Positions 1 to 64,000 of a stretch of DNA of 64,000 nucleotides are shown here, piece after piece. Positions within the stretch are counted from its first letter, which is position 1; the number at the start of each line of letters is the position of its first letter. The position numbers were made by a program, and so were the translations under genes. This DNA comes from a bacterium. GTDB lineage: Archaea > JAADDD01. Location: NCBI GenBank assembly GCA_013154095.1, contig JAADDD010000001.1, positions 62,001 through 126,000 of the forward strand, read 5' to 3'. The notes under the pieces were generated by a model, which saw only the letters and a list, made by a program, of their open reading frames with translations, made no database searches and was not told where the DNA came from.

Positions 1-1
1 A

Positions 2-388
2 ACTAAGCTTGCTGAGTTATTGGCTAAAATAATTTCGCGCAAAGATTACTCCTCTGCCGGAGAATTTCACTATAAGTTTCTTTTTCTTGGAATGATGCAC
101 TTCCAGGACTTGTTCAACTATGACATTGATAGAGTAATGCGCTGCTCAATTCACTATGCAGCTCCTGGAAAGCTAATACCGTTCTGCACGTATAACGTGC
201 TGCCAAAAATTTACAGGGACAAAATCTTAAGAGAAAATGCTATTAAAGATGCTCGAGTTGTCGAAAAACTCCAAGAACAAGCAAAGCAAGAATTTCTGGA
301 GATAGAAGAAATACGCAGCAACCAAGAAAAGCAGGCAGAGCTGCGCAAACATCCTGTTTACAGGCAATATTATGGCCAGCTTCTCTAG
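2..388 (+). CDS. C-terminal part of a radical SAM protein, tetraether lipid synthase (Tes)-like; cut by the window edge
   Basis: The reading frame is open to the left edge, so only about the last 128 residues are present and the radical SAM CxxxCxxC cluster lies outside. The visible part has the pattern [18 protein letters not shown], then [16 protein letters not shown], then a charged helical tail. I recognise this Cys/His-containing tail from archaeal radical SAM enzymes related to MJ0619/Tes, which join lipid tails into tetraethers. That assignment rests on memory of the C-terminal motif only. A TATA-like element (TTTATATAA) just after the stop belongs to the next gene. Confidence 0.6.
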
Positions 389-451
389 GATTTATATAAT
401 TACAGCGCTGTAGTCAGTATTGCCTGCGCAGCGGCTTGCATGGGTGGAAAC

Positions 452-1039
452 ATGGCAAGGAGAACCGCGGTTGTCGATACCTGGAAGCGCAAGGTCTGGT
501 ACGAAATATATGCTCCTCCGTACTTCGAGGAAAAGCTGCTAGGAGAGACTCCCGCAGACGATCCCAGCAAGGTCATTAACCGGATGGTAGAAACTACGCT
601 GTTCGAACTTCTAGGCAACTCCCAAAAAATGTACCTCAAGCTATATTTCAGGATTCTGCGCGTGCAAGGCACTAAAGCATACACTGAATTTTGGGGCCAT
701 GAACTTGCCAGAGATTATCTTACACGCATTGTAGTAAAAAGAACAACCAGAATAGATCACGTGTTTGACGTGACAACAAAAGACGGTGCCCTTGTACGAG
801 TAAAGCCAATAGTTATTACAAAGTATAGATGTGCTCGCAGGCAAGAGACAGCTATCAGAAAACTGCTGCAGGAAAAGATCACCGAAATCGCAAAAGGGTT
901 AAATTTCGCAGACTTTGTAAAATATATGGTTACTGAACAGCTCTGCTCTGCGCTCGAGCCTCATATTAATAAAATTTACCCCGTGAAAAAGTTCCACATT
1001 CGCAAGTCCGAGGTTTTCAGGCTTCCTGGCCCTGCCTAA
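452..1039 (+). CDS. rps3ae: Small-subunit ribosomal protein eS1 (S3Ae)
   Basis: The protein has about 195 residues, the usual length for archaeal eS1, a component of the 30S subunit near the mRNA exit. Family hallmarks are the early KVWYEIYAPPYFEEKLLGET segment, the RMVETTLFELLG segment and a basic RCARRQETAIRKLL stretch. The ATG at 452 (MARRTAVVD) is preferred over the ATG at 440 because it gives the usual short basic N-terminus. The gene lies after a TATA-like TTTATATAA at about 390 and is followed 22 bp later by TFE, probably in one transcript. Confidence 0.93.
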   Translation: MARRTAVVDTWKRKVWYEIYAPPYFEEKLLGETPADDPSKVINRMVETTLFELLGNSQKMYLKLYFRILRVQGTKAYTEFWGHELARDYLTRIVVKRTTRIDHVFDVTTKDGALVRVKPIVITKYRCARRQETAIRKLLQEKITEIAKGLNFADFVKYMVTEQLCSALEPHINKIYPVKKFHIRKSEVFRLPGPA

Positions 1040-1061
1040 AAACTCTTAGAAGGTGCTGCCT

Positions 1062-1598
1062 ATGGCAAACATCCTGCAGGACAAGGATATTTATGAGTTT
1101 CTGAAACAGTACTTAACAGAAGAAGAGCTGCAGATCCTTGCAAAGGTAAACGGTAGACCAATAAGAGACAATGAACTGCTAGAGTATTTCTTTGGTAAAA
1201 AGGACGTTAGCGCAGAAGAGCGCAAGTTGCTCGAGCGAAAAATAAGACGGGCGCTCTACAAGCTAGAAGATCTAGGCATCATTGAAGGCACGCGCGACGA
1301 GGACAACCGCGTTGTTTGGCGCATGCGCAGGCAGCCGTTCATGAAGCTGCTGTCTCGTCTGCGTTCCAGGATCGAGGAGCTGCAAGAGAGGCGCGCTAAA
1401 TATGCTTCGTCTTCTTTCTTTGTTTGTCCTTCTTGTGGGCGCGAGTTTTCTTTCAATGAAGCTCTCGAGAGCTCTTTTCTCTGTCCTTTTTGTAATGCTT
1501 TGCTGCAGGAAATGGACGTGAAGGAGAAACTGCAGCAAATAGACCAGGAACTCGAGAAGTTGCAGCGCATCTACAAAAAGCTACTAGAGTTCGTCTAG
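1062..1598 (+). CDS. tfe: Transcription factor E (TFE alpha)
   Basis: This is the archaeal homologue of the TFIIE large subunit, which helps open promoters with RNA polymerase. About 178 residues. The N-terminal half is a winged helix (residues about 5-90, ending in the basic RRALYKLEDLGII region). A zinc ribbon with CPSC and CPFC pairs follows at about 120-145, and a C-terminal coiled coil ends the protein. The ATG at 1062 is chosen over 1053 because it sits where the family normally starts. Its 3' end overlaps the convergent DUF356-like gene by about 15 bp. Confidence 0.9.
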   Translation: MANILQDKDIYEFLKQYLTEEELQILAKVNGRPIRDNELLEYFFGKKDVSAEERKLLERKIRRALYKLEDLGIIEGTRDEDNRVVWRMRRQPFMKLLSRLRSRIEELQERRAKYASSSFFVCPSCGREFSFNEALESSFLCPFCNALLQEMDVKEKLQQIDQELEKLQRIYKKLLEFV

Positions 1599-2069
1599 TT
1601 CAGGATACACCATAGAGAGTTTTTTGTACACTTTTTTGTACTTCGTAGTTATAACCACGATGTGCGCTGGCACTTTCAGCTTCTTTAATTCTTGTAGGAA
1701 CGCTCTTACGTTGTTTATTTCTACTCTTAGAACGGCAGCGCACTTGCTCCTGTTTTTTATCGAATTGTTCATTACTTCTTCTGTTAGCCCATCTGCGATT
1801 ATTGGCAGCACAGCCTTAGGCGTGTCTAGCAGCTTCACAGGACACCTTGTCCTGAGGATGCTGATTGTCTGCAGAATTTTCTCTTTTGAGTTAGCGCGAA
1901 TTAGAATATACTGAACAGAATTTTTATTTTTGCTTTCTGTAGAAGAGCTATGCTCAAGAAAACTATTACTATTAGCTTCGGTACTAGTGTTTACAACATC
2001 CTCGCCTTTTCTTATTTTTGCGTTGTTCAAGTTCTCATCCTTTACTATTTTGCCAGGAGGAAAAAACAA
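1584..2069 (-). CDS. DUF356-like conserved archaeal protein, start codon uncertain
   Basis: The conserved core is about 108 residues: YILIRANSKEKIL, then SKCAAVLRVE, then KLKVPAHIVVITTKYK. I recognise this layout from the methanogen family DUF356, whose function is unknown. The frame is open from a TTG at 2069, but residues before the core are low-complexity Asn/Ser/Lys and lie opposite the start of the site-2 protease, so they are probably not translated. No ATG, GTG or TTG occurs near the core. An ATT at 1907 would place the start at the family position, about 20-25 bp below an A-rich TATA-like run. Confidence 0.5.
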   Translation of the reverse strand: MFFPPGKIVKDENLNNAKIRKGEDVVNTSTEANSNSFLEHSSSTESKNKNSVQYILIRANSKEKILQTISILRTRCPVKLLDTPKAVLPIIADGLTEEVMNNSIKNRSKCAAVLRVEINNVRAFLQELKKLKVPAHIVVITTKYKKVYKKLSMVYPELDEL

Positions 2070-2846
2070 TGTTTGAAGCTCCTTGGCCCAGGAATATTTT
2101 TGGTTTTTTCACCTGAGAGATTTCCAAGACTAATTAAAAATATATCTAAAAGAATTAGTAAATTTAAGTTTATCCATTACGTGCTGCTAGCTGCCAACCT
2201 TTTGGTCCTGTTTCTTGCCTGGGCTTTCCTGCTCTACGCTACCTGGTTTTCCTTGCACCAGTTCAGCTTGCCGAAAAAGGAGCGCGTACCTGCAGTGATG
2301 CCCGTAATTCCTGGACTAACCGTGCCAATAACAGCACTTGCATCTATTGTGCTGCTCTTGCTGGTGCACGAGCTCTCGCACGGCATTCTCGCAGAATATT
2401 ACGGAGCACGGGTGAAGAGCTTTGGCATAGTTTACCTGCTCTTTATCCCTGTAGGAGCATTCGTGGAGATCGACGACCAGGACCTTGCTGCGCTGGCTCC
2501 CAGCAAGAAATTTAACATCTTTGGCGTTGCCTCGCTCATGAACGTGCTGACAGGCTTGCTTGCAGTGCTGCTCCTTCGCTGGCTTATTCCTGCGCTGCAC
2601 GCCAACCTGCAAGACGTGGTTGCCGGCAAGCTTTCAGTGTTGTTCTGGTTTGCCGTGCTTTCCATTTCTATTGGTCTCGTCAACCTCTTACCGCTAGCTG
2701 GTCTAGACGGCTACAAGATGATGCAAGCACTGGAAGAGATGGTGCGGAACAGAACATTGAAGACCTGCATAAAAAAGGCAAGGGACCTGCTTGCAGCCCT
2801 CTTCCTTGCAGTTATTCTGCTCTCTTTTCTGGCTATTATATTTTAG
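1950..2846 (+). CDS. Site-2 protease family membrane metalloprotease (M50)
   Basis: About 298 residues with several hydrophobic segments. The zinc motif HELSH sits at about residues 139-143 inside a membrane helix, and the second conserved element, NLLPLAGLDGYK, near residue 245, supplies the usual Asp zinc ligand. The sequence before HELSH (LLGPGIFLVFSPERF) matches the short linker found in archaeal members. The start at 1950 includes a first membrane helix. An in-frame TTG at 2073, preceded by AGGAGG, is a possible shorter start. Substrate unknown. Confidence 0.85.
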   Translation: MLKKTITISFGTSVYNILAFSYFCVVQVLILYYFARRKKQCLKLLGPGIFLVFSPERFPRLIKNISKRISKFKFIHYVLLAANLLVLFLAWAFLLYATWFSLHQFSLPKKERVPAVMPVIPGLTVPITALASIVLLLLVHELSHGILAEYYGARVKSFGIVYLLFIPVGAFVEIDDQDLAALAPSKKFNIFGVASLMNVLTGLLAVLLLRWLIPALHANLQDVVAGKLSVLFWFAVLSISIGLVNLLPLAGLDGYKMMQALEEMVRNRTLKTCIKKARDLLAALFLAVILLSFLAIIF

Positions 2847-3831
2847 GTACTCCTAGATCAACTCCACTGTATTTTTTAGGAGCGTGCTTCTCTGTTTTTA
2901 TTCCCCCAAATATGGCAAACGCCCTTATCTTAGTAGGCTCTAGCTTATCGTCGATCCTTACTCCAAACTTCATTTCTGCTTCTGGTTCTGCGTGCGTGTA
3001 GAGTACTTCTTGGAGCTCTGTAAGATCGCGCACGGCTACATCTTTCCCTAAAGTAAAGTGCACGAGTATTCTTTGTGCGCTGACAATTTTATCGGAAATG
3101 AGCGGATAATTTACTAGCTGCCTGCCTATTGCCTGCACATCTTTCTTTGTTCCTTCAGCCACGCTCATTGTACTTAGTCCTGCATTACGTAGAATTGTGC
3201 AGACATCCGCAAAGTCGAGGTTCACTGTGCTGTACTCAAACATCACGTGCATCAAGTCTGCTATGCAGCGTGCTAGAATCTCGTTAGTTTTCCTGAATGC
3301 TTCGGCCACGGGCAACTGGCCATAAAGCTCGCTAACCCTGTCATTCTCTACTATTATTGCTGCATCCATTTTTTCTATTATTTCCTGCATGGCTTTTTCC
3401 GCCCTTTTCTTTGTTCCTCCTCCCTCTATCCTTGACGGAAGAGTCACGATCGCAACTGAAAGTGCACCAGCCTTCTTGGCAGCTTCACCGAATACGGGAA
3501 TGCAGCCACTGCCTGTGCCCTTGCCTAGTCCTCCTACAAAGAAAACCATGTCTGCTCCATCGATTAGCTTGAGCAGCTTGTCGAGCTCTTGTTCAGCAAT
3601 TTTTCTGGCAAGCTCCATGTTTGCGCCAACTCCGAATCCCTTGGTTATGCTTTCTCCTAGCAGCACTTTTTTGTCTGCCCGAACAATTCTTAGTTTTGTG
3701 GCATCAGTATTCATTGCAATAATTTCAACATAAGGAATGTTGTATGCTTTTAGGTCAGAAACAATGTTGTTTCCGCAATCTCCTACACCAATGATTTTAA
3801 CGTTTGCCCTGTAAATTCCCATGTGCAGCAC
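2836..3831 (-). CDS. Divergent FtsZ/tubulin-family GTPase with altered glycine-rich loop
   Basis: About 331 residues from GTG 3831, or 328 from ATG 3822 (MGIYRANVKIIGVGDCG). The fold is clear: an N-terminal nucleotide loop (IGVGDCGNN), the AMNTDA strand, the T4 loop and the T7 loop VNLDFADV, which keeps the N-x-D-x-x-D catalytic residues. The T4 signature reads GGLGKGTGSG, where the classical GGGTGTG has a glycine in place of the lysine. It may be an FtsZ2-type division or shape protein. A second, canonical FtsZ is at 5177. Divergently transcribed from the SRP RNA. Confidence 0.85.
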   Translation of the reverse strand: MLHMGIYRANVKIIGVGDCGNNIVSDLKAYNIPYVEIIAMNTDATKLRIVRADKKVLLGESITKGFGVGANMELARKIAEQELDKLLKLIDGADMVFFVGGLGKGTGSGCIPVFGEAAKKAGALSVAIVTLPSRIEGGGTKKRAEKAMQEIIEKMDAAIIVENDRVSELYGQLPVAEAFRKTNEILARCIADLMHVMFEYSTVNLDFADVCTILRNAGLSTMSVAEGTKKDVQAIGRQLVNYPLISDKIVSAQRILVHFTLGKDVAVRDLTELQEVLYTHAEPEAEMKFGVRIDDKLEPTKIRAFAIFGGIKTEKHAPKKYSGVDLGVPKI

Positions 3832-3841
3832 CCAGCTCTCC

Positions 3842-3880
3842 TCTTTTTATAATCTGCTTAAATTTTATATAAATAGGCCG
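3842..3880. promoter_or_regulatory. Divergent promoter region of the FtsZ-like gene and SRP RNA
   Basis: Two TATA-like elements are seen. CTTTTTATAA at about 3843-3852 lies 25-30 bp before the inferred 5' end of the SRP RNA. ATTTTATATAAAT at about 3862-3874 lies about 30-45 bp before the FtsZ-like start on the minus strand. Both distances fit archaeal TATA placement. Confidence 0.55.
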
Positions 3881-4175
3881 GGGGGCTGGCGGTCCCCTGT
3901 AACCCGAAACCCGCCTATGCGGGGGCCGATGGCCTGAGGGGCGGCGCGGTCCAAGGCAAGCAGCCCGCAGGAAGCGGCAGTGAGCGTAACCCTCCGGGAG
4001 GTCTGCCGGTGCCGTCGAGCTCTCGGTGTAGGCCGAGAGCAGCGGCTTTGCCGTGCCGGTGTCAGGTCCGGGAGGAAGCAGCACTGGCACGGACGGCAGT
4101 ACGCTCCCGGAGAAGGTGCGCGAGCCGCGGCCCTGCGGGCTGCTTGCCTGCGGGCTGCGTCCACCCTTAGGCTAA
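3875..4175 (+). ncRNA. Archaeal 7S signal recognition particle RNA
   Basis: A GC-rich segment of about 300 nt. The 5' domain has the typical GGGGGGCUGGCGGUCCCCUG, then UAACCCGAAACCCGCC, of archaeal SRP RNA helices 3 and 4. Helix 5 is evident from GGCAAGCAGCCCGCAGG at about 3953 pairing perfectly with CCTGCGGGCTGCTTGCC at about 4132. The SRP54-binding helix 8 is seen in GUCAGGUCCGGGAGGAAGCA, with the GGAAGCAGC asymmetric loop at about 4070-4085. The 5' UAGGCC and 3' GGCUA can form helix 1. It scaffolds SRP54/SRP19 for co-translational membrane targeting. Exact ends are approximate. Confidence 0.92.
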
Positions 4176-4208
4176 AATTTCTTTACTGAACCGTGCGAGT
4201 AGTCTACC

Positions 4209-5153
4209 ATGCCTAGCTTCCTGCTCTTTACCGGCAAGGGAGGAGTAGGCAAAACAACCCTTTCTGCAGCCGCAGCAGCCAAGCTTGCAGAGCAGGGCAA
4301 AAAGGTGCTGCTGGTATCAATCGACCCTGCTCATTCTCTCAGCGATATCTTTGAGCAAGAAATAGGTGCAGAAGAGAAAGAAATTATCCCAAACCTGTAT
4401 GTGCTTGAGCTTGAGCCAGGAAAAGTACTAGGAGAAGGCATAAAAAATGTGCTAGAACCGCTAAAAGAAATGCTAGGCGAGCTTCCAGGCTTCGAAGACT
4501 TCCTTGCAGAGCTAACATCTTCTCCTGGCTCAGATGAACTTGCTGCTCTTGAGGCTCTGCAACAGCTGCTGCACAGACAAGACTTTGACTATATAATCTT
4601 CGACACTGCGCCCACAGGCCACACGCTCAGGTTTCTTCGGTTACCTGAAATGCTTGAAAGAAGAATCTCTGCGAGCATTGAGGCAAGGAAAAAAGGATCG
4701 AAGCTGCAAGAAATGCTGAGAAAATTTCTTCCTTTTGCAGCTCCTACAACTGAAGAGGAAGAAGAACTAGAGAAATTAAGGCAGCAAGAGTTGCAGCAGC
4801 TACAAGAAGTGTTGCAGCGTATCCGCGAATTTAGGGCAGTGCTGGCAAACCAGCAACGCTCAAGGTTCTGCCTGGTAGCGAATCCTGACGGCTTAAGCTT
4901 CCACGAGACAAAAAAGCTGGCAGCGGCTCTTGCCGCGCTCGGGCTACCTATATATAAAGTATTCATAAACAAGGTACTGCCGGAGCAAGTCCAGGATCCT
5001 TACTTACTGGAATGGAAACGGCTGCAGCAGCGCTGGCTCGAGGAGTTCCGCAAAGAGTTCTCGGCAGAAAAGATAGAGATTATAAACTTGCTCCCTTATG
5101 AAGTAAAAGGACTAGAGAAAATTAAAGAATTAGCTGCTAACCTTTGTATATAA
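4209..5153 (+). CDS. get3: Get3/ArsA-type ATPase
   Basis: About 314 residues. It has the deviant P-loop GKGGVGKTT at 8-16, switch I DPAHS near 40, and switch II DTAPTGHTLRF at about 132-142. This is the dimeric ATPase family that in eukaryotes and archaea delivers tail-anchored membrane proteins, with ArsA arsenite pumps as relatives. No CxxC zinc motif is visible. It directly follows the SRP RNA, giving a small protein-targeting neighbourhood, and ends about 24 bp before ftsZ. Confidence 0.85.
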   Translation: MPSFLLFTGKGGVGKTTLSAAAAAKLAEQGKKVLLVSIDPAHSLSDIFEQEIGAEEKEIIPNLYVLELEPGKVLGEGIKNVLEPLKEMLGELPGFEDFLAELTSSPGSDELAALEALQQLLHRQDFDYIIFDTAPTGHTLRFLRLPEMLERRISASIEARKKGSKLQEMLRKFLPFAAPTTEEEEELEKLRQQELQQLQEVLQRIREFRAVLANQQRSRFCLVANPDGLSFHETKKLAAALAALGLPIYKVFINKVLPEQVQDPYLLEWKRLQQRWLEEFRKEFSAEKIEIINLLPYEVKGLEKIKELAANLCI

Positions 5154-5176
5154 ATTCGGCTCTAGAGGTGCTATTC

Positions 5177-6220
5177 ATGGATGTTCCTGCGCAGCCATTC
5201 CCTCAGGTAGCTCCTGAAGACAGGGAAGTGCTGGAATTTTACGAAAAGGCTAAAGCAAAAATTAAAGTAGTTGGAATTGGGGGTGCTGGCTGCAACACAA
5301 TTTCTCGTCTTTTTGACATGGGTATTGAAGGAGTAGAGCTCATTGCGATGAACACCGATGCTCAGCACTTGCTGTACACTAAAGCGCACAGAAAACTGAT
5401 TCTTGGTAAAAAGCTGTGCAGAGGATTAGGAGCAGGAAATGATCCGACAAAAGGAAGGGAGGCTGCAAAGGAGTCAGCAGAAGAGATCAGAAAATACCTT
5501 GAAGGCACAGACCTGCTTTTTATCACTTGCGGTCTTGGCGGAGGCACAGGAACAGGCGGAGCTCCTGTTGTTGCAGAAATAGCAAAGGAGCTCGGAATTC
5601 TTACTGTTTGTGTGGTTACTTTGCCCTTCACTGTAGAAGGCTTGAAGCGCAGAAAAAATGCGGAGAAGGCCTACAATGAACTGCTCAAGGTAGCAGACAC
5701 TGTAATTAAAATAAAGAACGACAAGCTGCTTGAGCTTGAACCTGACCTACCAGTGAACCAGGCATTCAAGAAAGCTGACGAAATATTGGCAAGCACGATA
5801 AAAAACATAGTAGAAATTATTACAAAATCAGAATTGATTAACGTTGACTTTGCCGATGTGCGCACAGTGCTTGAACATGGCGGAGTAGGTGCTGTCGGTT
5901 TCGGCGAAGTGAAAGAAGGACCAAGAGAAGACCGCGCAAGAGTAGTGGTTGAGCAAGTGCTCAACAATCCTTTGCTCGATGTACGCATTGACGGTGCGCG
6001 CAAGGCACTAGTAAATATTATTGGCGACAGGTCGCTCAGGCTAGAAGAAGTGCAGCAGATCCTTGAGGCGATTTCTTCTAAGCTGCATCCAGAAGCAGAG
6101 ATAATTCCTGGCGCACACCACGACGAAAGCGTGCCCGAAGGCTACCTAAAAGTCTGGGCAGTGATCACTGGAATAGAAGAAGAGAAAAAGGGCTACGAGC
6201 TCGGCATAGAACAGATATGA
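5177..6220 (+). CDS. ftsZ: Cell division GTPase FtsZ (FtsZ1-type)
   Basis: About 347 residues. The N-terminal loop is GIGGAGCNT, the tubulin signature is canonical GLGGGTGTGGAPV, and the T7 loop is INVDFADVRT. The start at 5177 (MDVPAQPF) is chosen because a Shine-Dalgarno-like GAGGTG lies 6 bp upstream. An upstream in-frame ATG at 5144 would overlap get3. FtsZ polymerises into the division ring. The order ftsZ-secE-spt5-uL11-uL1-uL10-P1 is common in archaea, so this is the family's usual place. Its stop overlaps the secE start. Confidence 0.95.
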   Translation: MDVPAQPFPQVAPEDREVLEFYEKAKAKIKVVGIGGAGCNTISRLFDMGIEGVELIAMNTDAQHLLYTKAHRKLILGKKLCRGLGAGNDPTKGREAAKESAEEIRKYLEGTDLLFITCGLGGGTGTGGAPVVAEIAKELGILTVCVVTLPFTVEGLKRRKNAEKAYNELLKVADTVIKIKNDKLLELEPDLPVNQAFKKADEILASTIKNIVEIITKSELINVDFADVRTVLEHGGVGAVGFGEVKEGPREDRARVVVEQVLNNPLLDVRIDGARKALVNIIGDRSLRLEEVQQILEAISSKLHPEAEIIPGAHHDESVPEGYLKVWAVITGIEEEKKGYELGIEQI

Positions 6221-6390
6221 AAACAATGAAACTTCGCCAATTCATTGCAGGCTGTAAGCGAGTCCTTAAACTGGCAAAAAAACCTACACTGGCAGAGTAC
6301 AGGCAAGCCCTAAAGTTTTTGTTCTTTTTCGCTACAATTTTTGGAATTATTGGATTAATATTAACAATAATATTCTTAATAATAAAATAA
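6217..6390 (+). CDS. secE: Preprotein translocase subunit SecE (Sec61 gamma)
   Basis: A 57-residue ORF reads MKTMKLRQFIAGCKRVLKLA, then KKPTLAEYRQALKF, then a single membrane helix FLFFFATIFGIIGLILTIIF. The basic amphipathic helix followed by one transmembrane helix is the SecE/Sec61 gamma pattern. It overlaps the ftsZ stop (ATGA) and precedes spt5, the conserved place for secE in archaea. An ATG at 6226 is an alternative start. It clamps the SecY channel. Confidence 0.88.
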   Translation: MKTMKLRQFIAGCKRVLKLAKKPTLAEYRQALKFLFFFATIFGIIGLILTIIFLIIK

Positions 6391-6400
6391 GGCTGGAAGC

Positions 6401-6838
6401 ATGCCTGTTATCCATGCAGTGCGCACTATCGCTCGGCAAGAATTCAACGCAGCCTACGCAATATATAACAGGGCAAAGAAGGATGGGCTGAAAATTTACT
6501 CAATTGTTGTTCTTCCAGAAGCGAAGGGATATATATTTGTTGAGGGAGAGTCGCTCGATGAAATAATTAAGGCATGTCTTGGTGTCCCGAAAGTTCGCGG
6601 CGTGGTCCGGCACCCTCCTGTAGCTCTCGAAGAACTGCAGCAGCTGCTCTTGCCTAAGAAGCCAGAGATAAAAATAAGCGTGGGTGACATAGTCGAGATC
6701 ACGGGAGGACCATTTAAGGGAGAGAAGGCCAAGGTCATCCGAATAGACGAGAACAAGCGCGAGGTAATGGTAGAATTATTAAATATGCCTATTAAAATAC
6801 CTGTTACTCTTTCGCTCGAGCACGTTCGCCGTGCATGA
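6401..6838 (+). CDS. spt5: Transcription elongation factor Spt5 (NusG family)
   Basis: 145 residues. The N-terminal NGN domain (about 1-80) ends in KVRGVVRHPP. A KOW motif follows at about 92-120: VGDIVEITGGPFKGEKAKVI. Length and layout are those of archaeal Spt5, which with Spt4 holds the RNA polymerase clamp closed. Eleven bp after secE, and its stop overlaps the uL11 start codon (ATGA), so the genes are translationally coupled. Confidence 0.95.
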   Translation: MPVIHAVRTIARQEFNAAYAIYNRAKKDGLKIYSIVVLPEAKGYIFVEGESLDEIIKACLGVPKVRGVVRHPPVALEELQQLLLPKKPEIKISVGDIVEITGGPFKGEKAKVIRIDENKREVMVELLNMPIKIPVTLSLEHVRRA

Positions 6839-7119
6839 TAGCCATGCCAACAACCTCTGAGCTGATCAAGCAGCGCCTAGGTATAGAAACAGCCGCGCAC
6901 GCTCCTAGGCGCGAGTGGATAGGCAACCTCAGCATGAAAGACGTGGTAGAAATAGCAAAGCAGAAGTACCCAGACATGCTGGCAAAGTCGCTCAAGGCAG
7001 CAGTAAAGGAAGTGCTCGGAACCTGCGGCTCAATGGGTGTGATGGTCGAGGGCAAGGACCCTAAGATAGTAATTAAAGAAGTCGACGAAGGCAAGTACGA
7101 TGACTTGCTCAAAGAGTGA
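6835..7119 (+). CDS. rpl11: Ribosomal protein uL11, C-terminal domain only
   Basis: Only 91-94 residues against about 160 in archaeal uL11. It begins at PTTSELIKQRLGIETAAH and runs through KAAVKEVLGTCGSMGVMVEG to the usual end. This is exactly the rRNA-binding C-terminal domain. The N-terminal domain, with its GGxATxGPPLGP segment that contacts elongation factors, is missing, and the preceding bases are spt5 coding sequence, so there is no room for it. Possible starts are ATG 6835 or ATG 6844. A separately encoded N-domain elsewhere in the genome is possible. Overlaps spt5 by 4 bp. Confidence 0.9.
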   Translation: MIAMPTTSELIKQRLGIETAAHAPRREWIGNLSMKDVVEIAKQKYPDMLAKSLKAAVKEVLGTCGSMGVMVEGKDPKIVIKEVDEGKYDDLLKE

Positions 7120-7125
7120 GAGTCT

Positions 7126-7776
7126 ATGCTCAGCAAGGAAGATTTCAGGAAAGCTCTCGAGGAAGCGATAAATTCTGCAAAGAAGCGCAGGTTTGTGCAG
7201 TCAGTTGAGCTGCTCATGAAGCTCAAAGACATAGACATGCGCAGACCAGAAAACAGGATAAGAGCAGAGGTTGAGCTGCCGAAAGGGAGAGGCAAAGAAG
7301 TAAAGATCGCTTTCATCGGTGATGGTATTCTTGCAGAAAAAGCAGCAGAACTTCTAGGAAAAGAAAACGTGTACACTAAAGAACAAATAGAAAAGCTAGC
7401 AAAAGAAAAGAAAAGAAATTTAAAGAAATTAGCTAAGAGGTATTACTGGTTCTTGATCAAGGCAGATCTTTTAAGAGTTCTTGCTCCATTAATCGCTCCT
7501 GTGTTTGGTCCAAGAAACAAGATTCCAAAGCCAGTAGCTACTCCCGAGCAGCTAGAAAGCATGGTCGAGAGACTCAGAAAAACAGTGCGAGTAGACAGCA
7601 AGAGAAATCCTGTGCTGATGCTGCCTATAGGCACAGAAACAATGAACTTGGACGACTTAGCAGAGAATGCTGCAGCTGCATATTCTCAGTTAGTGGCGCT
7701 GCTGCCGCACAAAGAACAGAACGTGGAGCATGTCTACGTAAAGCTCACTATGGGTCCTGCCGTGCGGGTGAAATGA
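7126..7776 (+). CDS. rpl1: Ribosomal protein uL1
   Basis: 216 residues, the normal archaeal length. Recognised by RFVQSVELLMKLKDIDMRRP at the start, the RNA-binding region VFGPRNKIPKP near 125, and the final domain ending in VKLTMGPAVRVK. uL1 forms the mobile L1 stalk at the ribosomal E site and in archaea also represses its own operon by binding mRNA. The stop overlaps the uL10 start by 4 bp. Confidence 0.95.
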   Translation: MLSKEDFRKALEEAINSAKKRRFVQSVELLMKLKDIDMRRPENRIRAEVELPKGRGKEVKIAFIGDGILAEKAAELLGKENVYTKEQIEKLAKEKKRNLKKLAKRYYWFLIKADLLRVLAPLIAPVFGPRNKIPKPVATPEQLESMVERLRKTVRVDSKRNPVLMLPIGTETMNLDDLAENAAAAYSQLVALLPHKEQNVEHVYVKLTMGPAVRVK

Positions 7777-8618
7777 TGGTCTCTGAAGCCAAGCTACGGA
7801 TGGCAGAAGAGATCAGGCAACTGCTGCTAGGAGCAAGAACAGTCGGGCTTGCAGACATTACAGGCTACGAGTCTGCTATCATTAAGCGTATCCGCAGGCA
7901 GCTGCTAGGGAAGGCAAGCACGAAGTTCATCAAGAAGCGCGTGTTTCTCAAGGTGCTTGAACAGCTCAAGGACAAGTACCCTGGCATCGAGAAACTGGCA
8001 GCTCATCTCGGTTCCCAGAACATGCTCATAGTTTCGCAGCAAGATCCATTTTCGCTGATCCAGCTACTCGAAGAAACAAAGGTCTGCACGTACGTTAAAC
8101 CAGGACAGCCTGCACCAAAAGACATCGAGATACCTGCAGGCCCTACACCTTTCAGGCCAGGCCCAATACTCACGGAGCTCAAGAAACTTGGACTCAAGAC
8201 CCGCGTAGACAAGGGAGTGATAGTAATCTCTGAGCCCGCGGTAGTTGTGCGTGCGGGCGAGCCTGTGCCAGAGAGTGTGGCATCGCTGCTCCAGAAGCTG
8301 AACATTAAGCCGGTGGAAGTAAAGCTGGAGCTACGTGCCGCCTACTACGAGGGCATGATCATTCCGCGCGAGATCCTGCTAAAAACAAGAAGCGCCTGGT
8401 TAGAAGATGTGCGCCGGGCAATAGAACAGGCAAAGCTACTCGCACTGGGTGTCCGTCTACCTACAGCGCTTACTGTGCGCGAGCTAGTATTTTTTGCTTG
8501 CCAGCAGGCAAGACTGCTTGCTGCAGGCGCAAAGTATATCTGCAAGGAAACCTTGCCTGCACTTCTTGCACAAGCACTGCGCACTGCAGAATATATTCGC
8601 TCGAAGCTTCAGGCCTAA
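7773..8618 (+). CDS. rpl10: Ribosomal protein uL10 (P0), lacking the acidic C-terminal tail
   Basis: 281 residues. The rRNA-binding N-domain, the insertion with GPTPFRPGPILTELKKLG, and the helical spine that holds P1 dimers (VRLPTALTVRELVFFACQQA onwards) are all present. The protein stops after YIRSKLQA, just past the spine. The usual alanine/glutamate-rich tail ending in GLGALF is absent, although P1 in this operon keeps it. The usual length in archaea is about 300-340. Overlaps uL1 by 4 bp. Confidence 0.92.
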   Translation: MMVSEAKLRMAEEIRQLLLGARTVGLADITGYESAIIKRIRRQLLGKASTKFIKKRVFLKVLEQLKDKYPGIEKLAAHLGSQNMLIVSQQDPFSLIQLLEETKVCTYVKPGQPAPKDIEIPAGPTPFRPGPILTELKKLGLKTRVDKGVIVISEPAVVVRAGEPVPESVASLLQKLNIKPVEVKLELRAAYYEGMIIPREILLKTRSAWLEDVRRAIEQAKLLALGVRLPTALTVRELVFFACQQARLLAAGAKYICKETLPALLAQALRTAEYIRSKLQA

Positions 8619-8677
8619 ATTTTTAAATTTTATTTCTGCCTAAATGTAGGGCTTTTGGCAAAGAATGGTCTGGGACA

Positions 8678-9007
8678 ATGTCCATGGCTCCAGTCTATGC
8701 AGCACTGCTCCTGCACGAGCTAGGAAAGCCTGTAACAGAAGAAAATATTAATAAAATCTTGCAGGCAGCAGAGGCGAACGTTGATCCTGCTCTTGTGAAG
8801 GCTCTAGTTAATGCTCTGCAGGGACAGGATCTAGGAAAGCTCATCGAGGAAGCCAAGCAGTCAATGGTAGTGGCTGCAGCTGCACCAGCAGCAACGCCTG
8901 CACAGCAAGCTCAGGAACAGAAAAAAGAAGAAAAGAAGGAAGAGAAGAAAGAAGAAAAAGGAATGTCAGAAGACATTGGTGCTGGTCTAGCTGCTCTATT
9001 CGGCTAA
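8678..9007 (+). CDS. rpl12: Ribosomal stalk protein P1 (archaeal L12)
   Basis: 109 residues. The N-terminal dimerisation helices are recognisable (YAALLLHELGKPVTEENI), followed by an Ala/Gln hinge and a Lys/Glu tract. The C-terminus MSEDIGAGLAALFG recruits translational GTPases. A 59-bp AT-rich gap before it holds TTTTTAAATTTTATT, so it may also have its own promoter, as expected for a protein needed in several copies. The last 12 bp overlap the convergent membrane-protein gene. Confidence 0.95.
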   Translation: MSMAPVYAALLLHELGKPVTEENINKILQAAEANVDPALVKALVNALQGQDLGKLIEEAKQSMVVAAAAPAATPAQQAQEQKKEEKKEEKKEEKGMSEDIGAGLAALFG

Positions 9008-9718
9008 CGCTTTTTCTTCTTTCTTTGTTACTGCTGCAACAATTATTAGCGCACCAGCGATAATTAGCAGGATCTTTGCTGCTAGAGGTAACCAGTACAT
9101 ATTTGGCCACTGGTTTATTCTGTGCGCAGTAGCAACAGCTTCTGCTCTTGCAGCAAGCATAAAAGCTCCTGCTATGATAAGTGCCACTCCTGCTGCAATG
9201 CTGAGAGCCTGCCTGCGCTCAATTATTTTGCCTATGCCGTAACATACTAGACCAATTCCTGCGATGAGCATTGGCCAGAACCACTTCTTTGGAATTGCTG
9301 TAGGTAACTGCTTAGAGTGGCACTGCAGCATGTACAGTGCTAGTGCTAGGACTGCACCTATAAATAGCAGTATTCCTCCAACTGCCTTGATACCTTCGCT
9401 TCCTTTTGCTTGCCTTATCTGTGCTAGTGCTGCAACTGCTGCAAGAATACCTGCTACTAGCAGTAACACTACACTAACTAGTGCAGGAACAGTTCCAACA
9501 ATTTCTATTAGCTTAAGGTGCGAAATTTCGCAAACCTGCTGGGCTACTGCTCCATAGAGCAGGATCTGGTCTACAGCAAGACTAGCACGGTTCTTTATCG
9601 ACTTTACTAATATTCCTGGAACGTGCTTCACGGTAAAGATCAGTGCAGCAACGATTCCTAGCACAGCAGAAATGAGCAGCAGTGCACCAAAGACAGCTTC
9701 CAGATACTTGGCCTTCAT
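8996..9718 (-). CDS. Six-helix membrane protein of unknown function
   Basis: About 240 residues from ATG 9718 (MKAKYLEAVFGALLL). A longer in-frame start would run into the AlaRS gene. About six hydrophobic segments are visible: residues about 6-30, 75-100, 112-130, 142-160, 172-195 and 208-230. I see no catalytic motif and do not recognise a family. It shares a short divergent region of 57 bp with AlaRS. Confidence 0.7.
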   Translation of the reverse strand: MKAKYLEAVFGALLLISAVLGIVAALIFTVKHVPGILVKSIKNRASLAVDQILLYGAVAQQVCEISHLKLIEIVGTVPALVSVVLLLVAGILAAVAALAQIRQAKGSEGIKAVGGILLFIGAVLALALYMLQCHSKQLPTAIPKKWFWPMLIAGIGLVCYGIGKIIERRQALSIAAGVALIIAGAFMLAARAEAVATAHRINQWPNMYWLPLAAKILLIIAGALIIVAAVTKKEEKALAE

Positions 9719-9775
9719 CGCAATAATAAAGCCCTTACACAAATTATAAACTTGCGGAAATAATAATTCTACGCA

Positions 9776-11365
9776 ATGCAGACTGCTCTCTCTTCGAAGT
9801 ACTTGGAGAGTCTTGGCTACAAGCTGTACAGGTGTCCTCACTGCGGCAGTTTTTATTACGGCTTTAGTCCAAAAGGCTGCGGCGAATATCCTGAAAAACC
9901 TTACAGTTTTGTCGGCAATCCAAGAATACATGATTTCAGTCTTAGACAACTTATAGACCACTACACTAAATTCTTTGAAGAGCACGATCATACTCTTGTT
10001 CCTCGCTATCCTGTAATAGCTCGCTGGAGAGATGACTTGCTGCTCACAATTGCTTCAATTGTTTGCTTCCAGCCGTGGGTCACTGAAGGAATCGTAGAAC
10101 CGCCAGCAAATCCTCTAGTTATTCACCAACCTTGCCTACGCTTCGACGATTACAGAAATGTTGGTTATACGGCTAGACATTCTGTGGCCTTTACAATGTC
10201 AGCGCACCATGCATTCAACAAGTACTGGAAAGAAGAAATGCTGCAACTCTGCATAGAATTTTTTCAGGATCTTGGATTCTTGCCAGAAGAAATTACATTC
10301 AAGCTAAGTATGTGGGAAGGAGGAGGAAATGCAGGAGAGTGCTACGAAGTTATTATTTCTGGTCTAGAAGTTGCCACACTTGTGCTCATGCACTACAAAG
10401 AAGACCCGCAAGGAACCGTTGAGCTGCAGGGAAGGCGCTACAGCGAGCTCCCAGTAAAAGTCATCGACACAGGCTACGGCGCAGAGCGCATTCTCTGGAT
10501 ACTTACAGGCAAGCCAACAGTTTTCGATGCGGTGTATCCAGAGCTGGTAAAACATCTCGAGCAACTTTTCGGAGTAGATAAAGACGAAAAAGAACAATAC
10601 ATCAACCAACTACTTTCGGGTAGAGTAGATAGACAAGCAGCAAAAAAGCTTGCAAGCATGTATAGACTGCTCGATTTTCTCCGTGTAATTTGCTTGCTAG
10701 CGCACGACGGTGCAGTACCTTCCAACAAAAAAGACGGGTACTTGCTGCGCCTCGCTATTCGCCAAGCATACTCTTTGCTCTGGAAATACACAGAAAAAGA
10801 AGATCTAAAAGAAGAAGCAAAGCAGATGTTCTACTGGATAAAGGAAAACATTGATCCAGCCTTTGACCAGCGCAGGCTAGAATACATCCTTGAAGTACTA
10901 GAAATAGAAAAAGAAAGGTTCAAAAAATTAGTAGAGCAGTTCAGGAACTTTGACTTTTCTCGACTGAAAACCCCTGAGGATGTGGCAAAACTCTACGAGA
11001 CGCAGGGACTGCCAATATTTTACTACGAGGACAGACTGCCTTGCGAGGTTGACCAGGTCTTTGAGCTGCTTGCAGGCAGCAAGTTAACTGGAGGGGTGAA
11101 AAAGATTAAGCAAGAAAAAAAGCTGCTGCCGCTGCCAAAAGAGCTGCCGCCTACACAGCAAGAATATTATACTGATCCCTACTGCACGGAAACCAGGGCA
11201 CGTATACTCTGGGTTTCCGAGAACGAGAAGTACGTTGTGCTAGATCGCACAATATTCTATCCCGAAGGAGGAGGACAGCCAGCAGACACAGGATTTATCA
11301 ACAACAGGCGCGTGCGCAGAGCTTTCTTGCAGGAAGGCAAAATTGTGCACGAGCTAGAAGACTAG
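9776..11365 (+). CDS. alaS: Alanyl-tRNA synthetase, N-terminal (aminoacylation) half only
   Basis: 529 residues against about 900 for intact archaeal AlaRS. The archaeal N-terminal zinc-like Cys pair (YRCPHCGSFYYG) is followed by the class II catalytic core (CLRFDDYRNVGYTARHS, SMWEGGGNAGECYEV, DTGYGAERILW) and the tRNA-recognition region. The sequence enters the editing domain at IFYPEGGGQPADTGF and stops 23 residues later at VHELED. The HxxxH editing site and the dimerisation domain are missing and no such sequence is in the window. The ferredoxin gene closes the space. AlaRS of Nanoarchaeum equitans is known to be encoded as two pieces, and this looks like a similar split. Confidence 0.93.
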   Translation: MQTALSSKYLESLGYKLYRCPHCGSFYYGFSPKGCGEYPEKPYSFVGNPRIHDFSLRQLIDHYTKFFEEHDHTLVPRYPVIARWRDDLLLTIASIVCFQPWVTEGIVEPPANPLVIHQPCLRFDDYRNVGYTARHSVAFTMSAHHAFNKYWKEEMLQLCIEFFQDLGFLPEEITFKLSMWEGGGNAGECYEVIISGLEVATLVLMHYKEDPQGTVELQGRRYSELPVKVIDTGYGAERILWILTGKPTVFDAVYPELVKHLEQLFGVDKDEKEQYINQLLSGRVDRQAAKKLASMYRLLDFLRVICLLAHDGAVPSNKKDGYLLRLAIRQAYSLLWKYTEKEDLKEEAKQMFYWIKENIDPAFDQRRLEYILEVLEIEKERFKKLVEQFRNFDFSRLKTPEDVAKLYETQGLPIFYYEDRLPCEVDQVFELLAGSKLTGGVKKIKQEKKLLPLPKELPPTQQEYYTDPYCTETRARILWVSENEKYVVLDRTIFYPEGGGQPADTGFINNRRVRRAFLQEGKIVHELED

Positions 11366-11574
11366 CGCTCAATCCTGATTGCTCCTGTAGGACAGATTTT
11401 CTCGAGCATTCTAGCTTTTTGCTCGTCTAGCTGCACCTCAATGCATGCCCTTCCGTTCGAGTATTCTGCGTTTTTCAGCACTACTACACCTTCTTTTATC
11501 GTGAACAGCTCAGGAAAGAAAACAATGCAGCGGCCACAGCGAATGCACTTGTTAATGTCATGGCAAATTTTCAT
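11362..11574 (-). CDS. Single-cluster [4Fe-4S] ferredoxin
   Basis: 70 residues. Three cysteines occur in CIRCGRC at about 11-17 and the fourth in CPTGAIR near the end, giving one [4Fe-4S] cluster as in small thermophile ferredoxins. The fourth cysteine of the first motif, which forms a disulfide in some relatives, is replaced by Phe. Electron carrier; partner unknown. Overlaps the convergent AlaRS end by 4 bp and its start overlaps the stop of the gene upstream on the same strand. Confidence 0.85.
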   Translation of the reverse strand: MKICHDINKCIRCGRCIVFFPELFTIKEGVVVLKNAEYSNGRACIEVQLDEQKARMLEKICPTGAIRIER

Positions 11575-12521
11575 GGTTTCTCCTCAATTTTCTTGAGCAC
11601 AACGTCTACTAGAGCAAGCACTCTTTTATTTCTTTCTTCTGGCAAAAATAAATATTCGCGACCAATTCTTGCAGAGAAAAACTCTAGCAGCTGCGTGCTA
11701 AGCGGAATTTTCTTTGTCCCAACAGTAAGCAATTTAAGTTCTGCATCTACATGCGCCGGTCTTAGTTGAGTCAGCTCTAGCAGCGACAAGTTCCTGTCTG
11801 CATGTGCTAGCAGCAGTACAGCTGCGGCTGCATCGTCCAGCTGCTCTCTGATACTTCTGTGCGCGGCCGCTCCGAGCAAGTAATACTTCCAGACTGAAAT
11901 TTTCTTGAGCTGCCTTGCCAGCTCCTGGTTGCCTGCGCGTTCTAGTGCCTTAGCGCACATGTAGCCCAGCTGCACTGCAAGGCTGTTGCTGGTCTCAACA
12001 TGGACGTAGTGACCGGTATTCAGCTCTAGAAGGTAGAACCGCTTTATGTCATCTTCTTCTAGCTGGTCTAGCTCCTTGCCACAGTATGCAGCAAAGCAGA
12101 GCAGCCTGAGCACCTGGCGCTGGTATACTCCGCGCAGTTCCTGCAGCCAGTGCTCGCCTACCTGCTGGCCTAGTCTGCAGAGCAGCCTCTCGAGCCTAAG
12201 CAGTCTAGCAGCCGCAGTCTTCTTTCCTTGCAGCTCTGCAAAGTACCGGCACGCATCTATCGCCGCTGCAGCTACTCGTAGTGCACGCTTCTTGAGCACT
12301 CCTGACCACGCCTTGCTAAAATACAGGTAATAAAATACGAAAAATTCCAGAAATTCTTCATCTATCCTAGCAGAATATGCTGTTGCTAGCTGTAACAGCA
12401 GCTCTATTTTCGCGAGATACCTAGTCCTTAGCTTGCTCCTTATACCAAGCTCGTAGAGATACTCGTCGTATCTCCGCAGGATTTCCTTAAATTTTAGTTG
12501 ATGGTCTATGCTATATACCAT
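11571..12521 (-). CDS. Hypothetical helical protein, faint tyrosine-recombinase resemblance
   Basis: 316 residues, almost all predicted helix. Between about 225 and 280, LLLAHADRNLSLLELTQLRP followed by HVDAELKLLTVGTKKIPLS resembles the first half of a tyrosine-recombinase catalytic domain (ATGLRISELLxLRxxDI). However, the catalytic Arg of that motif, the HxxR box and the final Tyr are not visible. It could be a catalytically dead XerA relative or chance similarity. Transcribed with the ferredoxin (4-bp overlap). Confidence 0.5.
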   Translation of the reverse strand: MVYSIDHQLKFKEILRRYDEYLYELGIRSKLRTRYLAKIELLLQLATAYSARIDEEFLEFFVFYYLYFSKAWSGVLKKRALRVAAAAIDACRYFAELQGKKTAAARLLRLERLLCRLGQQVGEHWLQELRGVYQRQVLRLLCFAAYCGKELDQLEEDDIKRFYLLELNTGHYVHVETSNSLAVQLGYMCAKALERAGNQELARQLKKISVWKYYLLGAAAHRSIREQLDDAAAAVLLLAHADRNLSLLELTQLRPAHVDAELKLLTVGTKKIPLSTQLLEFFSARIGREYLFLPEERNKRVLALVDVVLKKIEEKP

Positions 12522-12554
12522 TAACTCAATACCTTATAGACCCTGTATTTAATA

Positions 12555-13055
12555 ATGCTGCCAAGGGAACGCGTGCGTAAATATATCCAGGCAGTGCTAG
12601 AGCTGCTTGAGCAGCGCAGAGATTTGTGGTCAAAGTATCCTCAGCTCTACGAGAATGCTAGGCTCTACGCTTACGATGCGCAACACTATTTACAGCGCGG
12701 AGACATTTTCGCTGCACTTGCCTGCATTGCCTACGCTGAAGGTTTGCTAGACGCGCTAAGATTGCTGGAAAAAGAAAAGCTGGAATGGAGTAGTCCGCGC
12801 ACTGCCATGCCGCGAGCAGCCGTGCTTGGCTGCCCAAAGAAGCCTTCCCGTCTCAGCTCATTATATAATAAATACATTGTATATGTAATAGTATTAAGCA
12901 GAAAAGAGGCTGCCTGGGCACGTTGCCTGCGCTGGGTAGACGAAGTGCTGCTGGTAGAGCCAGCAGAGCTGCCTGCAGTGCTTGCGCGGCTCAAGCCAAG
13001 CAAGATTATAGTCGCGCGGAAAGAATATCTCCGCCTTAGCAAAAAGATAAAGTAA
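12555..13055 (+). CDS. DUF357 domain protein with an extra C-terminal region
   Basis: 166 residues. Residues 1-75 match the small archaeal DUF357 family: RERVRKYIQAVLELLEQR, then YAYDAQHYLQRGDIFAALAC, then IAYAEGLLDAL. The family normally has about 80-100 residues. Here a further 70 residues follow (about 97-166), with a hydrophobic strand KYIVYVIVLS, a WARCLRWVDEVLLVEP segment and a basic end, which I do not recognise. Function unknown. Lies between a divergent hypothetical gene and ndk. Confidence 0.7.
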   Translation: MLPRERVRKYIQAVLELLEQRRDLWSKYPQLYENARLYAYDAQHYLQRGDIFAALACIAYAEGLLDALRLLEKEKLEWSSPRTAMPRAAVLGCPKKPSRLSSLYNKYIVYVIVLSRKEAAWARCLRWVDEVLLVEPAELPAVLARLKPSKIIVARKEYLRLSKKIK

Positions 13056-13080
13056 TATAGTTTATGGTTTATCTCATAGC

Positions 13081-13644
13081 ATGAAGCCACTCATCCAGCG
13101 CACCCTTGTTATTATTAAGCCAGACGCAGTGAAGCGTGGACTTGTAGGCGAAATAATTTCTCGCTTTGAGCGTGCTGGGCTAGAGATTGTTGCCCTGCGC
13201 ATGCTGCGCGCGAGCAAGGAGCAGCTAGAGCAGCTCTATCCTTCTAACAAGGAATGGCTGATAAAAATTGGCGAGAAAATCAGCGAGAGCCTGAAAGAGC
13301 ACGGCATCAATCCTGCATCGGTTTTTGGCACAGACGATCCTTATGTCATTGGCACGATTGCGAGGAGCAAGCTAATCGAGTACATGAGCTCTGGGCCGAT
13401 AGTCGCTCTTGTACTCCAAGGTCCTGCAGCGGTGCATGTAGTGCGCAAGCTTGTCGGCAGCACAGAACCAGCAACAGCAGCTCCAGGAACCATTCGTGGA
13501 GACTACAGCTGCCTCAGCAGAGCTTACTGTGCAGTAACAGGCATTGCGCTCATGAACGTAGTGCATGCTTCTGATTCGATAGAAGCAGCAGAAAGAGAGA
13601 TCAAGATTTTCTTTGCGGACATGAAAGAAGTAATAGAGGTATAG
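13081..13644 (+). CDS. ndk: Nucleoside diphosphate kinase
   Basis: 187 residues. It opens with QRTLVIIKPDAVKRGLVGEI, has the GPIVALVLQGPAAVHVVRKL and GSTEPATAAPGTIRGDY segments, and has the active-site histidine in NVVHASDS. It transfers the gamma phosphate between nucleotides through phospho-His. An insertion of about 35 residues between the second helix and GPIVAL makes it longer than the common 150-residue form. Confidence 0.95.
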   Translation: MKPLIQRTLVIIKPDAVKRGLVGEIISRFERAGLEIVALRMLRASKEQLEQLYPSNKEWLIKIGEKISESLKEHGINPASVFGTDDPYVIGTIARSKLIEYMSSGPIVALVLQGPAAVHVVRKLVGSTEPATAAPGTIRGDYSCLSRAYCAVTGIALMNVVHASDSIEAAEREIKIFFADMKEVIEV

Positions 13645-13658
13645 CTGCAAAATTATTT

Positions 13659-14867
13659 TTAGAACGCTATTACTAGCTCGTAAGGTTTATTGTCGATGTA
13701 CAGCTCTACGTACAGCTTCTCTAGCTTTGTGCCTCTAGGCAGCATGCAGTAGATGTAGTTGTCTGCTCCTTGCATTGGCTCAAGGTGGTAGGATGTGGGC
13801 GTGAGTATTCCCTTGAGTGAAGGCCAGCTGTATTCCGCACCGAGGTTGTTCTCGCAGATAATCGAGCCAGGCACAATGTACACGTTCCTTCCGACTTTTG
13901 CCTTGTTCTGTACTTTAAGGTCAACAAGACCGTAGCACATCATTATATTTTCTAGCTGCTTGCACATGAAGTTGATCTTCCTGACATGTCCGTAGTACTT
14001 GTAGCTGAACACAAAGTTGCCGTCAAAATTGATGTTTACTGGCACAGGATCAACGTATATTCCTGTCTTATCTACTTCGCTCTCCTTATTTGCCGGTATA
14101 ATTGGTGGCGTAACGTTGAACCTGTACTGCGCCAGCACTTTTCCGAACAGCTCATCGTACACAGTTATTACTACTTGCGCAGAAATATCGCCGATAATGT
14201 TCCAGCTGAAGTTTATCTGGTAGTGCGAGCCGTTTACTGCTAGCGAGTAGTGTGAGCCGTAGTAGTGCCCGAGCGGAGGCACAGTGTATGCCTCAGGATA
14301 GAGCGTCACCGAGGCAATTGTGCGGTTGCCGAAGCTGGTAACAAGCTTCGCAGCCACGATAATGTAGTCGCGGACAATGCTATAGTTGAGCACTGTGAGG
14401 TTAACCTGAGCAGAGTAGTTGCTAAGTAGTGCTGCAGAAATTTTGTACTTGTGCGGCTCTAGCTTGAAGAACCACTGTGCAACATAGCGGTGCCTAAAGG
14501 TGTCGTAAATCTTTACCAGGAATCCAACATCTCGCTGCAAAGAATAATATAAGTAAATTGTTTTAGTTTCGGTTTTTAGTGGCAAAGTAAAGTGCGTGTA
14601 TTCTTTGGTAATGTTAGGATAAATAATTTTATACACGTAAACTTCCAGCTCTTCTGGCACATTTCCTCTTCTTGTAACGTTTACTATAATTTCTACTTTT
14701 CCTGCACCAATTATCTTATAGCTTAACTTATATTCATAAGGTATTTTAGGAGGCACGTAAAAGTGCTGCACCTTTTTCTTGTGGTGGAAATTTTTCAGCA
14801 GCAGTAGCGCTACTACAATTACGAGAAAGAAAAGAAAGATAAAGAGCGCACGTGACCTTCCTCGCAT
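13659..14867 (-). CDS. Membrane-anchored extracellular beta-rich protein
   Basis: 402 residues. A short basic N-terminus and one hydrophobic helix (about 8-25) followed by KNFHHKKK make an N-terminal anchor with the rest outside. The body is rich in Tyr, Val, Ile and Asn with alternating strands, several N-glycosylation sequons (NVT, NIT, NYS, NLT, NRT, NGS, NFS) and a few cysteines. It looks like tandem Ig-like domains of a surface protein. No family recognised. Confidence 0.65.
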   Translation of the reverse strand: MRGRSRALFIFLFFLVIVVALLLLKNFHHKKKVQHFYVPPKIPYEYKLSYKIIGAGKVEIIVNVTRRGNVPEELEVYVYKIIYPNITKEYTHFTLPLKTETKTIYLYYSLQRDVGFLVKIYDTFRHRYVAQWFFKLEPHKYKISAALLSNYSAQVNLTVLNYSIVRDYIIVAAKLVTSFGNRTIASVTLYPEAYTVPPLGHYYGSHYSLAVNGSHYQINFSWNIIGDISAQVVITVYDELFGKVLAQYRFNVTPPIIPANKESEVDKTGIYVDPVPVNINFDGNFVFSYKYYGHVRKINFMCKQLENIMMCYGLVDLKVQNKAKVGRNVYIVPGSIICENNLGAEYSWPSLKGILTPTSYHLEPMQGADNYIYCMLPRGTKLEKLYVELYIDNKPYELVIAF

Positions 14868-14896
14868 GAATGAGTCAAAGCGCTCCGAATTTTAAA

Positions 14897-15307
14897 CTAT
14901 ACATCGAAAATAATCCTTGCCTTCCACCTTTCGTTTTCCTTTGCTAGTGCATATCCATGCAGTGTCGCAGCTTTAATCTCCTTTACAGGCTGGACAGCAG
15001 GTCTTCCAAGTTTCATCCGCACCCTAATTTTTTCGCCGTTTTCTTCCACTTTTATGCTGTCAATGCATGGGACAAAACGATGAGCAGACCAATAATAAAT
15101 TAGTTCGCGCAGAAAATCAAGCAGCCAAAATTCATCCTGCTTGCTGAACTCCAGCTCTATTTCTTTTTCAGGAATAACTGCAGGTAGCTGCTCGAAAGAA
15201 AGACAGAGGAAGCCTTCTACCACGGCCCTAACTAGCTCTTGCAGGCTGTCTCCCCAACACTCTAGGCCAATGTCGGAGGTGTGCTCGAGAGGCTGCCAGC
15301 CATACAT
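14897..15307 (-). CDS. Archease
   Basis: 136 residues. Family signatures are EHTSDIGLECWGDSLQELV at the N-terminus, FLRELIYYWSAHRFVP in the middle, and EIKAATLHGYALAKE with a final ARIIFDV. Archease activates the tRNA ligase RtcB by promoting its guanylylation, so it belongs to tRNA exon ligation after EndA cleavage. The splicing endonuclease gene is about 1.4 kb away on the same strand. Confidence 0.92.
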   Translation of the reverse strand: MYGWQPLEHTSDIGLECWGDSLQELVRAVVEGFLCLSFEQLPAVIPEKEIELEFSKQDEFWLLDFLRELIYYWSAHRFVPCIDSIKVEENGEKIRVRMKLGRPAVQPVKEIKAATLHGYALAKENERWKARIIFDV

Positions 15308-15312
15308 TATAT

Positions 15313-16026
15313 CTAATAATAATATATGTCTAGTTTTATTCTAATAATAACTGGCCTGTAGTACGAGAAAGACTGCAGCAGGCGCAGCCTAAGCTCTCTG
15401 CTCCACGCAACTTCCAGACATTTCTGTTCCAGCTCTTTCCTGTACTCTGGCACAGCATCTTCCAACAATATGCAGGCTTTCCACTCTATCGTTTTTGCGT
15501 CTTCAGAATGCTCCAGGCTCTTCCTGAAAGCCCCTAAAACATTTCCAGTTGAAACTATAGCTGCAACCATGTCCAGGTTCTTGTGGTGCTGTAGCTGTGC
15601 CTGAGCATACTTTACAGCGCTTGCAAGCTTGCAGATTCTTTCTTCTAGTTCCTGCATTTCTTCGTCCAGACTTTCTTTCTTTTTGAGCGCGATGCCTACT
15701 TCAAGGCTCTTGCTGCCATAGTCTACTTCTGCTCCAAAAAGTTCCAGCCACTTCGAGCTAGCCCTAGAAAACCGTGCGTGCATTGCTGTGAAGCTCAGTT
15801 CCTGCTCGCCAGTAGCAGCTATCTTGCAAGCTTGCTGCACCAGTCTCTGCCAGTACAGGTGCTCAGTGAGCAGGAACTGCGCTGCAGCCTGCAGGCTCAC
15901 CCGTTCTTCTAGCACGTGCCTGGCAAGTTCCCTGCAGAAAAAGATAGAAGCCACGCGCAGGGCTTCCTGCGCAGTGAGCAAAAATTCCTTTGTGCTTGCC
16001 CTGCTCCTTGCCTCGAGGGTGAGCAT
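15313..16026 (-). CDS. Hypothetical helical protein
   Basis: 237 residues with no motif I recognise. The sequence is almost entirely helical, with a coiled-coil stretch near 115-150 (KKKESLDEEMQELEERICKL). It ends in a strand-like YRPVIIRIKLDIYYY. A TATA-like TTTTATACAA (minus strand) lies about 25 bp above the start, so the mRNA may be leaderless. Separated from archease by 5 bp and likely co-transcribed with it. Confidence 0.5.
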   Translation of the reverse strand: MLTLEARSRASTKEFLLTAQEALRVASIFFCRELARHVLEERVSLQAAAQFLLTEHLYWQRLVQQACKIAATGEQELSFTAMHARFSRASSKWLELFGAEVDYGSKSLEVGIALKKKESLDEEMQELEERICKLASAVKYAQAQLQHHKNLDMVAAIVSTGNVLGAFRKSLEHSEDAKTIEWKACILLEDAVPEYRKELEQKCLEVAWSRELRLRLLQSFSYYRPVIIRIKLDIYYY

Positions 16027-16060
16027 TAGGCTTACAAACTATAGAACGTTGTATAAAAAC

Positions 16061-16720
16061 CTATTCTTCTATTTTTTCTGCGAGCAAGCAAACCAGCGGT
16101 GACAGGTTCCTTGTCTGCACGTAGACAGTACCAGGGCCGGTGAACTCGACCACAAGGTATTCTGCACCAAAAATTTTTGTCTTAAGCGATTTACCGAACC
16201 AGCGAATGTCAAACTTCATGCTAGCATCAAAAGCCACTATATAATCGTTGTTCACAACAATTTTCTCTCCTTCTTTCAGCTCAATCTTCCTTATACCTCC
16301 ATAGCTGTTCAGCCAAACATCGCCTTTTCCTTCTAGTTTTAGCCAGAAGAACTCGCCTTCTGCAAACAAACCTTTAAATCCAAGGAACTTTGCAGAAACC
16401 TCTATTTCTCCTGAATGTGCCAAGTATGCGCCTTGTTTTGCGTAGTAGCAGCCCTCGAGCTGCAGGTGCTCAACATCTCCGGGCAGAAAAGGAGCCAGCC
16501 AGAGCTCGGCTTCGGTCTGCGCTATGTATGTGTTGAGAAAGAAGCTTGACCCAGCCAGCAGTCTCTTCAATCCTTTAATTATTCCGAGACTGCTGGTCTT
16601 TGTGTCGATTTCTCCCTTTAAATAGAGCAGTGTTCCTGGAACTGCAGTGATCTGCTCGCCTGGCTCGAGAAATACCTGAAGAACTGTATATGCTGGCCTG
16701 CAGTCTAGCTGCCAGTGCAT
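16061..16720 (-). CDS. AIM24 family protein (TIGR00266-like)
   Basis: 219 residues. The fold is suggested by EPGEQITAVPGTLLYLKGEI, the GLKRLLAGSSFFLNTYIAQ segment, LAPFLPGDVEHLQLEGCYYA, and repeated beta motifs with conserved Gly through GIRKIELKEGEKIVVNNDYI. These are hallmarks of the AIM24/TIGR00266 beta-barrel family, which has no established enzymatic role. It is 7 bp downstream of endA on the same strand. Confidence 0.8.
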   Translation of the reverse strand: MHWQLDCRPAYTVLQVFLEPGEQITAVPGTLLYLKGEIDTKTSSLGIIKGLKRLLAGSSFFLNTYIAQTEAELWLAPFLPGDVEHLQLEGCYYAKQGAYLAHSGEIEVSAKFLGFKGLFAEGEFFWLKLEGKGDVWLNSYGGIRKIELKEGEKIVVNNDYIVAFDASMKFDIRWFGKSLKTKIFGAEYLVVEFTGPGTVYVQTRNLSPLVCLLAEKIEE

Positions 16721-16727
16721 TAATAAA

Positions 16728-17216
16728 TTAAAGCAGCGGCGACAAGTACAAAAACACTACATCCGCCTCTCTTGTATATATGGCCAGAATCACCTCTTTC
16801 TTTACAGTGTGGGCTATCCTGCAGAGTGCTACCAGCTCTCTTGGCTCAAGCAAAGCTTCTTCGAAAACAAGCTTTACCACAAACCGTGCATGTGTTTTTT
16901 CTGGATCACCTTCATATATTCTAAAATCGAAGCCGTACTTGGTTCCAGTTTTTACAATGTAATTTCTGTCCCTGAAATACTTGAAAACTTTGTACTTAAC
17001 AATAAAGTTAGGCACTTGCTCGCACAAGTTCTTGTACACTTGCTCTTTGTCTGTACCTTCTAGCTCAACCATACCTTTTTCTAGCAAGTACCAGAGCTCG
17101 AGGAGGTCGAGCACCAGTACTCCGTTCTCCAGCCTGCCAAAATATCTGGCTAGCAGACGCTCGTAGCCCTGCGAAACAACAGCGTAGTCACCCACTAGTT
17201 TCGCCCTTGGCTTCAT
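16728..17216 (-). CDS. endA: tRNA/rRNA splicing endonuclease EndA
   Basis: 162 residues, the size of the homodimer or homotetramer type subunit. The catalytic triad is visible: Tyr in YGFDFRIY (about residue 101), His in THARFVVK (about 109) and Lys in RIAHTVKKEVILA (about 139). The enzyme cuts bulge-helix-bulge RNA. A bulge-helix-bulge can be drawn around the 23S rRNA 3 kb away. It overlaps the DHH gene by 29 bp. Confidence 0.93.
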   Translation of the reverse strand: MKPRAKLVGDYAVVSQGYERLLARYFGRLENGVLVLDLLELWYLLEKGMVELEGTDKEQVYKNLCEQVPNFIVKYKVFKYFRDRNYIVKTGTKYGFDFRIYEGDPEKTHARFVVKLVFEEALLEPRELVALCRIAHTVKKEVILAIYTREADVVFLYLSPLL

Positions 17217-18189
17217 GGCCTACCAGCCGCAGCAGCTCACGCAGGAACCTGTCTGCCTCGCGCACGTGGTAGTATGCTCCGGCAGCATCTCTGTGGCCGC
17301 CAGCCTCTATTCCTAGTCGCTGCGCCAGCTCAAAGAACAGGCTGCCAAAATCGATCTCTGGCTGCCTTGCCCGCAGCTCAGCGTAGCAGGCAGCGCCTAG
17401 TCGGTTCACGCAGAGCACAGGTTTTCCGTGCTCAAGCATCAGGACAGTGGCTAGCAGGCCTTGAATATATAGCCTCGAGCTTATTTCAGTATATAATATC
17501 ATATCATAATCTATTATTCTTAATTTGCGTCTGAGCTCGCGCAGCTCGTCGTTCACGGCTTTCCTGGCCTCGTGCAGGCGCTGCGCTAGCGGGTGCCTGG
17601 CAAAAACTAGGTCGAGCGGTTCTAGACGCAGGAGTGCCTGAAAAGCTGTGCGCGCGTCCCATCTTGCCCTGTAGTCAGAGTTTATCAGCGTGACAACATC
17701 TTCTAGCACAGATTTCTGGGTGTCGTGCAGCTTACCGAGCAGCAAAGGATCTTCTGGCTTTACTTCTCCCATGTCTCCTAGCATTCCTACTTGCAGCAGG
17801 AGCTTTCTTGGCTCGTAGCCTTCTTCACGCAGTAATTTATAAACTAGTTCTGCGTTGCTCTTGCAGCTACTATCAGTAATAGCATACGGCTTGTCGACGT
17901 TTCGGTGATGGTCAATAAATATAATACTAGAGAATTTTCTTTCCAATTTTTCTAGTTCTTTTTCTGCCAGCGCTAGATCAAGGCACACGACGCAGAAATC
18001 TCTGGGCAAATCTTCTACATAATCAATTATAGAAATTCTTCCATGAGCAGGAAACACTACACGTACCTTTTCTGCAGGAATTCTGTATTTCCAAGAAAGA
18101 AACTCTGCAAACATCACTGCTGAGGCTATCCCGTCCGCGTCCCAGTGAGCAAACACAACTATTTTCCTTGGATCTTCTGGCAGCTGCAT
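17188..18189 (-). CDS. DHH/DHHA1 phosphoesterase (RecJ-like)
   Basis: 333 residues. The DHH domain has HWDADGIASA near 14-24, the CLDLA aspartate and IDHH near 93. The DHHA1 domain ends with the GGHRDAAGA motif near 300. The family includes RecJ, GAN and nano-RNase or cyclic-dinucleotide phosphodiesterases; which activity applies here is unknown. The start ATG lies 3 bp after the D box of a C/D sRNA on the same strand. An AT-rich patch in the middle (about 17487-17522) stands out from the rest of the gene. Confidence 0.88.
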   Translation of the reverse strand: MQLPEDPRKIVVFAHWDADGIASAVMFAEFLSWKYRIPAEKVRVVFPAHGRISIIDYVEDLPRDFCVVCLDLALAEKELEKLERKFSSIIFIDHHRNVDKPYAITDSSCKSNAELVYKLLREEGYEPRKLLLQVGMLGDMGEVKPEDPLLLGKLHDTQKSVLEDVVTLINSDYRARWDARTAFQALLRLEPLDLVFARHPLAQRLHEARKAVNDELRELRRKLRIIDYDMILYTEISSRLYIQGLLATVLMLEHGKPVLCVNRLGAACYAELRARQPEIDFGSLFFELAQRLGIEAGGHRDAAGAYYHVREADRFLRELLRLVGHEAKGETSG

Positions 18190-18246
18190 GGTTCAGCACT
18201 CGGCGAAAATCATCACTGTTCAGCAGTTACCCCTCTCATCACGAAA
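18190..18246 (-). ncRNA. C/D-box guide sRNA in the leader of the DHH gene
   Basis: Read on the minus strand: C box GTGATGA (18242-18236), 12-nt guide, D' CTGA (18223-18220), 3-nt spacer, C' GTGATGA (18216-18210), 13-nt guide, D CTGA (18196-18193). Spacings are those of archaeal C/D sRNAs that direct fibrillarin methylation. The D' guide pairs over 9 bp with 23S 22575-22583, which would place 2'-O-methylation at U22578. The D guide has only a weak 23S match near 21811 and may target another RNA. Confidence 0.85.
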
Positions 18247-18281
18247 ATTTAAATTTACGTGCGCGGCTATTATTTAAATCA

Positions 18282-19832
18282 TTGTTTAGGTGCAGAACAT
18301 CGGCCTCGCTTGAAGAGATCCAGCAATACTTGCTAAAGAATGGCGTGGTCTATCCTGCCTGCGAGATATACGGTGGTCTGCGCGGATTCTACGACTACGG
18401 CTACCTCGGCAAGGCACTCAAGCATGCCTTCGAGCAGCTCTGGCGCGAGTACTTTTTGTCTCTGCACGACAATTTCTGGGAAGTTGAGCCAAGCATAGTA
18501 ATGCACAGAAGAGTCTTCCTTGCTTCTGGGCACCTCGAGCACTTCAATGATCCAGTAGTGCAGTGCACCCGCTGCGGAGAGATCTTCAGGGCAGACAAGC
18601 TGCTCGAAGATCTAGGAATTCCTGCAGAGGGCAAGCTGCCAGACGAGCTCACTAGGCTCTTGCGCGAGCATGGTGTACGCTGCCCTCAGTGCGGGGGAGA
18701 GCTAGGCGATGTGCGCTGGTTTAATCTCATGTTCCCTGTAATTTTAGGTCCTGCAGGTGGCCAGCTGTTCAGGCTGCTCGAGCACGGCAAAATAGAGCAG
18801 CTCAGGCGACTCGCTAAAGATTTCAAGGATTCTGTTGCCTACCTCCGTCCTGAAACAGCACAAGGAGCCTACGTGCTCTTTTTCCGCGAGTTCGAGGTGC
18901 ACCGACGTAGGCTACCGCTGGGTCTAGCGGTAATAGGAAAAGTTTTCAGGAACGAGATTTCTCCGCGCCAGCTTCTTATTCGTCTCCGAGAATTTACCCA
19001 GGCAGAGCTGCAAATATTCTTCGATCCTGCTGCCTGGGAAAAAGAGTTCGGCGAGGATTTCGATTTCTCCCAAGTAGAAAACACCCGGCTCCGCATGCTG
19101 CTGCACGGTGAGAGGCAAGAAAAAGAACTGGCAGTCAAGGACTTGCTCGGCCACTTTCCCGAGTTTTACTGCTACTTCCTTGCAGTCGCCTGGAAATTCT
19201 ACACAGAAGTGCTTGGCGTGCCTCCTGCGCGTGTTCGTTTCAGGGAACTTGGCCCAGAAGAGCGCGCTTTCTATAATAAATATCATGTAGATATAGAAAT
19301 ATACTTTGAGTGCTTCAGTGCCTGGAAAGAAGTTGCTGGCGTACACTACCGCACAGACCACGACCTTTCTGGCCACTGCAGGCTTGCAGGAAAGGAGCTC
19401 AGGCCAGTGCCGCACGTGCTCGAGCTCTCCTTTGGCGTAGACAGAAACTTGCTGGCGCTAATAGATATTTTCTTGCGCAAGGAAAAACTCCCATCTGGAG
19501 AAAGAACAGTTCTTGCCATTCCCCCAAAGCTATCTGCAATTCAAGTAGCAGTTTTTCCTCTTGTGAGCAACAAAGAAGAAATAGTTGCTAAAGCAAGAGA
19601 AATCTATAGAATGCTTAAGCAAAAAACAAAATATAGAATTTTCTACGACGAAAAAGGATCTATAGGCAAGAGGTACAGAAGAATGGACGAGATAGGTACT
19701 CCTTTCTGCGTGACAGTAGACTACCAGACCTTGCAGGACGGCACAGTCACGCTCCGCTTCAGGGACACCATGCAGCAGGAACGCCTGCCTGCTGGCCAGC
19801 TGCCTGCCAGGCTCGCGCAGCTGCTAGAATAG
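18282..19832 (+). CDS. glyS: Glycyl-tRNA synthetase (archaeal/eukaryotic alpha2 type)
   Basis: About 516 residues. Recognised from NGVVYPACEIYGGLRGFYDYG, the RPETAQGAYVLF motif, GKVFRNEISPRQLLIRLREFTQAE split around motif 2, and LELSFGVDRNLLALID as motif 3. The C-terminal anticodon-binding domain starts near IPPKLSAIQVAV. Zinc-type CTRCGEIF and CPQCGGEL pairs lie near 90 and 145. No ATG is near; TTG at 18282 is proposed because AATTTAAATT lies about 26-36 bp upstream, fitting a leaderless mRNA. The in-frame ATG at 18168 would run through the sRNA locus and is rejected. Confidence 0.93.
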   Translation: MFRCRTSASLEEIQQYLLKNGVVYPACEIYGGLRGFYDYGYLGKALKHAFEQLWREYFLSLHDNFWEVEPSIVMHRRVFLASGHLEHFNDPVVQCTRCGEIFRADKLLEDLGIPAEGKLPDELTRLLREHGVRCPQCGGELGDVRWFNLMFPVILGPAGGQLFRLLEHGKIEQLRRLAKDFKDSVAYLRPETAQGAYVLFFREFEVHRRRLPLGLAVIGKVFRNEISPRQLLIRLREFTQAELQIFFDPAAWEKEFGEDFDFSQVENTRLRMLLHGERQEKELAVKDLLGHFPEFYCYFLAVAWKFYTEVLGVPPARVRFRELGPEERAFYNKYHVDIEIYFECFSAWKEVAGVHYRTDHDLSGHCRLAGKELRPVPHVLELSFGVDRNLLALIDIFLRKEKLPSGERTVLAIPPKLSAIQVAVFPLVSNKEEIVAKAREIYRMLKQKTKYRIFYDEKGSIGKRYRRMDEIGTPFCVTVDYQTLQDGTVTLRFRDTMQQERLPAGQLPARLAQLLE

Positions 19833-19841
19833 TCGCAGGGT

Positions 19842-19853
19842 TTTTATATTCTA
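19842..19853 (+). promoter_or_regulatory. Probable 23S rRNA promoter TATA box
   Basis: TTTTTATATTC directly after the glyS stop is the only clear TATA element ahead of the rRNA. It predicts a start near 19875 and a leader of about 85 nt before the processing stem. Confidence 0.5.
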
Positions 19854-19936
19854 GTATGATTATCGCGTATAGTTCCGTGCTGCCTCCTCGGGAGCTGCCA
19901 CTCTCGAGGGGGCTAAGCCGGTCGATGCACAGATGA

Positions 19937-19981
19937 GACCGCCTCCAGGGTCCGGGCAAAGGGGACCGTGCCGCAGGAACG
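19937..19981 (+). other. 5' half of the 23S bulge-helix-bulge processing stem
   Basis: A 17-nt outer helix (19937-19953), GGGCA (19954-19958), a 3-nt bulge AAG (19959-19961) and a 20-nt inner helix (19962-19981) pair without mismatch to 23088-23132. This is the classical archaeal rRNA bulge-helix-bulge cut by EndA. Confidence 0.88.
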
Positions 19982-23087
<3,106 letters not shown>

Positions 23088-23132
23088 CGTTCCTGCGGCA
23101 CGGTCCCTGCCTAAAGGACCCTGGAGGCGGTC
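23088..23132 (+). other. 3' half of the 23S bulge-helix-bulge processing stem
   Basis: Inner helix 23088-23107, TGCCT 23108-23112, bulge AAA 23113-23115, outer helix 23116-23132, complementary to 19937-19981. The two 3-nt bulges lie on opposite strands, separated by 4 bp plus one G-U pair, as required for splicing endonuclease. Confidence 0.88.
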
Positions 23133-23146
23133 GAAAACACCAAAGC

Positions 23147-23425
23147 GGTGGCTGGGCGAGCGGCTACCGGGCCTTGGCGGAGGCCGGCTCCGGAGGAAAC
23201 CCGCCCTCCGCTTCTGCGGGACCGCAAGGTCACGGGAGAGCTTCCCGTCTGGCCCGGCACAGCAACGGGACGCCTCCAGGAGATGAGCATGAACCGGGGC
23301 CTGGCTCCGGAGACAATTCCTGGAGTAACCGGTGAAACGCGCCGGGCCAGCCGCTGCGGAGCAAGGCCGCGAGGCCGCTGAGTAGAATGCCGCGAAAACA
23401 GAAGGCGGGTTACTGCCCAGCCACC
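23147..23425 (+). ncRNA. rnpB: RNase P RNA
   Basis: About 279 nt beginning 15 nt after the 23S processing stem. P1 is an 11-bp perfect helix between GGTGGCTGGGC (23147) and GCCCAGCCACC (23415). P4 is an 8-bp helix of AACCCGCC (23198-23205) and GGCGGGTT (23404-23411). The first strand sits in GGAGGAAACCCGCC, which matches conserved region I, and the second in ACAGAAGGCGGGTTA, which matches conserved region V. GGTGAAACG and AGCAAGG in the specificity/P10 area also fit. It probably shares a transcript with the 23S. Its last 39 nt are also the start of the radical SAM gene. Confidence 0.85.
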
Positions 23426-24418
23426 TCTTTTCTTGGCTACGAGCCGCTCTGCACCGGAGAGCTGCCTGCAGGCTGCAGGCTCTGCCTTGCTGGCCGCAAG
23501 GCCACGGTGTTTGTTACTGGACGCTGCACGCGGAACTGCTTCTACTGTCCTGTTAGCCGCGAGGACAGGGTCTACGTTAACGGTCTGCCTGTGCAGTCAT
23601 TGCGCGCCCTCGTGCGCCGCTGCCAGGACTTTCTTGCCCTGGGAGCAGGCATTACAGGCGGCGAACCGCTGCTGGTCTTCAGGCGCACGTTAAAGGTTCT
23701 CCGCGCGCTCAAGCAGGCCTTCGGCGAGCAGTTCCACGTGCACCTCTACACTGGCAGGCTTGACCTGCGCAAGGAGGAGCTAGAGCAGCTCGCTGGCCTG
23801 GTAGACGAGCTGCGCGTGCATCCTCCAGTGTATGAACGGCTGCCGCAGGACTACCTTGCTGGTCTCCGCGAGTACTTTCCTGCTGTTGGCCTCGAGCTGC
23901 CTGCACTGCCTGCGCGTGCCTGGATCAGGTGGTGCCTGGAAGAAGTGCTGCCCTGTGCCAGAGAGCTCGGACTGTTCGTTAACCTCAACGAGCTAGAGTT
24001 CACGCAGGAAAATGCTGCTAGGCTGCTGGCACAAGGCTTTAAGCCCAGCTTCAAGTTTCCTGGAGCAGTGAAAGGCAGTAGGCTAGCAGCAAGGCTCGTG
24101 CTTGAGCGAGCGCGCGGCCTGCGCGTGCACTTCTGTCCTGTGTACGCGAAGGACTTCGTGCAGCTCGCGCACAGGAATATATACTACTGGCTCGCTCGCC
24201 TGCAGTCCTGGCAAGCAATAGACTACGACGGTACCTTGCTCGAGCTCGAGGCCAGCAAGCTCCGGGAAGTGCCGCCAGGAGCTGTGCGTGTCGGAGACAA
24301 GTGGTACGTGCACCCAAAGTACAGGGAGCTAGTAGAGGAAGGTCGCCTGCTTCGGTGGCTGCCTCCGAGAATTCTTGTCGAGGAGCTGCCAGTGAAGCAC
24401 GGACAATTAAGTAAATAA
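23387..24418 (+). CDS. Radical SAM protein of an archaeal family, N-terminus overlapping RNase P RNA
   Basis: 343 residues. It reads EPLCTGELPAGCRLCLAGRK, then VFVTGRCTRNCFYCPVS, where CTRNCFYC supplies the CxxxCxxC that binds the radical SAM iron-sulfur cluster. GITGGEP follows as the SAM-binding GGEP-type motif. Extra cysteines in GCRLC precede the core. Substrate unknown. The only usable start is ATG 23387, which lies inside conserved region V of RNase P RNA; no GTG or TTG occurs before the conserved ELPAGC block. The overlap therefore looks real. Confidence 0.82.
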   Translation: MPRKQKAGYCPATSFLGYEPLCTGELPAGCRLCLAGRKATVFVTGRCTRNCFYCPVSREDRVYVNGLPVQSLRALVRRCQDFLALGAGITGGEPLLVFRRTLKVLRALKQAFGEQFHVHLYTGRLDLRKEELEQLAGLVDELRVHPPVYERLPQDYLAGLREYFPAVGLELPALPARAWIRWCLEEVLPCARELGLFVNLNELEFTQENAARLLAQGFKPSFKFPGAVKGSRLAARLVLERARGLRVHFCPVYAKDFVQLAHRNIYYWLARLQSWQAIDYDGTLLELEASKLREVPPGAVRVGDKWYVHPKYRELVEEGRLLRWLPPRILVEELPVKHGQLSK

Positions 24419-24482
24419 TATTAATTAATTATAATATAATGAAAAATAATATCAAGAAAAGTGTTATTTTCATCGCGGGATT

Positions 24483-26081
24483 ATGGTCATCTCGAGCTAC
24501 GAGCTGTTCAAGCACTTCAAGGAACACTCGCTCTCTGAATTTTTCCGCAAGAACAAGCAGATGCTGGGATTTGTCGGCAAGGTGCGCACGCTCACAATGA
24601 TAGTGCATGAATTAGTGACAAATTCTCTGGATGCCTGCGAAGAAGCAGGTATTTTGCCAGAAGTGAAGGTAGAAATAGAAAAGGTGCGGCAAGAAACTTA
24701 CCGAGTTACTGTAGAGGACAACGGACCGGGAATTCCGTACGAGTACATCCCAAAAGTCTACGGCAAAATGCTTGCCGGCACAAAGTTTCACAGGTACATG
24801 CAGATGCGGGGGCAGCAGGGTCTCGGCGCCAGCGCAGTCACCCTCTACGCCCAGATGACCACGGGCGAGCCAGTCTACGTTATCTCGAGGTACCGTGCTC
24901 CTGATGGCCGGCTGCTGGAGGCAAGGATGAAAGTAAAGATTGACGTGCGCAGGAACGAGCCAGAAGTGCTCGAGACAGAGCTGCGCGAGCTCGAGGAAGG
25001 CAGTACAGGAGTGCGCGTGAGTGCCTGCGTGGGAGAAGTGCTCTACCAGCGCGGAGAACAGGGACCCTACGAGTACTTGCGGCGCACGGCCATTGTCAAC
25101 CCGCATGCCCGCATTCTCCTGCGCGAGCCCGACGGCAGCCTCCAGGTCTTTGAGCGCAGCGTGCACGAAGTCATTAGGCCACCAAAAGAAACTAAACCGC
25201 ATCCTTTAGGAGTCTCTGCTGACGACTTGCTGTTCATTTGTCAGGCAAGTACCAGAAGAACTGTGCGTGCCGTGTTTTTATATGACTTTGTCAGGATTTC
25301 TTCGCAGAAAATAAAAGAAATTGAAGAAGAACTTAAAAAACTAGGGAAAGCAGAAATTCTTGACAAAAAACCACAAGAATTGACTTTCGAGGAAGCAGAA
25401 CTACTTGTAAGTATTTTCAGAAAGCTGAAATTCTACGCTCCTCCGCTGAATGTCTTGAGGCCGCTAGGAGAAGATTATATCAGGCGCAGCCTCGCCAGTA
25501 TCCTTAAACCAGAATTTGTGTACGCTGTGACCCGCAAGCCAAAAGTTTACTGGGGAGGCGTGCCTTTCTTGGTAGAAGGTGGCATAGCCTACGGGGGAGG
25601 AGCTGGCAGGAGCGGCGAGCTAGAAATCATGCGCTTTGCCAACAACGTGCCACTGCTTTTCGACAGCTCTGCTTGCCTGCTAACGCGCGAAGTCAAAGAA
25701 TTCAACTGGAAGTCTTACGGTCTTTCTAGGATAGATTCTCTTCCTGTTACCATTATGCTGCACGTAGTGTCTGTGCACGTGCCGTACACCTCTGCTGGTA
25801 AACAAGCAATTGCAGAAGTACCAGAAATAAAGAAGGAAGTGCACCTACTGTTGGCCTCTCTGGCAAGAAAGCTCAGCGATTATTTAAGACTTAAGAAAAA
25901 ACTAGAAAAGCTAGAAAAACAGAAACAGCTGCTAGAAAAAATAGCTCCTCTTGTGTCGGAATCTCTTGCAGCAATTACAGGTTATTCCAAAGAACAGCTA
26001 AGTTCTGCGCTAGAAAATTTAATTAAAAAGAAATTTGCAGAGCTAGAAGAAATGAAGAAAAAATTAGGAGTGGTAGAATGA
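24483..26081 (+). CDS. top6B: DNA topoisomerase VI subunit B
   Basis: 532 residues, the usual length. The GHKL ATPase motifs are ELVTNSLDA near 44, EDNGPGIP near 80 and RGQQGLGASAVTLY near 109. The helix-two-turn-helix and transducer domains follow, with the lysine loop in the SAGKQA region near 440. It forms the A2B2 enzyme that relaxes and decatenates DNA by double-strand passage. The preceding 64 bp is extremely AT-rich and likely holds its promoter. Overlaps top6A by 4 bp. Confidence 0.96.
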   Translation: MVISSYELFKHFKEHSLSEFFRKNKQMLGFVGKVRTLTMIVHELVTNSLDACEEAGILPEVKVEIEKVRQETYRVTVEDNGPGIPYEYIPKVYGKMLAGTKFHRYMQMRGQQGLGASAVTLYAQMTTGEPVYVISRYRAPDGRLLEARMKVKIDVRRNEPEVLETELRELEEGSTGVRVSACVGEVLYQRGEQGPYEYLRRTAIVNPHARILLREPDGSLQVFERSVHEVIRPPKETKPHPLGVSADDLLFICQASTRRTVRAVFLYDFVRISSQKIKEIEEELKKLGKAEILDKKPQELTFEEAELLVSIFRKLKFYAPPLNVLRPLGEDYIRRSLASILKPEFVYAVTRKPKVYWGGVPFLVEGGIAYGGGAGRSGELEIMRFANNVPLLFDSSACLLTREVKEFNWKSYGLSRIDSLPVTIMLHVVSVHVPYTSAGKQAIAEVPEIKKEVHLLLASLARKLSDYLRLKKKLEKLEKQKQLLEKIAPLVSESLAAITGYSKEQLSSALENLIKKKFAELEEMKKKLGVVE

Positions 26082-27199
26082 AGGAACAAGAAGTGCTAGA
26101 AAAAGTGAAAGAGCTGGCAAAAAGAGTAGCTGATGACATTCTTGCTGGCAGACCGCCAAAAATAGAGTTTGCCACAAGAGGTTCCAGGAACATCGAGTAC
26201 GATGAGCGCCGGGACCTTATACTTATAGGAGAAAGAACGACGCGCAGGAAACTGCTTGATCTAGGAGAAACCAGGAAATTCTTGCAGACAGTGAAGGTGC
26301 TCGAGCTGGCCTACAGGCACCTAGTAGATGGCAGGCACAGCACGATCAGGGAAGTCTACTACCAGCTCAAGTACGAGATTCCTGGCACAGACATTCTTGT
26401 GGCGCAGAAGCAGGCAGAAACAGACAACGTGATGTTTGACCTAGAAGTTGCTTTGGGCGTGCTCCGCGAGCAGCTGCACTTCTTGCCGAAGCGCAAAGGA
26501 GCTGTAGTTGGTCCTATTACTTTAATCGATAGGTCGATTCCTGGAGAAGTGCAGGAAATAGACTGCACGAAAGCTGGCAGAGGCGGCATCGCCATCCCTT
26601 CTACTATCGAGGAAACAGAGATATACTTGCAGAAAGACAAGGAGGACGTGCTCGTGCTAGCAATAGAAACTGGTGGCATGTTCGAACGCTTGCTGGAGGA
26701 ACGCTTCTGGAAAGCAGCCTACAACAAGCTAGGCAAGGATATTATTCTTGTCCTGACTGAAGGGCAGCCGAGCAGAGCAACGCGCAGGCTGCTGCACAGG
26801 CTGCATGCCGAGCTCGGGCTCGAGGTTTACGTTTTCACTGACGGTGATCCCTGGGGCTTCTATATTTACTCGGTAATTAAGCGCGGTTCCATGCGCATGT
26901 CCTACCTCAGCGAGCAGCTAGCAGTGCCCAGCGCGCGCTTTGTGGGCATGCTGACTACGGACATCTACGAGTACCACCTAGAAAGCCGCACAGAGCCGCT
27001 GAAAAAGCGCGACATTAAGCGCCTGCAGGAAGAGCTGCAGTATCCGTGGTTCAAGAAACCTGCATGGCAGCACCAGCTGATGTTAATGCTGCAGATAAAA
27101 AAGCGCATCGAGCAGCAGGCACTGGCTGCTCATGGTCTAGAGTTCGTGGCAAAAGAGTACTTGCCAGAAAAAATTCTAGAAAACAAGGTGCTAGACTAG
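26078..27199 (+). CDS. top6A: DNA topoisomerase VI subunit A (Spo11-like)
   Basis: 373 residues. The catalytic tyrosine is in STIREVYYQLKYE near 92, within the winged-helix domain. The Toprim domain shows the glutamate in AIETGGMFERL and the DGDPWGFYIYSVI motif near 260. Coupled to top6B by ATGA. Its 3' end overlaps a convergent hypothetical gene by 4 bp. Confidence 0.96.
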   Translation: MKEQEVLEKVKELAKRVADDILAGRPPKIEFATRGSRNIEYDERRDLILIGERTTRRKLLDLGETRKFLQTVKVLELAYRHLVDGRHSTIREVYYQLKYEIPGTDILVAQKQAETDNVMFDLEVALGVLREQLHFLPKRKGAVVGPITLIDRSIPGEVQEIDCTKAGRGGIAIPSTIEETEIYLQKDKEDVLVLAIETGGMFERLLEERFWKAAYNKLGKDIILVLTEGQPSRATRRLLHRLHAELGLEVYVFTDGDPWGFYIYSVIKRGSMRMSYLSEQLAVPSARFVGMLTTDIYEYHLESRTEPLKKRDIKRLQEELQYPWFKKPAWQHQLMLMLQIKKRIEQQALAAHGLEFVAKEYLPEKILENKVLD

Positions 27200-27927
27200 C
27201 GCCAAGCAACGGAGTAAAGCCTGAGCGGCGCTTTTTTCAGCTTCCTGTAATCTATGCTGGGAATAAATGCCATTCTATTTTCTAGTCTTTTTCGTGCGCC
27301 GATAACTTCACGTACTTCATCTTTTACTGAACATGGTATAGGAGCTATGAATGCCAGCCGAAAACCTACTTTTAGGTAACTGCCGTTTGTGTGCACACCT
27401 TCTGTTTTTACCGCATCCATTATTACTCCTTCAAGTTTCTTTCCTTGCTGCACTAAAATGAGTGGTTTGGCTGCTTGTAGCAGCAGCTCAGCTGCCTTGT
27501 TTTCCTCTACTTGCAGCACCAGTCTTTTATTAGAATTGCAAGCTTCAATTATTAGCCAACCATTTTTTGTTCTGCCGGCCAGCTTTCCGGTTTTTGCTTC
27601 CAGTACAACCTCTTTCTTGCATGGAATAACTTCAAGAACTCCTGCTTCTGTTAGCATTTGTCTTTTTTCTTTTCCTTGAGCCACTTTCGCCGCATAAAAA
27701 TACAGCTTCAGAAAAGGCAATAATAACTCTACTACCGTTCCAAGGAAAGCAATGCTAGAATAGAGCTGAGACTGCAGCAGCTTAGGGCAGTCGAGCCTTC
27801 TGCAGGCATACATTTTGCTGAGCAACTCTGCGCGCACTTCTGCCATCCGCAGCACGCTGTTTTTCTCTATGGCAGCAGCAGCCTGCTTTGCCAGCTCGTT
27901 TGCGCGAGAAATGTCTAGAACCCGCAT
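27196..27927 (-). CDS. Hypothetical protein
   Basis: 243 residues. The first 95 are helical with a hydrophobic stretch (IAFLGTVVELLLPFLKLYFY). The remainder looks like beta strands with KLEGVIMDAVKTEGVHTNGS, followed by LAFIAPIPCSVKDEV and a basic end. No family recognised. It converges on top6A with a 4-bp overlap. Confidence 0.5.
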   Translation of the reverse strand: MRVLDISRANELAKQAAAAIEKNSVLRMAEVRAELLSKMYACRRLDCPKLLQSQLYSSIAFLGTVVELLLPFLKLYFYAAKVAQGKEKRQMLTEAGVLEVIPCKKEVVLEAKTGKLAGRTKNGWLIIEACNSNKRLVLQVEENKAAELLLQAAKPLILVQQGKKLEGVIMDAVKTEGVHTNGSYLKVGFRLAFIAPIPCSVKDEVREVIGARKRLENRMAFIPSIDYRKLKKAPLRLYSVAWR

Positions 27928-28006
27928 TGCTCTCTGGTAATTGCTATGTCACGGTATATATTAATATTGCGAACAGTTTAAGTAGCTCGCGTGTCCCAAA
28001 AGATTA

Positions 28007-30010
28007 ATGGATAAGTGCTGCTCATTTTTCCGGCTTAGCCAGAAAGAAATAGAGTATCTGTGCAGGTTGACCTGCTCGCTGCCAAAAAACAAGCAAGTAA
28101 TAGAAAGAGCTGCGCGGTTCGTCGAGCAGTTCCTTCCCGAAGCTGAACCAACACTACCATATGAAGGCAAGCTGCGCGCTGCAATCTTTAAGGCAGCCGA
28201 AGTTCTTGGCTCAAAGAGTTTTAACCTCAGGAAAAACCTGCTCCTCTGCTACGTACTTTACTATTCCGACGAGCTAACAGCCAGGAGAATACTGAGAATA
28301 CTGCAGCTTTACGGTATGCACGCAGCTTCAGCTCTAGTAATCTATTATTTTCTCGATGGTCTTCGACTAGAAAAACTGCCCGGAGCAGCAGCTCGAAGCG
28401 TTCCTGAGAATGCCGTACGAGTTTCTGCCATTTCTTGCTTACTTCTAAAACGTAGTGGCAAAGAGATCAGCGAAAAGGACAGTTTACTGCTAGCTTATGC
28501 TTGCTTGCTCGCAGCAGAAATGCACCCACTGCGCTTTACTGCTATTATAGAACAGCTGAGGGAAGTGCTGGTAGCGCAGAACAGGAAACTGCGAGTGCTT
28601 GGTCTTGTTTCGCTTTTTCCTGCAGTCTGTTCCTTGCTCGAGCAAGTAGGGTTCAGGCTAAAACCAGGCACAGAATTGCGCGCACTCTACTTACTAGTAA
28701 AAATTTACCAGTACAAGTATGGTTGCCCAAAAGGTTTTTCAAAGAAAGTAAAGCAGCTCGGCAAAAACCTGGAAGATGTGCTTTTCGTCCACAAGAACGT
28801 GCAGACAACCTACCCTGAAGAAAAGATCTTGCTGCTCATCCTGCGTAAGCTAAATTTAGGCAGCTTTACTCTCCAGGAACTTGAGTGCTTCGAAGACATG
28901 AAGTTCTCTGCGAGAGAACGCGCTGTGTTGCTGCGAAGGATAAAGCTGCCAGGAATAATTTTTCACAGAGATCCGAGCCAGCGAGGCTGGAGTGCTGTTA
29001 AAGTAATTGTCACAGGAAACGTGGAGCAGCTAGAGCAAAAGATCAGCGAGCGACTTGCGCAGCTGCGCCAAGAATATTACCTTAGCAGCAGCCACACTGA
29101 CATGATAAATGCAGCCCTGCAGAACTTGCTTGCAGCCTTTGCGCACATAGCAAAATCTTTCGCGCTCTACCCTTACTTTTCTGTCCAGCTTTCTGTCTCT
29201 CGTCAGCTTGTTCGTGACCTGCTTGCCCTGGCTCGCTGCGAGCAAGCACTGAGCAGCTCTCCAGCAGGATTATCAAAGTATTGCAGGCAAGTCCTTCGCT
29301 GGGCAGGAAAACAAGCCCAGCAAAATGCTCTGCCGCTAGCAGTAGTGAAGCAGTACAGGCACGCACTTATACTTTTAGGCAAAGTGCTGGAAAGCGCACA
29401 ACTGCGGCGCGTGAAGTTCTCGGAGCTGCAGGACCTTGCCAGCGAAATTGTTGCTCTGTTCGTGTATGCCGAGAGCGAGCTTCCTACGGACAAACTTTTT
29501 CACTTCTTGCAGGCAATAGACTGCTGTGCTGCAGCTTTTAGGAAGCTTGCAGCAATCGGAGTAAGCATTGCAGGAAAACTCAATGAACTAGAGCAGCTGA
29601 AAAAGAACATGCAGGCAAAGCTACAGCTCCTGATTTACCCTAAAGAGTTTGCTGCTGAACTATTTTCTGCAATAAAGTATGCTGGCAGCAAAGAATATAG
29701 CCAGCTTCTTTTAGCATTTTCCAGGAAGCTGCAGGATCTGTTCAAGCAGTACACAGTAATCTGCACGTACAAAGATCTGCTAGAGTTTGCTCAGGCTATA
29801 GTCAAACTCTGTACTGAGCTAGTGAATTCTGCGGTGCAGGTGCGACTAAGCAGAGAAGAGCAACAGCATCTATTGTCTTTGCTTTCTGCAACTGCAAAAC
29901 TTTTCTGTGAAATCTTTCTTAAGTACAGGATCAAAGAAATTCTTGTCTACGTACCGCAGCTCTCACAGCTGCAGCAAAAAGTAGTTAAAGGTGCTCGAGC
30001 AAAGAATTAA
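28007..30010 (+). CDS. Large all-helical orphan protein
   Basis: 667 residues with no recognised motif. The sequence is nearly continuous amphipathic helix, rich in Leu, Ala, Lys and Gln, with several cysteines, suggesting a helical solenoid. No membrane segment or signal peptide is evident. It converges with a second large orphan (3' ends overlap 26 bp). It resembles in style, though not clearly in sequence, the products at 29985, 46655 and 51346. Confidence 0.6.
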   Translation: MDKCCSFFRLSQKEIEYLCRLTCSLPKNKQVIERAARFVEQFLPEAEPTLPYEGKLRAAIFKAAEVLGSKSFNLRKNLLLCYVLYYSDELTARRILRILQLYGMHAASALVIYYFLDGLRLEKLPGAAARSVPENAVRVSAISCLLLKRSGKEISEKDSLLLAYACLLAAEMHPLRFTAIIEQLREVLVAQNRKLRVLGLVSLFPAVCSLLEQVGFRLKPGTELRALYLLVKIYQYKYGCPKGFSKKVKQLGKNLEDVLFVHKNVQTTYPEEKILLLILRKLNLGSFTLQELECFEDMKFSARERAVLLRRIKLPGIIFHRDPSQRGWSAVKVIVTGNVEQLEQKISERLAQLRQEYYLSSSHTDMINAALQNLLAAFAHIAKSFALYPYFSVQLSVSRQLVRDLLALARCEQALSSSPAGLSKYCRQVLRWAGKQAQQNALPLAVVKQYRHALILLGKVLESAQLRRVKFSELQDLASEIVALFVYAESELPTDKLFHFLQAIDCCAAAFRKLAAIGVSIAGKLNELEQLKKNMQAKLQLLIYPKEFAAELFSAIKYAGSKEYSQLLLAFSRKLQDLFKQYTVICTYKDLLEFAQAIVKLCTELVNSAVQVRLSREEQQHLLSLLSATAKLFCEIFLKYRIKEILVYVPQLSQLQQKVVKGARAKN

Positions 30011-31691
30011 TTTCTGCTTTCATTTCTATTAGTCTTTTGTCTTCGTAGAAGTATGCTAGCTTAACTATCGCTGATTTTAGGATATACAGCAACTGCCTTG
30101 CAGCTATCCTTACTTCTTTTGTTTTGCATCCGCGAGCCCGCTCTGCTAGCAGCTTTATCTTGAGAAACAGCGGCAGCAGCATGCACTCTACAAGTTCTTT
30201 TTCTCCTAGCTTTACAGCTTCAAATTTTTCTACAAACGAATAAATATCGAACAATTTTTGGTAGAACCAGGCAGGCAGTTTCTTGGCTCCAACTTTTCTT
30301 GCCTTTTCCAGCGTTGATTCGTTGAAGAGCTGTTTTGCCCGTTCTAGCAGCATTGGCTCGGTTTGCAGCAAGTTAAGGAAATCGGGTATTTGTCTAAGAG
30401 CTAAAATTCTTGCTAGCTGGTAGCTGTACATGTACTTCTTTATCATATTCGCTGCTTGCCTGAACTGTGTAATTAGCTGTTGCTTTATTGTTAGCGCAAG
30501 CTTGCCTTTCTTTGCTGCTTCGTAGTATGCTAGCAATCTCTTGAGCTGCTCTTCTCCCATCTTCTTGTCGCTTACACTGATCTTGAGCATGTAAGTTTGT
30601 GGATGCCTGTTTTCTAGATAGACTAGCTTGACATAATATACACCAAGAGCATCCAGCAAGTCCTGTAGTCGCCTGAAGCAGCTTGCCCAGCTGGAGCCGA
30701 AGATTCCTAGTACATTGCCCAACCTCCTTGCCCCGTCGAGCAGCACGGTAATCTTGCCGTGCTTGTGCTGGAGCGCTCGCTGGAGGTACACTGCAGCAAA
30801 GCTGCAGACCAGCTCAGCAGGCGTTCTCGGCTCCAGCCTAGCAATGTCCATGTACTGCCTGCTGAACCTGTACATGCCAATACCGGAGGCTAGACGCTTG
30901 CTGAGTTCAGGCCAGGAAAGCCTGTAGTGCTGCAGCAAGATAGAGTACAGTGAAAAGTACTTTCCGCCAGAGTATTCTAGCACGTTCTGGTAATAAGTAG
31001 AGAACAGCCTCTTCGAGAAATTTTTCAGTTCTTCTATTATTTTATATATCCTTTCTAGTGTCTTGAACTGCTCGCTTCTGGGCAATTCTTTCCAGCGGCG
31101 ATAATCTAGCAGTTCTGCTAATTCTGCAGCAGCTTCCTTCCTAAAGTGACCGCAGACTATAATAATAGGTGTAGGGTCGCTTATTCTTGCTTTTTTCTTT
31201 GCCCAGTAAAATGGTACTGCAATGTGCGCTTTTGCTACATGCTCTTGGTAGTAAAATTTAGGCAGCAATTGACGTGCTGCTCGCAGCGCAGCAAACTGCA
31301 GGTTCATCGCAGAATGTATGAACTGTACATAGTGATGAGTAGAATTGAGGAGATCTAGTAGCTGCCTTACTGTGCGCTTAGGCAAGACTGCTGCATACAG
31401 CGCTGCTTCTACTTTGTGGTATAGCTGGTGCAGTTCAGTAGTAGAAAGTCTCAGCTTAGCCTCCTTGAGTAGCGGAGGCACTACCTGTGCAGCAAACCAT
31501 TCTGTTGGCTTATAAACTACTCTAGGATCTTGTGTTGTCAGCTCTTCGCTTACAGTTTCTAGAAACTGCTTGTACAGCTCGAGCAGTTCCCTGCAAAAAT
31601 CATTCCTGGAGAGCAGCTGCTCCAAGGGTAAGCGTTCTAGGAGCAGCCGCTTATACTCTTCTGGCAGGTGCAGGTCAGCGGTACGGTGCAT
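29985..31691 (-). CDS. Large helical orphan protein
   Basis: 568 residues, mostly helical. A central alpha/beta-like part (about 330-400) reads HGKITVLLDGARRLGNVLGI, then LGVYYVKLVYLENRHP, then TYMLKISVSDKKMGEEQL. This could be a small mixed domain inside helical arms. No catalytic motif recognised. The 45 bp upstream is AT-rich and separates it from the Cdc48 gene, which is on the same strand. Confidence 0.6.
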   Translation of the reverse strand: MHRTADLHLPEEYKRLLLERLPLEQLLSRNDFCRELLELYKQFLETVSEELTTQDPRVVYKPTEWFAAQVVPPLLKEAKLRLSTTELHQLYHKVEAALYAAVLPKRTVRQLLDLLNSTHHYVQFIHSAMNLQFAALRAARQLLPKFYYQEHVAKAHIAVPFYWAKKKARISDPTPIIIVCGHFRKEAAAELAELLDYRRWKELPRSEQFKTLERIYKIIEELKNFSKRLFSTYYQNVLEYSGGKYFSLYSILLQHYRLSWPELSKRLASGIGMYRFSRQYMDIARLEPRTPAELVCSFAAVYLQRALQHKHGKITVLLDGARRLGNVLGIFGSSWASCFRRLQDLLDALGVYYVKLVYLENRHPQTYMLKISVSDKKMGEEQLKRLLAYYEAAKKGKLALTIKQQLITQFRQAANMIKKYMYSYQLARILALRQIPDFLNLLQTEPMLLERAKQLFNESTLEKARKVGAKKLPAWFYQKLFDIYSFVEKFEAVKLGEKELVECMLLPLFLKIKLLAERARGCKTKEVRIAARQLLYILKSAIVKLAYFYEDKRLIEMKAEINSLLEHL

Positions 31692-31746
31692 AGGCTTGGT
31701 ATAAACTGCGAGACATTATATTAAAAATTTTCTATTTAGCGCAGCC

Positions 31747-34203
31747 CTACTTTTTAAGAATGCGGCGTGCCAGCTCTTCATAAAACCGCCTTTCTTGCTC
31801 CGAGATGGACGGCTTGATCTTTTTCAGCGCCTCCTCGAAGTGCCGCATCTCTACCCGTTCGGCGTTGATGTTTTCCCTGAGCGCGCAGAGTGCAGCTTCT
31901 GTTACCAGCGCTTTCAGGTCTGCTCCTGAGTAGCCGTCTGTGCGCTCGGCGATTACTGTAAGATCCACGTCAGGCGCTAGCGGCATCTTCCTTGTGTGTA
32001 TCTTAAGTATTTCTAGCCTGGCCTCGTAGTCTGGCAGTGGCACATATACGAGTCTGTCGAACCTTCCAGGCCTAAGCAGTGCAGGGTCAAGAATGTCTGG
32101 TCTGTTGGTTGCCGCGATCACTACTACCTTGCCTCTAGCTTCAAGACCATCCATCTGGGCAAGCAGCTCATTCACAATGCGCTCTCCTGCTCTTGTACCT
32201 TCTTCCATTCCTCGACGAGCAGCAATTGCATCGATCTCATCGAAAAAGATTATACAAGGAGCAGCCATTTTTGCTTTCCTGAAAATCTCTGCTATTTTTC
32301 TTTCTGACTCTCCGAACCACTTGCTTAGAATATCTGAGGCTTTCACGCCGATGAAGTTGGCGCCAGACTCTGTTGCAACAGCTTTTGCCAGCAATGTCTT
32401 TCCGCAGCCAGGAGGACCGAAAAGCAGCACACCTTTCGGTGGCTCAATTCCCATGCGCTCGAAAGCTTCAGGATACTTAAGTGGCCACTCTGCCATTTCC
32501 CTGAGCTGCTGCTTGACCTCGTGCAAGCCGCCTATATCGTCCCAGCGCACCTGCGGAATCTCGATGATCACTTCCCTGAGAGCGCTTGGCTTGATTACGC
32601 GCAGCGCTCGCTCGAAGTCCTCGCGCGTGACGATAAGAAACACGTCCGTGATCCGCTTGTAGATCTTTTTCAAGAATTTTTCTTTTGCTGCCTGCTTGCT
32701 GTCGGGCATTGAAAGACCGTACTTTTCGATGAAATCTATTAGTTCATCAATGTCCTGCAGTACTTGCTGCAGTTCTTCAATGTTTTGTACTCTTTTTGCT
32801 AAGTAAATTATCCTTTCGTCTTTTTTCTCTCTTAGTTCAGGATATTGCTTCAGCTTTTTCGCCGTCTCAATAATTGTTTCTATCGTTGTTTTTAGGTCCT
32901 TTAGATTATTGATTACTTCTTTTGCGTTGCCTGTGCCTATAGCGCTTGAGATATGGTCAAGCCGCATTATTATTTCTTGCAGATCTCTAATGGCATAGAG
33001 TGCTGCCTCTTTTACTAGAGCAGCAATGTCGGCTCCAGTAAATCCATGGGTCTTGTCTGCTAGCTCCTCGAGGTTGACGTCTGCTGCAAGTGGAGTGTTT
33101 CTTGTGTGGACCTTGAGTATTTCTAGCCTAGCCCGCCTGTTGGGCACAGGAATCTCGATCTCGACGTCGAACCTTCCTGGTCTGCGGAGTGCAGGATCTA
33201 GCGCGTCTGGCCTGTTTGTCGCGCCGATCACTATTACTTGTCCTCGGGCTTCTAGACCGTCAAGCAGGGTGAGCAGCTGCGCAACTACGCGCTTTTCCAC
33301 TTCTCCAGAAACCTCTTCTCTTTTTGGCGCTATGGAATCTATTTCGTCAATGAAAATTATTGCCGGCGCATGTTTCTTTGCCTCTTCAAATATCTCTCTT
33401 AATCTTTTTTCTGACTCTCCGTAGTACTTGCTCATTATTTCTGGTCCATTGATCGCGATGAAGTGCGCTCCTGCTTCATTTGCCACCGCCTTCGCCAGCA
33501 ATGTCTTTCCGCAGCCTGGCGGTCCATAAAGGAGCACGCCTTTAGGTGGCTCAATGCCTAGCTTTTCGAAGAGCTGAGGATGTTTTAGCGGAAGCTCGAC
33601 AATTTCTCTTATTCTCTGTTTGGCTTCTTCTAGATCTCCAATGTCTTCGTAAGTTATTTGCGGGATAGAAAGATCGATGCCAGTAACTGGCCTTGGCAGA
33701 ATTTCTATTTCGGTGTTTTCCGTAATAATAACTGGTCCGTTTGGTTTAGTGTAAGTAACCACAAAGTACAGCTTTGCCTTGTACTGGAAAGCCACACCGA
33801 CACGGTCTCCTCGCATCACTGCCCTGCCAATCAGCTCCTCGCTGACATAATTCTTGATGTACTCTAAGAAATCTGGAGCGAACTCTACCTTCTCTGCCGG
33901 CGCAAGCACCACTTTTTCGGCTTCTGCTGCCTGCGCTTTCCTTACAATTACGTGGTCACCAATAGAAACTTCTGCGTTCTTTCTTAGTGTTCCATCCATG
34001 CGAATTATTCCTAGTCCTTCGTCTTCTGGACCAGCAGGATGGGCTATGGCAACTGTTTTTCTCTTTCCGATAATTTCTACAACATCTCCTGGTTTGATTC
34101 CCAGCTTGCGCATCGCTTCTCTGTCAATGCGCACTATGCCTTTGTCTACGTCACTCTGCCACGCTTCTGCAACTCGCAGCCGCAGCTCTTCTGGCATATA
34201 CAC
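31747..34203 (-). CDS. cdc48: Cdc48/VAT AAA+ ATPase
   Basis: 818 residues. The N-terminal double-psi barrel region (about 1-180) is followed by two AAA modules. D1 has [15 protein letters not shown] near 228 and [10 protein letters not shown] near 285; D2 has the same Walker A near 570 and [10 protein letters not shown] near 625. Between the modules an insertion of about 90 residues (around 430-520, [20 protein letters not shown] to [17 protein letters not shown]) is longer than in typical VAT. It unfolds proteins for the proteasome and other pathways. The start may be ATG 34197. Confidence 0.95.
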
Positions 34204-34212
34204 AATATTTTA

Positions 34213-34878
34213 TTATGTTTTATAAACGTAGTTTTTCAAGTCTTGCAGTTTCCCTAGTCTTACTCCTTCAGCATAAACAGTGAAATATTCTGGCTGAACG
34301 TTAAGCTGTTTTAATGGAGGCAGATCAAAAGAGAATTCAATAACATTTGTTCCTACAATAAGAGGATTTGCTGCAGGAAGTATTTCTATTTCCGGTTCTC
34401 CTTCATAGCGTAGTAAGCATTTAATCATTTCCTGGATAGTTATTTCTTCTTCTAGAACTAGCGGAATTGCTGGATGAATATGACCAAGCACTAGTCTAGA
34501 GAACTGCACCGCGGGTAGCCGCTGGTGTCCGTGCGCAAAGAGCGTGCCATCCTCGAGCCAGTATTTTACTACTCGCACGTTCTTGCAGCCCTGCACAACC
34601 TCTTCTATTTTGCCGTCGTGGTTTCCCTTGACTATTATTACTTCTTCGAACTTTCCTGCTAGCCAGCTACAGAATCGCTGCACGTACTTGCCTGCTCCGA
34701 GAATCTCGTGCTTGAGATCGCCAACTATGATAAGTCGTGGAGTGTCTACTTGGTCTAGCACCTGCACGTAGCGCTCCAAGAGCACAGGCAACCGTGCTCC
34801 TAGCACGCTAGTATCTAGCTCTATGCCAACATGCAGGTCAGCGAGCACTGCTGCGTCTTTCCAGTATTTAATTATCAT
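34213..34878 (-). CDS. Metallophosphoesterase (archaeal SbcD/Mre11-like superfamily)
   Basis: 221 residues. Metal-binding motifs occur in order: ADLHVG near 13, VGDLKHE near 53, KGNHDG near 83, AHGHQ near 113 and LGHIHPA near 130. This is the stand-alone archaeal family often annotated as an ICC-like or SbcD-related phosphoesterase; its natural substrate is not established. It lies 10 bp downstream-side of cdc48 and diverges from the C/D sRNA at 34919 across a very AT-rich 40 bp. Confidence 0.85.
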   Translation of the reverse strand: MIIKYWKDAAVLADLHVGIELDTSVLGARLPVLLERYVQVLDQVDTPRLIIVGDLKHEILGAGKYVQRFCSWLAGKFEEVIIVKGNHDGKIEEVVQGCKNVRVVKYWLEDGTLFAHGHQRLPAVQFSRLVLGHIHPAIPLVLEEEITIQEMIKCLLRYEGEPEIEILPAANPLIVGTNVIEFSFDLPPLKQLNVQPEYFTVYAEGVRLGKLQDLKNYVYKT

Positions 34879-34918
34879 TATTTAATATGTAAAATATATA
34901 ATTAATAAAATATAAAGA

Positions 34919-34970
34919 ATGATGAAGAGGTCACGGGCTGAACAGTGATGAGCTTTCAGCCCATGTCTGA
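34919..34970 (+). ncRNA. C/D-box guide sRNA with a long 23S match
   Basis: C box ATGATGA (34919-34925), 12-nt guide, D' CTGA (34938-34941), 3-nt spacer, C' GTGATGA (34945-34951), 15-nt guide, D CTGA (34967-34970). The D guide is complementary for 11 nt to 23S 22880-22890 and extends toward the D box with one mismatch and one G-U pair. The N+5 rule places methylation at G22880. An AT-rich promoter-like region precedes it. The RNA ends at the convergent ProRS stop codon. The D' guide has no convincing target in this window. Confidence 0.92.
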
Positions 34971-34971
34971 A

Positions 34972-36420
34972 CTAGTACTTCTTTGCTACGTATACCCAAA
35001 CAGTTGCTGGCTTTCCACAAACAATGCATCGCTTGCCTGCAGCACTTTTTTGATTCCTTAAATCTACGCCAAGGACTTCTGCCGCTAGTTGCTGTTTTAT
35101 TTTTTCAGCGCACTCTTTGCCTTCAAGGTTTGTGCTGCAGAATGGAACTAGGGCCACTTTCTTTTCTGCAAGAATTTTTTCTAGCTCTTCCATTGTTCTA
35201 GCTAGTTTAATCGCATTTTCTAGCATTTTCTTGCTGCGCTCTCTAAGGTTGCGCTGTATATCTTCGAGAATATCCTTTGCTTTACCTAATTCCTCAAACT
35301 TTACGCACAGCTTTTCTCTGGTATCTCTGCGCACTAAAGTGACAGTCCGATTTTCTAGGTCCTTTGGCCCAACTTCTGCGCGTAGTGGCACACCTTTCAT
35401 TTCCCAGTAATAGAACTTCCAGCCAGGACGCTCTTCGCGCGTATCGAGCACTGCACTGCCTAGCAGTTCCTGAAGTTGCCCGACAACTTCCTTGGCATAC
35501 TCGAGTATTTCTTCTTCTTTTCCCTTGTAAAGTATAGGCACGACTACAGCCTTCACCGGAGCAATTCTTGGAGGCAGTATTAGGCCAACATCGTCGCTGT
35601 GCGTAAGAATTAGTGCTCCGAGAACTCTGCAAGAAATGCCGTACGAGTTAGAGTAAGGCCAGGCCTCGCTGCCGTCTGGCAGCTTCACGCGCACACCAAA
35701 CGCTTTAGTAAATTTCTGGCCCAGATGGTGCGAGGTGCCTACTTGTACTGTCCTGCCAGTAAGCTCGATGTAACAATCAAGCGCAAACGTGCGCTCTGCT
35801 CCTGCAAATCTGTCCCATGCAGGTCTTTCTACAACCAGTAGGTTTTCCAGAGCACAAATTTCCCTGAACAGTTTTTCGTAGAACTCTATTGCTTTCATTA
35901 CTTGATGCATACACTCTTCTTCTGTGAGGTGCACGCAGTGCGCCTCATTCCAGTAAACTTGCCTTACTCTGAGCAAGGGTCTAGTTGCTTTTGTCTCGTA
36001 GCGGAAAACCTCTGCTCTCTGGTACAGCTTCACTGGCAAGTCTTTGTAGCTGCGGAGCCAGCTGCGGAACATGTAGTATAATATAACTTCTGAAGTTGGG
36101 CGCAGCGCAAGCCTTCTTTCTAGCTGTTCATTTCCTCCCTGTGTTATCCAGAAAACCTCTTCCTCGAAGCCTTTGATGTGCTCGGATTCTACAGCAAGAA
36201 TGTCTTCCGGTATAAGTAGCGGCAGCAAAACCTTTTGATGACCATCTTCTTCGAGCATTTTTTCGAGCTCTCTGAAAATGTTTTCCATTATAGCGAGACC
36301 ATAAGGGAGCCAAACCCCACAACCTTTTACAGGATACCTATCATCGTAAATTTCTGCTTTTAGCAGCAGTTCGTTGTACCATTCTGGATCCTCGCCCCTT
36401 TTTTTCTCTATGATAGTAAT
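34972..36420 (-). CDS. proS: Prolyl-tRNA synthetase (archaeal type), no canonical start codon
   Basis: About 480 residues if the conserved N-terminus is included. Class II features are LRPTSEVILYYMF, the TRPLLRVRQVYWNEAHCVH motif 2 and SYGISCRVLGALI, with an archaeal C-terminal extension ending CIVCGKPATVWVYVAKKY. The first in-frame ATG (36288) would cut the protein after the conserved EWYNELLLKAEIYDD and GCGVWLPYGLAIMEN segments, which read perfectly in frame upstream. No ATG, GTG or TTG exists between those segments and an in-frame TAG. Candidates are ATT 36420, ATC 36414 or ATA 36411, about 30 bp below a TTTTAAAG element. Confidence 0.93.
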   Translation of the reverse strand: MTIIEKKRGEDPEWYNELLLKAEIYDDRYPVKGCGVWLPYGLAIMENIFRELEKMLEEDGHQKVLLPLLIPEDILAVESEHIKGFEEEVFWITQGGNEQLERRLALRPTSEVILYYMFRSWLRSYKDLPVKLYQRAEVFRYETKATRPLLRVRQVYWNEAHCVHLTEEECMHQVMKAIEFYEKLFREICALENLLVVERPAWDRFAGAERTFALDCYIELTGRTVQVGTSHHLGQKFTKAFGVRVKLPDGSEAWPYSNSYGISCRVLGALILTHSDDVGLILPPRIAPVKAVVVPILYKGKEEEILEYAKEVVGQLQELLGSAVLDTREERPGWKFYYWEMKGVPLRAEVGPKDLENRTVTLVRRDTREKLCVKFEELGKAKDILEDIQRNLRERSKKMLENAIKLARTMEELEKILAEKKVALVPFCSTNLEGKECAEKIKQQLAAEVLGVDLRNQKSAAGKRCIVCGKPATVWVYVAKKY

Positions 36421-36507
36421 ACGCCCACCTTTGTCTGGCTTTAGCTAACTTTAAAAGTTGGTGCTTCTTAACCATTACTTTGCTAGCTTCGCGTAAAAGC
36501 GAGAGAA

Positions 36508-37017
36508 ATGCAGGTATACGGCTTTGTTCCTCTCCGTGGAAAGGGCGAGGCAAGGTTCGCGAAGCTGGCATTTGACCGCGCGCTCGAGGCAGCAGGAATC
36601 AAGGACATGAACCTTGTCTCTGTGAGCAGCATTTTGCCGCAAGGAGCTGTCCTGCTGGAAAGCTTCGACTTTTCTGCCGTGCCTAAGGGCAGCATCGTGT
36701 TTGGCGTGTTCGATTGGCTTTGCTCGTGCAAGGAAGGCAAGAAATTGCTGGTTGGTCTCGGGCTCAGCCAGTTCGCTGACGGCTGGGGAGTAGTAATTGA
36801 GCACAAGGCAGAGGACTGCGAGCGCGCAGAATTCGAGCAAGAGCTTGCAGAAATGCTAGACGATTTAGTAGCAAGAAGAAAGGCAAAGGAAGTTCGCAGG
36901 CTGTACATTCTCGAGGAGGGCACCGTGCGGAACCAGTGGCTGTGCGTGTTTGCCGGAGTAGCTTTCGTGGAGAAGTCGTGGTGCGGGGGCCGGGATTTGA
37001 ACCCGGGGCGGCACTAA
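36508..37017 (+). CDS. pdaD: Pyruvoyl-dependent arginine decarboxylase
   Basis: 169 residues. The self-cleavage site is NLVSVSSILPQG, with Ser40-Ser41 where the pyruvoyl group forms. SIVFGVFDWLCS and WGVVIEHKAED also fit the family. It makes agmatine from arginine for polyamine and agmatidine synthesis. After the final strand (LCVFAGVAFVE) there is no stop, and the frame continues into the antisense of tRNA-Leu, adding KSWCGGRDLNPGRH. The overlap with the convergent tRNA gene is 39 bp. Divergent from proS. Confidence 0.85.
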   Translation: MQVYGFVPLRGKGEARFAKLAFDRALEAAGIKDMNLVSVSSILPQGAVLLESFDFSAVPKGSIVFGVFDWLCSCKEGKKLLVGLGLSQFADGWGVVIEHKAEDCERAEFEQELAEMLDDLVARRKAKEVRRLYILEEGTVRNQWLCVFAGVAFVEKSWCGGRDLNPGRH

Positions 37018-37067
37018 GCCATCGGATCTTAAGTCCGACCCCTTTGCCCTGGCTCGGGCACCCCCGC
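36979..37067 (-). tRNA. tRNA-Leu (UAA)
   Basis: Minus strand, 85-nt body plus discriminator A and genome-encoded CCA. The acceptor GCGGGGG pairs with CCCCCGC. The anticodon arm is UCGGA-CUUAAGA-UCCGA, giving anticodon UAA. A long class II variable arm (UGGCUUAGUGCC) is present and the T arm is CCGGG-UUCAAAU-CCCGG. No intron. Its 3' end overlaps the convergent arginine decarboxylase gene. Confidence 0.95.
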
Positions 37068-37093
37068 ACCACTAAAACATTTTGTTTGCTGCC

Positions 37094-38371
37094 TTAAAGT
37101 CTCAGCCTCGGGCCCAGCTCAGCGAGTGCCAGCATGATGAGCAGCGTGAGCACTGCCCAGACGAGAAAAATATCCAGCAAGTAGGATTTCTGGACCTCGA
37201 TGCATGCACGCACCTGCGGTACAGGAGAAGGTACATAGAGCTCGAAGCGCACTGTTTTTGCTGGTCCAGGTGCTGGAACTACAGTTACTGTGACGTTGTT
37301 TTCTCCGCTGCCATCATAGGGCACGACTACAGCAATTTTCCATGGTCTGTTCATTATTCTTGCTCGGTAGAAGCTAAGGTAGAGTTTGCCGTTCCTGTAA
37401 ATATATACGTATACATGTTCTAGGATCGAGTAAGGCACTACCGTAACGTAGAACCGCAACTCGTAGTTGCCGTAGACTGGCCTGCTGACCAGCACGCTGT
37501 ACCTGCTGTAGTTCTCGCAGTTGCTTGCAACTCCTTCCAGCGAGACGTAGACCTGGCAGCTGCTGCGCTGAAGAACTACGTACCTGCCGTTCACGCTAAT
37601 ATATTTTACTGTGTTCGGCAGCACCAGCAGCGCGACAGGAGCTTCGATGACTTTACAGTAGCCCTGCACGCAGACAGTTGCTGCCGTGCTTGCCTCTAGG
37701 TAAACTTCTTTCAGGCTGCTAGCTCCTAGATAGAATTTTAGAGGAAGAGAAACGGCCTGTTCTATGCTAAGCAGTAGTGTAGAGGGTACTGACGGCGCTG
37801 CTACATCAACCTGCAGCGCACCTTCTCCGTAAAGTGCTGCGCAGCGCCTGCCATAGACGTTGCAGAGTTCTAGCACGTAAGGCACATTTTCAAGAAACTC
37901 TAGGCTGTAGTTTTGCTGGGAATAGTTTCCTGTCAGTTCTTGCAGGAAAAGGCTTCCTTGGGAGTACTGCAGCAAGAGTAGACTATTAAAATAAGAATAT
38001 GAATAATAACATATATATTTAATATTATATTGTAGCGGCACAGCAAAGTCCTGCACTGCACCGTAAGAAACCAGCAAGAACCTTGTCAGTGAACGGCTAA
38101 CTTTTGCGCAGCGCCAAGAATCGTTGGGCACCCGCACAAAGAGCATGCTGCCTGCAGTAATTTGCTCAGCGTACACGTACAGCTTGTTGTTCTTCTCTAG
38201 CAAACAAATTTCAGTAACCTGCTGACCAGAAGAAATGTCTGCCGGCAACACCAGCTTTCCTTGCAGAAAAAAATAGCAATGAATATTAGAACTGCCAGGA
38301 TAGACTACTGGTACTGCAGAGACTGTCTGGAGGAAAAGAAAAAATGCGAGGAGTGCCCGGCTCAGCGACAT
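37094..38371 (-). CDS. Secreted, C-terminally anchored surface protein
   Basis: About 425 residues from ATG 38371 (MSLSRALLAFFLFLQTVSA), which begins a clear signal peptide. A longer upstream start would place this peptide internally. The extracellular part is rich in Tyr, Ser, Val and paired cysteines (LELCNVYGRRC, VCVQGYC), with sequons NYS, NVT and NDS. A C-terminal helix (LLDIFLVWAVLTLLIMLALA) followed by LGPRLRL anchors it. It contains a striking AT-rich internal patch near 37985-38033. Function unknown. Confidence 0.7.
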   Translation of the reverse strand: MSLSRALLAFFLFLQTVSAVPVVYPGSSNIHCYFFLQGKLVLPADISSGQQVTEICLLEKNNKLYVYAEQITAGSMLFVRVPNDSWRCAKVSRSLTRFLLVSYGAVQDFAVPLQYNIKYICYYSYSYFNSLLLLQYSQGSLFLQELTGNYSQQNYSLEFLENVPYVLELCNVYGRRCAALYGEGALQVDVAAPSVPSTLLLSIEQAVSLPLKFYLGASSLKEVYLEASTAATVCVQGYCKVIEAPVALLVLPNTVKYISVNGRYVVLQRSSCQVYVSLEGVASNCENYSRYSVLVSRPVYGNYELRFYVTVVPYSILEHVYVYIYRNGKLYLSFYRARIMNRPWKIAVVVPYDGSGENNVTVTVVPAPGPAKTVRFELYVPSPVPQVRACIEVQKSYLLDIFLVWAVLTLLIMLALAELGPRLRL

Positions 38372-38424
38372 CAGCCTTCGGTCATCCGTTCTCGGCTCGG
38401 GTTTTTCTGCATCATTGCCGGGCA

Positions 38425-41064
<2,640 letters not shown>

Positions 41065-41071
<7 letters not shown>

Positions 41072-42573
41072 AGCTTCACCTGATGTTTTCTAATGTAGTC
41101 AAGGTCTACGTAGTTTCCGAATACCTTCCGAATATCATCTATTCCGTAAACAAACATTGCCAGTCTCTCTAGACCAAGACCAAACGCGAGTACAGGATAA
41201 TCTATGCCTAGTGGTCTCAGACATTCTTTCCGGAAAATTCCCGCTCCGCCCATCTCTACCCAGCCAAGCGTTCCGTGCCTGGCCATTACCTGTACGCTTG
41301 GTTCAGTGAACGGAAAGTAGGACGGCATGAACCGCACTTCTATGCCAAGCTTAATGTAAAACTCCTTGATAATGCCGAGTAGTTCCCTGAAGTTTGCGTC
41401 TTCCTCGACAATTATCCCGTCTACTTGGTGGAACTCCGGTAAGTGCTTTGCGTCGGTTGCTTCGTTCCTGAAAACCCTGCCTATGCAGAAATAGCGTGCA
41501 GGAGGCACGAGCAGCGCTCTTGCCAGCGTCCTGAAACTGACTGCAGTGGTGTGCGTGCGCAACACTAGCTGCTTGGCGACTTCGTGGTCCCAGGAATAGT
41601 GATAGGACACTTCGTGTTCTTCTGCTACCCGAGCCACTATTTCTACTCTGGGCAACCTTCCCTTGCCTTGCAGGTAGAATGTGTCGTGCTGCTCTCTGGC
41701 AGGATGGTCCTGTGGCTGGAACATCACGTCGAAGTTCCAGAAAGCTGTCTCGATCCAGTAACCGTGTGTTTCCTTAAATCCTAGTGAGATAAATATTTCC
41801 TTGATTTTGTCTATCAGTTCCCTGAAGTGGTGAAAAGAACCGCCATGTATTTTTGGCACGGGTGACGTGACGTCATACTTTCTGAAGCGCTTCTTTTTCC
41901 ACTCGCCAGAAAGAATTATTTCTGGGGTCAGCTGCTCGATAAAATCTTCTGCCAGCAGTTCCTCTAGCTTTTCGATGATTTCTTTTCCTAGATCCGTAAG
42001 CACTATTACAAAGAATGTGCGTTGCTCTACATCAATGCATTTTCTTTCCTTGAGCTGTTCTAGCACTTGCTTATACTGATCAAGTTCTGCAGAAGTGAGC
42101 GTTGCTCCTGCAAGCTGAGCCAGCGCTGCTCTTAGCTCCTTAAGTTTTTGCAAAAACGGTTCTACATTTCCTGTCAGCTTTACTTTTCCTTGCTCCACAG
42201 CAATTATTCCTGCACGCTTTAGCCTGCCTATAGCTCCTTGCACTTCTTCCACAGAAAGCAGCGGAGCACAGGCTGCCAGCAGTTCTTCTACAGCAATTTC
42301 TTGTTTCTCCTGTAGTACTTTAATTACTATTTCTTCGGGAAAACCTATTTGCAGGTACTTCTTCCCAAATTCGGTTAATTTAACAGTATATATTATTTGT
42401 TTTTCTTTTTTTATGATGCCTTTATCTTCTAGAAACATTAAACTTTTCGAAACTTCTACATCAGATAAACTAAGACTCTGTTTTATTTTTTCAGAAGTAT
42501 CTAATCCTTGCTTTATTCCTTGGAGAACTTGCAGCTCTTTTTTTGAGAGCATTCCTAGGACGTCTTTCTCCAT
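41065..42573 (-). CDS. pheS: Phenylalanyl-tRNA synthetase alpha subunit
   Basis: 502 residues. N-terminal winged-helix repeats (about 1-210) precede the class II core: HGGSFHHFRELIDKIKEIF, FWNFDVMFQPQDHPARE, CIGRVFRNEATDAKHLPEFHQ (motif 2) and FGLGLERLAMFVYGI (motif 3). It aminoacylates tRNA-Phe with PheT, which is coupled downstream. Confidence 0.97.
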
Positions 42574-42692
42574 GGCTGTGGAGTGTAGGTGCGCTGCACG
42601 TTATTTAGTTTTCGCGGCGCAGCAAGCAGGATTAAAATACTGCGAGCGCACTTATTCTTTGAGCTTTAACAAGCATTTAAATATAAGGGATT

Positions 42693-45600
42693 ATGGAACG
42701 AGCCATATTAACCTTGCTAGCTTGCCTGCTCTGCTGTACTCTTGTGCAGGCATACGTGCTCCAGCTAAAAACAGTGCCACCGGTCGCTGGCGTGCGCTTC
42801 GAGGTTTGTCCAGTAAACGGCACGCCTCTTCAGTGCATTAACGTTTACACAGACTCGAGCGGAGAGGTGGTGGTCAACGTTCCTGCAGGAGTATATTTCG
42901 TGCAAGTATATCCTAGCTACCCTTACAGGTTCCTTTTCTGGCAGCCTAGCGGTTCCACGCAGATTCTTTGCTCGAAGTACCAGAACCCTGTATATATTCG
43001 GGTGGCTGGGCCAGGAGACCTGGAGGCGTACCTGCAGTACCTGCAGGCAATCTATCTTAATCTCTACGTCTCTACGCAAGCCAGCACCGGTCCAGAAATT
43101 CTACTCTTGAGCAACCAGACCGTGCTCTACAAGGGCAGGACTACGCAGCTGAGCTACGAGCTGCAGTCGCAGCATGTCTACACGCTGGAGCTGCAGCAAG
43201 AATATACTAGCGGAGACCTGGACTGCAGGCTCGTCAACGTGCAGCTCACTGGAGACTACGAACTGCTGGGCCGCGGCAACCTTTCTGGCTATTATTATGT
43301 GCGCTTCCGCGCGCTCGACACAGACATTAATGTTTATGCTAGCTATGCCTGCAGCCAGTACTACCAGCTAGCGCTTGCTGCCACTGCTCCCTGGGCAGTA
43401 CTCTGCGTGAACAGCGCCTGCTACAATCTCAGCCATCGGCTCGTGCTCAGGCTGCCGCAGGGCTGGTACACGCTAGAAGTGCGGGCAGCTTCTGCTGGCT
43501 ACACTTTCAAGTACTGGAACATTAACGGTATATATTATTATACAAGGAAAATATCATATTATCTATATTTTGATACGCAGGCAACCGCAGTGTTCTCGCG
43601 TACAGTAGTACCTCCGCGCAAGCCAGTAAGGCACTGCTACCTTGCGGTCAGCTCCTCGGTTCCAGTGCAGTTCTATTTAGTTTTGCCGGGCGGCGAGCTA
43701 GAAAGCTACTACACTCCAGCAGTTCTTCGCCTTGCCTGCAACCACTACTACACGCTCGAGTTTCCTAAGAGCGTAGACAGCTACAGGCTAGAAAAGCTAG
43801 AACTGCGAGGAGCGGCTACGGGCACAGTGAACGTTTCTGCAGGTCGAGTCAAGCTGCTACTCCTAGGTAATGCCTCTGTATATGCGGAGTACACAAAACA
43901 GGCAGCCGCACAGCTCTATCAGCTGCAGCTCTACAGTGAGCCCAGCGGTATGCGAGTCTGCGTGCTTCCTGGAAACTACTGCTGCACGGCTCCGTGCACT
44001 CTTCGGCTGCCTCAAGGCTGGTACTACCTTAAGGCGCTGCCAAAGGATGGCTGGCAACCGCAGTACTGGATAATCAACGGCATTTACTATTTCCAGAACC
44101 CTGTCAGGTTTTACCTGTACTTTAATAGTACGGCTACTGCAGTCTACAAGCACGAACTTTACGGCAAGTGCCTGCTCAAAGTACTCTCTTCGCCTATTTC
44201 TGCTAGCTTTACGCTGAACTGCAGCGGCATGGTTTATTCTGGTACAACTCCAGCAGTGCTGCACGTGCCCTGCAATGCTGCTTGCACTGCCAGCTTTCCT
44301 CCGGCTCTAGAAGGCTACAGTCTAGTTTCCTTTGCAGGAGAGAACATTTCGCTGGTAGCTGCTAGTCCTAAAACTGGTACAGTTACTTTCCGCTTACAGG
44401 GAAGTCTGGCAGCGCTGCGTGCAGTCTACTCGCTTGTTCCTAGTAAGCTGTACTCGCTGGTGCTGCTTTCTTCTCCGGCAGGAGCTCGTGTCTGCGTGCT
44501 CAGCCTTACGACCGGTCAAGAATACTGCAAGAAAACGCCGGCAGTGCTGCAGTTGCCTCAGGGCTGGTACGTGCTAGAAGCTCCTAAGCAGTTCCAGAGT
44601 AGGTACTTCGAGTACTGGAACATTAACGGTATATATTATTATACCAGCAAGGTAAAGTTCTATCTCTACTACGACAGCGTAGCCACTGCAGTGTACGCTA
44701 ACGTCAGCTATCCTGTTAAGTTCTACTCGTATCCTGTTAGCGTAAACGTGCAAGTATATTCTGGCAGCAGGCTAGTAGGTCAGTGCACCACGCCGTGCAC
44801 GCTCAACCTTTCTCCTGGAAACTACAGGCTAGTCTATCCTCTGCACGTAGACGGCTACAGCTTCAGCAGCGCCAAGACATACGGCAACGTTAGACTAGAA
44901 AACAACACTCTGGTAGTTAATGGATTCGGTGAGGTTTACCTAGCCTACTCTAAACCTGTCAGCAAGGCAAAGTACTGCCTCTATATCTTTACAGCTTTTA
45001 GCACAGATCGCACAATAATAAAGGCTGCTAACGGAACTGTTGTTGCTGTGCTGCTAGGAAATTCAAGGGTTTGCCTGCCTTCCGGTACTTACTACCTTTT
45101 CACGGCTGCGAGAACCTTCGAGCCCTACACCCATTTCTATTTTGTTGGCTGGAAGATAGACGGACAACTGTACCGTCAGCCAGTGCTCAGGCTAGAGCTC
45201 CACTCAAACATTACAATCTATAAAATATATAATGTATCATATTTACTTGTAATACATTGCTATTTCTACAACGACGGCCCTATTCCTGGCTTGCCGGTGA
45301 ATGTCAGCGGCCAAGTATATTATACTAATGCGAGCGGCGAGGTTAGTTTATGGATTCCTGCAGGCAGTACGGTGCTGATTTCTGTGCCCAAGAAGTACTC
45401 TGGAGCCACTACTCCTGACAGCACCGTCGAGCTCCGCGTAAACTATCCACAAACAGTCAACTTTGTCTATTTCAGGAGCGCTCCACGCCCTAAGCCTGTC
45501 TCTGGACCTGCTCTCGGCACGCTAGAGGTGCTTGCCTACGACCAGTACGGCAGGCCGGCAACGCTGGCATTTTTCGTGTTTACTCCTAGCATGCAGCTAG

Positions 45601-46661
45601 TAGCAAAAATAGACGTGGTCGACGGCAAAGGAATATTGCGGCTTAAGCCAGGAAAGTACTTGCTGCTCGCGTTGCTCCGCTACGGTAATTATACTCTTAG
45701 CAGCCTCGAGGGTTGCAGCAAGCAGGAAGGCACCAACAAGTGCTACTTCGAGATCAGGCCAAACAAGACTACTATAATACGCGCGAAATATTACTACTGG
45801 ACTGGTAGGCTGCGCCTTGAGCTGCTCAGGCTAACAGTGCTGGACGCTGCCTCGAGGCAGCCGCTGCACTTCCGTGCTCTTATATGCAGAATAGGAGGCA
45901 ACTGCACTGTCCTGCAAGGAAACGGCACTGCTGCACTCTACTTGCAGGCAGCACCGTACATGGTAACAGTGTACTCGCAGGGGCACAGGGCAGCGCAGTT
46001 CTTCGTTGACCTGCTTGCTGGTCCAGCAAGCAAGGTAGTATATTTGCAGCCGCTCACGGTAAAAAGACCGGCGCAGCTTTACAGGCTATACGTGCTTGCG
46101 CGACCGCACACGCTAGTTGTTGTTTATTCTTGGCCGGCAGGCAAGCAAGTAGCCCAAGCAAGAACAAACTCTAGCGGCATGGCAGTTTTTAGGCTGCCAG
46201 CAGGAATATACTTGGTAAAGGCAGGAAACATGTCTCAGGTAGTGAAGCTGCAGCACACCACCGGCATTATACTGCTGCCAAAGAAGCAGCAAAAACCGAC
46301 AAAGGAGCGGCACTACTCTAAGCATGCCCATGCTCGAGAGCTCTTTGCTGTGCAGCTTTGTGTAGTAAAAGACAGCAAACCTGTACAAGCAACTATAAGA
46401 CTTTTTGCAGGCTCTAAATTCATAGCAATGCTACGCACAGGAAAGAATGGCTGCGCAGAAGTGCAGCTTGTTCCAGGAAAGTACACTGCAACAATTAACG
46501 GTCAACAATTCTCTTTTGCCGTTACTGGAAACGAAAAGGTTGTGCTGCACTTGCAGTCTCCTGGCAAACAGTTCGTGCCTCTGCTCTTGTTCTTGCTAGG
46601 AGGACTCTTGCTCGCCTATGCTTTGCTGCGCTTTGTGCTCAGTAGACGCCTTACATGGTGA
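42693..46661 (+). CDS. Giant repeat-containing cell-surface protein
   Basis: 1322 residues. A signal peptide (about 1-20, LTLLACLLCCTLVQA) starts it and a C-terminal membrane helix (LLLFLLGGLLLAYALLRFVL) plus SRRLTW anchors it. The body is tandem beta modules. A signature of the type YWNINGIYYYT, followed by YLYFDxxATAVY, has its aromatic anchor at residues about 83, 274, 458, 641 and 820, a period near 183. PEGA-like elements (LPQGWYxLE; P-A-GxYxV) lie between. The last 500 residues contain carboxypeptidase-regulatory-like strands (GKGILRLKPGKYLL; NSSGMAVFRLPAGIYLVKAG). Paired cysteines are frequent. Likely S-layer or adhesion component; role not shown. Confidence 0.75.
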   Translation: MERAILTLLACLLCCTLVQAYVLQLKTVPPVAGVRFEVCPVNGTPLQCINVYTDSSGEVVVNVPAGVYFVQVYPSYPYRFLFWQPSGSTQILCSKYQNPVYIRVAGPGDLEAYLQYLQAIYLNLYVSTQASTGPEILLLSNQTVLYKGRTTQLSYELQSQHVYTLELQQEYTSGDLDCRLVNVQLTGDYELLGRGNLSGYYYVRFRALDTDINVYASYACSQYYQLALAATAPWAVLCVNSACYNLSHRLVLRLPQGWYTLEVRAASAGYTFKYWNINGIYYYTRKISYYLYFDTQATAVFSRTVVPPRKPVRHCYLAVSSSVPVQFYLVLPGGELESYYTPAVLRLACNHYYTLEFPKSVDSYRLEKLELRGAATGTVNVSAGRVKLLLLGNASVYAEYTKQAAAQLYQLQLYSEPSGMRVCVLPGNYCCTAPCTLRLPQGWYYLKALPKDGWQPQYWIINGIYYFQNPVRFYLYFNSTATAVYKHELYGKCLLKVLSSPISASFTLNCSGMVYSGTTPAVLHVPCNAACTASFPPALEGYSLVSFAGENISLVAASPKTGTVTFRLQGSLAALRAVYSLVPSKLYSLVLLSSPAGARVCVLSLTTGQEYCKKTPAVLQLPQGWYVLEAPKQFQSRYFEYWNINGIYYYTSKVKFYLYYDSVATAVYANVSYPVKFYSYPVSVNVQVYSGSRLVGQCTTPCTLNLSPGNYRLVYPLHVDGYSFSSAKTYGNVRLENNTLVVNGFGEVYLAYSKPVSKAKYCLYIFTAFSTDRTIIKAANGTVVAVLLGNSRVCLPSGTYYLFTAARTFEPYTHFYFVGWKIDGQLYRQPVLRLELHSNITIYKIYNVSYLLVIHCYFYNDGPIPGLPVNVSGQVYYTNASGEVSLWIPAGSTVLISVPKKYSGATTPDSTVELRVNYPQTVNFVYFRSAPRPKPVSGPALGTLEVLAYDQYGRPATLAFFVFTPSMQLVAKIDVVDGKGILRLKPGKYLLLALLRYGNYTLSSLEGCSKQEGTNKCYFEIRPNKTTIIRAKYYYWTGRLRLELLRLTVLDAASRQPLHFRALICRIGGNCTVLQGNGTAALYLQAAPYMVTVYSQGHRAAQFFVDLLAGPASKVVYLQPLTVKRPAQLYRLYVLARPHTLVVVYSWPAGKQVAQARTNSSGMAVFRLPAGIYLVKAGNMSQVVKLQHTTGIILLPKKQQKPTKERHYSKHAHARELFAVQLCVVKDSKPVQATIRLFAGSKFIAMLRTGKNGCAEVQLVPGKYTATINGQQFSFAVTGNEKVVLHLQSPGKQFVPLLLFLLGGLLLAYALLRFVLSRRLTW

Positions 46662-48184
46662 AAAAGATGATAAAAGAAATAAACAAAGAGCTGCTCTTAC
46701 AGCTCTCAAGGAAAAGTCTCGCGGAGCTAGCTGCCGACTTTACACTTCGTAGAAACCTGCGCGAGCTAGTAGAAAAAGAGATGGAAAAATTTGATGATCC
46801 GGAAGAATATAAGTTTAGTCCTAGTTATATTCGCTTTAATCCTATTTTCTTTGGAGCTGAAAAGCTGCTAAAAAGAGCAGGAATAGAAAAAAGAAGACTG
46901 GCATACAAGATAGCTGCTCTCTACTTTCTAGAGTATTTACATCCTCAGACCTGCAAACAGTACTCTGCGAGAAGCTACTACCAGCTCTTTGTAAAAATAA
47001 AGTCTAGCTTGCATGACAAAGAAATAGAAAGAGCCGCCAGTGAACTGAAATTTTTTGGCGACCATGAACTCAACGTGCTAGTAATAGCAGCTGCACTTTT
47101 GCTTGCTTCTAGCAGGCTAGACCTGCGCGCAGCAGAAGCGCTGGCAGATGCAGCAATCTACTTCCTGCGCGCAGAAAAAGAGCAGATTTATTCCATTGAT
47201 AAACTTGCTCGCTTACTGATTCTTTTCGAGCGCAGGCTAGACTCCAGATATCTTGTGACCGCTGCCTACCTTGGCAAGAAACTAGAAAATATGCTGCTCG
47301 GCAAATTTTCTAGTCCGTTCGGAGTCTACTGCTCTGATCCGCTGTTCTTCGCTAAGACAGCTGTTCTCTGCACTTACCTAGCACTCGCCGAAACAGAGCA
47401 GCGCGCCTGGGAAGGCTGGCTGTACTCACCTGCTTCTCGCCCATCGCCGTCTTCTGTTTTTCTTGCCTGGAATGCTCGCTTACTGGATCTTGAGCAGCTT
47501 CCAGCACCAGAAAAAATAGTAGAAGAATTAGAGCAGCGCTGCAAAAATATATACTGGCTGCTACTATTTTCGCACGTTTCGCTGCTCTACCTTGCTCTTT
47601 CTTCAGATGATACATGGTGGATAAAGCCGTGCATAAGCTTTAAGAAATTAATACTACTGGACAAGCGTCTAAAAGTAGAAAATTTCTTAGGTATAAAAGA
47701 AGACGCCGAGTATGAGCTAAAATTGTTCCTCAACCAACCAGCTCTTGGCACTTATTTTAATGTAACCTTTAAACCAGGAAGAAAACGTTTAAAAAAGCAG
47801 GTCATATTTCGCTGTTCTAGAAAACAAATTAAAGCTGCGCGCAAAGCTGTGCGCCTTCTAGGAGAGCAATTGCTTGCTATAGTAGAAATAAAAAGAGAAA
47901 ACCCTAGCAGAGACTTGTTTAGCCTGCTCGTTGAACTTGACTCTCTCCTAGATGTTGTGCAAGAATTCTATCTAGGCAAACAAACATTAGATCACGAGAG
48001 CGGTATAGAAGCAGTAAACAAGAAATATGAACAACTGCTGCCTGTTGCAGAAAAAGACCGTGCCTTTGCCGCACTGCTTGCAGTACTGTTTAGGGCACTT
48101 TTATTAATTTATGGAAATAATAGTTTTCCCAAACTTTACTATTATTGGAATACTCTGAAGTGGCTAGCGCACACAAATTCTTAA
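46655..48184 (+). CDS. Large helical orphan protein
   Basis: 509 residues, nearly all helix, no signal peptide or recognised motif. A short strand-containing part near 355-385 reads NQPALGTYFNVTFKPGRKRL. Its start overlaps the end of the giant surface-protein gene by 7 bp, so the two may be co-translated. The 3' end lies 6 bp before the 3' end of the convergent tRNA-Met. Same style as the orphans at 28007, 29985 and 51346. Confidence 0.6.
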   Translation: MVKKMIKEINKELLLQLSRKSLAELAADFTLRRNLRELVEKEMEKFDDPEEYKFSPSYIRFNPIFFGAEKLLKRAGIEKRRLAYKIAALYFLEYLHPQTCKQYSARSYYQLFVKIKSSLHDKEIERAASELKFFGDHELNVLVIAAALLLASSRLDLRAAEALADAAIYFLRAEKEQIYSIDKLARLLILFERRLDSRYLVTAAYLGKKLENMLLGKFSSPFGVYCSDPLFFAKTAVLCTYLALAETEQRAWEGWLYSPASRPSPSSVFLAWNARLLDLEQLPAPEKIVEELEQRCKNIYWLLLFSHVSLLYLALSSDDTWWIKPCISFKKLILLDKRLKVENFLGIKEDAEYELKLFLNQPALGTYFNVTFKPGRKRLKKQVIFRCSRKQIKAARKAVRLLGEQLLAIVEIKRENPSRDLFSLLVELDSLLDVVQEFYLGKQTLDHESGIEAVNKKYEQLLPVAEKDRAFAALLAVLFRALLLIYGNNSFPKLYYYWNTLKWLAHTNS

Positions 48185-48190
48185 ACTAGC

Positions 48191-48267
48191 TGGGGCGGGG
48201 GCCCGGATTCGAACCGGGGACCTCCGGGTTATGAGCCCGGCGGGCTACCTGGCTGCCCTACCCCCGC
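48191..48267 (-). tRNA. tRNA-Met (CAU), initiator-like arms
   Basis: Minus strand, 73-nt body, discriminator C, encoded CCA. The acceptor GCGGGGG/CCCCCGC starts with G1-C72. The D arm is GGGC-AGCCAGGUA-GCCC, the anticodon arm CCGGG-CUCAUAA-CCCGG, and the T arm CCCGG-UUCGAAU-CCGGG. The three G-C pairs closing the anticodon stem and the D arm are initiator-like, but archaeal initiators usually have A1-U72 and discriminator A. An elongator or Ile-CAU identity is not excluded. TATA-like AATTAAATAAAG (minus strand) lies about 10-20 bp upstream. Confidence 0.9.
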
Positions 48268-48304
48268 ACTAACTTTATTTAATTACAGGTTTAAAATGCT
48301 TTGC

Positions 48305-48358
48305 TGAACAGTGATGACTCGATTCCAAGCTGAGCGCGTGATGAAAAACAGTTTTCAG
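48305..48358 (+). ncRNA. Candidate C/D-box sRNA, second half degenerate
   Basis: Plus strand: C GTGATGA (48311-48317), 12-nt guide, D' CTGA (48330-48333), 4-nt spacer, C' GTGATGA (48338-48344). A proper final D box is lacking; the expected place near 48355-48360 reads TCAGCG. That position is the D box of the opposite-strand sRNA. The D' guide has no evident 23S target in this window. Either the D box is non-canonical or only the C/D' half works. Confidence 0.55.
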
Positions 48359-48420
48359 CGCAGGGACGTGGAGTTCATCATCCCCCGTTCTCAGCCCATG
48401 GCAGAGTCATCATTGCTGAA
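48350..48420 (-). ncRNA. C/D-box guide sRNA with two 23S targets
   Basis: Minus strand: C ATGATGA (48413-48407), 12-nt guide, D' CTGA (48394-48391), 9-nt spacer, C' ATGATGA (48381-48375), 16-nt guide, D CTGA (48358-48355). The D' guide pairs over 11 bp with 23S 22563-22573, predicting Um at 22566. The D guide pairs over 10 bp with 22175-22184, predicting Gm at 22179. Flanking GCAAT and a short region to the CPBP gene give little room for a separate promoter. Confidence 0.92.
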
Positions 48421-48456
48421 GTTCAGGTTATTAGGCAGCAGCAAAAATATACTGCA

Positions 48457-49218
48457 ATGCCGCACGACGACCGGCTGCTCTGGTTGTTTTTGCTGCTAGT
48501 TTATGTAGCAGTGCAAGAATTTCTTGTTTTCTGTTATACGGGCAGTTTTGCCTTCTCTCCTATGCTTGCAGCCATTTGCATAATATACTTGGCTGGACTA
48601 GTGCACGGCAGCTTCAGCGAACGCTACGAGCTGAAACTAAAAGCCAGATATATTCTGCTCGGTTTTGGCTACTTCTTGCTTTCGCTGTTTATCATTGTTC
48701 TGCTCGGCTTGCTTTTCCGCGCACTTACTGGAGCCCAGCTCTTTGAGCAGTTCAGCCACAGGGTCCTCTTTTCTCCTAAAGTTCACAGCAACAATTATAT
48801 TATTTTTTACGTTTTCAAGCGACTGCTTTCTTCGCTCGGAATGCTCGGACTTATGTTCATTTTTGCTATTTTAGCTGTCGTTGCACTTGTAGAAGAAATT
48901 GTTTTTCGCGGAGTGATTCTAGATGCTGTTAAGCAGCTTGCAAGCGTGCTTGTCTCTGAGCGCACGGCCTTAGCAGTAGCGGTTGTTTTCCAGGCAGCGC
49001 TCTTTGCAGTGCTGCACCTTGCCTGCTGGAACCTCGCGGCGCTCGGCAAGCAGTACTGGCCTGTAGTGCTCTCAGTCGTGCTTGAGCTAGCGGCGCTCGG
49101 CATTATCCTTGCCTGGGCACGTCTGAGAACTGGCAGCCTCGCAGTTTCTGCCGCTTGCCACTTTTTCTACGACGCGTGCGTTGTGCTGGCAATGTTTTTA
49201 TATTTCAGGCTCGTCTAG
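48457..49218 (+). CDS. CPBP (Abi/CAAX-like) intramembrane protease family protein
   Basis: 253 residues with about seven membrane helices. The catalytic signature EEIVFRG at about 147-153 is followed by FAVLHLA near 190 and ACHFFYDA near 235, giving the Glu-Glu, Arg and two His of the CPBP/Rce1 superfamily. Archaeal members have varied or unknown substrates. It lies just after the sRNA pair, and CysRS follows after 17 bp. Confidence 0.85.
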   Translation: MPHDDRLLWLFLLLVYVAVQEFLVFCYTGSFAFSPMLAAICIIYLAGLVHGSFSERYELKLKARYILLGFGYFLLSLFIIVLLGLLFRALTGAQLFEQFSHRVLFSPKVHSNNYIIFYVFKRLLSSLGMLGLMFIFAILAVVALVEEIVFRGVILDAVKQLASVLVSERTALAVAVVFQAALFAVLHLACWNLAALGKQYWPVVLSVVLELAALGIILAWARLRTGSLAVSAACHFFYDACVVLAMFLYFRLV

Positions 49219-49235
49219 TTTTCCGTGGGAAGATT

Positions 49236-50603
49236 GTGCGCCAGCTGATCTATAACACTTTTTCGCGCAGCTACGAAGAGTTTGTTCCTGCAGATCCGCG
49301 GCTAGTAAAAGTATATGTTTGCGGACCAACACCCTACGATTTCTCTCATATAGGTCACGGAAGAACGTTTGCTTTCTTCGACACAGCAATCCGGTGGCTA
49401 AGAGAGTCGGGCTACACTGTGCTCTACGTAATGAACATTACTGACATTGACGACAAGATGATAAAAAGGAGCGCCGAACTAGGCATTTCCTGGGAAGAGT
49501 TCAAGGAATACATGACAAGGGAGTTCTTCTACGATATGGAGCTGCTCAACGTTCACGCAGTCTCGCTCTACGTGCGCGCAACAGACGTGATTCCTGAAAT
49601 AATATCGTTTGTCCAGCAGCTGCTCGACAAGGGCATAGCCTACGTTACTTCGGACGGAGTATACCTCGAGGTATCCCAGCTCAGCGACTACGGTAGGCTA
49701 GCAGGCGTGCGGCTAGAAGAGCTCACGCACCACAGGATTGAGCCAAGCCCCTACAAGAAGCATCCCGCAGACTTTGCTCTCTGGAAGTTCAAGAAACCTG
49801 GAGAGCCGAGCTGGCAGGCTCCTTGGGGAGAAGGCAGGCCTGGCTGGCACATCGAGTGCGCCGCGATGATTCTCAGGTACTTGGGCGGGCAAGTAGACAT
49901 CCATGGCGGAGGAGCAGATCTAATCTTTCCTCACCACGAAAACGAGCGCGCAGAAATGCTGGCGCTTACAGGCAAGGAAATTGCCCGTTACTGGATGCAC
50001 GTTGCCATGGTAAAGGTAGAAGGAGAAAAGATGAGCAAGTCGCTCGGAAATATTGTGCCGCTCAGGCAGCTAGTCAAAGAAGCTGGCACGGTTGCTGCCC
50101 GCTGGTACCTGCTCTCTGCCCACTACCGCAAGCCCCTAGACTTTTCTTGGGACGAAGTAGACAAGTACAAGAAACTTGTCCAGCGTCTAAGAGCAGTAGA
50201 GCAATTACTGTCAGACGTGGACGCAGAGATTCCTAGAAAACCTTTGCCAGAAAGCTTGCAGGAGCTCCTAGAAAAAATTTATTCTGCTCTAGCCAACGAC
50301 TTCGATACCCCTGTTGCTCTAGCCAACTTCTATTCGCTTCTCACTGAAGCAGAAAAGCAGGCAGAAAACCTGGAAAATGAACAAAAAGTCCTGCTCCTGC
50401 ACCACTATACCAGAATTGCTCGTGTTTTTGGTTTCTTGCTTCCAGGAGCATATCTAGAACGAAAGCTGCTACAAATAATTGCTGCTGTACGTGACCAGCT
50501 TCGAGAACGAAAGCTGTACGAGCTTTCTGATGCTATAAGAGCAGAACTTATAAAGTTAGGCTACAGAGTAGTAGACACTGCTAAAGGCTCGAAAATCTAC
50601 TAA
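49236..50603 (+). CDS. cysS: Cysteinyl-tRNA synthetase
   Basis: About 455 residues from GTG 49236 ([16 protein letters not shown]), the family-like start; the longer frame runs back into the CPBP gene. The class I motifs are [10 protein letters not shown] (HIGH) near 30 and EKMSKSLGN (KMSKS) near 265. Zinc ligands include CGPTPYD, HIECAAM and HHENERA. The stop is immediately followed (3 nt) by the first C box of a C/D sRNA array. Confidence 0.96.
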
Positions 50604-50689
50604 ACAGTGATGAGCCCTAGGCTTCAGCTGAGCAGTGATGAACCTCGCCGTTCCTGAAAATGTGATGACACTCGTTACAGCTGAAAACA
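50604..50689 (+). ncRNA. Triple C/D-box guide sRNA array
   Basis: Three C boxes GTGATGA (50607-50613, 50635-50641, 50662-50668) alternate with three D boxes CTGA (50628-50631, 50654-50657, 50681-50684). Guides are 14, 12 and 12 nt, and linkers are 3 and 4 nt. Guide 2 pairs over 8 bp with 23S 22115-22122 (predicted Gm 22119). Guide 3 pairs over 9 bp with 22122-22130 (predicted Am 22124). Guide 1 has only an 8-nt match (GCCTAGGG near 21233) in the wrong register. No room for a promoter after cysS, so it is probably processed from the cysS transcript. The next start codon is 5 nt after the last D box. Confidence 0.9.
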
Positions 50690-51328
50690 ATGAAAATAAA
50701 GCTGGAAAGCGAGTACAAGGTAAAAATAAACGAAAAAACACTGCAAGAATTATCGAACTACGAGAAGCTAAAAGACTTGCTTACTAGTGCGGCTAAAGCC
50801 ATCAATGCAGAGCCGCAATTCTTAAAATTTTATAAAACGGAAAAAGAGGAGCTATATTTTGATACCAAGGATCGCAGACTCAAGGCAAGTTTCATTTCTT
50901 TGCGGTTAGATACTGTTTCTCGTATTCTTACTGCAAAGGTCCGCATTTTTAGCAACGGTGCGCTCAAGGAGTCTGTAGAATACAGCAGCAGGCTCACGCA
51001 CCAAGAAGCAGAGCAGGTACTTGCGCGTCCGTCAGCTGTGCTCGACTTTCTCGCAAGAGAGCTCCGGCAGGCAATCCTGCAACGTGCTAGACCAGAAGAG
51101 CTAGTCATTGCTTCTAAGATTACTACTTCGCCGAGAAACGCTGTACAGCTAGCGCTCCGGACAAGCAAACAGAAAGTGCTGCTAGAGCTGCTGCTAGACA
51201 GGAAGATCCTGCACGACTATATTTCAGGCACTACACGGCGCTTCTGCATGCTAGAGCTGGAGCACCTGAAAGGCAGCAAGCGCCTCTTCTGCGAGTTTGT
51301 CTTGGAGTTTCTGCGCCACGTGAGGTAA
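50690..51328 (+). CDS. CYTH-like (triphosphate tunnel) domain protein
   Basis: 212 residues. The start ESEYKVKI resembles the CYTH ExExK signature. ELYFDTKDRRLKASFISLRLD resembles the YFDT...L...LRLR strand pair, and later strands carry alternating Lys/Arg and Glu (TAKVRIFS, CMLELEHL, CEFVLEFL). CYTH proteins hydrolyse or cyclise triphosphates in a beta tunnel. The match is partial and the family call tentative. The start codon lies 5 nt after the sRNA array. Confidence 0.5.
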   Translation: MKIKLESEYKVKINEKTLQELSNYEKLKDLLTSAAKAINAEPQFLKFYKTEKEELYFDTKDRRLKASFISLRLDTVSRILTAKVRIFSNGALKESVEYSSRLTHQEAEQVLARPSAVLDFLARELRQAILQRARPEELVIASKITTSPRNAVQLALRTSKQKVLLELLLDRKILHDYISGTTRRFCMLELEHLKGSKRLFCEFVLEFLRHVR

Positions 51329-51345
51329 AACATTTATTTAATTTA

Positions 51346-53229
51346 TTGATAATTTCTAGAATGCAGCAAGTTCTGCTAAAGTTGCCTGTACGCTCATTCG
51401 AGGAATTGCTGAACCTAGAAAGGAGCAAGCTGCTAGCCCTGCTAGACCAAATTAGCGGCCAACTAAAGCAGAGCTTTCCAGAAATTTACTCGCTGGTAGA
51501 TAAAGTTGCTGGTAATGAGCAGCGACTGCTGCGCAGGCAAGCTCTACGTCTGTTGTTCTTGCAGCTAACCCCTCCACTGTCTTGCTCTGGGGTTTTGCTG
51601 CTGCGAAGGCTGCGCGAGCTAGAAAGAGAACTTGGCCTCGAGCACGTTGAGCGCATAGGGATGAAGAAATTCTGTAGCGCAGAGAGGCTCTACGCTCGGC
51701 TAAGACTCAACTTTGGCGCGCGGGTAGACAGGCAGGTAGCAGAATGCTGCGCGAAGCTGCTCAGAATTACTTATTACTGGAACAAGGAACAGGTGCAGCG
51801 CAGACCAGTGAAGGGTAAGACGTTCAGCTGGCAGCTTTCCCTGCTGTTCTTTTCTCGTCTGCCAGGAATTGCTCTGCTCAGAAAAACAGTCAAGGACTAC
51901 CTTTTCTTTTCTTCGTTGTTCTATTTCTTGCTTGGGATGGACTTCTTAGCCAATGCTTCGCTTGTCTTTGCCTATTTATCTTTGTATGATCGGCAAGCAA
52001 GAGAGCTCTATGCTTCGCTCAAGGATCCAGAAAAGTTCATGCAGAAGCTAGATGAACTTCCAGGACTGCCGCTGCTTGGCTCGCTTATCGACGCTAACCT
52101 TGCTCCAGAAGAGCTGCTCGCGTGGCAGCTTATCCTGCTCTGGATATACTGCGAGCAGCCAAGCCTGGATAAGTTGCTGGAAGACCCAAGAAACTGGCTA
52201 AACGTAGAGTTTCTGCAGCAACTAGATGCAGGTCTCTGGTTGCTGCCTGCACTCTGGCTGCCGAAGTACAGGCAGCAGTACAAAAAGAGCGATGCACACC
52301 TAAAAGCATTCCTGCTCCAGGTCTTGCAGCAAGGCGACTACACCGAAGAAGGCTCCAAGCTTACGCTTTACTTGCCTGCACCAGTGCTAGAAGCTAAGAA
52401 AATTTCTTACGAGCAAGTTCAGCGCTTTCTTCGCTCGCGTGGCCTGTACATACTTACTATAATTCCGCGCAAGCAGCACACTCTCTACTCCTTATATATA
52501 CTGAAGGCCACAGCTTCAGAATTCCTAGAAGCTCTTACAAGTAATGTAAGAGCAGAAGAAATTTTTAGCAAGAAAGAAATCGCTGAGCTGATAAATAAGG
52601 ATGTACGAGAGCTGCTACATCTTGCAGAGAAGTGCAGAGAGCTGCTCGATGCTACAAAAAGATCGCTAAAGCCAATAAAGGTGCTTGCCTACTTCAAGAA
52701 AGGGGGCGCTGCGATGTACTTGGCAAAAGAAGTATTCAACAAAGACTACAGGTTTGCCTGCAAGCTCCTAGCTTTAAGCTACGCTGACAGATTACCCAAG
52801 ATTGTGCTAGAACTGCTGGAAGGCAAAGATGTTGCGGAAGTGCTGGCAGGCGCAGCAAGGCTAACGGACGAAGAAAACCTGCCGCTCGACGTGCTGCTTG
52901 TCCAGGATCCGCTCCTCCTGGCCTTGCCGTTTATCGCGTACAGGAACATCCACGTAGTCGAAGAAGTGTGCTTTATTATGCACAAGATACTGGCCTCCTG
53001 GAACAGCTACGGCGAGCTCGCAGAAAGAATTGCTGACTGCTACTTTACCCGCTACGTGCTCAGGCAGCGCCAGAGCAGGACGAAACTGAACGTGCTGCTG
53101 GCAAAGCTTTCTCGGGAGCTCAACGTTGATTCCACTAAACTGCTGCTCTTGGCTTGTCTAGCTATACGCTACAGACATTCGTTTAATCTGCCTAACATTT
53201 TGCAGCAAGTTTTTAGCTACTGGAAGTAG
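51346..53229 (+). CDS. Large helical orphan protein
   Basis: 627 residues, nearly continuous helix rich in Leu, Arg and Gln, with hydrophobic helices at about 165-215 (FFSRLPGIALL, FFSSLFYFLLG). A possible small mixed domain occurs near 355-390 (YLPAPVLEAKKISYEQ, LYILTIIPRKQHTLYSLYIL). No motif recognised. A 105-bp gap downstream to the convergent ThyX-like gene shows nothing notable. Confidence 0.6.
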   Translation: MIISRMQQVLLKLPVRSFEELLNLERSKLLALLDQISGQLKQSFPEIYSLVDKVAGNEQRLLRRQALRLLFLQLTPPLSCSGVLLLRRLRELERELGLEHVERIGMKKFCSAERLYARLRLNFGARVDRQVAECCAKLLRITYYWNKEQVQRRPVKGKTFSWQLSLLFFSRLPGIALLRKTVKDYLFFSSLFYFLLGMDFLANASLVFAYLSLYDRQARELYASLKDPEKFMQKLDELPGLPLLGSLIDANLAPEELLAWQLILLWIYCEQPSLDKLLEDPRNWLNVEFLQQLDAGLWLLPALWLPKYRQQYKKSDAHLKAFLLQVLQQGDYTEEGSKLTLYLPAPVLEAKKISYEQVQRFLRSRGLYILTIIPRKQHTLYSLYILKATASEFLEALTSNVRAEEIFSKKEIAELINKDVRELLHLAEKCRELLDATKRSLKPIKVLAYFKKGGAAMYLAKEVFNKDYRFACKLLALSYADRLPKIVLELLEGKDVAEVLAGAARLTDEENLPLDVLLVQDPLLLALPFIAYRNIHVVEEVCFIMHKILASWNSYGELAERIADCYFTRYVLRQRQSRTKLNVLLAKLSRELNVDSTKLLLLACLAIRYRHSFNLPNILQQVFSYWK

Positions 53230-53334
53230 CGCGAGAAAGCCGGAATTTTTCAGAAATTTCATTAATTGAGCAGGAAATACCAGGACTGCGCAGTCATAAA
53301 CTAAAATTCAGCTAAAAGTATAAAACTTAAAGAT

Positions 53335-54687
53335 TTAGGTAAAAAGTTTTTGCCAAATTCTTTCGTATATCTTGCAGCCGTACTTTTCTCTCCTTTCTTT
53401 AGGTTCTGGACAGAACCCACAAACACACTTCGGCAGCGGCATGCCTTCAATTTCTAGAATTTCTCTCACTTCTGGCAGCACCTTTGGCAGCTGCCTTACT
53501 CTTGCCTGGATTTCGTGCTCTGCGACGCTGCAGGCACGGATAGAGTAGAACATGAAGGGTCCGCGCAGGTGGTTCAAGTTGAGCACTATCCTGTTATTAA
53601 TAATAATGTTCTGCGGAATAAGATAGATCGCCAGCTCCTTGCCCACCTCTTCTTTGTATTTCTCGTACAGCTCGAGAGACTCGTAGGTTAGATCTATGTA
53701 TTCTTTCAGCAGCTCTTCTTTCTGCTGGACTACAGGAGGAATGTGGATCCTGTTCTCGTCCTTCAGCGCTTTCTCTGCAGCCTTGTAAATGCTCTCGGGT
53801 TTTTGCAGCACTGATCGGTGCCTCTTCAGCTCGTTCTGGCACGATATAGAGCAAGGGAAGTTCAGCTCGACTATGTATTTCTCGGCATGCTCAGCGCAGA
53901 GCCTGCCCAGCTGCCTAGCATTCTTGCGGAACTCTTCTTCTCCACAAGGCCTGAAGCTGCGCAGTAGCTGAGAAATTTCTGCGAGCGCTTCGTCCAGCTC
54001 GTAGCTGCACTTTTCCAGCACTTCTAGTCTAGGTTCTTGCGGCAATTCTCTTTCGTTGAATATCTGCGGAATCAAGTAATTTATCTGCGGGCTTTGCTTG
54101 CAGGCCTCCCAAACAGCGCGCAGCGATTCTGGAATGCGCCTGTCTATTTCTTCTAGCACCTGCTTCACCTCGCGCGGCACAGGTTCCTGCTCTGCTAGCT
54201 TGAGTGCATGCGCCAGCGCGTCCAGCGAGAGCGCCATTACTAGGTGCGTGGGCGTGCCCAGCGGAAGGATGCGTCTGCCCATCTCGAAGCCGCGCACACC
54301 ACCAATTTCTACTACCTTTTTGTAGAACTCGAAGCGCCTGCGCACGTTTTTCTCTATATCTTCTCTTCTAAGCTCTTTTGGTAGCACTGATATGTCTGTT
54401 AGCGTAAATCGTTGTGAACGAACTAAGTAGCTGCCATAAGGAATGGCAGTGAAGAAGAAATCAAGCACTCGGCTTCCTTGCAGCTTCACTAATACATGAG
54501 GAGTTGTTTGCAAGGAAGCAAAGCCTCGGCGAATCAGGTATAGCAGCGTTTTAACGTACTCTTCTCTCTCTTCTAAGAACTTCTGCGAGGCAGTGCTCAT
54601 CGTGGCAGCAGCCAGCACTTTCTCGTCTTTGGGCAAGTGGTCAAGAACCTCTACTTGCAGGTACTGCTCTAGCGGATAAACGGTCAT
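53335..54687 (-). CDS. Long ThyX-like (flavin-dependent thymidylate synthase family) protein with duplicated domain
   Basis: 450 residues, about twice the usual 220-250. The C-terminal half has the ThyX signature: ELKRHRSVLQKPESIY (RHRxxS near 289-292), then LIPQNIIINNRIVLNLNHLR, then SIRACSVAEHEIQARVRQL. The N-terminal half has a weaker copy (FFTAIPYGSYLVRSQRFT; RILPLGTPTHLVMALSLDAL) without RHR. Cysteines near the end (CVCGFCPEP) are extra. ThyX makes dTMP using folate and FAD. The duplicated layout could have changed function. Confidence 0.7.
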   Translation of the reverse strand: MTVYPLEQYLQVEVLDHLPKDEKVLAAATMSTASQKFLEEREEYVKTLLYLIRRGFASLQTTPHVLVKLQGSRVLDFFFTAIPYGSYLVRSQRFTLTDISVLPKELRREDIEKNVRRRFEFYKKVVEIGGVRGFEMGRRILPLGTPTHLVMALSLDALAHALKLAEQEPVPREVKQVLEEIDRRIPESLRAVWEACKQSPQINYLIPQIFNERELPQEPRLEVLEKCSYELDEALAEISQLLRSFRPCGEEEFRKNARQLGRLCAEHAEKYIVELNFPCSISCQNELKRHRSVLQKPESIYKAAEKALKDENRIHIPPVVQQKEELLKEYIDLTYESLELYEKYKEEVGKELAIYLIPQNIIINNRIVLNLNHLRGPFMFYSIRACSVAEHEIQARVRQLPKVLPEVREILEIEGMPLPKCVCGFCPEPKERREKYGCKIYERIWQKLFT

Positions 54688-54713
54688 AGTAAAATCGCTT
54701 GCACTACTATTTA

Positions 54714-55394
54714 TTAACTTTGCAGTCTTTTAAGCAGCCGCAGCAGCTCTAGTCTTGCTGGCACAGCGTACCTTTTTCTGCCGCGCAGCTCCAGCCTTAC
54801 CGCGCCGAGCTGCTCCAAGAACTTTACCTGGGCAAGCACGCTCGAGGCAGGCAAGCCAGTCCTTCTTGCCAGTTCTTGGAGATGGATCTCTCCGGCTAGC
54901 AGCACCTCGAGCAATTTCGGCGAAACCTTTCTCAGTCCGCCAACAAGCTGCGCCAGCTCTGCGAGCGGCAGCTCCACGAAAAAGCTGGGCACATCGAGTA
55001 TTTCTAGATATGCATAAGCGCGCACATCAAACTTTCCACTTATATATAATAAATAGGAAAATAATGACAAATATATATTTAATAATCTAATACCGCCGCC
55101 GAGAATGACCTCTACTGATCTTGCCTGGCGGGCTTCTAGTTCGTCGAGCAGCCTGCAGGCACAGCGCTCGAAGCAGGCCAGCTCTTCTTGGCCTAGCTCT
55201 ACAGGCACTGTTTTTATGCCGGCAATGCGTAATATATTCTGGAGGTTTTCGCAGACCTTTTTGCTGCGCATGTAGCCCTGGTCATCTAGCCTGCAGAGCA
55301 GGAGTAGTACGTGTTCTGCTCCGCGCAGGAGACCATCGCTGAGAGCGCGGACCACGAAGCGCTCATCGAAGCCCAGAGGACAGAGCACGAGCAT
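54714..55394 (-). CDS. csa3: Csa3-type CRISPR regulator (CARF plus HTH)
   Basis: About 226 residues from ATG 55394 (MLVLCPLGFDERFVVRALSD). The N-terminal Rossmann-like CARF domain has LCPLGFDE and, near 100, EVILGGGIRLLNIYLSLFS, where GGGIR resembles the ligand-binding loop. The C-terminal winged helix is LLAGEIHLQELARRTGLPAS. Csa3 proteins control cas genes and adaptation in type I-A systems, responding to cyclic oligoadenylate. It is divergent from the interference operon and shares a mirrored promoter element with it. It contains a 55-bp AT-rich patch at 55034-55090. Confidence 0.88.
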   Translation of the reverse strand: MLVLCPLGFDERFVVRALSDGLLRGAEHVLLLLCRLDDQGYMRSKKVCENLQNILRIAGIKTVPVELGQEELACFERCACRLLDELEARQARSVEVILGGGIRLLNIYLSLFSYLLYISGKFDVRAYAYLEILDVPSFFVELPLAELAQLVGGLRKVSPKLLEVLLAGEIHLQELARRTGLPASSVLAQVKFLEQLGAVRLELRGRKRYAVPARLELLRLLKRLQS

Positions 55395-55519
55395 TTTGCA
55401 ACTGTTTCTCTGAATGATATTTAAAGCTATTTTTATCTTATTCAAGCGTTCTGTATGATTTATAAATTATTCACGTGGTATGAAAAGTTTTAAGTATCAT
55501 TCAGCAATTATTCATCGAA
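55395..55519. promoter_or_regulatory. Mirrored divergent promoter/operator between csa3 and the cas operon
   Basis: Each promoter carries the same composite element pointing at its gene: TTTAAATATCATTCAG (minus strand, 55425-55410) before csa3 and TTTTAAGTATCATTCAG (plus strand, 55488-55504) before csa5. The CTGAATGATA/TATCATTCAG arms are a perfect 10-bp inverted repeat. In both cases the TATA part centres about 28-29 bp before the start codon, fitting leaderless mRNAs, and the TCATTCAG part lies between TATA and start. A natural guess is Csa3 binding and auto-regulation. Confidence 0.7.
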
Positions 55520-55855
55520 ATGCCGGTGAACCGCTCGCTCTGCGAGAAGCTGGCAAAGATTCTGGCAGAAGCCGCACTGAAGAGAGAAGACAACGAAGTT
55601 GAGCTGTGCAATCTCGGCTACCTTGACAGGCTGGCGCATGCTCCCGCGAAGCACGTTGCGCTCTACTACCTCTACGAAGCACTAAGAGACTATGCTGCAA
55701 AAATCAGAAAAGAGGGTAAAAGCATTGTTGAACTCAGAGAAGAAGATACTAGATTGCTCGACGAACTTGCTGCTGCTGATCCAAAAGAAATGCGTCAGTT
55801 GCTTGCTTACATAGCAGCTAAAGCATTGATGTATGCGATGCGTGAGGTGAAATGA
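55520..55855 (+). CDS. csa5: Csa5 (Cas11a) small subunit of type I-A Cascade
   Basis: 111 residues, all helical: YLDRLAHAPAKHVALYYLYE in the middle and ADPKEMRQLLAYIAAKALMY at the end. Size, helical content and position directly before cas7 in a type I-A operon are those of Csa5, which stabilises the R-loop. Sequence alone is weak; context carries the call. Overlaps cas7 by 4 bp. Confidence 0.75.
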   Translation: MPVNRSLCEKLAKILAEAALKREDNEVELCNLGYLDRLAHAPAKHVALYYLYEALRDYAAKIRKEGKSIVELREEDTRLLDELAAADPKEMRQLLAYIAAKALMYAMREVK

Positions 55856-57060
55856 TGTTTGTGAGCATAAGGGCTAGGCTCATAGTGAATGTAGATGCGC
55901 TAAATATGGCAGAATCTGTAGGAAACTACGTGAAGCACAGGAAAGTGCCTGTAATTAATCCAAGAACCTACACTGTGCACTTCGTGCCTGCGATCTCTGG
56001 CGAATCTATCGCGCACCGCTACCAGGAAATACTAGTAGACGAAGCAAAAAAGAGAGGACTGCCTGTCTGCAAGCTCTGCGGAAAGAAAAGATTCCTGAAA
56101 TCAACCAACAAGCAGATAATTTCAGCCAGTTTCGGCAATGTACCTGCATTTTCTAGTTGTCATGAAGTAGAAAAATTCATCATAGAGAACTGTGTAGTCG
56201 AAGACATTGGCGGTTTTCTCGTTGCAGAAAATCTAGGAAAGAACATAGAGAATGTTAAGCGCACCAGCAATTTCTACACTGGCTACATGATTCCTGTCTA
56301 TGAAATTCTAGAGGACAGCATCACCGAGCCACAGCTGCACATGCGCTATGCTCTTGGTCTAGGCGAACTAATGAAAGAGTCGCAGATGATCTACTACGTT
56401 GAAGTTGCCAGCGCAATATATCGCTTCAGCTTTGATCTGGACACGCAGTACATCGGCAAGACTGCTTTCGAGAAAGTCGAAGAGCTAGCCGACAGGCAGC
56501 GACGCGTGGAGCTGGCCTGCAGTGCACTGCTCCAGCTGCTCAGGGAACTTGACTTCGGCGCGAAGCGCACCAGGTTCTTGCCAGTGCTCAAGCCAGAATC
56601 CATGATGGCAGCAATCAGCCCTGCTGCCTGGACTGTGCCGAGCGCGTTCACTGCGAGCTACTTCGAGGAAACGCTGAAGAAGAGAGAAAGGTTCGGGAAG
56701 GAAGTGAAGCTCCTTGCGTATGTTGATCAGCTAATGCTAGAGGATACAAGTCAGTATGTGCAGCAAACAACAAAAGAGCTGCTAGCACAGTTCTATAAAG
56801 CGCTAGAAGAATTCATTGAATTGCTGAAGTCTAAGGGAGATGCAGACAAGCTAGACATAGACAAGATAAAGAAAGAATGGTTAGAAAGCTTTGTTAAGCG
56901 CAGACTAGACGAGCTAGCTAACTCCAGAGACCTAAGATATGCTTCGTGTGTGGCTAGAAAGTACGCCGAGGCAAAAGAAAAGCTGGAGAAGAGCGGTGTT
57001 CCTGTCTACACTGACTACTCTGAATTCCTTGCAGCGCTGCAGGAGCACATCAAGGAGTGA
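55852..57060 (+). CDS. cas7: Cas7 (Csa2/DevR family) Cascade backbone subunit
   Basis: 402 residues. It begins VSIRARLIVNVDALNMAESV and NYVKHRKVPVI, with VHFVPAISGESIAHRYQEIL, the typical Csa2 start that binds crRNA with an RRM-like fold. CKLCGKKRF is a Cys pair, and VKRTSNFYTGYMIPV and AWTVPSAFTASYFE are other family segments. Several copies polymerise along the crRNA. Four bp after its stop comes cas5. Confidence 0.93.
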   Translation: MMFVSIRARLIVNVDALNMAESVGNYVKHRKVPVINPRTYTVHFVPAISGESIAHRYQEILVDEAKKRGLPVCKLCGKKRFLKSTNKQIISASFGNVPAFSSCHEVEKFIIENCVVEDIGGFLVAENLGKNIENVKRTSNFYTGYMIPVYEILEDSITEPQLHMRYALGLGELMKESQMIYYVEVASAIYRFSFDLDTQYIGKTAFEKVEELADRQRRVELACSALLQLLRELDFGAKRTRFLPVLKPESMMAAISPAAWTVPSAFTASYFEETLKKRERFGKEVKLLAYVDQLMLEDTSQYVQQTTKELLAQFYKALEEFIELLKSKGDADKLDIDKIKKEWLESFVKRRLDELANSRDLRYASCVARKYAEAKEKLEKSGVPVYTDYSEFLAALQEHIKE

Positions 57061-57063
57061 GCC

Positions 57064-57888
57064 ATGTCTCTGGGCTTCCTGGTAGAAGTAGAGTTTGACT
57101 GGGGATACCAGTGCAAGGTGGCTGGTCTCAGTCGCGGCTCTGCCGCCTATCTTTATCCTCCACCTACTTCTATTCTTGGCGCGCTGGCAGAAAGCATTGC
57201 CAGAAAAGAAGGACTAGGAGAAAAGCAAGGACTTGCTGTATTAGACGAGCTGGGCAAGCACTTGCTTGCTCTTGGAATAAGACCAGTCAACTGTATGCCA
57301 ATCAAGTTTTCCGACATTTCTCGAATAATAACAGTGAAAATAACTAGTGGTCAGCGCTTTCCGCATCCAGAACTGCACAGCTTTGATGCTCCTGCAATAG
57401 CAAAAACAATGCTTTCTCCTGTTACTGTAGACGAGAAAGCTCCACTACTGTGCATTGTTCTTGTCTTTGACACGGAAAAAATAGTAGTTGACAAGAGAGA
57501 AATTCTGCTAGAGGAAGAGTACTTCTGGCGCATCCATAGAATAGGAAGCAAGGAAAGCAGAGTAAGTGTTCTAGAAGTAAAAGAAAAAGAAGCAGAAATT
57601 GTGCAGCAGAAAAACCTTGTCCTGCGTGCAAGTTTTCCTCTAATGGGAGTAGATGTAAAGCAAGAATATGGCAGGTGGCTCACCGAAGTCTACCTTGATC
57701 CGGCAAGCCTGAACTACAGGCGCACTCTCAGTGCCTGCTACCAGTGCTTCACCAGCGAGCAATTCATTGCCTACAAGCTGCCTGTGCTCGAGCCAGGAAA
57801 AGAACCTCAATGTATTGTCGAGCTCGAGAAAGGCGCTGCATACAAAGTAGAGAACGAGGTCGTGGTGGGCAGGCCATGCTCCCAGTAA
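57064..57888 (+). CDS. cas5a: Cas5 (type I-A) Cascade subunit
   Basis: 274 residues. LVEVEFDWGYQCKVAGLSRG, then YLYPPPTSILGALAESIARKEG, is the Cas5a N-terminal RAMP start with its PP-T-x-G-A-L motif. The glycine-rich end VELEKGAAYKVENEVVVGRP closes the fold. Cas5 caps the 5' handle of crRNA. Overlaps the next gene by 13 bp. Confidence 0.9.
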   Translation: MSLGFLVEVEFDWGYQCKVAGLSRGSAAYLYPPPTSILGALAESIARKEGLGEKQGLAVLDELGKHLLALGIRPVNCMPIKFSDISRIITVKITSGQRFPHPELHSFDAPAIAKTMLSPVTVDEKAPLLCIVLVFDTEKIVVDKREILLEEEYFWRIHRIGSKESRVSVLEVKEKEAEIVQQKNLVLRASFPLMGVDVKQEYGRWLTEVYLDPASLNYRRTLSACYQCFTSEQFIAYKLPVLEPGKEPQCIVELEKGAAYKVENEVVVGRPCSQ

Positions 57889-58901
57889 CTCCTTGCTTTC
57901 TGGACCTCGTGCTGCTGGAAGGCATAGCTCTTGCCAAAATCTACGAAGATAATCCTAGTGCATATTTTCAGGGTATGGAGAACAGGGTAGTTCCTCTCAC
58001 GAGCAACGACAAAAAAGTAATCAAGCAAGTACTAAACTTGCAGCAAGCAGGTTCTAACATTACCGCAAAAGAAATACTTCCTGCATTGGAAAATGCTAGG
58101 CTGCCAACCTTAAATATAAAGAAAATCATTAGCAAAAGCAATATATACTATACGCTGGCAGGAGACACTACTAACAGGTATTCGGCGATCAAGCTCTTCA
58201 ACGTAGACAGGTTTACCTCGCTCGTTCCTGTAGCATTGCAGGTAAGGACAGAGATTTGCTCCACAGAACTATATCGCTGGATGCTTGCAGCTGCTCTGAG
58301 TGCTTATGCAGGCAAAATTTCCAGTTATTATCTCTATGTTTTCTTCGATCCTGCTGAGATTCTAGAATATGTGCTCCGGCTAGCAAGCGGAAAAAACAGC
58401 AGCTCTATCCAACAGCTCCAGCGCATGTTCGAGCTGAAAAAGGACCTTACAGACAGACTTGCTGAATACTTCAAGCGACCTAACCTTGAACTGCTTAATC
58501 TTACGTGCATGCTGCTAGACATTACTAACCTGCTGCGCAATCATGGATTCAGCTGCATTTCAATGATATTCTACTTAATAAAGCGTTCACAGACAGACAT
58601 TTCCTTGCTTTACGTGTTTAACACTACGCTGTTCTCCGAGCCACGCTTTCTGGCAGAGCTGCAGAAATATTTTAGTAACACAGAAACCTTTCTTGAGCGC
58701 GCAGAAACACTGCTAAAGAAGAAAATTCTTGGCAGAATAAAGCTTTCTCGGAACGAGCGCCCAGAATCAATGACGCTGCTTAGAGCAGTCTACTACCTGC
58801 ACGCCCTGCTCACTACTGCAAGGATAGAATATTTGTACCAGTTTGTGCGCGAGCTGGAGCACGCAAACAGGATTGCTGAAAAGAAAGACTATGTGCTCTA
58901 G
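57876..58901 (+). CDS. cas8a: Cas8a-like large subunit (by position)
   Basis: About 341 residues from ATG 57876 (MLPVTPCFLDLVLLEG). A longer frame would lie inside cas5. It contains an early GITAKEILPALENARLPTL-like region (ITAKEILPALENARLPTLNI) and a mostly helical C-terminal part. I cannot point to a defining motif. Its place between cas5 and cas3' in a type I-A operon, where no other large subunit exists, implies Cas8a (Csa4/Csx9 group), which recognises the PAM. Overlaps cas3' by 11 bp. Confidence 0.65.
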   Translation: MLPVTPCFLDLVLLEGIALAKIYEDNPSAYFQGMENRVVPLTSNDKKVIKQVLNLQQAGSNITAKEILPALENARLPTLNIKKIISKSNIYYTLAGDTTNRYSAIKLFNVDRFTSLVPVALQVRTEICSTELYRWMLAAALSAYAGKISSYYLYVFFDPAEILEYVLRLASGKNSSSIQQLQRMFELKKDLTDRLAEYFKRPNLELLNLTCMLLDITNLLRNHGFSCISMIFYLIKRSQTDISLLYVFNTTLFSEPRFLAELQKYFSNTETFLERAETLLKKKILGRIKLSRNERPESMTLLRAVYYLHALLTTARIEYLYQFVRELEHANRIAEKKDYVL

Positions 58902-60696
58902 CCTACCGCAGCTAGTCGAACAAGTAGCGCGGCAGCTATATAATTCCTCTCCTAGACCGTTCATTTCTTTTGCCGCAGATCAAATAGAAAAATACTGGAA
59001 AAAGAAACTTATCTTTTTTGTTGAAGCACCCACTGGCTACGGAAAGACAACGCTTTCTATTGCACTTGCACTGAAAGCGCTGCAGGACGATGACCAGCTC
59101 AAGGCAATTGTTGCCTATCCTCTGCGAACACTGCTAGAAGACCAGTACAGAGCATTCGCTGCTGTTTTTAGTAACAAGAGCAAGGAGCTGCTGGACTGCA
59201 GGTATCTCAGGCACCCTTACTCGCTCTACCTCATTAAGCCAGTTACCCTTACCACCATCGACACGCTCTCGCTCACGCTGCTTGGCCTGCCGCCAGAAGA
59301 GCTCCCTGCCATCGCCAGGGGCGTAACTCGTGGTCACTACCTCTTTGCCTGGTCTTCTGCTGGGCTCGCGCTGCACGTCATGGACGAGGCGCACCTGCTG
59401 GCAGAGCAAACAAACTCGCTCGCGTTCTTGGTCCTGCTCATTAAGCTAGCAGTAGACCTGAACGTGCCGCTAGTACTAATAAGCGCCACTCTTCCTCTAG
59501 GACTGCTCGAGCTAATCTTTAGCGCGCTCACGAAAAACGAAAAAGACAAAATACTTGTGATTTCTTTCAGCTACAGCGAACAACAAATTCGCGTCAGACT
59601 AGGTGTGGATGCGGTTAGCTATTCGCAGTCAAACGATCCATTTGTTCAGGAGCGGCTAAAGAAGCAGTACAACATACTGCTCCTGCCGTTACCTGCAGAC
59701 GAAGAAAAGGCTGCAAATGCGCTGGTCAAAGTATTAGAGCAAAAGCTTGACCGCTACCATAAAGTGCTGGTCATCTGCAACACTGTCAAGCAGGCAGTGC
59801 TAGTTTACGACGCAATACTCGCCAACAACAGCATAATTAATAAAATAGGTGGCAGGCACAGCGTGCTCTTGCTGCACAGCCGCTTCAAGGAAAAAGACAG
59901 GCAGCAGCATGCTAATAGGCTAGCGCAGCTAGGAGACAGGTACATCGTGGTCGCGACACAGGTAGTGGAGGTAGGCGTAAACCTTACCAGCGATCTTCTT
60001 CTCTGCGAGCTCTGTCCTGCAGCCACGCTCGTGCAGCGCGCTGGACGCTTTCTGCGAAGCAGCAACGAGCTGAACGGAGAGCTGGTAGTATGGTACCGCG
60101 CAGATAGCAGCGGTAAACCAGCAAGCCATAACGGCCTCTACGGAGTGTACAGCAGCCTGCTAGTCGAGCGCACGCTCGAGTATCTCCAGAACAACCAGGT
60201 ATTCTTCCACTTGCCCGAGCATCCCACGAAGAAAGGCTACAAAGACTTGCTTGACTACGTGTACGACCAGCAGGCAGTGCGGCGGGCATTTAATCTAGAC
60301 ATTAACAAAGTCCGCAACTTCTTTAGCACATTTCTTGACCTGTTCGAGGCTAGCAAAAAGGCGCTGAAGCTATTGATTAGTTGCGGAGGTAGCTTTGTGC
60401 GCGACACGCTCATTCTTCCAATTTATGTTACTAATACTTCAAACGGTAGACCGGAAAGCAAAGACGAGCTAGTACCGCTAGACGCAGGCACGCTCCATAG
60501 CTTAGTTGCCCAGCAGCTTGTTAGCGATGTGATAGCTGCTGTAGGACAGCGTGAAAGCCAGTCTGTGCTGCAGATCTTCCAAAGGAAAGACTGGTGCATC
60601 CAGCTCGTGAAGACGCTGTTCAAGCTGCAGGTAGATTACCTAGTTGTTGTCTCCAACAAGCTGCAATACAGCAGTGATCGCGGCCTTACCTGGTGA
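58891..60696 (+). CDS. cas3: Cas3' helicase
   Basis: About 601 residues from ATG 58891 (MCSSLPQLVEQVARQL). SF2 motifs: Walker A APTGYGKTTL near 46, AYPLRTLLEDQ motif Ia, Walker B VMDEAHLL near 165, SAT in LISATLP, ATQVVEVGVN motif V and QRAGRFLR motif VI. No HD nuclease domain is fused; it is a separate gene 4 bp downstream, the usual type I-A arrangement. It unwinds target DNA for degradation. Confidence 0.95.
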   Translation: MCSSLPQLVEQVARQLYNSSPRPFISFAADQIEKYWKKKLIFFVEAPTGYGKTTLSIALALKALQDDDQLKAIVAYPLRTLLEDQYRAFAAVFSNKSKELLDCRYLRHPYSLYLIKPVTLTTIDTLSLTLLGLPPEELPAIARGVTRGHYLFAWSSAGLALHVMDEAHLLAEQTNSLAFLVLLIKLAVDLNVPLVLISATLPLGLLELIFSALTKNEKDKILVISFSYSEQQIRVRLGVDAVSYSQSNDPFVQERLKKQYNILLLPLPADEEKAANALVKVLEQKLDRYHKVLVICNTVKQAVLVYDAILANNSIINKIGGRHSVLLLHSRFKEKDRQQHANRLAQLGDRYIVVATQVVEVGVNLTSDLLLCELCPAATLVQRAGRFLRSSNELNGELVVWYRADSSGKPASHNGLYGVYSSLLVERTLEYLQNNQVFFHLPEHPTKKGYKDLLDYVYDQQAVRRAFNLDINKVRNFFSTFLDLFEASKKALKLLISCGGSFVRDTLILPIYVTNTSNGRPESKDELVPLDAGTLHSLVAQQLVSDVIAAVGQRESQSVLQIFQRKDWCIQLVKTLFKLQVDYLVVVSNKLQYSSDRGLTW

Positions 60697-60700
60697 TTCT

Positions 60701-61483
60701 ATGCCTTACCAGCCGCTCGAAGCCCACATAGAAGGAGCCCTAAAGATACTGGACAGGCTGCGCGGCAAGAAGCCGCTCAGGTACCTGGAAGCTCTTACAG
60801 GAGAGCAGAACGTAGAGGAGTGGTGCGCGCTCGCAGTAATCTTCCACGACGCTGGCAAGGCATTATACCGAGGCTATTCTTTCCCTGGCCACGAGTACCT
60901 CTCTACTTTGCTGCTAGATAAATATCTTTGGCAGCTTTCAGTTGAGCGCTCGCGGCAAGGTGGCCCATTGCTGAACTCTGTACTGCAAGAAGCAGTAATC
61001 TTTGCTGTACTTTTCCACCACCATGCAATGGATCCAGAAAGACGCTCTAGGCAGCTCTTAAAGGCAGTAGTTTCGGACACAAGCACAGTAGCTCTGCGTT
61101 CTAGCGCCTTGCGGCAGCTTCTAGAGAAGTTCTTGCAGCAGTACTGTCCTGTGCTCTACAATGAAAAAGCACTGACCACTGCCATTGAATATAAATATTT
61201 GCAAAACTTGCTGCAGAACCGCGAGTTGCTGAAAACACAGTGCAAAAACACAGCAAAGCAGCGGGCACAAGACTGGATAAAGCGCGGCAACAATGAAGCC
61301 AAAATTTACCATGTCATGCTGCAGATTCTCTTAGTCTGCGACAACCTCTCTGTCTGGTACGGGCTGCAGCCATGCGAGCAGAGCAAAAGTGTGCTGATAG
61401 CCAGGAAAGTAAAAAGCAAGCAGCAAAAAACAAGGTTCCAGCAAGTACTAGATCAATGGCTAGAAATATATTCTAGCCTCTAG
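60701..61483 (+). CDS. cas3HD: Cas3'' HD nuclease
   Basis: About 260 residues from ATG 60701 ([16 protein letters not shown]). HD motifs are visible: HIEG near 9, FHDAGKAL near 47, FPGHEYLS near 60 and FHHHAMD near 108. It degrades DNA single strands exposed by Cas3'. Converges on cas2 with a 4-bp overlap. Confidence 0.92.
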
Positions 61484-61773
61484 AACAGTTTTTGCTGTCC
61501 CTCATCTCCTAGAATTTCTGTGCTTATTCCCTTGTATGTTATTCTTCTGTGCAGCTTCAGGTCGCGCTCGCAGATAACAAACACGTCTATTCTGTCGTTT
61601 TTAGAGGAAATGAAGCAGCGCAGAATTTCTGGCAGCAGCTCGCGCTCTTGCGGGTTAAGGTCACCGACAAACGCTGAGCGCTGGATGCGCTCCATGCCTA
61701 GATCTTTCAGCCTTTCTGCTAGCTTGTTCCTTTTATCGTCGTCGCTGATGTCGTAGACAACAAGCGTGAGCAT
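61480..61773 (-). CDS. cas2: Cas2
   Basis: 97 residues. The start [20 protein letters not shown] has the conserved Asp after the first strand (YDIS). [14 protein letters not shown], the central strand [10 protein letters not shown] and a C-terminal strand follow. Cas2 dimers bridge two Cas1 dimers in the spacer-integration complex. Three bp downstream of cas1 on the same strand. Confidence 0.95.
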
Positions 61774-61776
61774 AAC

Positions 61777-62772
61777 CTACCACACAAGTCTTGGCGTGTA
61801 TATCCTGCCTTTACCTTGCAGGAAAGAAACCACTGACTCAATCTCCAGAAACAGCGCATGCCTTAGACTAACTTTCCTTCGACCATACTGCACCCTGTAG
61901 TCCAGCAAGCACTGCACAAAGTATTTCTTGAACTGAGCAACTTCCTCGTACTTGCGCTTCTCTGGCAGCTCTCCGTGCAGCTGTCGCTGCAGCATAAAGG
62001 AAAGCACGAACCTGTCAACGAACGGTCGCAGCGGTTCCATTAAATCGTAAACAAGACTCAGTCTTCCTGGTCTTTCTACGTGCAGGAAACCCTCGAATGC
62101 ATCAAGGCTGAAATGGTCCACGAAATTCCATGTCCAGAGGGCTAGTAGGTTATACCCAACATTTAGCAGCAAGTTAAACATATCCTTGCCTTCCTGGTCT
62201 CTCCCAGTAAATCCAAGTAAGCCCCCGTAGAGCTTAGCAAGAAAAGAAAAGTACTCGTTGGCTGCTAGTCCTTCGATGTTAAGGATTTCTTGCCGCACCT
62301 TTTCTATGCCTTCTGGACAACTTATAGTTAGTAATCTATCAATTAAAGCAAGAATTTTATGGATAATTTCATGAACTTCTGCGCTTCCATAAATTCTTTT
62401 TGATTTAGCGTAGTATTTGATGTTTGTTAGCTGGTTCTCAATTTTTGCCTTTATTAGTTCCTTTACCAGCTCAACGCTCCTGTAGTTCTTGAGCGCTTCA
62501 TACTGTAGCTTTCTGTTTGCAGGAGTACCTCCAACCCGAGCTCCTTGTATCTTTGCTACTGGTCTGCCAAGATAACCTGCTAGCAGCACAGTAATGCCAT
62601 TATCGGCCAGCTCTTTTAGCAGCTCAGAAGTTAGGCTGAGCCGCGTGAGCACCAGCACTGTTCTCAGCTTCTTCAGTGCTACTTCTTTCTTGTATCCGGC
62701 TTTCTTGTTCACTACTACCAAGCGCTTGTGCTTCTTGTACACGTGGCAGCCAAAGTCGTCCAGAATCAGCAC
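61777..62772 (-). CDS. cas1: Cas1 integrase
   Basis: 331 residues. The N-terminal beta domain (MLILDDFGCHVYKKHKRLVV) precedes the catalytic helical domain. Metal ligands appear as Glu in NIEGLAANEYFSFL (about 167), His in EGFLHVERPG (about 231) and Asp/Glu in LVYDLMEPLRPFVDRFV (about 243-246). It integrates new spacers. Follows cas4 by 1 bp. Confidence 0.96.
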   Translation of the reverse strand: MLILDDFGCHVYKKHKRLVVVNKKAGYKKEVALKKLRTVLVLTRLSLTSELLKELADNGITVLLAGYLGRPVAKIQGARVGGTPANRKLQYEALKNYRSVELVKELIKAKIENQLTNIKYYAKSKRIYGSAEVHEIIHKILALIDRLLTISCPEGIEKVRQEILNIEGLAANEYFSFLAKLYGGLLGFTGRDQEGKDMFNLLLNVGYNLLALWTWNFVDHFSLDAFEGFLHVERPGRLSLVYDLMEPLRPFVDRFVLSFMLQRQLHGELPEKRKYEEVAQFKKYFVQCLLDYRVQYGRRKVSLRHALFLEIESVVSFLQGKGRIYTPRLVW

Positions 62773-62773
62773 A

Positions 62774-63355
62774 TTACCTATCAGCTCGATGCTTCCACCA
62801 GGGACAGTAGTTCTGGAAATCGCAGCTGTGGCAGTGCGCAGAATTTGGCCATGGCTCTAGCTTGCCGTCAATAATTTTGCGCATTAGCGCAAGAATGTTT
62901 TCTGTTTTCTTGCGCAGTTCAGGACTAAAATGGAACCTGTAAAGTTTGTTAGTCCTAGTTAAAAATAGTAGCAACTCTTTTACTGGATAGTATCCATTAT
63001 CTTCTAGCAGCAATGCATAGCTAGCCAAGGAATATACTTGTTCAGCTCTTAGCCGTTTGCTGTATTTAATTTCCAGCACTGCATAGTAGCTGAACTTCTT
63101 GTGCCTTAGAACCATATCAGGAATGCCTCTTAGTCCATACTTCTCGCTTGCTAGCAGCTGCTTAGAAGAAAAAACGTTCTCGAATTCTTTCTCTACTTTT
63201 GCAAGAATCTCTTCTCTTCTTGCGTGTTCTGCGAGCTTTCCTAATCTGTCCCAGTTACTTTTCGTGTATCCTATATTATTTACATAAGAATAGTAAAATC
63301 GATAAGGGCAAAAGATAAAATTTTTCACGTCTGTTGGTCTTAAATAATACTTCAT
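62774..63355 (-). CDS. cas4: Cas4 nuclease
   Basis: 193 residues. A first cysteine occurs in IFCPYRFYY. The nuclease core has GLRGIPDMVLRHKK (Asp) and VLEIKYSKR (E-x-K). Three C-terminal cysteines, CHSCDFQNYCPWW, complete the iron-sulfur cluster. Cas4 trims prespacers and helps select the PAM. Start overlaps the preceding small gene by 4 bp. Confidence 0.94.
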   Translation of the reverse strand: MKYYLRPTDVKNFIFCPYRFYYSYVNNIGYTKSNWDRLGKLAEHARREEILAKVEKEFENVFSSKQLLASEKYGLRGIPDMVLRHKKFSYYAVLEIKYSKRLRAEQVYSLASYALLLEDNGYYPVKELLLFLTRTNKLYRFHFSPELRKKTENILALMRKIIDGKLEPWPNSAHCHSCDFQNYCPWWKHRADR

Positions 63356-63690
63356 TCTTGCACTACCACTGCTCGCTTAAAGAACTGCTGCACTGCTAGC
63401 TTGATCCTCTTAAGGGTTTCTCTGTAAAGTTCATCGACTTTTGCAATGTAAGAATTCTCTGCAACCTTGACTAATTTATGGAACAGCTCTTTTTCTTTTA
63501 TCCTTATTTTTCCATCTTTTAGTTCAATGATTCCTAGCCTAGCCAACAATTCAAGCTTGCTGCGCCAACCACCTACAGCAACCCTATACTGCACAAACAG
63601 GTACTCCAGAAATGCTTCCAGCTCCTTGCTGTCTAGCACTTCTTTTCCTCCAAGACAGCACAGCCCAAGTATATATTCAATATAATTCAT
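63352..63690 (-). CDS. Small hypothetical protein in the cas adaptation operon
   Basis: 112 residues. An N-terminal helical part (IEYILGLCCLGGKEVLDSKE) is followed by a winged-helix-like KLELLARLGIIELKDGKIRI and two charged helices. It could be a small DNA-binding protein, but I do not recognise a cas family. It is first gene of the cas4-cas1-cas2 transcript, coupled by ATGA to cas4. TATA-like TAATTTTAAAC (minus strand) lies 25-30 bp above its start. Confidence 0.55.
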   Translation of the reverse strand: MNYIEYILGLCCLGGKEVLDSKELEAFLEYLFVQYRVAVGGWRSKLELLARLGIIELKDGKIRIKEKELFHKLVKVAENSYIAKVDELYRETLKRIKLAVQQFFKRAVVVQE

Positions 63691-63721
63691 TTATTATATA
63701 TGTAATTAGTAGTGTTTAAAA

Positions 63722-64000
63722 TTAATGCGCGGCACACTGCTCTCGCAGCAAGCAATTACTAGGACAGCGGGAAGGAGGCGGAGGCAGCTCTCGGTCGTGC
63801 AGCAGCTTGAGCAGCTCATCGCGAACGCTCACTACCTCTGCACGGAGATTCTCGTCGACGGCAAAAATGTCCTTTTCTGCAGTAAATTTTTCTCCGTTAA
63901 TGTTCACGTAGACTATTACTCCAACGTTTATCGGCACAAAGTAGTTTGCCTCGATGCAGAGCGCGTAGGCTGCTACCTGTAACCTGTGCCGCTTGGTTGG
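63722..64000 (-). CDS. C-terminal part of a second Cas4-family nuclease (Cas4/Csa1), cut by window edge
   Basis: The frame is open to the right edge. It reads TKRHRLQVAAYALCIEANYF, then VPINVGVIVYV, then LRAEVVSVRDELLKLL, and finally PSRCPSNCLLREQC. The Q-x-x-x-Y helix of the nuclease core and the final cysteine cluster are Cas4 or Csa1 features. Csa1 and Cas4 occur together in type I-A adaptation modules, so Csa1 is a good guess. It stops 32 bp before the small gene. Confidence 0.8.
   Translation of the reverse strand, partial: PTKRHRLQVAAYALCIEANYFVPINVGVIVYVNINGEKFTAEKDIFAVDENLRAEVVSVRDELLKLLHDRELPPPPSRCPSNCLLREQCAAH

Follow-up and report, generated by a model that had tools for sequence, protein, structure and literature searches.

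A box array between two open reading frames

Does the gap behind a cysteinyl-tRNA synthetase gene encode a single C/D sRNA with three guides, and to what would those guides be directed? Each archaeal C/D sRNA is described as having two guides (PMC7994747), and the 489 sRNAs reported from seven archaea by Dennis et al. (2015; PMC4644070) have two guide regions each. At 50607-50684 of the window (the whole 64-kb stretch of DNA that was analyzed), C and D boxes alternate three times on the forward strand in the layout C-14-D-3-C-12-D-4-C-12-D, spanning 78 nt from C1 to D3. C box 1 (50607-50613; GTGATGA, an exact match to the RTGATGA consensus) is followed by guide 1 (50614-50627, 14 nt) and D box 1 (50628-50631, CTGA). 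After the 3-nt spacer GCA come C box 2 (50635-50641, GTGATGA), guide 2 (50642-50653, 12 nt), and D box 2 (50654-50657, CTGA), and after the 4-nt spacer AAAT come C box 3 (50662-50668, GTGATGA), guide 3 (50669-50680, 12 nt), and D box 3 (50681-50684, CTGA), all on the plus strand. The first-pass annotation of this DNA had described three perfect C and three perfect D boxes alternating with guides of 12-14 nt, and its coordinates were exact.

All six boxes are perfect, so that the RUGAUGA and CUGA signatures of C/D sRNAs are each present in three copies. Guides 2 and 3 have the length of 10-12 nt given for guides between archaeal C and D boxes (PMC7994747, section 3), and guide 1 lies outside it. 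The usual archaeal form, with two guides in about 50-70 nt, is exceeded in both respects. The D1-GCA-C2 junction can be compared with CTGA-ACA-GTGATGA, which is present in two other sRNAs of the window.

The array sits in an 86-nt gap between two same-strand open reading frames (ORFs) taken from the ORF list and overlaps neither. Upstream is cysS (49155-50603, +; PF01406, E 1.9e-113; start codon uncertain), whose stop codon ends 3 nt before C box 1, and downstream is an ORF with no Pfam match and no assigned function (50690-51328, +), whose start codon lies 5 nt past D box 3. Most C/D sRNA genes of archaea overlap one end of an adjacent ORF (PMC7994747). From this position, the sRNA would be cotranscribed with the cysS-ORF message and then excised, which would leave the downstream message nearly leaderless. 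L7Ae bound to the boxes could also influence the expression of the downstream ORF. A terminal stem was not visible by inspection, the flanks of the array being A-rich; nor did inspection reveal a long stem beside any of the three remaining perfect double arrays of the window. For the naked RNA, a competing fold of -22.5 kcal/mol was predicted (z -2.1).

The boxes compared with chance and with known families

To estimate how often such boxes arise by chance, C-guide-D units and double arrays were counted in 150 windows of 64 kb simulated with a Markov model. The simulated windows contained 0.37 single C-guide-D units each, and the actual window contained 10 units and 5 double arrays, both overlapping halves of 50607-50684 being counted. 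A chance origin of the boxes was rejected, since not one double array appeared in the 150 simulations.

Archaeal C/D families of Rfam align to both overlapping two-guide halves, in every case below the curated cut-offs. The 5' half is matched by snoPyro_CD (RF00095) at 50603-50660 (E 3e-5; 31.7 bits against a gathering cut-off of 45) and by sR9 at 50606-50659 (E 0.0015), and the 3' half by sR12 at 50633-50685 (E 0.005) and sR7 at 50631-50686 (E 0.007). At the cut-offs, the search of the whole window returned 23S rRNA, SRP RNA, RNase P RNA, and two tRNAs, and reported no C/D sRNA. The 23S rRNA gene occupies 19973-23424 and is followed after 51 nt by the RNase P RNA. No match to 16S rRNA was found in the 64 kb, and hence the two large rRNA genes do not lie side by side in the window.

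Three further two-guide C/D arrays with perfect boxes are located at 34919-34970 (+), 18193-18242 (-), and 48355-48413 (-), and of the six guides that they contain, four are predicted to form at least nine Watson-Crick (WC) pairs with the 23S rRNA, at 22880 (11), 22578 (9), 22566 (11), and 22179 (10). A different arrangement was seen at 48304-48344 (+), where CTGA-ACA-GTGATGA-CTCGATTCCAAG-CTGA-GCGC-GTGATGA sets a perfect D-C junction on either side of a single 12-nt guide; neither a perfect C box upstream nor a perfect D box downstream was seen. Judged by its box order, the locus could represent a circular, permuted C/D sRNA. The guide at this locus forms at most 6 WC pairs in the 23S rRNA and fits the 16S rRNA of three of ten relatives at similar positions (10 WC pairs and one G:U in L149 and L156, 9 WC pairs in L153).

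Predicted targets of the three guides

The clearest target is that of guide 3, which pairs through nine consecutive WC pairs with 22122-22130 (+) of the 23S rRNA (-13.2 kcal/mol). The N+5 position is A22124, corresponding to A1977 of Escherichia coli (E. coli equivalents of 23S positions were taken from a pairwise alignment). No other 23S site that includes N+5 exceeds 6 WC pairs. Both the segment and the predicted methyl position agree with those proposed from the sequence by the first-pass annotation. In shuffled guides, a match of at least nine WC pairs was obtained with P 0.025, and the energy score of guide 3 was unremarkable taken alone (P 0.37). An 8-WC site for this guide was found in the 16S rRNA of one of ten relatives.

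For guide 2, there are several candidates. The annotation had paired it with 22115-22122 (+), with G22119 (E. coli G1972) as the methyl position, and this perfect match of 8 WC pairs (-13.6 kcal/mol) was confirmed. Absent from the annotation was a more stable duplex of 10 bp (9 WC pairs and one G:U; -19.2 kcal/mol) with 22048-22057 (+), in which N+5 is G22051 (E. coli G1903); we take this as the preferred target. Guide 2 matches both sites because the heptamer AACGGCG is present in each. A further 8-WC site, at G20743, ranks between G22051 and G22119 by stacking score. The unbroken WC run is 8 at G22119 versus 7, the longest over N+5, at G22051, and both thus fall short of the rule in PMC4644070, which asks for nine consecutive WC pairs across N+5 but is relaxed for double guides. 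According to PMC7089733, which cites Yang et al. (2016), a duplex of 8-10 bp suffices for high methylation, and G22119 is therefore kept as a possible secondary site. Matches of at least 8 WC pairs were common among shuffles of guide 2 (0.42), and its energy score was again unremarkable alone (P 0.27). In three of ten relatives (L148, L152, and L154), guide 2 forms 9 WC pairs and one G:U at one site of the 16S rRNA, and from these relatives' sequences its target may lie in 16S. The only match to a conserved use of AACGGCG among 300 Thermoproteota genomes was not counted, because the 40 nt to either side contain neither another C box upstream nor another D box downstream and the match lies in a 129-aa stretch free of stop codons.

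Guide 1 is the least certain of the three. Its best 23S pairing consists of 12 contiguous bp (10 WC and two G:U) with 21694-21705 (+; -25.2 kcal/mol), in which the N+5 base, G21696, is paired G:U. The corresponding energy shuffles gave P 0.008 when G:U was permitted at N+5 and P 0.72 when WC was required. No 23S site combined a WC pair at N+5 with an unbroken WC run longer than 7, and no consistent 16S site was found among the ten relatives. Nine consecutive WC pairs to rRNA over N+5 are found for guide 3; guide 2 has WC pairing over N+5 at several sites, at none of them with nine in a row, and guide 1 pairs there only with G:U. When the SRP RNA, the RNase P RNA, and the two tRNAs of the window were considered as targets of the three guides, at most 7 bp were formed. 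Guide 1 may bind 21694-21705 but leave it unmethylated, given the G:U pair at N+5, or may serve an RNA outside the window.

Taken jointly, the pairings of guides 2 and 3 are rare in shuffled guides. In 28 of 200,000 WC shuffles, a guide 2 match of at least 8 WC pairs lay within 10 nt of a guide 3 match of at least 9, and with both thresholds at 8 WC pairs the count was 75 of 100,000. With one G:U allowed, the abutting model (the same thresholds, within 10 nt) was reached in 12 of 20,000 shuffles and the G22051 model (both at least 9, within 100 nt) in 14 of 20,000. A cruder energy score gave 862 and 691 of 40,000, respectively, and is weaker support than the WC counts. These statistics do not choose between G22051 and G22119, and the pairing of the guides to the 23S region around these sites is probably real.

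The bases contacted point in the same direction. At 22121, 22122, 22123, and 22130, the 23S rRNA of the window differs from 30 of 30 aligned Thermoproteota sequences, these being the best-matching loci (216 of 300 genomes were matched). Guide 3 pairs three of these bases (G22122, U22123, and U22130), and guide 2 pairs two of the four at the abutting site; at the G22051 site it pairs 22050 and 22052, whose bases occur in 3% and 0% of the relatives. As predicted pairings, then, the guides are suited to the organism's own 23S rRNA rather than to a generic one. A double guide is one whose targets lie within 100 nt of one rRNA (PMC4644070, section 16), and A22124 lies 73 nt from G22051 and 5 nt from G22119. 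Guide 3 with 9 WC pairs and guide 2 at G22051 with 9 WC pairs and a G:U are comparable to the other guides of the window, four of which reach 9-11 WC pairs in the 23S rRNA.

A proposed three-guide RNA and its alternatives

The reading that we favor, with a probability of about one half, is that the locus encodes a three-guide C/D sRNA in which guides 2 and 3 would work together as a double guide of the usual kind in domain IV of the 23S rRNA, at G22051 and A22124. Transcription, processing, RNP assembly, and methylation, which we infer from the boxes, spacings, and complementarities, would proceed as follows. An sRNA gene expanded to three C-guide-D modules would yield, probably by excision from the cysS-ORF transcript, one RNA of about 80-87 nt. 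Its C1 and D3 boxes would pair as the terminal k-turn and D1/C2 and D2/C3 as two k-loops, and each of these motifs would recruit L7Ae, Nop5, and fibrillarin. The targets of 2'-O-methylation would be A22124 for guide 3 and G22051 for guide 2, with G22119 as a secondary option. Both predicted sites belong to the subunit-interface part of domain IV, and helices 68, 69, and 71 are described as methylation hotspots (PMC4644070, section 4). The layout resembles that of the 14 distinct double arrays found in two genomes of the Asgard phylum with spacers of 2-8 nt allowed: the spacer is 3 nt in seven of them and 4 nt in three, and the first guide has 12 nt in 11. Against the three-guide reading, no relative shares the gene, the energy P values of the single guides are weak, no terminal stem is visible, and the naked RNA has the competing fold noted above. 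The confidence placed in it is limited to about one half because of the 16S site for guide 2 in the relatives and the shortfall of both guide 2 sites from the nine-pair rule.

The annotation had left open one three-guide RNA or a fused pair. Because a fused pair requires four boxes of each kind, this part of the proposal falls; with three of each, the choice is between a single three-guide RNA and two alternative two-guide RNAs that overlap, C1-g1-D1-C2-g2-D2 or C2-g2-D2-C3-g3-D3, in which case the third module would be a recent duplication or insertion. The Rfam models do fit each half separately, guide modules with their boxes are described as mobile (PMC4644070, section 4), and an array of the Asgard phylum (see below) has a third C box that no D box follows, which would fit the partial gain or loss of a module. 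Yet the middle module is shared, so each transcript could give rise to only one of the two RNAs, the 3-4 nt between D and C boxes are too short to hold the termini of two RNAs, and the six perfect boxes show no sign of decay, which makes overlapping sRNAs a rather unlikely arrangement. Equally doubtful is that a single pair of modules functions, with guide 1 as an orphan passenger beside a working guide 2/guide 3 double guide. The lack of a good 23S target with a WC pair at N+5 and of a consistent 16S site speaks for it, and 28% of Pyrobaculum guides have no significant target (cited in the review PMC7994747); the perfect boxes of guide 1 and its 12-bp contact speak against it.

A joint action of guides 2 and 3 on 22115-22122 and 22122-22130, as a continuous clamp of about 16 nt that would methylate G22119 and A22124 and chaperone folding, had also been proposed in the annotation. 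Both perfect matches exist and abut, their joint chance in the WC shuffles is low (the 28 of 200,000 above), and the unbroken run of guide 2 is the longer one at G22119. The geometry, as we infer it from antiparallel pairing, makes the clamp improbable: guides and targets run in parallel order (5' guide 2 on the 5' target, 3' guide 3 on the 3' target), so that continuous antisense pairing, which would require the reverse order of guides, is unlikely. Moreover, the D2-AAAT-C3 junction would tie the outer ends of the duplexes (22115 and 22130) and have to span the whole helix, and G22122 is claimed both by the 5' side of guide 2 and by the 3' side of guide 3. The duplex at G22051 is also the stronger one, and the heptamer shared by the two sites accounts for the second match. 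Far less probable still is a TIGR-like tandem guide array of a Tas system, unrelated to methylation. Tandem C/D-like boxes with spacers do resemble TIGR arrays as described in PMC12045711, but the boxes have the archaeal sRNA consensus and not the CCA/UG of TasR TIGR arrays (PMC12045711), there are three modules only, and the guides match the cell's own 23S rRNA. A Nop domain was absent from the 16 window proteins scanned (of 51 ORFs of at least 180 aa).

Within the favored three-guide reading, it is conceivable, if somewhat unlikely, that all three modules work and that the RNP closes into a ring in which k-turn-type motifs, Nop5-fibrillarin arms, and guide duplexes are each present three times. 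According to PMC7994747 (section 3), the archaeal C/D sRNP is a machine with two guides, assembled on a Nop5 dimer; the odd number of motifs in such a ring would break this two-fold architecture, and the RNP would gather 23S segments at about 21.70, 22.05, and 22.12 kb of the window in collinear order. Three perfect modules in a natural RNA thus raise the question of whether the machine can take an odd number of motifs. The array may equally be regarded as a snapshot of guide-module gain, one way in which sets of methylations have been proposed to evolve.

Rarity of three-module arrays

Of 200 Thermoproteota genomes, 31 contain double arrays with perfect boxes and a 3-nt spacer, 44 in all, and the reversed control gave none. 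Triples were searched in Thermoproteota and the Asgard phylum with a perfect-box D-C-guide-D-C pattern and a second spacer of 3 or 4 nt, and no complete perfect-box triple was present in the 517 genomes (398 Thermoproteota and 119 of the Asgard phylum), a count that passes over degenerate triples and other spacer lengths. The Thermoproteota gave two matches to the pattern with the 3-nt spacer and none with 4 nt, and both were rejected as triples: one had neither an upstream C box nor a downstream D box, and the other was an ordinary two-guide array preceded by a stray CTGA, with no upstream C box.

The Asgard-phylum genomes gave one incomplete array with the 3-nt spacer and none with 4 nt. This array (locus L163 of genome G434, about 1482-1540 of that locus) reads C-12-D-AAA-C-12-D-AAA-C, which amounts to three C boxes, two D boxes, and 2.5 modules. 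It forms a tRNA-sRNA-tRNA cluster between tRNA-Ser (1379-1476) and tRNA-Lys (1554-1627). It is like the window locus in its perfect boxes and in having a third C box at k-loop distance, and it differs in that its third module reaches the tRNA without a D box. Of the 47 distinct double arrays read (33 and 14, from 48 loci on both strands), it alone shows a third C box; another is preceded by a stray CTGA that lacks a C box, and complete triples number zero. The three-module array is therefore rare in the genomes searched and is a variant of the known archaeal C/D sRNA type.

The organism itself stands apart. Matches to its cysS reach 45%, the identity of its 23S rRNA is at most 78% over most of a 1.1-kb query in both phyla (Thermoproteota and Asgard), and a 614-aa protein encoded further downstream (51385-53226, +), which has no Pfam domain, retrieved only itself among 7,995 scored candidates. 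On these comparisons, it is placed as an isolated lineage with distant closest relatives.

Comparison with known guide RNAs

A "three guide" or "triple guide" RNA was not found in the archaeal C/D sRNA literature searched, a body of work that did not include the six-species Pyrobaculum study (10.1093/nar/gky284). The phrase "three guide" occurs three times in PMC4652768, which concerns H/ACA RNAs.

The nearest known systems are the double-guide sRNAs (snoPyro_CD, RF00095, and the sR families; PMC4644070). The window locus shares with them the RTGATGA and CTGA boxes, the 12-nt guides, the D'-C' spacers of 3-4 nt, and the N+5 rule, as well as the position at an ORF end and two guides predicted to act within 100 nt of 23S domain IV, and it differs in having three C boxes, three D boxes, and three guides instead of two. 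The permuted and circular C/D sRNAs of Nanoarchaeum equitans, as presented in PMC3491384, are similar in having a non-standard order of modules in one gene; their box order is rotated, however, while the window locus begins with a C box and ends with a D box, so that no permutation is needed. Two nearby methylations directed by one guide RNA, as predicted here for guides 2 and 3, are also described for yeast snR13, snR48, U18, and U24 (PMC5389607), which achieve this through unusual C'/D' motifs and without an extra module.
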